Virus record (IMG/VR): IMGVR_UViG_3300010370_000136
Coordinates: 1-32,572 of that record
Direction: 5' to 3' (one strand)
Source: a virus
Length of the DNA stretch: 32,572 bases
Made by a program: the position numbers and the translations under genes. The notes under the pieces are model-generated. The model did not search any database and was not told the origin of the DNA. It worked only from the letters and a program-made list of their open reading frames with translations. Numbering within the stretch: the stretch's first letter is position 1; every line of letters begins with the position of its first letter. Positions 1 through 32,572 of the stretch are shown piece by piece.

Positions 1-32
1 CGGGCAGGGGAGCCGTAGGTACGCGGTCTAGG

Positions 33-52
33 AAAAATCGCACACCTGCGCG
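33..52 (-). terminator. Rho-independent terminator after the HNH gene
   Basis: On the minus strand, 19 bases after the HNH stop codon, CGCGC-AGGU-GUGCG forms a 5-bp stem (one G-U pair) with a tetraloop. It is followed directly by AUUUUUCC. This is the only clear stem plus U-run seen in the window. It would end the DNA-modification transcript and insulate it from the terminase operon if the molecule is circular. The stem is short, so efficiency is uncertain. Confidence 0.6.
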
Positions 53-70
53 TGTCGAGTGCTGGTCTGG

Positions 71-373
71 TCATCTGCGGTGTTCTCTCGCGCCTCGTCG
101 AGAGTTACAGGAGCGGTGCGCTGGTAGTAGGGGTGACGTCGGTTCTCCCGTTAGTACGTGGTCTGCGGTGAACGGGTCGTCTGGTCGTGCTCCTTCGCCG
201 CATATCCAGCAGGCTTCGGCGTTCTCTCTTACTGCTTTCGCTCTGGTCTTATAGGTTCCTTTGTAGTGAGGACGCGTCGCGTTTCGTACTGCTTCTCGTA
301 TCTTCGTACAACCGTCGCACCTGCTGGAGTTCGGCGTTAGTTGTCCGCAGTTTAGACAAGGCTTCTTAATCAT
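71..373 (-). CDS. HNH endonuclease
   Basis: This 100-aa protein carries the HNH (beta-beta-alpha metal) nuclease pattern. Paired cysteines appear at CLNCG and RCDGC near the N-terminus, then CWICGE, a DHV motif and a final HRSCNSRRG. Such small HNH proteins nick or cut DNA and, in many siphophages, sit beside the terminase and assist packaging at cos. Here the gene is last in the transcription unit and overlaps the upstream CmoA-like gene by 4 bases (ATGA). It would abut the small terminase gene if the sequence closes into a circle. It could instead belong to the modification cluster as a modification-dependent nuclease. Family call is firm; the role is inferred. Confidence 0.88.
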   Translation of the reverse strand: MIKKPCLNCGQLTPNSSRCDGCTKIREAVRNATRPHYKGTYKTRAKAVRENAEACWICGEGARPDDPFTADHVLTGEPTSPLLPAHRSCNSRRGAREHRR

Positions 374-1023
374 TTCTCTATTATGAAGCCTGAGAACTCT
401 CCGAATCGAAAGAACTCGTAGTAGACGAACGGGAAGATATCGCGGCTTATAGGTCGCTGGATTCCCGACAGGCTGAGTTCCTTCTGGAGGATTTCGTTCG
501 CGTCTACGCCGCTCGCTACCTTTCCTGCGAGGGTAAGACGGCGGTAGATAGTGCCGATATAGCGAGAGGCGTCTTCGGTTTTATCTACGACGATTAGCGC
601 TCCTCCTACGTTGAGGGTGTCGTAGAGGCGGCGGAGGTAAGGCTTTCGTTCTGCTATCGGGAGGAACATAAGCACGAGGAAGAGCGTCGCGACGTCGAAC
701 GGTTCGTAGTCGTAGTCGAGTACGTCGGCTAGTTCGAAGCGTCCGTATCCGTCGAAGAGTTCCTTCATCTGCGGAGAGTTATCTATAGAGACGGCTTCGC
801 AATTACGCGCTTTCAGGGAATCGGTTAAGAGGCGCGTTATGTTTCCCGTCGAGGCTCCTATGTCGTAGAGCCTTCCGCCTTCGGGGAGGTAGTGCCTAGC
901 GATATGCGCTACGGCTCCTGCTACGAGGTCATAGAAGGGTAACTGTTCCCGTACGTGCCGCTCGAAGCCTGCCGCTACGTTCGCGTTTTTAAACGTCCAG
1001 TCACGGGGTATTTCGAACGTCAC
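370..1023 (-). CDS. CmoA-like SAM-dependent enzyme (carboxy-SAM synthase-like or methyltransferase)
   Basis: This 217-aa class I SAM-binding fold has its motif I at YDIGASTGN (residues 53-61). Several stretches resemble CmoA, which makes carboxy-SAM from SAM and prephenate: DWTF at 8-11 with a following VA..F..H, SIDNSPQM at 79-86, NVGGALIVVDK at 138-148, and a C-terminal FxFGxFxGF segment. The region between the QK motif and the C-terminus is shorter than in E. coli CmoA, and I could not place the CmoA carboxylate-binding arginine. Carboxy-SAM synthesis is therefore not proven; a plain methyltransferase remains possible. It starts with GTG inside the stop of the cytosine methyltransferase (GTGA overlap) and its TGA overlaps the HNH ATG. 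The three products are thus probably made together. Confidence 0.75.
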   Translation of the reverse strand: MTFEIPRDWTFKNANVAAGFERHVREQLPFYDLVAGAVAHIARHYLPEGGRLYDIGASTGNITRLLTDSLKARNCEAVSIDNSPQMKELFDGYGRFELADVLDYDYEPFDVATLFLVLMFLPIAERKPYLRRLYDTLNVGGALIVVDKTEDASRYIGTIYRRLTLAGKVASGVDANEILQKELSLSGIQRPISRDIFPFVYYEFFRFGEFSGFIIEK

Positions 1024-2084
1024 GGAAGCCTCCTAAGTATCTCGTCTCTAATCGTTTCGCCTACGCGCTTCATCATTAGAGGAGGTACGGAACGTCCGAT
1101 TCGTTCGGCTCGTTCGCGATACGTTCCTGTTAGTTCGAAGTCAGCAGGGAACGAACAGAGAGCGCGGAGTTCCCGAAGGTTAAACTTTCGCGGCTCGAAG
1201 GGGTGAGTTACGGACGCGGCTCCTACTACTCCTGCGGTAGCGGTAATCGTTAGGCAAGGCTTAACGGGAGAGACGCGGACGAGATTTAGATACTTACGCG
1301 AGACGACGCCTAGACGTAGGTTCTTGTATTCGCGTCCTATCGCGTAGCGCGTGAAATCTAAGTCTTCTCCTGTCTCAGGGTCGAACCTTCCGACGTGAGC
1401 AGGAATCGAGAGGTATTCGCCTAACGCGTCACGGACGGTAGGACGGGTAGGAAGCGGAGCAGGGAAGACAGGCGCTAGTCCTAAGTCCTCGCGTACTCCG
1501 ACGAAGATAAGGCGCTCACGTTTCTGCGGTACTCCGCACCTAGAGGCGTCTACTATTCGCGCTTCGACGCGATAACCGCAGGAGCGGAGACGGCGAAGAA
1601 TCTCTTTAAAGTATCCGATAGCGGTTCCTACGGTTAAGCCTTTGACGTTCTCTGCGACGAATACCTTCGGCTGGATATCGTTAAGGATTCGAGCGAACTC
1701 AAAAAACAGGTCGTCTGAGCGTTGCGCGGTATCGGAATAGTTACTTACGTTTCCCCACCCGTCTTCGCGTTTACCTGACGTAGAGAACGCGGCGCATGGA
1801 GGAGAGCCTTCGAGAAGGTCTACTTCGTCTAAGCCTGCGAGCGCTAGAAGGTGCTTCCCGTTTATCTCTCGTATATCGGCAGGGCTGATAGGTACGCCGT
1901 CGTGATTAAGACGGTAGGTATCTCGTGCCGCTTCGACGAATTCTGACGCGGCTCGTATCTCGAAGCCTGCCATTTCGAGTCCTAGACAGGAGCCACCACA
2001 GCCAGAGAAAGTAGAGATAGCCGTAAAGCCGTTCGTACCGCGAACACGGCGAACCTCTTCCATAGAAGGAAGTACGAAATCCAT
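1020..2084 (-). CDS. DNA cytosine-C5 methyltransferase with atypical motif X (N to R)
   Basis: The C5-methyltransferase motifs are all present: SAM-binding FSGCGG (residues 26-31), catalytic SPPCAAFS with Cys97, motif VI ENV at 145-147, motif VIII QKRERLIFVG at 187-196, and motif X IGRSVPP with Arg331. The family normally has Asn at that position (IGNAVPP or IGNSVPP), in the cofactor pocket. ATG at 2084 is preferred because it forms a TAATG overlap with the ParB-like gene; an in-frame ATG at 2126 would add 14 residues but overlap 43 bases and lacks a Shine-Dalgarno. The target sequence cannot be read from the protein. A gene for a CmoA-like protein overlaps downstream, which suggests an unusual cofactor (see findings). 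No truncation is visible. Confidence 0.92.
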   Translation of the reverse strand: MDFVLPSMEEVRRVRGTNGFTAISTFSGCGGSCLGLEMAGFEIRAASEFVEAARDTYRLNHDGVPISPADIREINGKHLLALAGLDEVDLLEGSPPCAAFSTSGKREDGWGNVSNYSDTAQRSDDLFFEFARILNDIQPKVFVAENVKGLTVGTAIGYFKEILRRLRSCGYRVEARIVDASRCGVPQKRERLIFVGVREDLGLAPVFPAPLPTRPTVRDALGEYLSIPAHVGRFDPETGEDLDFTRYAIGREYKNLRLGVVSRKYLNLVRVSPVKPCLTITATAGVVGAASVTHPFEPRKFNLRELRALCSFPADFELTGTYRERAERIGRSVPPLMMKRVGETIRDEILRRLP

Positions 2085-2581
2085 TACGTCGTCGAGCCGC
2101 TCCACTCGTAGCCGCACTTCGGACATTTATGTTCGGTAGCCAAATCGGTATCGACGGTAGGGAACGCGTCAGGAATTTCGTTTTCGATATCGGAAATAAT
2201 CTCGTCGAGAGCGTCGCCGTCGAAGAGCGTTCCTGAAAGTTCGAGCGGAGTAGCGGCGAGTTCTTCCAGAATCTCTTTAAGAACGTTCGAGTCGTAAGTA
2301 GCGAGGTCGTTAGCGCGGTTATCTGCGAGCAGGATACGAAGCGCTCTATCATCGTCGCAGTCGATAAAGCCCACTTCGATATCGTTCCAGCCAAGAAGTT
2401 TCGCGGCTTTAAACGTATGATTCCCTGCGAGAATAAAGTTCGTTTCCTGCTGAACGACGAGCGGACGATACTGACCGTTCTCGCGGAGGCTTTCGCTAAT
2501 CGCGCCTACGTCTCCCTGACGAGCGTTCTTAGGGTGAGGCTTTAAGTCGTCTACTGATACTCGTTCGTATCTAATTTCCAC
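2084..2581 (-). CDS. ParB-like nuclease-domain protein
   Basis: The N-terminal ~100 residues form a ParB/sulfiredoxin-like domain: VSVDDLKPHPKNAR near residues 8-21, SLRENGQYRPLVV, then AGNHTFKAAKLLGW with the GNHxxxAA motif, and LLADNRAND. The C-terminus has a single CPKCGYEW pair, as in a half zinc ribbon. Proteins of this kind often sit beside phage DNA methyltransferases; some act as nucleotide-dependent DNA-binding or modification partners. Its stop overlaps the methyltransferase start (TAATG), so coupling is expected. GTG at 2581 follows AGGAG by 6 bases, and that Shine-Dalgarno lies in a hairpin (2586-2604). Domain call is firm; nuclease activity is not established. Confidence 0.88.
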   Translation of the reverse strand: MEIRYERVSVDDLKPHPKNARQGDVGAISESLRENGQYRPLVVQQETNFILAGNHTFKAAKLLGWNDIEVGFIDCDDDRALRILLADNRANDLATYDSNVLKEILEELAATPLELSGTLFDGDALDEIISDIENEIPDAFPTVDTDLATEHKCPKCGYEWSGSTT

Positions 2582-2585
2582 TTCT

Positions 2586-2604
2586 CGCTCCTTCGATAGG
2601 AGCG
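2586..2604 (-). promoter_or_regulatory. Hairpin sequestering the ParB-like gene ribosome binding site
   Basis: On the minus strand, CGCTCCT-ATCGA-AGGAGCG forms a 7-bp stem with a 5-base loop. The 3' arm contains the AGGAG Shine-Dalgarno six bases before the GTG start. Folding would hide the ribosome binding site of the first gene in the modification cluster. The element lies in the mRNA 5' end that ribozyme copy 1 would generate. Confidence 0.6.
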
Positions 2605-2622
2605 AAATGGTATCAGACTTTT

Positions 2623-2672
2623 AGCCTCTTCAGTAGCGGCACTACCGCTAGACGCCTCGCGGCGTTTCGGCT
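2623..2672 (-). ncRNA. Type II hammerhead ribozyme, copy 1
   Basis: Read on the minus strand: helix II 5' arm AGCC, core GAAAC, helix III GCC-GCGA-GGC with a GNRA loop, cleavage triplet GUC, helix I UAGCGG-UAGUG-CCGCUA (6 bp), core CUGAAGA, then helix II 3' arm GGCU. All invariant hammerhead core bases are present. The order, with helix II open, is the type II permutation. Cleavage is predicted between 2651 and 2650, after the C of GUC. It lies between the 49-aa gene and the ParB-like gene, 6 bases after the stop. Confidence 0.93.
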
Positions 2673-2678
2673 TCCTGC

Positions 2679-2828
2679 TTACTTTAAGCCGCAGGCGATA
2701 AGGAACTTCTCGCGGTCAAAACGCGGATTATCGTCCTCGAAGATATCCATAAGCATTTCGACAAGAACGACGATATCCGTTCCCTTCGAAATCGCCTTAG
2801 CGATTTTCTCGTAGTGCTTCCTAGTCAT
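2679..2828 (-). CDS. Small protein of unknown function (49 aa)
   Basis: I do not recognise this protein. The chosen ATG at 2828 follows a strong AGGAGG six bases upstream; a longer in-frame ATG at 2927 would run through ribozyme copy 2 and into the preceding gene and is rejected. The product is charged and mostly helical, with an amphipathic segment GTDIVVLVEMLMDIF in the middle. It sits between two hammerhead ribozymes (copy 2 upstream, copy 1 downstream), so its mRNA would be released as a single-gene fragment. Confidence 0.75.
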   Translation of the reverse strand: MTRKHYEKIAKAISKGTDIVVLVEMLMDIFEDDNPRFDREKFLIACGLK

Positions 2829-2853
2829 ATTTCCTCCTCTTCGATTTCCGACG

Positions 2854-2903
2854 AGCCTCGTCAGGAGCGGCGATACCGCTCGACGCCTCGCGGCGTTTCG
2901 GCT
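2854..2903 (-). ncRNA. Type II hammerhead ribozyme, copy 2
   Basis: Minus strand: AGCC, GAAAC, GCC-GCGA-GGC (GNRA-capped helix III), GUC, helix I GAGCGG-UAUCG-CCGCUC (6 bp), CUGACGA, GGCU. Helix I differs from copy 1 at its first pair (G-C instead of U-A), a compensatory change, and the variable base of CUGANGA is C rather than A. Cleavage is predicted between 2882 and 2881. The last A of the upstream gene's UAA stop codon is the first base of helix II. The Shine-Dalgarno of the 49-aa gene follows at about 20 bases. Confidence 0.95.
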
Positions 2904-3460
2904 TAATACTTTCCTGTACCTCCGCAACGGTTACACGTCCAGCCCGTGAAATTCCATTTATCTGAACCGCCAGCGCCTCCGCAACGAGGACATTTATCCT
3001 CGTCCTTCCACGTCTGGAGAGATTCGCGGCGAAGGCGAGCGTCGGTACGACGAGTCAGTTCGTTACGGACGTCCGTAATCTGCTCCCACGTCATTTCGTT
3101 AAGAGCGATATCGGCTCCGACAACTTTTCGAATTACTGCTTCGAGCGAACGAACACGAGCCTCTTCCGCCGCCGCGACGAGTCCGCCGTTTACGAGGTCG
3201 AGACGAACCTTCTCGCGAACGGTAGCGAGTTCCTCCGCCTCGTGCTTCTGCTCTTCCGCGAAAACTTCGGCGGCACTTGCGAACGAGAATCCGAAACGCT
3301 TATTAAATTCGTTCAGACAGTAGAACGTACGTCCGCTCTTCTCGTTCATCTGCTTCCATACAGGTTCGGAGCAGAATACGTAGCCGCCGTCGTAGAAGCC
3401 TTCGCCAGCCTCGACGCTGACGGAGCATACGGAGCACGTTCCGCGATATCGGTTATTCAT
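2903..3460 (-). CDS. Zinc-ribbon protein of unknown function
   Basis: This 185-aa protein has an N-terminal CSVCS pair with a further Cys near residue 30, a charged helical middle (about residues 65-150) and a C-terminal DnaJ-like double zinc knuckle, CPRCGGAGG and CNRCGGTGKY. The CxxCxGxG knuckles suggest metal-stabilised binding to nucleic acid or protein, but I cannot name a function. It is the first gene after promoter 3490-3519 and has an excellent GGAGGA site before its ATG. Its stop codon is fused to ribozyme copy 2. Cleavage there would separate this leading cistron from the modification cluster. Confidence 0.8.
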   Translation of the reverse strand: MNNRYRGTCSVCSVSVEAGEGFYDGGYVFCSEPVWKQMNEKSGRTFYCLNEFNKRFGFSFASAAEVFAEEQKHEAEELATVREKVRLDLVNGGLVAAAEEARVRSLEAVIRKVVGADIALNEMTWEQITDVRNELTRRTDARLRRESLQTWKDEDKCPRCGGAGGSDKWNFTGWTCNRCGGTGKY

Positions 3461-3489
3461 AGGTTCCTCCTCGTTAATTCGTTAAGACG

Positions 3490-3519
3490 AGTCTAAGGTG
3501 GCTCCCGTAGGCGAGTCCA
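3490..3519 (-). promoter_or_regulatory. Sigma-70-like phage promoter A
   Basis: Minus strand: -35 TGGACT (3519-3514), 18-base spacer, -10 TAGACT (3495-3490). It shares the extended -35 TTCTGGAC and the spacer end GCCACCT with the stronger promoter at 8103-8131, and both lie about 30-45 bases before a gene start. Upstream, a CACCGTA/TACGGGTG hairpin precedes an A-run. It would drive 3460 to 71. Confidence 0.6.
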
Positions 3520-3550
3520 GAACCTCTTTTTCACCCGTAAATACGGTGTT

Positions 3551-4018
3551 TTAGTCGTATACGGGATTCGTCAGCAGGTCGAAAACGTCCGCCGCCTCTA
3601 GGAGCCAGCCGCGAGAAGGATTATCAGAGTGAGCCGCGAAAATCTTCTTCGTCGTCGCATTAAAGCGCTCCGAATTCTTTCGAAGATATCTCTTTAGGCG
3701 TCCTACTTCGATAGCGACGAACGCGCCTGATTCTCCTTCGAGCGCATAAACGTAAATCCACCATTTAGCCGTCGTGACGTTAATTCCAGAAGGCTTCCAG
3801 ACGGATTCGTTTAAATCGAGTTCCTGAAGTGCTCGTATAGGCGCTTGGTGCGTCTCGATTACCATACGTCCGTTGCGGTATCTATCTGTTTTAACTTCGA
3901 ACGCGCCGCTAGAGAGCGCTCGCAGAAAAGCAGTAACGAACGCTTCGCCTTCTTCGCCGTCTTTTAGGTCACGGACGAAATTAAAGCGCTCTAAATCGAA
4001 CGACGGCTGGTAAGCCAC
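3551..4018 (-). CDS. Putative PD-(D/E)XK-type nuclease-like protein
   Basis: This 155-aa protein has a GEEGEAFVTAFL helix near residues 22-33, then a strand FEVKTDRY (about 59-66) and NGRMVIETH. The early Glu, the E-V-K triad and the following polar strand resemble the core of PD-(D/E)XK nucleases and Holliday junction resolvases. A clear upstream Asp is not identified, so the call is tentative. The start is GTG, overlapping the TAG of the upstream zinc-ribbon gene (TAGTG). Nothing indicates truncation. Alternative: an unrelated alpha/beta protein. Confidence 0.5.
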   Translation of the reverse strand: MAYQPSFDLERFNFVRDLKDGEEGEAFVTAFLRALSSGAFEVKTDRYRNGRMVIETHQAPIRALQELDLNESVWKPSGINVTTAKWWIYVYALEGESGAFVAIEVGRLKRYLRKNSERFNATTKKIFAAHSDNPSRGWLLEAADVFDLLTNPVYD

Positions 4019-4179
4019 TATTCCTGCTCTACTTTTTCCATTTCGAAAACGCGGTTCGTATGTCGCTCAGGATTTGAGCACGTAGGAGGCGTAGAGACGC
4101 GAACGTAAAGCGTAAGAGCGCGATTACAAGACGGACATACGAAGACTTCTCGAAACGCCGCTTTACGTTCATTATTCAT
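4018..4179 (-). CDS. Small zinc-ribbon protein (53 aa)
   Basis: CPSC, then a Cys about 15 residues later in a PTCSNPERHTNR context, suggests a small metal-binding ribbon. The same pattern (CxxC, Cys-x-N-P-x-x-H) occurs in the 51-aa gene at 12854-13009, so the two are probably paralogues. ATG at 4179 is chosen because it makes an ATGA overlap with the upstream gene; a longer in-frame start at 4209 would overlap 34 bases. Function unknown. Confidence 0.72.
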   Translation of the reverse strand: MNNERKAAFREVFVCPSCNRALTLYVRVSTPPTCSNPERHTNRVFEMEKVEQE

Positions 4180-4391
4180 ACCCTTCGACAGTAGACGGGT
4201 GGCGACCACGTTCGCTCGACTAGCGGACGCGTCGCGATAGCCATAGTTCCGTCATTCGCAAGCCATACCAGAAGTTCTACGTAACTATCTCCTACGTCAG
4301 AATCAGGTAGGCGGCACTTCCAGCGACAGTAACCGTCGCTATCCGCGAGAAGCGTCGTAAAAAGCGGTTCGGGAACTTCGGCGTCAGTCAT
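4176..4391 (-). CDS. Hypothetical protein (71 aa)
   Basis: I do not recognise this acidic, beta-rich 71-aa product, which contains two cysteines in YCRWKC. The ATG follows GGAAAAAAG and overlaps the end of the 28-aa membrane ORF by 8 bases; its own TGA overlaps the next ATG. This coupling pattern supports it as a real gene. Confidence 0.65.
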   Translation of the reverse strand: MTDAEVPEPLFTTLLADSDGYCRWKCRLPDSDVGDSYVELLVWLANDGTMAIATRPLVERTWSPPVYCRRV

Positions 4392-4470
4392 CTTTTTTCC
4401 GAAAGAGAAGACGCGGCAGTAACGCGACGAGCACTCCGCAGACGAAGTAAATCGTTACGAAGAGTTTCAT
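4384..4470 (-). CDS. 28-aa single-span membrane microprotein
   Basis: The frame starts MKLFVTIYFVCGVLVALLP and ends in RKKDD, giving one hydrophobic helix with a positive, charged C-terminus. Its ATG overlaps the stop of the upstream coiled-coil gene (TAATG), and its TGA lies 8 bases inside the next gene, so it fills the gap exactly. That placement is the main evidence. The role is unknown; small phage membrane proteins of this size can act in lysis regulation or exclusion. Confidence 0.6.
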   Translation of the reverse strand: MKLFVTIYFVCGVLVALLPRLLFRKKDD

Positions 4471-4685
4471 TAGAGTTCGACACCCTGCTGAAGGTGAATA
4501 CGAAGCCTGTCTACCGTTGCGAGAGCGTCGCGGAGCGCCTGCCTCGTTTTCGCTAACTCTTCCTTTACCTCTTCGAGGAAACGTCGCGCTTCGTCGCGCT
4601 CCTCGCGAAGAGTCTCGTTCGCCGTCGATAGGTCAGAGACGCGGCTCTGTTCCATAATTAGTTCGGCTCTTAGGTTGTCGGTCAT
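4470..4685 (-). CDS. Coiled-coil protein (71 aa)
   Basis: Nearly the whole protein is a predicted coiled coil with leucine heptads and runs of Glu, Arg and Lys (for example LREERDEARRFLEEVKEEL). I recognise no family. Its ATG overlaps the TGA of the 44-aa gene (ATGA) and its TAA overlaps the 28-aa membrane ORF. It may oligomerise or tether one of its neighbours. Confidence 0.65.
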   Translation of the reverse strand: MTDNLRAELIMEQSRVSDLSTANETLREERDEARRFLEEVKEELAKTRQALRDALATVDRLRIHLQQGVEL

Positions 4686-4816
4686 TTCTTCTCCTTCTTT
4701 CGTTTGGATATTTCTTCTCTTAACTCTTTAATAATCAGGTCTAGTTCGTCTTCTAAGTCGCGTCGGACGACGTAGTGAAGTAGTTCGACTATTCGAATTA
4801 GCGTCGAAGTTTTCAT
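4682..4816 (-). CDS. Small charged helical protein (44 aa)
   Basis: The frame begins MKTSTLIRIVELLHYVVRR and ends in a lysine-rich helix KRKKEKK. AAAGGAA lies 5 bases upstream of ATG and the TGA overlaps the next gene's ATG (ATGA). The product is amphipathic and probably helical. No family is recognised. It begins 15 bases downstream of the tRNA-like RNA. Confidence 0.6.
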   Translation of the reverse strand: MKTSTLIRIVELLHYVVRRDLEDELDLIIKELREEISKRKKEKK

Positions 4817-4830
4817 TAGTTCCTTTCTCG

Positions 4831-4894
4831 TTCCCGTACCGCGAATCGAACGCGGCTCTGCGAAGGGGAAGCACAGAGACTACCTGTTACGGGA
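4831..4894 (-). tRNA. tRNA-like RNA lacking a D stem
   Basis: Minus strand: a perfect 7-bp acceptor stem UCCCGUA/UACGGGA, a T arm of 5 bp (CCGCG/CGCGG) with the canonical UUCGAUU loop, and a discriminator A. Between them lie only 32 bases: unpaired ACAGGUAGU, which keeps the GG of a D loop, and a 7-bp arm CUCUGUG/CGCAGAG with a 9-base loop. A standard D stem and 7-base anticodon loop cannot be formed. At 64 bases it is about 10 short of a normal tRNA. CCA is not encoded. It may be a degenerate or D-armless tRNA or a tmRNA-like mimic; the amino acid cannot be assigned. Confidence 0.6.
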
Positions 4895-4902
4895 TTTCTC
4901 GC

Positions 4903-5904
4903 CTAGCGGAAATTGGCGAGAACTTTAAGCGCTTCGATATCTGCCGCGCCTGTTTTACCTGTTAGAGCGTCGAGGTAGTTACGCTCCGCGAGTACCGTTC
5001 CTCCGCGAGTAGGACGGAAGTGGTGGCGGTAGGTGTTTACCGCTTGGAGCACTCCGTACGCCGTTCCCTTCCAAGGTGTTACGCGCTCGTCGTTCGTCCA
5101 GAGGTTGCGGAGAATCGAACGAGTATTTTCGGCTCGCGTAATCGCCTGTTGCGCGTCTTTCTCAGGAGTAGGAACGTACTTCGCTACGAATTTCTCGTAG
5201 TGCTTATCCGATACTTTCTGCGAAAGGAGCGCTTCGAGTTCACGCTGGAAGTCGTCCGCCATAGTGTGAACGACGTTAAGCGCGGTTCTCGCGTCCTGTA
5301 GACGGAGCGACGAGTTAGCCGTATGTCGAACGGTGTACGCCTCGCCGTCTTCTCGAAGTGCCGCGTCTCGCGTGTTATCGCAGACGACGATAGTTACCGT
5401 CCGCTTATACGTCGTCGCAATACTTCCGTTAAACGAGGTCGTCGCGAGAAGGTTTGGACGGAACTCTACGCCGCCTGCTCCTTTCACGTTCTCTGGCATT
5501 TCGACCTGAACGAAGGCGATAGCGCCGCCTTTCAGGACGCCTGCGGAGCCAATGGAAAGGTCGTCGTCGAGAATATTCGAGACAGCACCTAGAAGAACGT
5601 CGTCGTACTGGTGCGGCGCGTATCTGCTCGACGGAACTCCTAACACTTCGTAGGAATCGTCGCGGATAATCGCCTTACGGTTCGGAACTTCGACGTATCC
5701 GTTCGGAGACTTTACGTACATCGTCTCCTCTACTGCTTTCCACGAGAAGAGGCGTCGTCGGACGTCTTCGAGCGGAATCGCGCCGTCGTAGTGATTCGGT
5801 TCTTCGCTCTGAAGGTCAGCGCGATAGTGCCAAGCGTTACCGCGCTTCTCCGTGAAGCCGATAAGCATATTTTTATTCAGGTAGTCGAGAGTTTCGCGAC
5901 TCAT
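4903..5904 (-). CDS. DUF932 family (phage/plasmid-like) protein
   Basis: This 333-aa protein resembles the DUF932 or phage/plasmid-like family: an N-terminal region with YEVLGVPSSRYAPHQY (about residues 84-99), a central LKGGAIAFVQVEMPE, and the C-terminal feature GTAYGVLQAVNTYRHH (about 281-296). The family is common on phages and plasmids next to replication or defence genes, but its biochemical role is unknown. Length fits the family. The ATG overlaps the stop of the upstream membrane protein by one base. The stop lies 8 bases before the tRNA-like RNA. Confidence 0.8.
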   Translation of the reverse strand: MSRETLDYLNKNMLIGFTEKRGNAWHYRADLQSEEPNHYDGAIPLEDVRRRLFSWKAVEETMYVKSPNGYVEVPNRKAIIRDDSYEVLGVPSSRYAPHQYDDVLLGAVSNILDDDLSIGSAGVLKGGAIAFVQVEMPENVKGAGGVEFRPNLLATTSFNGSIATTYKRTVTIVVCDNTRDAALREDGEAYTVRHTANSSLRLQDARTALNVVHTMADDFQRELEALLSQKVSDKHYEKFVAKYVPTPEKDAQQAITRAENTRSILRNLWTNDERVTPWKGTAYGVLQAVNTYRHHFRPTRGGTVLAERNYLDALTGKTGAADIEALKVLANFR

Positions 5905-6110
5905 TAGTTTCTCCTTCTGTCGGTTTTAATTAGGTTGTAGGTAAGAGCGCCTGTAATCGAAATAAAGAACACGAATCCTTCAGGCGAGGGAATCGGCTCC
6001 GTTCCTTCTGCTTCTAAGCCACCAGCGCAAGCGAGTGCTCCGAAGAACGCGATAACGGTTACGACGAGTTTCGTCCTCGTCCACCGTTGCCAGTTCGTTA
6101 CGTGAATCAC
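5904..6110 (-). CDS. Two-span membrane protein (68 aa)
   Basis: Two hydrophobic segments are visible, LVVTVIAFFGALACAG and FVFFISITGALTYNL, separated by an acidic loop, with a basic C-terminus KTDRRRN. The GTG start lies in a GTGA overlap with the upstream gene. The layout would suit a holin- or exclusion-type protein, but it is far from the lysis cassette. Function unknown. Confidence 0.65.
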   Translation of the reverse strand: MIHVTNWQRWTRTKLVVTVIAFFGALACAGGLEAEGTEPIPSPEGFVFFISITGALTYNLIKTDRRRN

Positions 6111-6322
6111 GGAAGAACTACCTCCTTCTCCTCGTAGGAGAGAAGAACGGCTTCGGCGTCGAGTGTGACGTAATCGAGCGGCGTAGCCATTGGGAAGTGC
6201 TTATGTTCCTCGCAAGGGTCGCCGTAATCGGGAACGACGAAACGAACCGTAAGTTCGTAAATTCGCATTACCCGTACGTTCGGCTCTTCTTCGTCGAGCG
6301 GTCTAATAAACGGTTTATTCAT
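6107..6322 (-). CDS. Hypothetical protein (71 aa)
   Basis: An acidic small protein of no recognised family with a single Cys and a histidine pair in CEEHKHF. AAGGAGAAT precedes the ATG. It is the first gene after the 190-base non-coding gap with the long stem-loop, and overlaps the membrane protein gene by 4 bases. Confidence 0.65.
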   Translation of the reverse strand: MNKPFIRPLDEEEPNVRVMRIYELTVRFVVPDYGDPCEEHKHFPMATPLDYVTLDAEAVLLSYEEKEVVLP

Positions 6323-6431
6323 TTAATTCTCCTTCTCTAGGTACTTATAGGTTTACGATATTTCGAGGGTGTAGTGGGGTATTTCCTGCTCCTTTCGTTA
6401 GTCGTTTCTTTTAGAACTTCTCTAGGAGGCT

Positions 6432-6485
6432 CTAAGAGCGCCGTAGGCAGGGGAAAGCCTTCTACGGCTCCTACGGCGCTCCTAG
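6432..6485 (-). ncRNA. Strong 16-bp stem-loop in a 190-base non-coding gap
   Basis: Between genes at 6322 and 6513 no start codon opens a frame. Minus-strand arms 6485-6470 and 6447-6432 pair over 16 bp with one G-U pair (CUAGGAGCGCCGUAGG with CCUACGGCGCUCUUAG). The 22-base loop holds a small AGCC/GGCU hairpin. No U-run follows, so an intrinsic terminator is unlikely. It could be an RNase processing site, a stabilising structure or a small RNA. Confidence 0.6.
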
Positions 6486-6512
6486 CGGCTCTAGGACGCT
6501 TCTCCGCGCCTC

Positions 6513-6743
6513 CTACGCCTTCCTAGCCCACGCGATAATGGCGGCTTTCTCCTCGTCTGTCGCGTTACGAAACGCCACCTTCGCTACTTCGCGCTTACGA
6601 AGAATCTCGTAGAGATAACGTAAGCCTTCGCGAGCCGCTTCGATATCGCCGTTCGTCTCGTCGTCGTCTTCCGCGTCCCACTCGTCGATTCCTCTTCCTG
6701 CCGCGTTAATAAGTGCCTCTAGGCGTCGAGTCGAAAGCCTCAT
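6513..6743 (-). CDS. Hypothetical acidic helical protein (76 aa)
   Basis: The ATG at 6743 is chosen because it overlaps the upstream TGA (ATGA) and follows GAGGAGG; a longer in-frame start at 6872 would lie deep inside the upstream gene. The product has an acidic centre (DEWDAEDDDETNGD) and two helices. No family recognised. The stop lies about 30 bases before the long stem-loop. Confidence 0.68.
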   Translation of the reverse strand: MRLSTRRLEALINAAGRGIDEWDAEDDDETNGDIEAAREGLRYLYEILRKREVAKVAFRNATDEEKAAIIAWARKA

Positions 6744-7066
6744 TTCGTAACCTCCTCGTCCTGAAACATAAGGTCGAAAAGCGCCGTTACGGAGTGCTGA
6801 GTTCCGAATTCTTCTCTTGCGTCGTTCAGCATTTCGTAGTGGTGCCAGAACTCCTCGCGGATTTCGAGCCACGACATTTCGGACGAATCGTAAAGTCCTC
6901 CGCAGAGTTCGAGAAGTTCCCAGACTTCCTTTCCTTCTTCGTCGGTAATCCCTTCGAACTCCGAACCGTCGTACGGCTCGCGGAGCACTATCGCGACGGA
7001 ATCCTTCAGGCGGACTCCCTGCGTCTTAACTCGAAGACGCGCTTCGTAATCGGTTTCGTACAGCAT
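6740..7066 (-). CDS. Hypothetical acidic protein (108 aa)
   Basis: I do not recognise the family. The protein is acidic and helical, rich in Glu and aromatic residues (WLEIREEFWHHYEML). ATG at 7066 forms a TAATG overlap with the preceding gene and follows GGAGGTGA; an in-frame ATG 21 bases further upstream is less likely. It lies in a run of coupled small early-type genes. Confidence 0.68.
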   Translation of the reverse strand: MLYETDYEARLRVKTQGVRLKDSVAIVLREPYDGSEFEGITDEEGKEVWELLELCGGLYDSSEMSWLEIREEFWHHYEMLNDAREEFGTQHSVTALFDLMFQDEEVTK

Positions 7067-7638
7067 TAGGCGCTCACCTCCTGCCATACTGCTTCGCGGA
7101 CGATAAGAGTAAGCGCTTCGATTACGTCGAGCGGCAAGTTACGAAGCGGCGTATCAGAGTGAATATACGAAGCCTCACCTGTAACTTCGACGGCGAGCGT
7201 ATTAAGTGCTGACGTAAGAGAGTTAAGAGCAGGCTTAACGACGTCTTCGTAGTGCTTCTCCTGACGCGCTTTCTCTTCGCGGCGAGCCTTACGAATCGTT
7301 TCTTCTCTCTCTAGGCGCTCTGTTATTTCCTGCTTCGCCTGCTCGTAAGGAGCGCGGATAAGACGGGCAGGAACGATACGGAACTTACGAGTCGCAACGC
7401 CGCGATAAACGTCGTCGTAACTTACGAGGATTCCCTGACCGCCAGACGTCTTACGGAAATCCGCGAGGTCAGTCGAATTGCCGACGTAGTAGCCGTGTCG
7501 CCAAATTCCTTCGTACGAGTGCTCGACGTCTTCGACGCGAACCTTCGCCTCAGTGCTGTTATTCCAATACGAAACTTCGTCGAGCGGCGTAGCGCTCGTG
7601 AAGTATTCCTTTCCTACTTGGAGTTCTTTCCTTTTCAT
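7066..7638 (-). CDS. Hypothetical protein with coiled coil (190 aa)
   Basis: Residues 1-95 look like a beta-rich domain beginning MKRKELQVGKEYF; residues about 96-135 form a charged coiled coil (ERLEREETIRKARREEK); the rest is helical. A short SH3-like or tudor-like fold is conceivable for the N-terminus but not shown. AGAAGGAA precedes the ATG. Ribozyme copy 3 lies just upstream, so this is the first gene on the downstream cleavage product. Confidence 0.68.
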   Translation of the reverse strand: MKRKELQVGKEYFTSATPLDEVSYWNNSTEAKVRVEDVEHSYEGIWRHGYYVGNSTDLADFRKTSGGQGILVSYDDVYRGVATRKFRIVPARLIRAPYEQAKQEITERLEREETIRKARREEKARQEKHYEDVVKPALNSLTSALNTLAVEVTGEASYIHSDTPLRNLPLDVIEALTLIVREAVWQEVSA

Positions 7639-7668
7639 TTCCTTCTCCCTCTGTTTAGTTTTCCGACG

Positions 7669-7718
7669 AGCCTCGTCAGTAGCCGCGATACGGCTAGACG
7701 CCTTGCGGCGTTTCGGCT
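7669..7718 (-). ncRNA. Type II hammerhead ribozyme, copy 3
   Basis: Minus strand: AGCC, GAAAC, GCC-GCAA-GGC, GUC, helix I UAGCCG-UAUCG-CGGCUA, CUGACGA, GGCU. Compared with copies 1 and 2, a helix I pair is swapped from G-C to C-G on both sides, a true covariation, and the helix III loop changes GCGA to GCAA while staying GNRA. Predicted cleavage is between 7697 and 7696. The last A of the upstream UAA stop is the first base of helix II, as in copy 2. Confidence 0.95.
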
Positions 7719-8059
7719 TACTCCCAAGTAATGAAGCCCGAAGGAGCGACGTAGGAAGGACTACCCATAGAGACGAGTTCCTTCTTCGAATACACCTCTT
7801 CGCGCTTGTAGACGCAGAGGACGAATCCGTTATACGGCTCTACGAAGAACTCGTTCTGAGCGTCGTTGTAGTAAGCGGCGAATTGAATAGCCCACTCGTA
7901 GTCTCCGCCTTCCCAGTGAATTTCTTGGCAAGTCGTCGAGCCGCTAAAGAAGTATTCCTTATCCGCGACGTATGGCAAGTCTTCGCGGTTCGCCCAGAAG
8001 CGGCGCTTTACTGCTGTCGCTACTTTCTTGGCTTCCTGCTTCGTTGGCTTCTTATACAT
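7718..8059 (-). CDS. Hypothetical protein, first gene after promoter B (113 aa)
   Basis: The N-terminus is basic and helical (KKPTKQEAKKVATAVKRRF), followed by a beta-rich, aromatic domain. I recognise no family. GGAGGA precedes the ATG. It is the leading cistron behind the best promoter in the window, and ribozyme copy 3 is fused to its stop codon, the same arrangement as the zinc-ribbon gene at 2903-3460. Confidence 0.7.
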   Translation of the reverse strand: MYKKPTKQEAKKVATAVKRRFWANREDLPYVADKEYFFSGSTTCQEIHWEGGDYEWAIQFAAYYNDAQNEFFVEPYNGFVLCVYKREEVYSKKELVSMGSPSYVAPSGFITWE

Positions 8060-8102
8060 TTCGTTTCCTCCTCTTAAGTAATCGGCTTATTCCGATACCT
8101 CA

Positions 8103-8131
8103 AATATAAGGTGGCGAGGAGCACCTGTCCA
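8103..8131 (-). promoter_or_regulatory. Sigma-70-like phage promoter B (strong)
   Basis: Minus strand: -35 TGGACA (8131-8126), exact 17-base spacer, -10 TATATT (8108-8103). Both boxes differ from the consensus at one position. The start point would fall near 8096, about 37 bases before the ATG at 8059. The -35 box overlaps one arm of a CACCTGT inverted repeat. Confidence 0.75.
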
Positions 8132-8159
8132 GAACTCGTTTTTCCCTTTAAAACAGGTG
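8122..8159. repeat. Inverted repeat at promoter B, possible operator
   Basis: CACCTGT at 8122-8128 covers part of the -35 box; its inverse ACAGGTG is at 8153-8159, inside the dyad AAAACA-GG-TGTTTT (8150-8163). The same word within AAACA-CC-TGTTT recurs at 13064-13075 in the AT-rich gap. Placement over the -35 box suggests repressor binding; an RNA hairpin is the alternative. Confidence 0.4.
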
Positions 8160-8166
8160 TTTTCGG

Positions 8167-8664
8167 CTAAGAGCAGGAGACGAGCCACGGCTTCCAGCCG
8201 CACCCGTTTACCTCTTCCGAATAGCGGAAAATCGTAAGCGCCGCGAGGAGATTCGTACGCGGTTCGAAAAGTTCGTTTCGATTCTTCAGCACGTTCTGAG
8301 TCTGGAGATATCCGCGAGGGTAGTAAGTCGTTTTCGAAGTCCAGAAGTAATTTATTTGAGTTAAGCCTGCGCTTCCGCCGTTCGGGTCTAGCGCGTTAAA
8401 TGCTTTAGGAAGACAACGCGACTCACGGTGAATTACGTAATCGAGTTTAGAAAGATTCTCTTCTTTCCAGCCAACCTCGCGAGCGAGATTCCACCAGCCT
8501 CCGCAATAAGCGTCAGTAGGAACGGGAAGCGTCGTCGTCGTGCTCGTAGTGCTCGTAGTATCTGTAGGACGGCGACGAGCAGGCTCCGCGAGGGGAGCGC
8601 TTGCGGCTTCCGTAACGGAGAGAAGCGCTACAACTATGGCTAGTCCTAATCCGAAAAGTTTCAT
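8167..8664 (-). CDS. Secreted lytic transglycosylase-like lysozyme
   Basis: Residues 1 to about 22 form a signal peptide (basic start, hydrophobic core, Ala-rich cleavage region). A Thr/Ser linker follows near residues 36-45. The catalytic domain has HRESRC with the likely catalytic Glu81, GSAGLTQIN at 97-105 and a C-terminal NLLAALTIFRYS, which is the lysozyme/SLT goose-type pattern. It would cleave the glycan strands of peptidoglycan outside the membrane, without needing a holin. The gene overlaps the HTH gene by 4 bases, far from the lysis cassette at 14.7-15.9 kb. It may act in release from without or at late infection. Confidence 0.82.
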   Translation of the reverse strand: MKLFGLGLAIVVALLSVTEAASAPLAEPARRRPTDTTSTTSTTTTLPVPTDAYCGGWWNLAREVGWKEENLSKLDYVIHRESRCLPKAFNALDPNGGSAGLTQINYFWTSKTTYYPRGYLQTQNVLKNRNELFEPRTNLLAALTIFRYSEEVNGCGWKPWLVSCS

Positions 8665-9461
8665 TTCGTGCCTCGTTTCGAGTGCTCGACTCGTTCGCGG
8701 AAATACCTCAACGCGGTTTCGAGTTCTTCAGTCGGTCTGTGCGCTAGTAAGGCTACTACGTCTTCTTCCGTTTTTCCTGTTAGGAACAGAGCGGCAACCG
8801 TCGAAAGAGTCGAGTCGTACTTGACGTATAACGGATTAACTAAAGGCTTCAGTTCCTGCTCTTCGAGTTCGTCGAGGTATCTTCCCTGATTAAGCCACGT
8901 AGCAGGGTGACAGAAGTATTTAGCGTCGGCTACGGAGCGCTTATATCGCTCGACTGACGCTAGGAACTCGTCGAACTTCGGAGCGTCTTCCTTTTCGAAG
9001 ATTCGTTTAAAGGAACGGAAGGCGGCAGACTTTCCAACGCGTCGCGGATACGTCTTCCAAAACGCTTCGAAATTAGCAGTCAATATTGACGGTTCTTGAC
9101 GGTTCTTTATATAGGAGTCGTTTACGTCGGAGTTACGCCTTTCTGTCGTCGTAGTTACGCCTTTCTCTAAAACGGGATTCTCTAAAGGCTCCTTCGTAGT
9201 TACACCTTTAAGCACGTATTCAGAACGGTGTCCTCTTCCGTTACCACGCTCGACGACCTCTAATAAGCCGCTCTTAACGAGTTCTTTAATAACGAGACGA
9301 ACGTACGTATCCGTACAACGTGCTTTTCTTGCGAGCGTCTTCTGCGACGGGAAACAGTACCCTTCGTCATTCGCGAAATCCGCGAGCGCAAGGTGTATTA
9401 GTAACTTCTCGCCGCGATACGGAGAGCGCTCCCAAACGTGCGTTATCCACCTAATCGACAT
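8661..9461 (-). CDS. HTH replication-initiation-like protein
   Basis: This 266-aa protein opens with a winged helix domain of the phage replication type: EKLLIHLALADFANDEGYCFPSQKTLARK, then a recognition helix region TYVRLVIKELVKSGLLEVVERGNGR (to about residue 76). The middle is low in structure. Residues about 128-165 contain FEAFWKTYPRRVGKSAAFRSFKRIF, a motif common in phage O-like and DnaD-like initiators. It would bind the origin and recruit host replication proteins, since no polymerase or helicase gene is visible here. ATGA overlap with the secreted lysozyme gene. Confidence 0.78.
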   Translation of the reverse strand: MSIRWITHVWERSPYRGEKLLIHLALADFANDEGYCFPSQKTLARKARCTDTYVRLVIKELVKSGLLEVVERGNGRGHRSEYVLKGVTTKEPLENPVLEKGVTTTTERRNSDVNDSYIKNRQEPSILTANFEAFWKTYPRRVGKSAAFRSFKRIFEKEDAPKFDEFLASVERYKRSVADAKYFCHPATWLNQGRYLDELEEQELKPLVNPLYVKYDSTLSTVAALFLTGKTEEDVVALLAHRPTEELETALRYFRERVEHSKRGTK

Positions 9462-9484
9462 ACTTCCTCCTTCTCCTCTTTCAG

Positions 9485-9943
9485 TTATTTCAGTAGGTCT
9501 AAAGCACCTAAAAGCGTTCGGAACTCCGATAATCGAATTAAAACTATTCCGTCCGTCGTCTCGTCAGGCATAGCGACCATTACGAAAGGTCGAGTATCGC
9601 CTACCGCTTTCGACTGCTTCGACTGATTCTCCGCCGCATAGAAGCGCGTCGCAATAGGAGACACCTGCGCTCCAGCCTTCACTTCGAGCCGTAAGTATCC
9701 TGCCCAATGCTCCTCGTGACGGCTATTCGCGCCTGCGATACCTAGCGCCTTACGTGCTCTACGAGCCTTCGAGTCGCCTTTACTTCGATTCCGCTTACCT
9801 CGCGCCGCAGGGTCGTTACAGCCGCGTATTCGCCGCTTACCGTCTCTCGCAGGACGTCCTAACGTGCCGAAGAGCGGACAGTTCGGTTCCTTACACTTCT
9901 CGCGATTACCTTCACAGTAATCCTTCTCTTTAAGAAGCGTCAT
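9485..9943 (-). CDS. Holliday-junction-resolvase-like nuclease (putative)
   Basis: The N-terminus has CEGNREKCKEPNCPLFG, a cysteine cluster that may bind zinc. Residues about 80-120 contain HEEHWAGYLRLEVKAG with an E-V-K triad and a following Gln-rich helix (ENQSKQSKA), typical of small PD-(D/E)XK resolvase-like phage proteins. It would process recombination or replication intermediates. The ATG overlaps the WhiB stop (ATGA). The basic linker (residues 30-70) fits DNA binding. The family is not certain. Confidence 0.6.
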   Translation of the reverse strand: MTLLKEKDYCEGNREKCKEPNCPLFGTLGRPARDGKRRIRGCNDPAARGKRNRSKGDSKARRARKALGIAGANSRHEEHWAGYLRLEVKAGAQVSPIATRFYAAENQSKQSKAVGDTRPFVMVAMPDETTDGIVLIRLSEFRTLLGALDLLK

Positions 9944-10191
9944 TTAGTTACCTTCGCTCGCCGTACTTTTCTTTCATAAATGCGTTCAGCAGGAGTTAAG
10001 CCGCCGAATACACCCCACCTATCTTCGAACGGTTCGAGCCGTATAACGAGACTAAGACACGCTTCTTTTTCGGTACACGTCGCGCATACTGCTTTCGCCG
10101 CGTCAAATCTCTTTTCACTAACGCCTCGTGGAAAGAAAATTTCAGCCTTTAAGTTCCTACAGGCGGCGCGTTCCTGCCACCTAAGACTCAT
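9940..10191 (-). CDS. WhiB-family transcription regulator
   Basis: The 83-aa protein has the four iron-sulfur cysteines of WhiB proteins (Cys11, Cys36, Cys39, Cys45; the last three as CATC and KEAC) and a GVFGG turn (60-64; usually GVWGG) followed by LTPAER and a basic tail. WhiB proteins bind a 4Fe-4S cluster and act with the host primary sigma factor. They are essentially limited to Actinobacteria and their phages; a mycobacteriophage copy is known to affect host division and superinfection. ATG at 10191 is preferred over an in-frame TTG at 10209. The likely role is to redirect host transcription. Confidence 0.92.
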   Translation of the reverse strand: MSLRWQERAACRNLKAEIFFPRGVSEKRFDAAKAVCATCTEKEACLSLVIRLEPFEDRWGVFGGLTPAERIYERKVRRAKVTK

Positions 10192-10384
10192 AGCGAATCG
10201 TCTCACCAATAGGAAAGTGTTCTTCTATCTCCCTGTTTATTTCTTTCCGTTTATAGACGTACTTGCGAAGCGTTTCGAGAGAGAGTCGTTCCGTACCGTC
10301 GAAACGAACTACGTCTTCTGCGGCACGAAAAAGACCAGCCTCTATTAGTGCTCGCTCGTAAAGAAGATTAGAAAGGCTGTTCAT
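10181..10384 (-). CDS. Hypothetical helical protein (67 aa)
   Basis: A small, helical, charged protein with no recognised family. It overlaps the Erf-like gene by 17 bases and the WhiB gene by 11, and AGAGGACG precedes its ATG. Its position between a recombination mediator and WhiB suggests an early function; nothing more can be said. Confidence 0.6.
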   Translation of the reverse strand: MNSLSNLLYERALIEAGLFRAAEDVVRFDGTERLSLETLRKYVYKRKEINREIEEHFPIGETIRYES

Positions 10385-11009
10385 CGGATACGTCCTCTAC
10401 TTTCTCAGCCATAAGTGCGGTTATTACTTTCGACGCTTCGACTTTAGTAATCGCCGTAGCCGTCTTAGTCGTATCTTCGAGGAGCACCTGAACGAACTGG
10501 TCGATATTCGCTACGTTCTTTTCCTTAGCGAGTTTCTTAATCAGCCCTAGTTGCGCGGACGAAGCCGACGAGGAGAGAGCGGTTACGGACGCTCCTTCGC
10601 TCTTCGCCTGCGTACGAGGCTTATACGGCGTCTTAGGTGCTTCCTTTGCGGCTTCCTCTGTCTGACGGTTACGAACCTCTTCGAGCGACGCGACTCGTTG
10701 CGTATCGGCTACGAGTAGAGCGACTATGGCTCTTCCCCACGCGCTCGTCTCCGCGTTCATTACTTCGGAGTCACGCGTAAAGTTCGTCTTACCTACCGCA
10801 GGCTCCGCCGCTACTGCTACTGCTGGAAGCGTGTCCTCTGGCGAACGGTACGCCGCCGCCGTGTAAATAATAAATTCGCGTCCGCCGATTTCCATAACAC
10901 GGAAAGGTTCAGCAGGATTAAACGGACGAAGACACCCGTTCGGGTACTTCGCTCGAAACTCGCGAATACGCTCCGCTACGTCTACGTAGCCTTCCATTGA
11001 GTAACTCAT
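10368..11009 (-). CDS. Erf-like single-strand annealing or ssDNA-binding protein with SSB-like tail
   Basis: The first ~105 residues include YIDVAERIREF-like start, FIIYTAAAY, and SEVMNAETSAWGRAIVALL, resembling the core of Erf/Sak-type annealing proteins (xETSAxGRAxxxL). A Lys/Pro/Ser-rich linker follows (about 118-150), then a helical domain. The protein ends SDEQPF, like the acidic tip of SSB that recruits host repair enzymes. It precedes the resolvase and lies just downstream of the YqaJ exonuclease, a typical exonuclease-annealase pair. The exact annealase family cannot be fixed by eye. Confidence 0.65.
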   Translation of the reverse strand: MSYSMEGYVDVAERIREFRAKYPNGCLRPFNPAEPFRVMEIGGREFIIYTAAAYRSPEDTLPAVAVAAEPAVGKTNFTRDSEVMNAETSAWGRAIVALLVADTQRVASLEEVRNRQTEEAAKEAPKTPYKPRTQAKSEGASVTALSSSASSAQLGLIKKLAKEKNVANIDQFVQVLLEDTTKTATAITKVEASKVITALMAEKVEDVSDEQPF

Positions 11010-11021
11010 TTCCTTCTCTCC

Positions 11022-11969
11022 TTATCGGTAAGTCCGCATAACGCGGAACGGTTTACTTTCTTTCTGGTATTTCTCGAAGACGTCAGGACACTCCTCTTGG
11101 AGTCTCTTCGCGTCTAGCGACTTTCTTCCCTGCTGTTCTTTCCACGAGATAACGCGAACGCCGTTAATCGTTCCTTCGTCGTTATCTAAGAGAAGACGAG
11201 CGAGTTCGTCCTTTACCTGCTTCTCTATCTGCTCCGCCTCTTTCGCCATAGTGCGAGCGTGGTCGAGTTCTTCGAGAAGCGTCGCCGCGTTCGACGGAAG
11301 TTCGATAGTCGTTCCCTTCGACGGGAAGAGCCGCGCTATCTGCTCCGCGTCGAACTCTTCGACGGAGCCGTTATACGGTTCGCCGTTATCGACGAGCGCT
11401 CCTAGACGTTCCGCTTCGCTAAGAAGCGTTTCTAGGAGAGCGTCGTTCTTCGGAAGTTCGAAGAGTCCGATATTGTCTCGCGAGTCGTGAACGATAAAGA
11501 AGACGGGAGCGCCTGTAAGGAAGCGTTCGATTTCTCCCTGTGCGAGCCACTCTGAAGGGAAGTCTTCTACGCCGCGAATCGAATAGCGGCTTGTGTGCTT
11601 CGCCTCGACAACGACGGACGGATTCTCTACGTTGTCTACCGCGTCGAGCGAACCGCTCCAGCGCTGACGACGATAAACGACGTCGGGTGTTACGAGCGAC
11701 TGCGAGAGCAGGCGAGACGCTTCGCTAACTAGGACAGGCTCGACGAGCGTTCCCCACCTCATAGCGCCGTTCGGTTCGACGACGATAGGAGCCGTCGCCT
11801 TTTCGTAGTAGAGGTCTGCGCGTGTCTTGTATTTCGAAAGTCCGATTAGTGCTCCAGCGTCAGACGCGCCGAAGGTACAACGAGAGAACTCGTCGCGCCA
11901 ACGGTTAAGAAGCCACTCCGTACTTCCGTGTTCGCTCTTCGGACTAAGCCGTAGTTCGTGCTGTTTCAT
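11022..11969 (-). CDS. YqaJ-like viral recombination exonuclease
   Basis: The 315-aa protein matches the YqaJ/lambda exonuclease pattern: FGASDAGALIGLSKYKTRADLYYEK (about residues 33-57), RWGTLVEPVL with the conserved Glu, SGSLDAV (catalytic Asp) and VVVEAKHTS (E-x-K). These are the PD-(D/E)XK residues that resect double-stranded ends 5' to 3'. The C-terminal ~80 residues form a coiled coil plus KSLDAKRLQEE. It partners the Erf-like protein encoded 12 bases downstream. A promoter-like sequence (11997-12025) precedes it. Confidence 0.87.
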   Translation of the reverse strand: MKQHELRLSPKSEHGSTEWLLNRWRDEFSRCTFGASDAGALIGLSKYKTRADLYYEKATAPIVVEPNGAMRWGTLVEPVLVSEASRLLSQSLVTPDVVYRRQRWSGSLDAVDNVENPSVVVEAKHTSRYSIRGVEDFPSEWLAQGEIERFLTGAPVFFIVHDSRDNIGLFELPKNDALLETLLSEAERLGALVDNGEPYNGSVEEFDAEQIARLFPSKGTTIELPSNAATLLEELDHARTMAKEAEQIEKQVKDELARLLLDNDEGTINGVRVISWKEQQGRKSLDAKRLQEECPDVFEKYQKESKPFRVMRTYR

Positions 11970-11996
11970 TACTGCTCCTTCTCTAGGTTCCTTCGA

Positions 11997-12025
11997 GTAT
12001 TACGTGGGGGTGTTACAGAGTGCCA
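11997..12025 (-). promoter_or_regulatory. Promoter-like sequence C before the recombination genes
   Basis: Minus strand: TTCTGGCAC (-35 region TGGCAC, 12025-12020), 17-base spacer, -10 TAATAC (12002-11997). The TTCTGG word and its distance to the -10 box match promoters at 3490-3519 and 8103-8131. The -35 box alone is poor, so this rests on the shared motif. It would drive 11969 downwards. Confidence 0.45.
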
Positions 12026-12064
12026 GAATCCTGTACCACGAATAACTAAGAGTTAGTTAGTCGT

Positions 12065-12793
12065 TTACTTAATAGGACGTTGGCGTGTTTCGGGTATCGG
12101 GAACTTAACGACGTCGAGCCGTAGTAACTGGCTAAGAATTACGTCGTCTACGTGGTATCCCCACCGATTACCCGTAAGACTTCCGAACGAGATAGAGCAC
12201 TTCCAACGCTTCTCCGTCGTCGTCTTCATCGCGTAGTAAAACTCGCGGTGGTGGCTATCTCCGTATTTCGGAGGACAAGCCGCGTGGCATAGTTCGTGGA
12301 GAAGCACCTTCCAAGAACGCGCCTCGTGGAAGCGTCCTGATTCGAACGGAACGAGGCGTAACGTAATTTCTCCCGAAGAGAAGAATCCGCCTCCCTGCCA
12401 ATGACCGCTCGCACCTCGCGTCTGTCTCGTATCGGTAATAACGATTCGAGGAATCGGCTTACCCTTGTGGTACGGCGTAAGAAGTTTCCAGAGTCGTTCG
12501 GCTTCGACCTGAACTAACTTCTCGCGCTTCTTAACGAGTCGCTCGTTCGCGGTAACTCGTCCGCGTCGAGCCGCTTCCTTCTGCCGCTTCTTCTTCGAGC
12601 GCTCCTGCGTCCTCGCAGTCTGCGCTTCTCTCTTCTTCTCTAGCGACGGTGCGACCTTCTCTACGAGTCTTCCCGTCTTCGCGGAGCACGAGAGGCAGTA
12701 TCGCCGTACGTCGTCGCGACGCGGCTTCGTCGGCGCTAGTCCTCCTTCTCCGCAAGTTAGGCACGTCCACCGCGCCTGTCGTTTAGTAGTCAC
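12065..12793 (-). CDS. SprT-like zinc metallopeptidase-domain protein
   Basis: N-terminal zinc ribbon CLTC (11-14) and CLSC (33-36), a long Lys/Arg-rich helical linker (about 50-100), then an SprT-like domain with LLHELCHAAC, the HExxH zinc site at 166-170, and a downstream HHREF that may supply the third ligand. SprT/Spartan proteins cleave DNA-bound proteins and appear in many phages. GTG start after GGAGGAC. The DNA-binding-type ribbon and basic linker fit clearance of proteins from DNA. It is followed by promoter C and precedes the YqaJ exonuclease gene. Confidence 0.85.
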   Translation of the reverse strand: MTTKRQARWTCLTCGEGGLAPTKPRRDDVRRYCLSCSAKTGRLVEKVAPSLEKKREAQTARTQERSKKKRQKEAARRGRVTANERLVKKREKLVQVEAERLWKLLTPYHKGKPIPRIVITDTRQTRGASGHWQGGGFFSSGEITLRLVPFESGRFHEARSWKVLLHELCHAACPPKYGDSHHREFYYAMKTTTEKRWKCSISFGSLTGNRWGYHVDDVILSQLLRLDVVKFPIPETRQRPIK

Positions 12794-12853
12794 CTTGTCC
12801 TCCTTCTCAGAACGGTGATATAGATATCTGGCTGTTATCGAATTCGTTTCTAG

Positions 12854-13009
12854 TTAGGCGCTCTTACGAATCGCGTCCATACGGACGAGTTTCGAAGAGT
12901 GCGTATTTGGATTACGACAGTAGGCGTCTCGCAGGCGAACGTCGGACTCGACGACTCGACCACAATGAGAGCACCTGAAAGCGCTTCCGCGATTCCTTCT
13001 CTTCTTCAT
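12854..13009 (-). CDS. Small zinc-ribbon protein (51 aa)
   Basis: The frame begins MKKRRNRGSAFRCSHCGR, has a third Cys in AYCRNPNTHS and ends MDAIRKSA. The CxxC plus Cys-x-N-P-x-x-H pattern matches the 53-aa gene at 4018-4179. AGGAGGAACCT precedes the ATG, the same sequence as before the gene at 3460. A weak -10-like TAGAAT lies at 13036-13031. Likely a metal-stabilised nucleic acid binder; function unknown. Confidence 0.68.
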   Translation of the reverse strand: MKKRRNRGSAFRCSHCGRVVESDVRLRDAYCRNPNTHSSKLVRMDAIRKSA

Positions 13010-13204
13010 AGGTTCCTCCTTCCTACGTCAATTCTAGCGTGTCGTGTTTTTTCGATTTCTGAAAAACACCTGTTTCAGACACGTTCGGAAAAAATCAGCC
13101 GCGTAAACACTCGTCCAAAAAATTTACAAAAAATTTTGCCCACTGTTTTTCGAGTTTGCGTCGGGTGCGCCCGTCGCGCCAGAAAATTGGACGCGACGGA
13201 CGAC
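13010..13204. other. AT-rich structured gap, candidate replication origin
   Basis: This 195-base non-coding gap is the most AT-rich part of the window. It holds two direct CAAAAAATTT words (about 13114-13136), an inverted CGTCCAA/TTGGACG pair, the AAACA-CC-TGTTT dyad at 13064-13075, and nested inverted repeats. The outer arms are GTCGGGT/ACCCGAC (13160-13166, 13207-13213) and the inner arms CCGTCGCG/CGCGACGG (13171-13178, 13192-13199). No U-run follows the nested stems, so a terminator is less likely. Origin function is inferred from composition, repeats and neighbouring replication genes. Confidence 0.4.
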
Positions 13205-13471
13205 TTACCCGACACTCTGCGGAGAAGGAGGACGCAGAGCGCTTTCTGAGATTACAGCCAAGCGCGTTACCATAGCAACGGGAATACAAAGAACGGAGTC
13301 ATAGCACTCCGCCGCGTTAGAAGACTGAGCGATAACGACGTGGTGCGGTTTGGCGTCTTCGAGCAGGAAGCCGACGCTTACCGTTCGCATAGGTTCCGCG
13401 TCGATATCTTCCGTACTTATCCAAGACGTCGATTCTGAGTACGCGTCATTCCATTCGACGAGAACTAACAC
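13205..13471 (-). CDS. Hypothetical phage protein, WxDAYS type (88 aa)
   Basis: The N-terminus (LVLVEWNDAYSESTSWIS) resembles a small protein seen in many phages of Actinobacteria and other hosts (VxWxDAYS...W). It is a beta-rich fold with no assigned function. The GTG start lies 3 bases after the nuclease stop. The last codons contribute to the outer inverted repeat of the adjacent gap. Confidence 0.72.
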   Translation of the reverse strand: MLVLVEWNDAYSESTSWISTEDIDAEPMRTVSVGFLLEDAKPHHVVIAQSSNAAECYDSVLCIPVAMVTRLAVISESALRPPSPQSVG

Positions 13472-13473
13472 GA

Positions 13474-14538
13474 CTACCAGCCCTCGCGTTTCCTGTCCTG
13501 TACGAATACGGGAGCCTGAAAGGTAATTCCCTTATCAGGAGCGACGAGCGCAAGCGCCTGCTGAGGCACTTCGTAGGCGAATGAATTCAGATAGGCGTAT
13601 TCGTCATAGCCTTTAAGAGAACCGTTAATAATAAGAGAAGGCGTCGAAATGTATTGGTGCCAATGTCCTAGCCAAAGCGTTTGGAAACTTCCGTACGTCG
13701 CTAAATACCGTTGCGCTTTACGTGCTCGAAGCCGCATAATCGGCGGATAGATACCACCGATTCCTCCGCCTCCGCTCGCTTGGTCGCCGTGAGTTAAAAG
13801 GTGTCCTTGTCCGTAGATAGTTAGAAGCGCGTCCGCGCTCTCAGGAATCTGGAACGTGAACCGCTTGTCTTTAACGAACTCGCGAAGAAGGAGTTGCGAC
13901 AGGAGCCAGTCGAAGTTCGTACGAACTCGTAACTTCGCTCGTGGCTTCCTGCTCGTTCGTCCGTGATTACCGACGACGGAGACGACGTGAACCTTTTTAA
14001 ATTCGGTAGCGAGAAGGTCGAAAGCGGCGGCGAGGCGTTCAGCCCAATAGAGAAGGCTCGACATAATCGGCTCTTCGTTCGTCTCCGAAAGTTCTTCGTG
14101 GATATCTCCCGAAAACATATCGCCACCTAGAAGCACTACTACGCCGTCATAGGAAACGCCTGAGAGATAATGCCGCGAAAGTTTTACGACGTTCTCTGTC
14201 CACTTCTTTAAACGAAGTTCCGCGATAGTGCGGTTGTACGCGTTTAATCCGTCTACTTCTTCTGGATTAACTACCTCGTCTAGGTGAAGGTCTGAGAGCA
14301 TTACTACGAGAGTCGCCGCGCTCTTCTTCGGCTTTTCGGGAGCCAGCCATTTAGGACGAGTAAGTTCTAGCGCTTCTACTTTCTCGATTACTTCTAACGA
14401 ACGGCGAAGCGTCTCGTTCTCTTCGGTAAGACGAACCGATTTATCTATAGCGGCGTCTCGTTCTCTTCGAAGCCGTGTCGTCTCTATCGCGTTCGTTTCG
14501 GCTAATTCCTGCTCTAACTCGTCTTTAAATGACGTCAT
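13474..14538 (-). CDS. Calcineurin-like phosphoesterase (SbcD/Mre11-type nuclease)
   Basis: Residues 1-65 form a coiled coil. The phosphoesterase motifs follow in order: SDLHLDE (82-88, metal-binding Asp83 and His85), GGD (138-140), VVGNHGR (188-194), THGDQ and GHWHQ. These are the two-metal ligands of Mre11/SbcD-like nucleases. The enzyme would act in DNA end processing or repair together with the recombination genes downstream; a role as a general phosphodiesterase cannot be excluded. Its ATG lies 14 bases inside the preceding gene. Confidence 0.88.
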   Translation of the reverse strand: MTSFKDELEQELAETNAIETTRLRRERDAAIDKSVRLTEENETLRRSLEVIEKVEALELTRPKWLAPEKPKKSAATLVVMLSDLHLDEVVNPEEVDGLNAYNRTIAELRLKKWTENVVKLSRHYLSGVSYDGVVVLLGGDMFSGDIHEELSETNEEPIMSSLLYWAERLAAAFDLLATEFKKVHVVSVVGNHGRTSRKPRAKLRVRTNFDWLLSQLLLREFVKDKRFTFQIPESADALLTIYGQGHLLTHGDQASGGGGIGGIYPPIMRLRARKAQRYLATYGSFQTLWLGHWHQYISTPSLIINGSLKGYDEYAYLNSFAYEVPQQALALVAPDKGITFQAPVFVQDRKREGW

Positions 14539-14764
14539 CTAAAATCTCTCCGTTTCTCGCACGAGCCAAAGACGTTCGAGAGATACGAATTCCGTACGTT
14601 TCGAGAACTCGTCGAATCGCCTCTAGTGAAATGCTCTTATCGTGAACTGCGGTAACGAAGTCTTCTCGTTCAGACTCAGGAAGTGCTTCGTATGCTTTCC
14701 TGAAATGGCTTTTATGTTTTAGTTTCGGCGGTTCGTTTTTAACCTTCTCTAGAAACTTTCCCAT
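14525..14764 (-). CDS. Small HTH-like protein (79 aa)
   Basis: Residues about 45-70 (ISLEAIRRVLETYGIRISRTSLARAR) fit a helix-turn-helix, preceded by a basic helical segment and an acidic SEREDF. I do not recognise the family. It overlaps both neighbours (14 bases downstream, 26 upstream). It may be a DNA-binding regulator at the junction of the lysis and DNA genes. Confidence 0.65.
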   Translation of the reverse strand: MGKFLEKVKNEPPKLKHKSHFRKAYEALPESEREDFVTAVHDKSISLEAIRRVLETYGIRISRTSLARARNGEILDDVI

Positions 14765-14963
14765 AGTCGTTCGCGTGACCTTCTAAATGACGGTCTAGTT
14801 TCTCGTCTACCCGAATAATCGACCTGTGGATAAAACGAAGATTCTCTACAACCGTTGCGTGGTCTTCGCGGTTCTCCTTCCTGAACTGTTGTAAAACGAC
14901 TCCTAAGAGTCCTCCTACCGTCGTAATAACAGCCACAATGATAGCCGCCTGCTCCGCGCTCAT
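14739..14963 (-). CDS. Single-span membrane protein, holin-like (74 aa)
   Basis: An N-terminal membrane helix (AAIIVAVITTVGGLLGVVLQQF, split here as one span) is followed by a charged amphipathic helix (ENLRFIHRSIIRVDEKLDRH). This one-span plus coiled-coil layout is common for phage holin-associated or r1t-like small proteins. It lies directly after the M15 endolysin gene. GGAG precedes the ATG. Confidence 0.68.
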   Translation of the reverse strand: MSAEQAAIIVAVITTVGGLLGVVLQQFRKENREDHATVVENLRFIHRSIIRVDEKLDRHLEGHANDYGKVSREG

Positions 14964-14969
14964 AGCGGA

Positions 14970-15479
14970 TTACTCCGAATCGGCGTCGTTCGGGAACATC
15001 TTCCTAAACGCCTCGCGAATAGCCTTCGGATTATCGGCAACGGCTGGAGAGAGTTCTATGTGAATCCAGTCGCCATTTGGCGCTCCCGTAATCGTCGGCT
15101 TCTTATAGTTCTCCCACGTGCCTCTATCGCAACGCCAGCCGCGTCCGAAAGGAGCCACCCAATAATCCAGAATTAGTTCGATTCCTAGAGCCTCCGCATT
15201 AGACGGAATAGTTAAGAGGTCGAGCCACTCGCTCGCTATCTTGCGTCCGTTCGGAACTCCTTTATTAGCCATTTTTCTATAAGAGAGGTCTACCGCTCTT
15301 CCCGTTGCGTGAACACTCATAGAGTCTTTACCGCGCTTAGGACGATTCGCGAACGTACCGTTATCCCAAAGAGCACGATTAGAACGCCGTTCGATTTGAT
15401 TAACGAACGCTATAAGTCCTAGACGAGCCGCGTTTGTAGGACTAATACCGTCCGCAATACCCGTATATTTACGAGCCAT
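14970..15479 (-). CDS. M15-family peptidase endolysin
   Basis: The 169-aa protein has the zinc site of VanY/D-Ala-D-Ala carboxypeptidase-like M15 peptidases: SVHATGRAVDLS (His57, Asp64) and DWIHIEL with His140. It would cut peptide cross-links in peptidoglycan after holin opening; there is no signal peptide. It is flanked by three small membrane proteins. The ATG overlaps the upstream holin stop (TAATG). No separate wall-binding domain is visible. Confidence 0.88.
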   Translation of the reverse strand: MARKYTGIADGISPTNAARLGLIAFVNQIERRSNRALWDNGTFANRPKRGKDSMSVHATGRAVDLSYRKMANKGVPNGRKIASEWLDLLTIPSNAEALGIELILDYWVAPFGRGWRCDRGTWENYKKPTITGAPNGDWIHIELSPAVADNPKAIREAFRKMFPNDADSE

Positions 15480-15739
15480 TACGACTTCTTTCGCGCCTTC
15501 GAAGGAGCAGTATCGCGAAGCGCAAACGCGTTGTCGATTTCGTCCTTCGTAAGTTTCCCGTCAATAGAAGCCTTAGCCAATTTCTCTACGACGCTAGCGA
15601 CGGCGACGAAGCCAGCGAGAGCGGCAGACTTCCAAACTTTGAGTTCAGGCGCGATAATCGCGCTACCCGTAATAATTCCAAGAGCACTCGAAACGAATAG
15701 CGCCGCGATTCTGCCAACGATATCTTTCCACTTATTCAT
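15479..15739 (-). CDS. Putative holin (86 aa, two membrane spans)
   Basis: Two hydrophobic segments, IAALFVSSALGIITGSAII and a second around SAALAGFVAVASVVEKL, are followed by a charged tail ending in KARKKS. This matches small phage holins. It sits immediately before the endolysin gene with a one-base overlap. The 55-aa membrane ORF overlaps it by 8 bases upstream, so one of the two may serve as an antiholin. Confidence 0.75.
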   Translation of the reverse strand: MNKWKDIVGRIAALFVSSALGIITGSAIIAPELKVWKSAALAGFVAVASVVEKLAKASIDGKLTKDEIDNAFALRDTAPSKARKKS

Positions 15740-15899
15740 CTGAGCCTCCGTCTAGGTAAGTCATTACTACGTGAAATGATATCGCAAGCGCCGTAATCCA
15801 GATACCTAAAGTCCGCGTAGAACCTGAAAGGGTAATTAAGACGAGTCCTGTTCCTGCCCACACCCAGACGTTCTCAGTTAAATAGTTAAGCCATTTCAT
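15732..15899 (-). CDS. Two-span membrane protein, holin/antiholin-like (55 aa)
   Basis: The frame begins MKWLNYLTENVWVWAGTG and has two membrane spans (about residues 12-26 and 31-47) ending in an acidic YLDGGSDE. The ATG overlaps the stop of the Thr-rich gene (TAATG) and the end overlaps the holin start by 8 bases, so it is tightly coupled into the lysis cassette. The role as second holin or antiholin is inferred from position. Confidence 0.68.
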   Translation of the reverse strand: MKWLNYLTENVWVWAGTGLVLITLSGSTRTLGIWITALAISFHVVMTYLDGGSDE

Positions 15900-16795
15900 T
15901 AGTGCCGCCTTCGAGGAGCAGGAAGAGGTGTCACAAAGAATACCGCAGATACCGCGACGACGGTACGCCGTTCCGCTACAGAAATAGTCGAGCCTGAAGG
16001 AACGTAATCGTCATAGCCGCCGCTAAATACGTTTACTTCTTCTTCGAACTTCTGCTTCTCTTCTATAGGTGCGTCTAGTGCTGGAGTGAACAGAGTCGTA
16101 GATGTTTCGAGAAAGAGCGACGTCGAAGGAATCTCTTCGAAAGTTGTAGACATCTGGATAGTCGTAGTCGTCTCGCTAATCGTCGTCGTAGTGCTCGTCG
16201 TAGTTCGAGGAGGAATCGTCGTAGGAGCGCTCGTAGACGTCTCTACGAGGCTCGTAGAGGTCGTAGAAGCAGGTTCGATAGTCGTAGTAGTAGGCGGCTC
16301 TGTAGTCGTCGTAGGAGCCTCTGTAGTAGGCGGAGGAGGCGCTTCCGTAGTCGTAGTAGCAGGCGGCGGAGCCTGAGTCGTCGTAGTGCTCGACGTCGTA
16401 GACGCGACCTCTGTAGTCGTAGAGGCAGGAGCCTGAGTCGTCGTAGTCGTTTCTTCCGTCGTAGTAGACGCCTCTATTGTGGTAGTCGTTTCGCTAACAG
16501 TCGTCGTAGAAGGCGGAACCGTAGTCGTAGTAGTGCTCGAAGTCGTCGTAGTTACTGACGCGCCGTAACTCCACGTATACGGCTCGCTAGGAGCACCGTT
16601 ACGCCACGCCTCGCAGTCACTCCACGTAGGCATAAGACCAGCCTCGTAATCCGCTAACGGCTGTAACATCTGCCAATTCGTAGACGAATCTACGTAGCAA
16701 GTCCACGTGTTATACGACGCTTCCGCTTTCGCAGGAGCCGCTAACGCTAAAACGGCGGCAGGAAGAAAAACTATCGAACCGCTCCGCCATTTCAT
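15899..16795 (-). CDS. Secreted threonine-rich protein
   Basis: A signal peptide (residues 1 to about 27) leads into a short globular part with WTCYVD and DCEAW cysteines, likely a disulfide. Then come about 150 residues of Thr/Ser/Pro/Glu low-complexity sequence (TTTTT and PPTTTT repeats), an acidic region, and a final hydrophobic segment (VVAVSAVFFVTPL) with PRRRH. The layout suggests an exported, possibly C-terminally membrane-held, mucin-like protein. It lies between fibre and lysis genes. Function is unknown; a role at the cell wall or in adsorption exclusion is possible. Confidence 0.72.
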   Translation of the reverse strand: MKWRSGSIVFLPAAVLALAAPAKAEASYNTWTCYVDSSTNWQMLQPLADYEAGLMPTWSDCEAWRNGAPSEPYTWSYGASVTTTTSSTTTTTVPPSTTTVSETTTTIEASTTTEETTTTTQAPASTTTEVASTTSSTTTTQAPPPATTTTEAPPPPTTEAPTTTTEPPTTTTIEPASTTSTSLVETSTSAPTTIPPRTTTSTTTTISETTTTIQMSTTFEEIPSTSLFLETSTTLFTPALDAPIEEKQKFEEEVNVFSGGYDDYVPSGSTISVAERRTVVAVSAVFFVTPLPAPRRRH

Positions 16796-16817
16796 AGGCG
16801 AAAAGATTACAACGTAA

Positions 16818-17063
16818 TTATTCTTCTATAGGAATAAATATATCGTTTACTTCGTCGTATAAAAATCCCTCGCCAGCATAAACGCCGCGAAAATTAGCGT
16901 TATATGATGTTTGTAACCACGTTCCTTCGATATTTAGTGAACGAATAAAATCTTGTCCGACAGATTCACTTTCTGGGAATTCACCGCCGCCGCAGTCCTC
17001 GTTAGCGATAACGATTACACGTAACACTTTATTCTCGTTAGAAAGTTGCGCAAAATGAGCCAT
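16818..17063 (-). CDS. Tail-fibre-associated phage protein (81 aa)
   Basis: The sequence (MAHFAQLSNENKVLRVIVI..., then GTWLQTSYNANFRGVYAGEGFLYD) matches a small protein found next to tail fibre genes in many marine and freshwater phages. The TSYNxNFRxxYAGxG core is its hallmark. Its biochemical role is not known; a virion or fibre-assembly role is likely. No good Shine-Dalgarno is seen, and it begins 2 bases after the fibre gene stop. Confidence 0.78.
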   Translation of the reverse strand: MAHFAQLSNENKVLRVIVIANEDCGGGEFPESESVGQDFIRSLNIEGTWLQTSYNANFRGVYAGEGFLYDEVNDIFIPIEE

Positions 17064-17065
17064 AA

Positions 17066-17905
17066 TTAAATTTTAAACCTTACAAGAATAATTCCTGAAC
17101 CGCCTGCGGCATTACCGCCGCCGCCACCACCAGTATTAGCCGTACCAGCAGACGACGCGCCTCCACCGCCGCCAGCACCACCACTACCACCGCCTCCAGT
17201 AGCGTCACGACCTCCTCCGCCTCCGCAATAGCGAGTTGTCAAAGCAGATTCTCCACGCCACGAAGAAGCGTCGAATCCTGCTCCACCAGAAGAAGAACTA
17301 GAAGCGGCTGAATAACCGCCGCCGCCTCCACCTGGATTTGGATAGTTATTACTTCCGCCTGAACCATTTTTTCCTGTTAAACCGTCTACTTGTGCGGAAC
17401 CTCCTAAGCCGCCCGCATTTGGGGAATCGGCTCCTCCTCCTCCGCCTCCAGAAGCGCCGCCGCGTCCTACCTGTTGGCTACTGCCGCCGCCGCCTCCACC
17501 GAACGCGGTCAAACCTAAAACCGTTGTAGAAGTTACTGAAAGTAATGAGGCGTTTCCATTTGCCGCAGGTGCTCCAGTCGCTCCTCCTCCGCCGATAGTG
17601 ATATAAGCGTTTGCGTCTAGATAAATAGTCTGTTGGCAAGGAGCCGCGCCGCCTCCGCCGCCACCATATCCAGTTCCGCCTCCGCCGCCACCACCAACCG
17701 CCAGAATATCGAAAAGACCAGCCTTCGTTACAGTAAGCGTTCCAGAAGCCGTGAACGTAAGCATTGTGTACGAAAGTCCGCCTACCGTTATCGTCGAAGA
17801 CGACGAACCTCCGCTTGCGACACCGTATGAAGCACCGCTAGAAGGTCTTCGAGTCCAGCCTGAAATCGCTGTACCAGAACGAGCCTGATTCCCGTAGCGC
17901 GACAC
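17066..17905 (-). CDS. Glycine-rich tail fibre or adhesin protein
   Basis: After a short N-terminal part and a beta domain (TVGGLSYTMLTFTASGTLTV), the 279-aa protein is dominated by long glycine runs (GGGGGGG) split by short beta segments and closed by GSGIILVRFKI. This is the polyglycine-sandwich style of phage receptor-binding tips and fibres. GTG start after AAGGAGAGCAC. It would bind the host surface; glycine-rich loops in such proteins vary with receptor. Confidence 0.8.
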   Translation of the reverse strand: MSRYGNQARSGTAISGWTRRPSSGASYGVASGGSSSSTITVGGLSYTMLTFTASGTLTVTKAGLFDILAVGGGGGGGTGYGGGGGGAAPCQQTIYLDANAYITIGGGGATGAPAANGNASLLSVTSTTVLGLTAFGGGGGGSSQQVGRGGASGGGGGGADSPNAGGLGGSAQVDGLTGKNGSGGSNNYPNPGGGGGGYSAASSSSSGGAGFDASSWRGESALTTRYCGGGGGRDATGGGGSGGAGGGGGASSAGTANTGGGGGGNAAGGSGIILVRFKI

Positions 17906-17914
17906 GTGCTCTCC

Positions 17915-18277
17915 TTACGCCGTAATTCGATTAACGTATCCGCCTATCATTACGACGTTCGCAGTAGCGGCGAAAGCACGAACGACGAGAGGCGTCGCGT
18001 TACCGACGATTACGAGTCCAGCGACTACGAGGATTAGTCCTGATTCAGCCGTAATCGTCTGTTCGATAAGGTCGTCAGGTGCGGTAGTGCCACCGAATTC
18101 GATAGTGAGTTTGCGGTCAGTCGTATCAGAGTTCACCGCGTAAAGCCAAAGTTCGTCGATAGTCGTAGTCGTAGACGAACCTGTATGGATAGTCGTTCCA
18201 GCAGTAGCGGTAGCGGCGACTTTAATAAGACGTCCGTTCGTCGAACCGCTTAACTGAATTTTTGAGAAAGTAGCCAT
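17915..18277 (-). CDS. Putative minor tail/virion protein (120 aa)
   Basis: A beta-rich, Thr/Ala-rich protein with no cysteine, typical of small virion components encoded between the minor tail protein and fibre genes. Similar in character to the 86-aa protein at 28957-29217 (TTPT or TTTT segments, receptor-like beta strands), though homology is not clear. Function inferred from position only. Confidence 0.6.
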   Translation of the reverse strand: MATFSKIQLSGSTNGRLIKVAATATAGTTIHTGSSTTTTIDELWLYAVNSDTTDRKLTIEFGGTTAPDDLIEQTITAESGLILVVAGLVIVGNATPLVVRAFAATANVVMIGGYVNRITA

Positions 18278-18285
18278 ATCTCTCC

Positions 18286-18567
18286 TTAACTAAAAATCTG
18301 AGCGCCAAGAATTATTTGGTCGTCGTCGTTAAAACGGTTAATAAGTGTCTGCCACGTCGTACCTGTATAAAAATACAGCATATTATCGGCGTCGATATAC
18401 GCAAACATTCCTTCAGCCAGCGTCGGTTCTCCTGCTCCACCAAATGCGGCGTCACGAGCCGCCGTAGTCGCGAACCGCATAATTACTTGGTCTTGGAGAT
18501 ACGTATTGACCTGCGCGGCGGTCAGCACGTCGCCTGATACGAAGAGTTTTACACCTGCTCCTGCCAT
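18286..18567 (-). CDS. Tail fibre/minor tail protein (93 aa)
   Basis: The sequence contains FVSGDVLTAAQVNTYLQDQVIMRF and later MLYFYTGTTWQTL, motifs common in small phage tail proteins that join fibres or baseplate parts (LTAAxVNxYL and YxGxxW). It lies directly downstream of the large minor tail protein. A virion role is likely; the exact location in the tail is not shown. Confidence 0.72.
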   Translation of the reverse strand: MAGAGVKLFVSGDVLTAAQVNTYLQDQVIMRFATTAARDAAFGGAGEPTLAEGMFAYIDADNMLYFYTGTTWQTLINRFNDDDQIILGAQIFS

Positions 18568-18573
18568 AGGCGT

Positions 18574-19827
18574 TTATGTTAGCGCATTATCGGCGTCGAG
18601 CACTCCATAGAGGACGTCGTTAAGAATAAATGGATAAACGAGGTCAGCAGGCGCGAGGCGAATAAGAACGTTATGCGCTCCAGCCGTAAGACTATGGCTA
18701 ATTCCCTCTATCGAATAGTTCTGAGTAACGGAGGCAGGAGAGCCAGTCGAATAGGTTCTAGTTATTTCGATTACGTCTCCGATTTCGAGATTTAGGACGT
18801 CGCTCCTCTGTCCAGCGTTAATTCGATTCATAGAAACGGAGAGGTCGTCGAAACGGTATACAGGCTGGCTGTATCGGTCTAGGAGCGTATTCGCGAGCGT
18901 AAGCGCGGCGGCGTCCGACGCTAGGAGCAGGTCAGAAAGAGCGAGCGTCGTAATACCGAATTCGTCCTGAGAAGTCGTATCGTTCGCGTTCTGAACCGCT
19001 CCAATTTCCGTTTGTGTCGAAATACGGTTATAAAGGAACTCTTGTCCGTAAAGCACCGATAGCGACGAATAGGGAATATCGCTACCCGTATCTGAAAACG
19101 TCGCGGAGATAGTCGCGAAAACGGAAGAGATACGGTCTGTAAAGGTAAGAGTTCCGTCTTTAGCGACGTAAAGATAGCCCTGTTCGGCGTCAGCACACCT
19201 CTGGAGATAAGTAAGAGCGTTCGTATTCGCGTCGATTTGATAAGCACCTAAAGCCGCCGTTCCCGTATCTATCGCACGAGACGTAAGCGGATAATCGACA
19301 GCCGCTAGGTCTAATATTCGCGTTACTCGTGCTCCCGAAAGTTCTTCCGTAGGAGTAAAGGCGTCACCCGTAGTCGTATTAGCAAGAAGAACGAAATCGT
19401 CAGAAGCAGTAATAATCACTTCTGAAAGTTTGTAATCGTAAATAACGTCGATATCGGTAATACGACCAGTAAAGACGGGTACGCCGTCTAAAAGAACAGT
19501 TACTTTTCTGCGCGGAGTAATACCCGAACGTCCTAAAGTCGAATTCCAATAAGGCGAACTTTGATTTATCGGGTCAAACCTTCGGTCATTATTAAGCAGA
19601 CGAAACGTAGCCGTACCAGCATTAAAGTTTGCGAGTTGGTCAGAACGTCCACGAGTAATAGAAATTTCGCGACAATAGGAAGAAACGTCGTCACCTAAAA
19701 GCGTTCCGTCGAGATAATCAGAATCTAAAACGCCAAGCGTCGCGCTATTTAACGTAAACGGATTAACAGGAAAGCCAAGTTCCATTAAAACGGTAACGGA
19801 CTCACCCCAAGGAAATGTTGTAGCCAT
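18574..19827 (-). CDS. Minor tail protein (baseplate hub-like)
   Basis: The 417-aa protein lies right after the tape measure gene, the usual place of Dit/Tal-type minor tail proteins. It is beta-rich: FNAGTATFRLLNNDRRFDP near residues 68-86, VFTGRITDIDVIYDY near 114-128, and a C-terminal QNYSIEGISHSLTAGAHNVLIRLAPAD, resembling hub proteins that start with an immunoglobulin-like or gp27-like domain. Repeats of LGVLDSDYLDG at the N-terminus and YGVLDADNA at the C-terminus are notable. The ATG overlaps the tape measure stop (TAATG). Confidence 0.8.
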   Translation of the reverse strand: MATTFPWGESVTVLMELGFPVNPFTLNSATLGVLDSDYLDGTLLGDDVSSYCREISITRGRSDQLANFNAGTATFRLLNNDRRFDPINQSSPYWNSTLGRSGITPRRKVTVLLDGVPVFTGRITDIDVIYDYKLSEVIITASDDFVLLANTTTGDAFTPTEELSGARVTRILDLAAVDYPLTSRAIDTGTAALGAYQIDANTNALTYLQRCADAEQGYLYVAKDGTLTFTDRISSVFATISATFSDTGSDIPYSSLSVLYGQEFLYNRISTQTEIGAVQNANDTTSQDEFGITTLALSDLLLASDAAALTLANTLLDRYSQPVYRFDDLSVSMNRINAGQRSDVLNLEIGDVIEITRTYSTGSPASVTQNYSIEGISHSLTAGAHNVLIRLAPADLVYPFILNDVLYGVLDADNALT

Positions 19828-22517
19828 TACGCCACCGCGAGAGGAAGAGCACCATTACGACGCTGATAACGCTTCAAAGCGTCTACGATTTGGTCTCCAA
19901 CCTCCGCGCCGTTCGTTCCCATACCAGCGTTTACGACGATAGAGATAGTCGTTCCGCCGAAGTCATCAGCACGAGAAAGAGGAATAATCGCCTCCGCTCC
20001 TGCCTCACCGACGAGTCCAAGAGTAGGACGCGTAACGATTCCGCCGTCAGCGAACGGAGTAAAGAAAGGATTACCACCGAAAAAATCCGATTCTCTAAAC
20101 GAGGGTATAGACGTTGGAGGATTTAAACGAGACGAAACTTCCGCCTCTGTACGCGTCATATCCTTAGCCGCTTTACGGACGATAGCGGCAGGTGTCTCAG
20201 CGCGAACCTTACGAAGTTCTTTTTCCGCCTCAATAAGTTTTTCGATAGCGTCACGCTCCGAATCGAGAGCGTCCTTATACGCCTTCGAAGCCTCTACCTC
20301 GTCCTCCTTAGCCTTCGTAAGTGCTTCGAGCGCCTCCTTATATTCGTCTGAGCCTTCCTTAGCGCCTTCTACGATTACGTCATAAAGATAGTTCTGACGG
20401 TTAAGTTCCAAAGTCGCATCAGCCTGAGCCACCGTCGCGTCTTGTACCGATAGTTTCGCGTCAGCCAATTCGCGTTCCGCCTGCTCGATTTCCTCCGTCG
20501 TCGGAACCTGAGTACGAAGCCTCTGAAGTTCCTTCTCGCTATCCGTAATCGCATACGTAGCGTCACGAACGGCGTACTTCGCCTCCTCTAGAGCGATTTC
20601 GGCGCGGCGAATCTCTTCTGGAGTAGCACCTTCTTGCGTACGAATCTCCTGAAGTTCTCGCTCCGCTTCACCTAAGTCAAACGTGGCTTCTTCGAGGTCG
20701 AACTTTCGTTTCTGAAGGTTAATCTCCGCGTCTTCGACGTTACGAGCGCTTGGACCTTCACGGAGAAGACGTAGTTTCTCCTCAGCCTTCTGAACGTTCT
20801 TAACCGAATCTTCGACGCTCCAGTTAGCGCGGACGAGCGCTCTCTGTGCTTCTTCTACTGCTCGCGCCTGCTTTGCGGCTTCCTTCGAGTCGCGACCATA
20901 GCCTTGTGTAACGCGATTAAAGTTCTCCTGCGCTTTACGAACTCCGTCCGTTGCGGTCTGGAGTTTCTTAAAGGAATCAGATACGCGGTCACGTACGTCG
21001 AGAAGAGAGCGTTCGGCACTAGAGACGCCTTTAAGCGCGTCGGTGTACGTCTTTAACTGTTTCTGAGCCTTTTCTATAGGCGACTCGCCACCGCCGCCGC
21101 CGCCTCCGCCTCCTCCGCCGCCGCCGCCACCGCCAGTTGGCTCTCCTGCCATACGTTCCGCGTTCTTAACTTTCTGAAGTTCACTAAGAACGTCCGTTAC
21201 CTTCTTCCCTGCTTTATCTGCCGCGCCTCCGATACGCCCAAACGTAACTTCTCCAATTTCGCCTAACTTCGGCATATCTATACCTACGGCGCGAAGAATT
21301 CCACCGAAAAGATTTACGCCTTTAATAACGATATTTATGGCGCGAATCCAGAAATTTACCATTGTCTCTAAGTAGCCAATAACGGCGTTAATAACGAAAT
21401 TAACTACCTTACGGAATCCTTCGAAACGTAGGTATGCGGCGGCTACCGCGACACCTAGCGCGATTACTGCCGCTACGACGATTCCTATTGGATTCGAAAA
21501 GAGCGCGACGTTAAAAAGGTTCTGCGAAATCGTCGCCGCGATAGTAATTCCGCGCAGAATCGTAAACGCTGTACCGATAGCCAGCAGTAGGTCTACGAAG
21601 TTATTTCCGCTCGACGTAACTTTAAGAAGTTCGCCGCCTAGATATTTAAGACCAGCGCCAATACCCTTCTCACCGACGATATCGGAGAACTTCTGGAGGC
21701 GCGGAAGAACTTCGTCGTTAATAAATCCAAGTAACTGTTTAAATACGGGAAGGAGCGCCGTTCCTAATTCCGCCTTAATATCTTCGAACGTCGCCTTCAT
21801 AATTCGCGTCTGATTCGCTACGCCGTCGCTAGTACGCGCAAAGTCTCCTTGCGCTAGAGCGGAATCCTTCATAATAAGCGCGTAAGCCGCTTGCGCTTTC
21901 GCCGCCATAGGAAGCGTTCCAGAAGTCGTAGTAACGAGTCCTAGTCGAAGTGCCTCTTCCTTTAGCCGAACGTCATTAAGAGCAATACCGAAACGCTTTA
22001 GCGGTTCCGTCTCGCCTGAAAGTCCTGAACGGAGCGCTAGAAGAACGTCGTCGATATTGGCGTTATTAAACGAGGCGAGGTCTGCGGCAAGGGTAACGAG
22101 CGTCGTACTCATCTCCTGTGCTGGCTTCTGCCCAACGCCGAAGGCTTGGAAGAGATTTCCGTACGTGCCTGTGGCTTCTAGTGCCGCCTGCTTAGAGATA
22201 CCTAGATTCTTTGCCGCGTCGTCTGCGAACTTAACTACCGCTTGCGAAGACTGACCAAAGACGACGTTTACCTTCGACATTGACTCTTCGAGCGCGGAGC
22301 CAGCGTCTACTAACTTTTTACCAATAACGGCGCTCGCGACGCCTACTACTGCTCCGAACTTCGCAATATTCTTTAGCGCGGTAGTCGCCGCCTTATCGAC
22401 AGTACGGAACGCATACGTCGCCTTATTTCCAGCGCCGTCAAGTTTCTTAAAGTCGTTAATCGCCTTATTTATGCCACGCGAGTCAAACTGCGAAATAATA
22501 GGTACGACGACTGCCAT
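19827..22517 (-). CDS. Tape measure protein
   Basis: At 896 aa it is the longest gene. N-terminus: FDSRGINKAINDFKKLDG and helical TMP domain with ALEATGTYGNLFQAFG. Hydrophobic helices lie near residues 310-385 (LLLAIGTAFTIL, IVVAAVIALGVAVAAAY). A polyglycine run covers about 460-476. Three ~42-residue coiled-coil repeats follow (about 590-710). The C-terminus has GGIVTRPTLGLVGEAGAEAIIPL, a strong tape measure signature. It sets tail length and helps DNA entry; at ~0.15 nm per residue a tail near 130 nm is expected. Confidence 0.93.
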   Translation of the reverse strand: MAVVVPIISQFDSRGINKAINDFKKLDGAGNKATYAFRTVDKAATTALKNIAKFGAVVGVASAVIGKKLVDAGSALEESMSKVNVVFGQSSQAVVKFADDAAKNLGISKQAALEATGTYGNLFQAFGVGQKPAQEMSTTLVTLAADLASFNNANIDDVLLALRSGLSGETEPLKRFGIALNDVRLKEEALRLGLVTTTSGTLPMAAKAQAAYALIMKDSALAQGDFARTSDGVANQTRIMKATFEDIKAELGTALLPVFKQLLGFINDEVLPRLQKFSDIVGEKGIGAGLKYLGGELLKVTSSGNNFVDLLLAIGTAFTILRGITIAATISQNLFNVALFSNPIGIVVAAVIALGVAVAAAYLRFEGFRKVVNFVINAVIGYLETMVNFWIRAINIVIKGVNLFGGILRAVGIDMPKLGEIGEVTFGRIGGAADKAGKKVTDVLSELQKVKNAERMAGEPTGGGGGGGGGGGGGGGGESPIEKAQKQLKTYTDALKGVSSAERSLLDVRDRVSDSFKKLQTATDGVRKAQENFNRVTQGYGRDSKEAAKQARAVEEAQRALVRANWSVEDSVKNVQKAEEKLRLLREGPSARNVEDAEINLQKRKFDLEEATFDLGEAERELQEIRTQEGATPEEIRRAEIALEEAKYAVRDATYAITDSEKELQRLRTQVPTTEEIEQAERELADAKLSVQDATVAQADATLELNRQNYLYDVIVEGAKEGSDEYKEALEALTKAKEDEVEASKAYKDALDSERDAIEKLIEAEKELRKVRAETPAAIVRKAAKDMTRTEAEVSSRLNPPTSIPSFRESDFFGGNPFFTPFADGGIVTRPTLGLVGEAGAEAIIPLSRADDFGGTTISIVVNAGMGTNGAEVGDQIVDALKRYQRRNGALPLAVA

Positions 22518-23126
22518 TTACGATTCCGTTTCTCGCTCGCTACCGAACTGACCGCTACTACGCCGCACTTGGAGAGAAGCGCGTTCAGACTGTAGTTGTC
22601 TCTGCGAAATAGTTCCACCAGCCAGACGCTTCGACACCATTTCTTCGGTGCTCTTCAGACTCGCCTTAATCGAGCCAAGAACCGCTTCCAAACCGTTATT
22701 AACGGTACGCCACATAATACGAGACGGCTTCTCGAAGCCAGCAGTCTCTAAACCTTTTACAAGAGGAATCGACGGCTTACGAGAGCCAGCCATATCTAAG
22801 ACGACGCCACCAGCGTCTCTCTGACGAAGGCGAAGAATAGGAACCTCACCCGTCATACGGTTCGCTCGTCCGCCGAATACCGCCGTTACACGGCTTCGTA
22901 CTTTACTTCCGTCCCAGTACGGAAAACGAGACTCACCTTTACGTTCAGGCGTCGTATGCCAGTAAGAGACGGGAGGCTTCGTCGGGAACTGAGTTCGAGC
23001 GCGACGAACGAGTTCGTCCGCAGGCGCTTTAATCTGCTTACGAATACCGTTATATAGCGTTCTATCGAGGTAATAGAGTTCTTTAAGCGTTTCGCCTAAA
23101 CCGTATACCTGAACTTTCGCGACCAT
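22518..23126 (-). CDS. Putative tail component upstream of the tape measure (202 aa)
   Basis: This basic protein starts MVAKVQVYGLGETLKELYYLD and carries many Arg/Lys residues. By position between the chaperone region and the tape measure it would be a tail morphogenesis protein, perhaps gp10/HK97-like (AxxLxxxLKxL..R). ATG at 23126 is preferred; an upstream in-frame start at 23180 would overlap the membrane protein gene by 44 bases. No clear Shine-Dalgarno. Ends one base before the tape measure ATG. Confidence 0.62.
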   Translation of the reverse strand: MVAKVQVYGLGETLKELYYLDRTLYNGIRKQIKAPADELVRRARTQFPTKPPVSYWHTTPERKGESRFPYWDGSKVRSRVTAVFGGRANRMTGEVPILRLRQRDAGGVVLDMAGSRKPSIPLVKGLETAGFEKPSRIMWRTVNNGLEAVLGSIKASLKSTEEMVSKRLAGGTISQRQLQSERASLQVRRSSGQFGSERETES

Positions 23127-23136
23127 AGCGCATATG

Positions 23137-23349
23137 TTACTCGACTCGACGCGTTCTCCATTTACGAGCGTTATACGCATTTACGCTTCCATAGATTCCT
23201 GCTCCTAAAAGGAATCCGTACTGACGCGTTGTAATCGCGAAAAGCACCCAGAGGCACTCGTTAAAAAACGCGAGAAGCCACCCATACCATTTACCTCTTC
23301 CGATAACGAAAAGAGCAGTAACGCCGATAATCGAAAGAACGTATGGCAC
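23137..23349 (-). CDS. Small membrane protein, PnuC-like fragment (70 aa)
   Basis: Three hydrophobic segments and the sequence GRGKWYGWLLAFFNECLWV with ITTRQYGF and SVNAYNARKW resemble a short piece of PnuC-type transporters, a protein repeatedly seen in tail regions of actinobacterial phages. GTG start overlaps the stop of the frameshifted chaperone product (TAGTG). Function unknown. Confidence 0.68.
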   Translation of the reverse strand: MPYVLSIIGVTALFVIGRGKWYGWLLAFFNECLWVLFAITTRQYGFLLGAGIYGSVNAYNARKWRTRRVE

Positions 23350-23782
23350 TAACGGAACCGTTTCTTTCTCGCCTGTTCGTGCGCCTTTTCTTCTGCTCGC
23401 CGCTTATCTTTTAAGTAGTTCGCTACGGCTTGGAGCATTTCAGGCGACTCAGCCAACAGAACGGACGGCGCTATTCCCGTCTCTACTGCGAGAACCGCTA
23501 TTTCGTAGTGGGCTGAGTCTCGACTAAAGGGCTGTCTTTCCCTTCGATAGGTTCGACGGACTCGACGGAGTTAATCCAGTCAGGGTCGAACGCGAGCGTC
23601 GTCTTACCGCGACGCTTCATACTGTGCCACGCGAGCCACGCGAGGTCAGTAAGGCGAAGTTCTGAATCGAACTTAGTAACGCTCTTATTCCACGTTCGTT
23701 CGAACGAAACGAAGTCACCAAATACTGCTTCGAGTTCTTCGGTTGAGCCGTCTACGAACTTTACTTTTAGCGGAATTTTCAT
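23349..23782 (-). CDS. Tail assembly chaperone, -1 frameshift fusion (144 aa)
   Basis: If ribosomes slip -1 at CCCUUUA (23531-23525), the first 86 residues of the short chaperone continue as SRDSAHYEIAVLAVE... for 58 more residues to TAG at 23349. The extension (ETGIAPSVLLAESPEMLQAVANYL, split by an Ala/Glu/Lys-rich tail) has no start codon or ribosome site of its own and is open across the whole gap. This is the GT-type protein of siphophages that loads the tape measure during tail assembly. The frameshift is inferred from the slippery site and frame layout. Confidence 0.82.
23498..23782 (-). CDS. Tail assembly chaperone, short form (94 aa)
   Basis: The unshifted product starts MKIPLKVKFVDGSTEEL and ends SPLVETQPTTK. 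Position between the tail tube and tape measure genes, size and the slippery codons Pro85-Leu86 (CCU UUA) near its end identify it as the G-type chaperone. AAGGAGAT precedes the ATG. Most ribosomes should make this form; a minority would make the 144-aa fusion. Confidence 0.85.
   Translation of the reverse strand: MKIPLKVKFVDGSTEELEAVFGDFVSFERTWNKSVTKFDSELRLTDLAWLAWHSMKRRGKTTLAFDPDWINSVESVEPIEGKDSPLVETQPTTK
23525..23531 (-). promoter_or_regulatory. Programmed -1 ribosomal frameshift site CCCUUUA
   Basis: Minus strand CCCUUUA fits X XXY YYZ in the frame of the short chaperone (C CCU UUA). After slipping to CCC UUU, the next codon is AGU in the -1 frame, which stays open for 58 codons. It lies 9 codons before the stop of the short form, the usual place in siphophage chaperone genes. 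No clear downstream pseudoknot was identified by eye. Confidence 0.8.
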
Positions 23783-23813
23783 TTTATCTCCTTCTTTTAG
23801 TTACGTTTAAAAA

Positions 23814-24221
23814 TTACGAAAGCGCCTTAACGATAGTTCCACCAGTAAATGTGAGACTCATCTTCGCAAGTTCTCCAACGGCTCCCATAACAGGATTCGA
23901 CGCGGCGAGATATGCGTTACTAATCGTATATGACGGATTTGTGGCACCAGTTGTAGCGCCGTTCGGCTTAATAACGAGAGTCGTAGTCGTGCCGACGAGA
24001 GGATAAATCGTGGCTTCGACGTTCAGCGCCGCAAAGTCCTGATTAAATTCGACTTCGACGGAATTATTTTGGAGTCCACCCGTGAACTTATGTCCAGAAT
24101 CTCCAAAGGCTGTTACCTCGACGGAATCCATTTCGTAATTAACGGTGACGCTCGTGGCGTGGTCGCTAAGAACTACAGAATTAACCGATACGTAAGCGTT
24201 GGTAAGAGCGAGAACAGCCAT
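23814..24221 (-). CDS. Major tail tube protein paralogue 1 (135 aa)
   Basis: A beta-rich 135-aa protein starting MAVLALTNAYVSVNSVVLS with SVEVTAFGDSGHKFTGGLQN and ATIYPLVGT, features of small tail tube proteins of siphophages. The next upstream gene is a full-length paralogue of equal length. TAGGAAAT precedes the ATG. One of the pair should be the main tube subunit; the other may be a minor or decorating subunit. Which is which cannot be told from sequence. Confidence 0.82.
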   Translation of the reverse strand: MAVLALTNAYVSVNSVVLSDHATSVTVNYEMDSVEVTAFGDSGHKFTGGLQNNSVEVEFNQDFAALNVEATIYPLVGTTTTLVIKPNGATTGATNPSYTISNAYLAASNPVMGAVGELAKMSLTFTGGTIVKALS

Positions 24222-24239
24222 AGTAATTTCCTACTTTCC

Positions 24240-24647
24240 TTAAACGGTTGCCTTAGCGACGGTTCCACCAGTAAAGGTGAGCGACGTCTTTGCGAGTTCT
24301 CCAACGGCTCCAGCAACGGGCGTGTGGCTCGCGAGGTATGTCGAAGAAACCGTGTATTGCGGATTTGTGGTCGAAGTAGCCGCGTTTACTGCTTTAATTA
24401 CGACAGTCGTTTGAGTGCCGACGAGAGGATAAATCGTGGCTTCGGTCTGGCTTGCGGCGAAATCTTGATTCATTTCGAGTTCGACGGAGACGTTCTGGAG
24501 TCCGCCAGTGAACTTATGTCCAGTATCTCCGAACGCCGTTACCTCAATGGAATCGACTTCGTAGTTAAGGGTACAACTCGTACAGAGACCACTTACGGTA
24601 ACTCCACCAACGGTAATCGAAGGATTAGTAAGAACGAGAACAGCCAT
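24240..24647 (-). CDS. Major tail tube protein paralogue 2 (135 aa)
   Basis: The same length and fold as the following gene: MAVLVLTNPSITVGGVTVS, SIEVTAFGDTGHKFTGGLQN, QTEATIYPLVGTQTTVVIK and VGELAKTSLTFTGGT occur at matching positions. It differs in a CTSC pair (about residues 22-25) absent from paralogue 1. GGAGAAAT precedes the ATG. It is first in transcription order, so likely the more abundant, but this is inference. Confidence 0.82.
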   Translation of the reverse strand: MAVLVLTNPSITVGGVTVSGLCTSCTLNYEVDSIEVTAFGDTGHKFTGGLQNVSVELEMNQDFAASQTEATIYPLVGTQTTVVIKAVNAATSTTNPQYTVSSTYLASHTPVAGAVGELAKTSLTFTGGTVAKATV

Positions 24648-24649
24648 TT

Positions 24650-24814
24650 TTATTTCTCCTTAACGTCTTCGGACTTCTTCGCGGACTTTACGGCTTCGAT
24701 ATGTCCGCCAGAAATCAGCGCGTCAATATTTAAGCCGCTAAGGGAAGTTTCGTCAATAACGTCGCCTTCGTTTAAATCAGCAAGTCGATTACTCAGAACT
24801 TTAAATTGAGTCAT
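24650..24814 (-). CDS. Small head-tail protein (54 aa)
   Basis: The frame begins MTQFKVLSNRLADLNEGD and contains SGLNIDALISGGHIEAVK, a phrase (leucine-rich helix, then ALxxxGHIE) common in small phage proteins between the connector and tail tube genes. AGGAAGAG precedes the ATG. It fits the 160-base interval exactly. Structural role inferred. Confidence 0.68.
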   Translation of the reverse strand: MTQFKVLSNRLADLNEGDVIDETSLSGLNIDALISGGHIEAVKSAKKSEDVKEK

Positions 24815-24821
24815 ACTCTTC

Positions 24822-25229
24822 CTATCCGTAAACGGTTAGCGATAACTGTATTTCTAGAAACTCCGCGCCGTCTTGTGAGAGGCTCGAAATATCCGCACCT
24901 GATGATAGCACCAAAGTTTGAGACACTCCACCGAGTGTCTTATCTGCTTCTACTGCCGCTCGAATACTTTTAGCGCCGTCATAAGAAAGGAATTCGTCGA
25001 GAAGAGCGTGAGCCGTTCGGTCTAAATATCGTCCGACAATAACGCGAATCTGCCAATATGTTTCGACGTCTCCGCCAGCGAAAGCGCGGTGGTAATTAAC
25101 CGAAGTTAAGACGGGAAATGCGAGAGGCGGATTTAACTGTTCGGGCTGATACGAGAAAGTACGAAGTCCGCTAATTGTCGAAAGCCGCGTTTTTAAGCCT
25201 TCTGCGACCTGTGAAATCGTCGCCGCCAT
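24822..25229 (-). CDS. Putative tail terminator/neck protein (135 aa)
   Basis: Position after the head-tail connector and size suggest a tail terminator or completion protein. It starts with a helix GLKTRLSTISGLRTF, then beta strands and helices (LDRTAHALLDEFLSYDG, SIRAAVEAD) typical of the gpU/gp17-like fold. The ATG overlaps the connector stop (TAATG). No catalytic motif. Confidence 0.68.
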   Translation of the reverse strand: MAATISQVAEGLKTRLSTISGLRTFSYQPEQLNPPLAFPVLTSVNYHRAFAGGDVETYWQIRVIVGRYLDRTAHALLDEFLSYDGAKSIRAAVEADKTLGGVSQTLVLSSGADISSLSQDGAEFLEIQLSLTVYG

Positions 25230-25825
25230 TAGATAACTCCGAAGGCGCGGTAAGGAGAGAGCAGGTCGCGAACGTCTGGGTCTACAGCACGTACCTGAAT
25301 AGCCATATCTCCGAAACCGACGACTCCTAGAGCCGCGTTGTAGCGACTAAAGCCACGAATAGAAAGAAGAACGCAAGCCTCGCGGACGTCATTTGGAATA
25401 GACGGCCAGCCAAAGGTTCCCGTAATTTCGATAGTTGGACGAGGCGGCTGATAAAGGAACGGAAACGATTTATCACCCTGAGCGGTTAGACGCGTATATG
25501 GTCTGCTCTGAAGAGAAACGTCGGTTGGCTCTAGGTAGTAATCAGAAGCGCTCCACGTAGTCGCAAACGTACCGTCACCTGCGGTATCCGTCTTAACTAC
25601 AAGCCCTGTCGCCGTAGCGAGGTCAGGAAGACCAACAGAGAAATCGTCTACAGGAAATAACTTAATCGTCTTCGTTGTCTGATAGAAGAATCGTCCGCAA
25701 TAGCCGTCAATACGACGCGAAGCGCCTTCTATCGACTTCTCCAGAAGCGTGTCGTCAGTCGAATCGGTAAGCCGAAGCGCGGCTTTAACCTCTGCGAGGG
25801 TACAGTAGCCGTTCGTAATAGCCAC
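25229..25825 (-). CDS. Head-tail connector protein (198 aa)
   Basis: N-terminal CTLAEVKAALRL, then DTLLEKSIEGASRRIDGYCGRFFY (about residues 24-47) matches the gp6/gp15-like head-tail adaptor pattern (xLxxLIxxASxxID), followed by beta strands and an EITGTFGWPSIPNDVREACVLL helix. It would dock on the portal and join the tail. GTG start right after the upstream stop. Contains the only GGCC site I found in the window (25404-25407). Confidence 0.78.
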   Translation of the reverse strand: MAITNGYCTLAEVKAALRLTDSTDDTLLEKSIEGASRRIDGYCGRFFYQTTKTIKLFPVDDFSVGLPDLATATGLVVKTDTAGDGTFATTWSASDYYLEPTDVSLQSRPYTRLTAQGDKSFPFLYQPPRPTIEITGTFGWPSIPNDVREACVLLSIRGFSRYNAALGVVGFGDMAIQVRAVDPDVRDLLSPYRAFGVI

Positions 25826-26017
25826 TTACTCGCCTCGTTTCTTCGCTCGTTTCTTTACTGCTCGTTCTACTACAGGAGAAGCCGTAGCCGTTTCTTCGAC
25901 TTCGATTCCATAAGCGCGAAGAGCCGCGTCTACTTGTGCGACTCGTGCCGCTAGACCACGCTGAACGTAGCCTTCTCGCTCGATTAGGAGCGCCTCGATT
26001 TCTTTCTTCATTTCCAT
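25826..26017 (-). CDS. Small basic protein after the capsid gene (63 aa)
   Basis: Residues 1-35 form a helix (KKEIEALLIEREGYVQRGL...VDAALRAYG); the tail is basic (RAVKKRAKKRGE). Similar small proteins sit between capsid and connector genes in many actinophages; function unknown. AGAGGAAC precedes the ATG. Confidence 0.65.
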   Translation of the reverse strand: MEMKKEIEALLIEREGYVQRGLAARVAQVDAALRAYGIEVEETATASPVVERAVKKRAKKRGE

Positions 26018-26036
26018 ACGTTCCTCTTCCGTAGTT

Positions 26037-26072
26037 AGAGCCTGACGGCGGAATTAACCGCCGCCAGACTCT
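26037..26072 (-). promoter_or_regulatory. Stable stem-loop after the capsid gene
   Basis: Minus strand AGAG-U-CUG-G-CGGCGG, loop UUAAUU, CCGCCG-U-CAG-G-CUCU forms a long stem with two symmetric mismatches, 14 bases after the capsid stop. No U-run follows. It may protect the capsid mRNA 3' end or partially attenuate transcription into the connector and tail genes. Confidence 0.5.
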
Positions 26073-26086
26073 ACAACTACTCGACG

Positions 26087-27394
26087 TTAGAACGTCGGTG
26101 TGACCAGACCAGTACCCGTGATTTTTGCGAAAGCGTTCGGGTAGCGATTTGCGGTAAAGGCGCTGTAGCCATACACCACCATAGTCACGTCGAGTTCCGC
26201 AACCTTCGGCTGTTCGAAGCGCAACATCATCGGAGAACCGTCGCCCTGCTCCCACAGGTGCGCCTCTTGCGAGTTACCGATAATGATGACGTCCTCGTTC
26301 GTTCCTGCGCCGTTAGCAGTCGTAACGTTCGCGTCGGTGATAACGGGGAATCCTGCGATTTGATAACCGCTATTTCCGTACACGACACCTGCGCTACCCG
26401 TAGCGACGGCGTTCATTGGACCTTGCGGCGTCGGAACCGCCAACGGACGGTTGGTGGTATCGAGTGCCGCCAAAATCCAAGCCAAGCGGCGCGGGTGCAT
26501 AAGGATAAAGTTTGGACCTCCGAAGAACGTGGTCTGAACCTTCTGAACCGCGTCGAGAAGTTTCGGATAGAGTTCCGCGACGGTTGGCGAAGCGTCGGTG
26601 TAGGTGACGCTCTGACCAGCCTGCGAGACGGTAGCCGCAACGATAGTGCTGTCCAACAGCGTGTGGTAAGCGGAAACGAGGTCAGCCATAACGAGGCTGT
26701 CTACGTTCGTACCGCGCTCCAACGCCTGACGGCTCACGTTCTGCTGACCTGCGATAGTCACCACCGAGACGTCCAACTTCGTGTCGTCCATATTCGTCTC
26801 TTGGACGGCGGCTCCTTCGGTCTGCTCTGCGACGGCGGTTCCAGTCGTGACCTTCGAAATCGAAATGGTCAGACCTTCCGCAGGGAGTTCGTGCTTGCGA
26901 GCGATATCCGCGAACGGACGACCTGCGCGAGCGAACGGAGCGGCGAGTTCCGTGAGGAACTGCGGAACGATAAGACCAGCGAAGTTTGCGCTAGTCACGT
27001 CGCGGCGCTCTACGCGCTCCTCGTTCATATGGCGAGCGAGACGCTCCTTAGCGGCGAAGTCGTTGTGGAACTGCGCGGCGAACGCGTCTGCGACGAACGA
27101 GTTCTTCGACTGCTTCGAGTAGGTGCGCTCTTCGCGGACGACGCGAGCAGGAGCGGTGACTTCTGCGATTCCGTTCGCCTTGCGAAGTTCTGCGGCTTCT
27201 GCCGAACGCTTCTCCAGTTCGACGTGCTTCGAAATCTGCTCGTCAAGTGCGCGAACCTCGTCGAGAACGGCGGAAACGTCCGCGTCCTCTTCGGTGCTCA
27301 GGTCGCGAGCCTCGTCCTTCGCCTTCGCGATAACGGCGTCAGCCTTCGCGAGAGCGGCGTTGCGCTTTTCGGTAAGTGTCTCTGAATACTTCAT
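26087..27394 (-). CDS. Major capsid protein, HK97 fold
   Basis: The 435-aa protein starts with a coiled-coil scaffold-like delta domain (residues about 1-110, with ALDEQISKHVELEKRSAEAAEL), then HK97-type capsid features: LIVPQFLTELAAPFARAGRPF (about 143-163), AEQTEGAAVQETNMDD, and later NFILMHPRRLAWILAALD and FPVITDANV. The N-terminal domain would be removed by the upstream-encoded protease. GGAGG precedes the ATG. A strong stem-loop follows the stop. Length suits a T=7-like head, which is inference. Confidence 0.93.
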   Translation of the reverse strand: MKYSETLTEKRNAALAKADAVIAKAKDEARDLSTEEDADVSAVLDEVRALDEQISKHVELEKRSAEAAELRKANGIAEVTAPARVVREERTYSKQSKNSFVADAFAAQFHNDFAAKERLARHMNEERVERRDVTSANFAGLIVPQFLTELAAPFARAGRPFADIARKHELPAEGLTISISKVTTGTAVAEQTEGAAVQETNMDDTKLDVSVVTIAGQQNVSRQALERGTNVDSLVMADLVSAYHTLLDSTIVAATVSQAGQSVTYTDASPTVAELYPKLLDAVQKVQTTFFGGPNFILMHPRRLAWILAALDTTNRPLAVPTPQGPMNAVATGSAGVVYGNSGYQIAGFPVITDANVTTANGAGTNEDVIIIGNSQEAHLWEQGDGSPMMLRFEQPKVAELDVTMVVYGYSAFTANRYPNAFAKITGTGLVTPTF

Positions 27395-27463
27395 TTGAGG
27401 AATCCTCCGTAGTGAGTTGTGGAATTTTCTTCAGTGAAGTATTCGAGTGCGAGTATCGCGGCT

Positions 27464-28954
27464 CTACTTCGGCTGACTGATTCGTGCTCTCGCAACCTCT
27501 TTCGAGCGAAGACGAGTAAAAGCACTTGGCTCAATGTTAGTAGTTTCGTTAGTGCTTCGCAACTCCGCTACGGTGCTCTCGTAGGCAGGGTAGGTCACTA
27601 CCGAAACGTCGTATAACTGAACTTCTTTAAGTTCGCGAATACTCCTATCGGTGCTCCACGAATCCTTAATAGTCCTAAATGCGAAACTCATCTGCGAGAG
27701 GTCGCCGCGACTAAGAGCACTCATAACGCGAGCGGCGTCAGGATTAGACGGGTCTAGTTTCGCCTCGACGCGAAGCCCACGTTCGTCCTCGACGAGTTCG
27801 AGAGTACCTGACTTAGTACGAGCGAGCGGAACGCCTTCGTGGTCGATAAGCAGGCGGACGTCAGCGCCGTCCTTAATCGTCTTCGTAAACGCGCCGCGCT
27901 TAACGTACTCTGTCCAAGGCAACGGCTCTGAAGGCGAATCGAAGACGGCGGCATAGCCAACGAGCGTCGAGCCTTCGCCTTCCGCACGAAGTTCGAGATT
28001 CGTATATGCGACGGAACGCTTCTCGTCAAACGCCTTCGTTACCCAACGAACTTCGACGTCGCTCTGAATCTGTTCTTTATCTCGTTCCATAATCGCCTCG
28101 TCTATCCACTTTAGATTCCTTTTATCTAATTGCGCTACTACTCGCTCTGCGTATGCCTGAGCACGACGAGCGCTCTCCTTCGAAGAGCCGCCTCCCCAGA
28201 GAAGCATTGCGACTAGACCAGCCGTAATCTCGTCGTCTTCTACCGCGTCTAAATCGACGATATGCCGCGCTATCCAAGGTGCGATTTTCCGCCACTTGCG
28301 TTCGGTAATACGACCAGCCGCCATTTCGCGAGCGTCTTCTACCGTCTGCGGCTTTAATCCGTCTCCTGAATATCCTTCCTCGTGTAAACGGATTCCTCTA
28401 CGAGCAGACTCGCGCATAAACTCAGGAGCGGAGATATCTACGGCGCGAGATTCGTACTCCATAGGAGTCTCTTCTGGCTCTTCCTGCTCTTCTTCCTCCT
28501 GAATCGGTATCGAATCGGGAGTGTTTTCGAGTCCTTTAATTAGCCTTTCAGAGATAATCCAGAACTTACAAATAGCCTCTGGCGCTATCTCTCCTTCGAC
28601 GATTTCGCAGGCGCGACCACCCTCGTAGAAGACACAATTCGCGCAAATTAAACCGTCCTCGCTAAAAGGCGATTCCTCGACGTAATGCGAGCCGTGTTCT
28701 CCTGCTCCTTTATCGAACTTTCCGTATTCCTCCGCGATTCCTTCGAGGAGGTCATAAAGCACGTTCTGAACAGGCGATAAACCTTCTTCGCCGTTCCTCT
28801 CTTCCTCTTCGTAAGCGGACGTAACCGCAACGAAATGCGCCTGAGCCTCTTCTTTCGTCGCGTGGCAACCGCCGTCAATAGGCATCTTTTCGCCTTCCTT
28901 AACTACAGCGAAACCGCTACAGCCTTCAGCGTCAGAAATAATTTCGTACGGCAT
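27464..28954 (-). CDS. HK97-family prohead protease with four-cysteine N-terminal domain
   Basis: The C-terminal ~160 residues are a prohead protease: LVGYAAVFDSPSEP (331-344), VKRGAFTK, LLIDHEGVPLART with likely catalytic His372, and QMSFAF with likely Ser423. The N-terminal ~145 residues carry GCSGFAVVKEGE and a C-x2-C-x8-C-x12-C set (Cys104, 107, 116, 129; CANCVFY, CEI, CKFW) resembling high-potential iron-sulfur proteins. A middle domain (about 165-285) has RRGIRLHEEGYSGDGL and LLWGGGSS. At 496 aa it is more than twice the usual protease length. The extra domains have no proven role. Confidence 0.85.
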   Translation of the reverse strand: MPYEIISDAEGCSGFAVVKEGEKMPIDGGCHATKEEAQAHFVAVTSAYEEEERNGEEGLSPVQNVLYDLLEGIAEEYGKFDKGAGEHGSHYVEESPFSEDGLICANCVFYEGGRACEIVEGEIAPEAICKFWIISERLIKGLENTPDSIPIQEEEEQEEPEETPMEYESRAVDISAPEFMRESARRGIRLHEEGYSGDGLKPQTVEDAREMAAGRITERKWRKIAPWIARHIVDLDAVEDDEITAGLVAMLLWGGGSSKESARRAQAYAERVVAQLDKRNLKWIDEAIMERDKEQIQSDVEVRWVTKAFDEKRSVAYTNLELRAEGEGSTLVGYAAVFDSPSEPLPWTEYVKRGAFTKTIKDGADVRLLIDHEGVPLARTKSGTLELVEDERGLRVEAKLDPSNPDAARVMSALSRGDLSQMSFAFRTIKDSWSTDRSIRELKEVQLYDVSVVTYPAYESTVAELRSTNETTNIEPSAFTRLRSKEVARARISQPK

Positions 28955-28956
28955 AT

Positions 28957-29217
28957 TTAATCCGTATCAGGGAGAAGAACGCGAACGTCTTCGGTTGCGG
29001 AAACGACTACAGCGTAAATCGTTTCATCGGGTGGAATAGTGAACTCAACAGGACTCGTATGTTTCTCAGTAAGAAGACCAGTCGAGGTAGTTACCGTCGA
29101 ATTACCTAGATATACAGGCTGATTTCCTACTACGTGGAGATAGATAGTACGCCATTTATTATCAGGCGCTATAACGAGAGTAGGAGTAGTCGCCACCGTT
29201 ACTGAAATAGATTTCAT
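28957..29217 (-). CDS. Small beta-rich virion-like protein (86 aa)
   Basis: The product is beta-rich and Thr/Val-rich (SVTVATTPTLVIAPDN, YLHVVGNQPVYLGNSTV, EFTIPPDETIYAVV), like small capsid-decoration or connector proteins. It lies between portal and protease and overlaps the portal gene by 4 bases (ATGA). A capsid role is inferred only. Confidence 0.62.
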   Translation of the reverse strand: MKSISVTVATTPTLVIAPDNKWRTIYLHVVGNQPVYLGNSTVTTSTGLLTEKHTSPVEFTIPPDETIYAVVVSATEDVRVLLPDTD

Positions 29218-30389
29218 TGTGGCGGCTCCGCGTCGGTTCCGATATCGGCAGTAGCGGCAACGTCGGAAACAGGAAGAGCCATAACGAATTTATCTCCGCC
29301 TTCGAACGGCTCCTTATTCTCGACAGCGCGAGCCTCGTTCGGCGTAAGAGTTCCCGAACTAATCTGAATCTGTTGAGCACGAACACGCGTAAGAAGGTCA
29401 GCGCGTTGGAATTCGTCTGTATTAAATCGAACCTTCTGACCTAGCGGAAGCATTTCGCTAAGTGCGTCCTCGATACGACGGAGCCACGGGAGCAGGGTGT
29501 AGCGCACGAAGTTAATACCCATACTTTCGACGTTCTGATAAGTCTGCGAGTCTCCTCCGCTTCCGTTAATCATATGGAGCGGAATTCGATAAGCGCGAGC
29601 GATATCGCGAACTACTGCTTCGCGGTGTTCGAGCATTTGCATATCTGCGGCGCTCGTAAGAATCGGACGCCACTTTAAGCCGCTTGTAAGAACGGCTGGA
29701 CGACGGTGTTTATAGTGCGAGTCTTCCCACTGCTGACGAATAAGTTCCGCCTGTTCTTTCGTTAGCGACGTATCCGTTTCGAGAACGCTCGAAGGAGTAG
29801 CGCCTTCGCCGTAGAACTGCGAAAGGAACCTATCCATAGCGATACTCATACCGATAGTGTTTCGAAGTGCTTCGAGCGGCGAAATAGAACGACGCTGATT
29901 AGGAAGACGAAGCCAATGGATAGCGCGAATTTCGCCGTCCGTATATTCACGCTTGTCGATTTTAAAGTATTCGTTTCCTTCGTCGTCTAGAACTACTGCC
30001 ACTTTAAACGGGTGAATATTTCGCATTTCTACGGGAAGTTCTCCAGCGCGACGCGGCGCGTAAATGTAATCGGTTCCGTGAAGCGCGAGCGTTACCGTCA
30101 TCTGGTGAATAAATTCGAACATAGTCTGCTCGCTATTCGGACGAATAAGAAGAGACGGAGTAGGAAGGCGTTCGATTCTTCCTCCTCTATCGCGAGTAAG
30201 TTCGAGCGGCATAGACGCGACGGAATCCGCGATAAGAGTTACACACGCAAGAACGGAAGAGACGGAAAACGCGGAAGTCTCCGTAACGATTTCCCCTGAG
30301 TAGTTCGGGAAGTACGGACGCGCAGAAATCTGATACGGGTCAATACTCGTAGGGAGAGCACGAGCCTCACGTTTACGCCAAAGACTCAC
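29214..30389 (-). CDS. Phage portal protein, HK97 family
   Basis: The 391-aa protein shows portal features: VSSVLACVTLIADSVASMPLEL near residues 43-64, PNSEQTMFEFIHQMTVTLALHGTDYIY (about 83-109), and later VRDIARAYRIPLHMIN and NFVRYTLLPWLRRIEDALS (stem and clip region). It would form the dodecameric DNA gate. GTG start overlaps the stop of the 45-aa membrane protein (GTGA). Length fits the family. Confidence 0.92.
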   Translation of the reverse strand: MSLWRKREARALPTSIDPYQISARPYFPNYSGEIVTETSAFSVSSVLACVTLIADSVASMPLELTRDRGGRIERLPTPSLLIRPNSEQTMFEFIHQMTVTLALHGTDYIYAPRRAGELPVEMRNIHPFKVAVVLDDEGNEYFKIDKREYTDGEIRAIHWLRLPNQRRSISPLEALRNTIGMSIAMDRFLSQFYGEGATPSSVLETDTSLTKEQAELIRQQWEDSHYKHRRPAVLTSGLKWRPILTSAADMQMLEHREAVVRDIARAYRIPLHMINGSGGDSQTYQNVESMGINFVRYTLLPWLRRIEDALSEMLPLGQKVRFNTDEFQRADLLTRVRAQQIQISSGTLTPNEARAVENKEPFEGGDKFVMALPVSDVAATADIGTDAEPPQ

Positions 30390-30523
30390 GCCAGAATTCC
30401 TCCGAGAACGATTAGAAGTACGCCGCTAGTAATAATCGCCATAGGTACGCTAAACGTTCCTACGCCGACGACTACAAGTATGCCACCTAGAAGTTCTGCT
30501 GTCGTGGTAAGTAGTTTTCTCAT
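30386..30523 (-). CDS. Two-span membrane protein (45 aa)
   Basis: The frame starts MRKLLTTTAELLGGILVVVG and has two glycine/valine-rich spans. Its ATG overlaps the terminase stop (ATGA) and its TGA overlaps the portal start (GTGA), so it fills the gap exactly. Small membrane proteins at this site are frequent in actinophages; function unknown. Confidence 0.7.
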   Translation of the reverse strand: MRKLLTTTAELLGGILVVVGVGTFSVPMAIITSGVLLIVLGGILA

Positions 30524-32025
30524 TTCCAGATATCCATAATCGTCGGTGCGTCTATGATACGCGTTTTCGTTGTCGCTCTATCTACTGCCATAACGAGCGC
30601 TATAGCGGCGTCGATTTTCCTTCTGCTCTTACCTTTCGAGAGTCGCCAGCCGTTATCCGTCATACGTTGAGCGGCTGATAATACTTGGTCTGTAAACGTA
30701 GGAGAGCCGTCGTGGGCTATTTTCCCGTTTACGATTAACTCGTAAGCGTTACCGCAGGCAGGAACGAGACGCGAAGACGTCTGCGGATACTCGACCATAG
30801 GAAGTCCGTCGTCGGCTAGTGCTTCTGCTGAACGCTGGAAGTACGCAGGGTCGTAAACGAATTCCCGTACTTCGTAGGTGTTATGGATTTCCCGTAGGTA
30901 GTGCTCGACTGCGGCGATATCTACGCCTTCGTCTTTCGGTTGCCAGATTTTCGCTCGTACGACTAGCCGTGTCTCCTGCTGTTGCGCGATAACTACGGCT
31001 ATCGAGTCGTGTTTAAGAGCCATATCTATTCCGACGTAAACGGGTAGTTCTTCGTCTATCTCGTCTTCGGAAACGCAACGCTCCCACGAGCCAGCAGGAA
31101 GCCACGACTCCTGAGCGCGCACCCACTGATTAAGACGCCAACGACGGAACGCGCTTTCAGAAGTCTGCTTTACCGCCGTCTCGAAATCCTCTAACGAAAG
31201 GAGTCGTTCCGCGATATTTGGATTAGCGGTACGCCACGCGGCTTTATCGTTTAGGTCGCAGTCTGGCGGAGCCTCCCACCACCAGAAGCCGTAAGACTCG
31301 TCTACGACTTCCTTCGCCGCGCACCTCTTCCCGTAGTCGTAAAGTTCGCCACAGAGCGAAGAAAGGTCGTAGCCAGCCGTCGTAATCGAGACTACGAGCG
31401 GCTCGATACGTGCTCCGCTACCTAGCGTCATCTGGTCGTAGAGGTCGCTCGTTCCCTGATTCCATAACTCGTCGAAAAGCACGAGAGACGGATTAAGTCC
31501 AGCCTGCGAACGGAACTCCGACGAAAGTACGCGAAAGATAGAACCGAAGCGCGGCATTTCGAGCGCGTCGCGATACACGCGGCACTCCTTCGAGAGAATC
31601 GGACTCGCCTGAATCTGCTGTTTAGCCTCGTTAAAAATAATCCGCGCCTGTTGCCTATCTCCTGCGACGGCGTAAATCTCCGCGCCTGCCTCTCCTGCGA
31701 CTAAGCCGTAAACGGCGATAGCGGAACCTAGAAGACTCTTACCCTGTTTACGAGGAAGCCCGATAAGCGCTCGACGATAACGAAGACGTCCGTTCGGCGT
31801 CCGCTCATAGAGAGCACGAAGTAGCCACTTCTGCCACGAAGTAAAGTCGAGCGGCTCGCCTGCGCGATTACCTTTCAGAACCGTGAAATGGTCGAGAGCG
31901 AACCGAATAATTTCGTCGCCGTCAGACGGCTTATAGATACGCGGCGTGTAGTACGTCGGTTTCCACTTATTCGACGGCTCTAGCGCGTTTCGCCGCGATA
32001 CGTTTATGGAGGTCTGCGAACTCAC
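30520..32025 (-). CDS. terL: Terminase large subunit
   Basis: Walker A-like GLPRKQGKS at 89-97, Walker B VLFDE at 182-186, then the RNase H-like nuclease domain with VGIDMALKHDS (Asp334) and a C-terminal DAAIALVMAVDRA that supplies a metal-binding Asp. ATPase plus nuclease order and 501-aa length fit phage terminases. It drives DNA into the prohead and cuts concatemers. GTG start; it overlaps the small subunit by 59 bases, an unusually long overlap, but no other plausible start is present nearby. Confidence 0.94.
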   Translation of the reverse strand: MSSQTSINVSRRNALEPSNKWKPTYYTPRIYKPSDGDEIIRFALDHFTVLKGNRAGEPLDFTSWQKWLLRALYERTPNGRLRYRRALIGLPRKQGKSLLGSAIAVYGLVAGEAGAEIYAVAGDRQQARIIFNEAKQQIQASPILSKECRVYRDALEMPRFGSIFRVLSSEFRSQAGLNPSLVLFDELWNQGTSDLYDQMTLGSGARIEPLVVSITTAGYDLSSLCGELYDYGKRCAAKEVVDESYGFWWWEAPPDCDLNDKAAWRTANPNIAERLLSLEDFETAVKQTSESAFRRWRLNQWVRAQESWLPAGSWERCVSEDEIDEELPVYVGIDMALKHDSIAVVIAQQQETRLVVRAKIWQPKDEGVDIAAVEHYLREIHNTYEVREFVYDPAYFQRSAEALADDGLPMVEYPQTSSRLVPACGNAYELIVNGKIAHDGSPTFTDQVLSAAQRMTDNGWRLSKGKSRRKIDAAIALVMAVDRATTKTRIIDAPTIMDIWK

Positions 32026-32440
32026 TCGTCTTCACTTCTCCTACTCCCAGATTCGCTCTATCTGTCGGACTAAATCCTATCTGACCTAGAAGTTTCGCTA
32101 TCTGATTATCTAACTCGCGTAAGCCGCGACGTTCGCGCCACGCGTCAGGCTGAGAAAGAACGCGAGCACGTAACTGAACTCGCTCGTCGAGTAACTCGCA
32201 AGCCATAAGGACAAGTTCGCCGTCGATAGACGGCTTTAGCCAAGGTGCGCCTCCCGTCCAAACGGCTTCCCAGAGACGCATACCGTACGGCGAGAGTTTC
32301 CTATGCGGTTCAGGGATATCGCTATGAGCAGTAGGAAGCGCGATTACCTCCGCCTTCGGAAGTTTCCGCTTCCCTAGATTCCCTAAACGAATCTTCTGTT
32401 CGACAGGCTTCGGACGCCTGCCGCTACCTTTCCCACCCAC
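31967..32440 (-). CDS. terS: Terminase small subunit (P27-like)
   Basis: The 157-aa protein starts GGKGSGRRPKP, a motif typical of P27-family small terminases (GRxPKP), followed by a helical region (SPYGMRLWEAVWTG, LLDERVQLRARVL, LRELDNQIAKLLGQIGFSPTDRANLGV). It recognises the packaging site and regulates TerL. GTG at 32440 is chosen because AGGAGG lies 8 bases upstream and it overlaps the preceding small ORF's stop (TAGTG); a GTG 9 bases earlier would touch the Shine-Dalgarno. Packaging mode (cos or pac) is not evident. Confidence 0.88.
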   Translation of the reverse strand: MGGKGSGRRPKPVEQKIRLGNLGKRKLPKAEVIALPTAHSDIPEPHRKLSPYGMRLWEAVWTGGAPWLKPSIDGELVLMACELLDERVQLRARVLSQPDAWRERRGLRELDNQIAKLLGQIGFSPTDRANLGVGEVKTSEFADLHKRIAAKRARAVE

Positions 32441-32565
32441 TAGGAGCACCTCCTACGAGCAGGATTCGTGGTGACGTCTACCCTTCCGTGAAAAACGGGG
32501 TGAAACGGCGATTTCCCTTTATTCATAAGTGTTTCGAGAATACTTCTTTTTACGCGGCTACGCAT
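32440..32565 (-). CDS. Possible basic leader ORF before the small terminase (41 aa)
   Basis: ATG at 32565 opens an Arg/Lys-rich frame (MRSRVKRSILETLMNKGK... ending ARRRCS) whose TAG overlaps the terminase GTG as TAGTG, the same coupling used throughout the genome. No Shine-Dalgarno can be seen because the window ends just upstream. It could be real, or the tail of a longer ORF beyond the window edge, or chance. Confidence 0.4.
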   Translation of the reverse strand: MRSRVKRSILETLMNKGKSPFHPVFHGRVDVTTNPARRRCS

Positions 32566-32572
32566 AAAGAGA

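What the first reader, a model, noticed from the sequence alone, without database searches (positions are those of the whole stretch)
2623..2672. Hammerhead ribozyme between the 49-aa gene and the modification cluster
All core bases (GAAAC, GUC, CUGAAGA) and three helices are present in the type II order. Cleavage between 2651 and 2650 would leave the ParB-methyltransferase-CmoA-HNH mRNA with a 5' helix I hairpin followed by the Shine-Dalgarno hairpin at 2586-2604. Self-cleavage would thus create the mRNA of the modification system.
Basis: partly seen in the sequence, partly recalled or inferred. Interest (0 to 1): 0.85.

Follow-up and report, generated by a model that had tools for sequence, protein, structure and literature searches.

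The report
Self-cutting RNA between phage genes
The phage carries three tiny self-cutting RNAs (hammerhead ribozymes) exactly at gene boundaries, which most likely chop one long viral message into separate gene messages; such ribozymes are known in phages, but two of these three also carry a conserved built-in hairpin that would switch the ribozyme off right after (or instead of) cutting, which I did not find described.

Summary
Confirmed: 2672-2623 (minus strand) is a type II hammerhead with every core base, three helices, and C17 at 2651 (cut 2651|2650). It falls below Rfam's RF02276 threshold and lacks the typical loop I-tail pseudoknot. All three sit between a stop codon and the next gene. 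Homologues in related phage contigs show 8 pairs with double-sided changes; chance is excluded. Hundreds of similar ribozymes in IMG/VR sit at gene boundaries; 94% of the short-stem-I class follow an ORF stop within 60 nt, and often the stop codon's last base forms the outer pair of stem II (UAG with C, UAA with U). Phage hammerheads processing polycistronic mRNA were proposed in 2011. What looks new: about 30% of short-loop type II hammerheads, including two of the three here but not the reported one, carry a downstream strand complementary to the catalytic CUGANGA, covarying with N7 (C-G 53, U-A 29, A-U 2; Fisher 1.6e-20, 3e-15 non-redundant). It predicts an anti-core hairpin exclusive with the active fold. 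The ribozyme is not tied to the methyltransferase module: ParB homologues of 54-65% identity lack it there. No cleavage was measured.

The parts
2623..2672 (-). Reported type II hammerhead: II 2672-2669/2626-2623, GAA 2668-2666, III 2665-2652, C17 2651 (cut 2651|2650), I 2650-2634, CUGAAGA 2633-2627
2854..2903 (-). Second hammerhead, between the 185-aa and 49-aa genes; C17 at 2882, cut 2882|2881; UAA stop 2905-2903 gives the outer A of stem II
7669..7718 (-). Third hammerhead, between the 113-aa and 190-aa genes; C17 at 7697, cut 7697|7696; UAA stop 7720-7718 gives the outer A of stem II
2848..2864 (-). Anti-core hairpin CUGACGA-GGC-UCGUCGG (7 bp) of the second hammerhead, exclusive with stem II
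7663..7679 (-). Anti-core hairpin CUGACGA-GGC-UCGUCGG (7 bp) of the third hammerhead
2615..2627 (-). Weaker alternative hairpin AGGCU-AAA-AGUCU at the reported copy, would sequester the 3' arm of stem II; no covariation support
2578..2610 (-). Hairpin covering the Shine-Dalgarno sequence and GUG start of the ParB-like gene
   Evidence: single-sequence folding
2651..2881 (-). 231-nt RNA that two cuts would release, carrying the 49-aa gene (2828-2679)
   Evidence: inferred from cut sites

Best explanation
The element is one of three short-loop type II hammerhead ribozymes that cut the phage's polycistronic transcript at gene boundaries. Each upstream mRNA would end in the stem III hairpin with a 2',3'-cyclic phosphate just after its stop codon; each downstream mRNA would begin with a 5'-OH on the stem I hairpin just ahead of its ribosome-binding site. 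In two of the three (and about 30% of the class) the next nucleotides transcribed pair with the catalytic strand CUGANGA, forming a second hairpin next to stem I. This would displace the only helix (stem II) holding the two products together, making the cut irreversible, or disable a ribozyme that has not cut in time. Shown: motif, covariation, position, N7-tail covariation. Inferred: cleavage, mRNA ends, locking role.
For: Core and helices; 1 chance hit in 300 shuffles against 3 found; 98.9% of cells paired, 8 pairs with double-sided changes, 0/500 shuffles as high. Without requiring pairing, 312 database hits pair at 95-98% in stem I positions 1-6 and 86-97% in inner stem III. 300 of 318 short-class ribozymes follow an ORF stop within 60 nt; 114 have the stop fused to stem II, UAG with C 81, UAA with U 26; antisense control in the first set 22% against 80%. 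Anti-core of at least 6 bp: 98 of 320 against about 12 expected; long-loop class 2 of 94 against 3.5 expected; N7 mutual information 0.86 bits against at most 0.13 for control positions; Fisher 3e-15 non-redundant. Folding of growing transcripts: stem II probability 0.995 at +5 nt falls to 0.001 at +11 nt in both anti-core copies. Precedent: tandem phage/prophage hammerheads cleave in vitro and in E. coli (PMC3088659).
Against: No cleavage data for this class here. The reported copy itself lacks the anti-core strand and lacks the consensus loop I-tail pseudoknot, whose shortening cut the rate 20- to 100-fold in a tested type II ribozyme, so its speed in cellular Mg2+ is unknown. Two thirds of the short class have no anti-core strand, so it is optional. 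The anti-core fold is thermodynamically preferred, so it could keep the ribozyme off in vivo, where downstream competitors can block ribozyme assembly (PMC2817708).
Confidence: 0.75

Rival explanations
1. The anti-core hairpin is a pre-cleavage off-switch gated by translation: a ribosome terminating at the stop codon fused to stem II covers AGCCGAA, stem II cannot form, the anti-core hairpin forms, and the mRNA stays whole; without upstream translation it is cut.
For: Stop codon abuts or overlaps stem II in most members; the anti-core fold wins thermodynamically.
Against: Close packing of stop codon and ribozyme may be mere compactness; members without anti-core have nearly the same stop spacing (0.66 against 0.77 at -9 to -5); no translation data.
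Confidence: 0.25
2. Paired hammerheads release RNAs that are circularised (viroid or retrozyme style), here a 231-nt circle with the 49-aa gene, by religation at a chimeric ribozyme formed by its two ends.
For: AGCC and GGCU are shared between copies, so the two ends of the 2881-2651 fragment can pair; the two-ribozyme arrangement around this gene is kept in L004, L354, L355, L356.
Against: The anti-core hairpin at its 5' end would oppose ligation; circles were sought and not found for tandem prophage hammerheads.
Confidence: 0.05
3. The repeats are transcription terminators, protein-binding DNA repeats or chance hairpins and not ribozymes.
For: They are G+C-rich hairpins between genes.
Against: No U-tract and no terminator match at these sites; the unpaired core GAA, C17, CUGANGA is kept while paired bases covary.
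Confidence: 0.03

Closest known systems
Type II hammerhead ribozyme (Rfam RF02276; Perreault et al. 2011, PMC3088659), including tandem phage/prophage arrays
   Same: Core, helix order, C17 cleavage site, intergenic phage position, multiple copies flanking genes, proposed mRNA processing.
   Different: Short loop I (mostly G-U-N-A-N-G-C), no loop I-tail pseudoknot, below the Rfam cut-off in this window; frequent fusion to the stop codon; optional anti-core strand covarying with N7. I could not inspect their supplementary alignments.
RiboJ insulator (engineered; hammerhead plus 23-nt hairpin before the RBS; PMC7536230, PMC6206723)
   Same: Hammerhead followed at once by a hairpin and then the RBS, giving a defined 5' end; in E. 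coli it raises transcript and protein levels.
   Different: Engineered; not type II (from own knowledge); its hairpin was added to help folding, whereas the natural one here overlaps and would disable the core.
HF1/HF2 halovirus HHphage (PMC3088659)
   Same: Hammerhead just upstream of a phage gene, mRNA 5' end mapped within 3 nt of the cleavage site.
   Different: Core variant, archaeal virus, single site.

Membership tests
Hammerhead ribozyme | Core G12A13A14, A15.1-U16.1, H17, C3U4G5A6N7G8A9 | tested here: met
   GAA, A-U, C17, CUGAAGA; siblings CUGACGA
Hammerhead ribozyme | Helices I, II, III supported by covariation | tested here: met
   (8 double-sided pairs, all three helices); one search unbiased set
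Hammerhead ribozyme | Self-cleavage 3' of H17 giving 2',3'-cyclic phosphate and 5'-OH | not testable with these tools
   no experiment possible
Type II hammerhead (RF02276) | Stems I and III closed by loops, stem II open | tested here: met
Type II hammerhead (RF02276) | Score above the Rfam gathering cut-off (37 bits) | tested here: not met
   siblings 19.7 and 20.4 bits, reported copy not listed; many relatives do pass. The cut-off is practical, not a structural definition
Type II hammerhead (RF02276) | Loop I-tail pseudoknot (typical of most, not all, type II) | tested here: not met
   at most 2-bp matches here; short class 17 against 16.1 expected, long class 85 against 45.4

The most novel reading that the evidence does not exclude
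A widespread phage subclass of type II hammerheads carries a self-disabling strand: the RNA transcribed just after the ribozyme pairs with the catalytic strand, covaries with the free position N7, and either locks the products apart after cleavage or times a cut-now-or-never decision, coupled to termination of translation at a stop codon built into stem II.
Probability: 0.55. Interest if true: 0.72.

Novelty: new variant of a known kind. Interest (0 to 1): 0.52.

Why it matters
Why phages keep hammerheads between genes has been an open question since 2011. The stop-codon fusion and the N7-covarying anti-core hairpin give concrete, testable handles: these ribozymes are built into gene ends, and many carry a conserved means to stop or lock themselves. 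If right, it shows a natural, widespread equivalent of ribozyme insulators and a simple co-transcriptional RNA switch without ligand or protein.

Tried and rejected
Rfam mir-1204, MIR395, U7 and HIV-1 SL4 matches in the window are far below their cut-offs and were dismissed. A loop I-tail pseudoknot at the three copies: at most 2 bp, rejected. An anti-stem II hairpin as a general rule: 14 against 12.8 expected, rejected as a class feature. Promoters or terminators at the sites: no more than in shuffles. A special tie to ParB/methyltransferase: rejected. Nucleotide relatives of window 1-12000 among named phages: none. My first stem I statistics were circular because the scanner required pairing, so they were repeated without that requirement. 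One sequence in the ParB set (L355 at 2708, the same as L010 at 3089) matched the scanner inside a coding region with weak stems and is taken as chance.

Full report
OBSERVATION. The minus strand at 2672-2623 reads AGCC-GAA-ACGCC GCGA GGCGU-C|UAGCGGU AGU GCCGCUA-CUGAAGA-GGCU: a type II hammerhead with intact core and C17 at 2651. Two sibling copies lie at 2903-2854 and 7718-7669. A simple scanner (core plus stems of at least 4/4/3 bp) finds these three, and one site in 300 dinucleotide shuffles of the window. Rfam gives no match at its gathering score and only sub-threshold type II matches to the siblings. A model built from 13 local homologues scores the three copies at 77-79 bits and nothing else above about 15 (the copies are part of the model).

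CONSERVATION. Near relatives in IMG/VR (L004, L354/L006, L355/L010, L356/L005, L008, and more distant L371, L372) keep ribozymes; L004, L354, L355 and L356 keep the pair around the 49-aa gene. Aligned, 98.9% of cells pair, 8 of 16 pairs show double-sided changes, 0 of 500 shuffles reach this, and sliding the pairs destroys it. At the very locus reported, stem I of L356 differs from the window by compensated changes (UAGCGG/CCGCUA against GAGCCG/CGGCUC). Whole-record searches give 3 ribozymes in the window, 3 in the 30.6-kb relative, 2 good and 1 weak in the 30.7-kb relative, and 11 in a 67.6-kb phage contig.

CONTEXT. The window is a siphophage-like genome (terminase, portal, head, tape measure), with weak similarity of one putative tail protein to Pontimonas phage phiPsal1 (32% identity), whose held stretch shows no hammerhead to the scanner. 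All three ribozymes are sense to the genes and lie between a stop codon and the next ribosome-binding site. In two of them the UAA stop abuts GCC so that its last A is the outer base of stem II; in the reported copy the stop is 6 nt further up. In 318 short-class ribozymes from the fetched loci, 300 follow an ORF stop within 60 nt and 114 have the stop exactly fused to stem II, with UAG facing C (81) and UAA facing U (26). The A at the middle of that stop is conserved also where there is no stop triplet (159 of 181), so the ribozyme's own 5' flank lends itself to being used as UAG/UAA.

TWO CLASSES. Type II hammerheads with long loop I show the published loop I-tail pseudoknot (85 against 45.4 expected); the short class (stem-loop I of 17-20 nt, as here) does not (17 against 16.1). 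Instead, 98 of 320 short-class members have at least 6 bp between CUGANGA and the tail within 22 nt, against about 12 in shuffled tails; the long class has none above chance. The base facing N7 covaries: C-G 53, U-A 29, A-U 2, U-G 2, mismatches 4; after removal of similar sequences C-G 36, U-A 24, A-U 2, U-G 2, mismatches 4, Fisher 3e-15. Control positions show mutual information of 0.04-0.13 bits against 0.86 for N7. The tail motif starts at varying offsets (4-14 nt), which argues for several origins. The copies at 2899 and 7714 have the full 7 bp (CUGACGA-GGC-UCGUCGG, with a U-G pair; L005 and L008 have UCGUUAG, with a G-U pair instead), which fits RNA pairing better than a DNA palindrome. 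The reported copy has N7 = A and no anti-core strand; it has only an AGGCU-AAA-AGUCU hairpin without comparative support.

MECHANISM. N7 has no pairing partner in the active hammerhead (established knowledge of hammerhead structure), so N7-tail covariation points to a second, inactive state. Energies: active secondary structure -21.3 and -23.3, anti-core -25.6 and -28.0 kcal/mol for the two copies; the reported copy prefers the active fold, -21.6 against -15.6. With growing transcripts, stem II probability is 0.995 when 5 nt after the core are out and 0.001 at 11 nt, a window of a few nucleotides. These are secondary-structure energies without tertiary contacts. In a type II hammerhead only stem II holds the products together, so the anti-core hairpin would eject the upstream mRNA and leave two adjacent hairpins at the new 5' end. 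I judge this post-cleavage lock more likely than a translation-gated off-switch, but downstream competitors can block ribozymes in vivo (PMC2817708), so the two are not resolved.

KNOWN AND NEW. Perreault et al. (PMC3088659) described type II hammerheads, clusters flanking prophage genes, cleavage of tandem arrays in vitro and in E. coli, and the idea of processing phage transcripts into gene-length mRNAs. So the reported element is a member of a known kind and its proposed role is not new. I found no paper in the held library on the short-loop class, the stop-codon fusion or the anti-core strand, but the library is partial and supplements could not be read. RiboJ (PMC7536230, PMC6206723) is the closest engineered analogue.

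LIMITS. The genome contigs set added only two N7-tail cases, both U-A. Relatedness was reduced by a difference threshold, not by a tree. No RNA data exist here.

Noticed in passing
window 2610-2578 (-): A 13-bp hairpin covers both the Shine-Dalgarno sequence and GUG start of the ParB-like gene; sequence kept in L004, L354, L355 and mostly L356, so its translation may be controlled.
   Followed up: partly
L129 (Streptomyces phage Paedore) 413-474, 1118-1183, 2515, 3333, 3633-3695, 6001-6063: Several type II hammerheads between consecutive genes of a cultured, annotated phage, none of them annotated.
   Followed up: partly
record of L029 (G006) 2576-7558: Eleven hammerheads within about 5 kb of one 67.6-kb phage contig, one at nearly every gene junction.
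   Followed up: partly
L457 (Singulisphaera sp. GP187): Six type II hammerheads within 8 kb of a planctomycete isolate chromosome, probably a prophage.
   Followed up: no
short-class set: Loop I is mostly G-U-N-A-N-G-C and an A often flanks stem II on both sides, suggesting a fixed loop I-stem II tertiary contact that replaces the pseudoknot.
   Followed up: partly
L010 4221 / L355 1576: The sibling upstream of the 49-aa gene has A instead of C at position 17 (GUA), still a permitted cleavage triplet.
   Followed up: no
window 2828-2679 (-): 49-aa protein flanked by two hammerheads, with weak relatives in Streptomyces phages (38-39% identity).
   Followed up: partly
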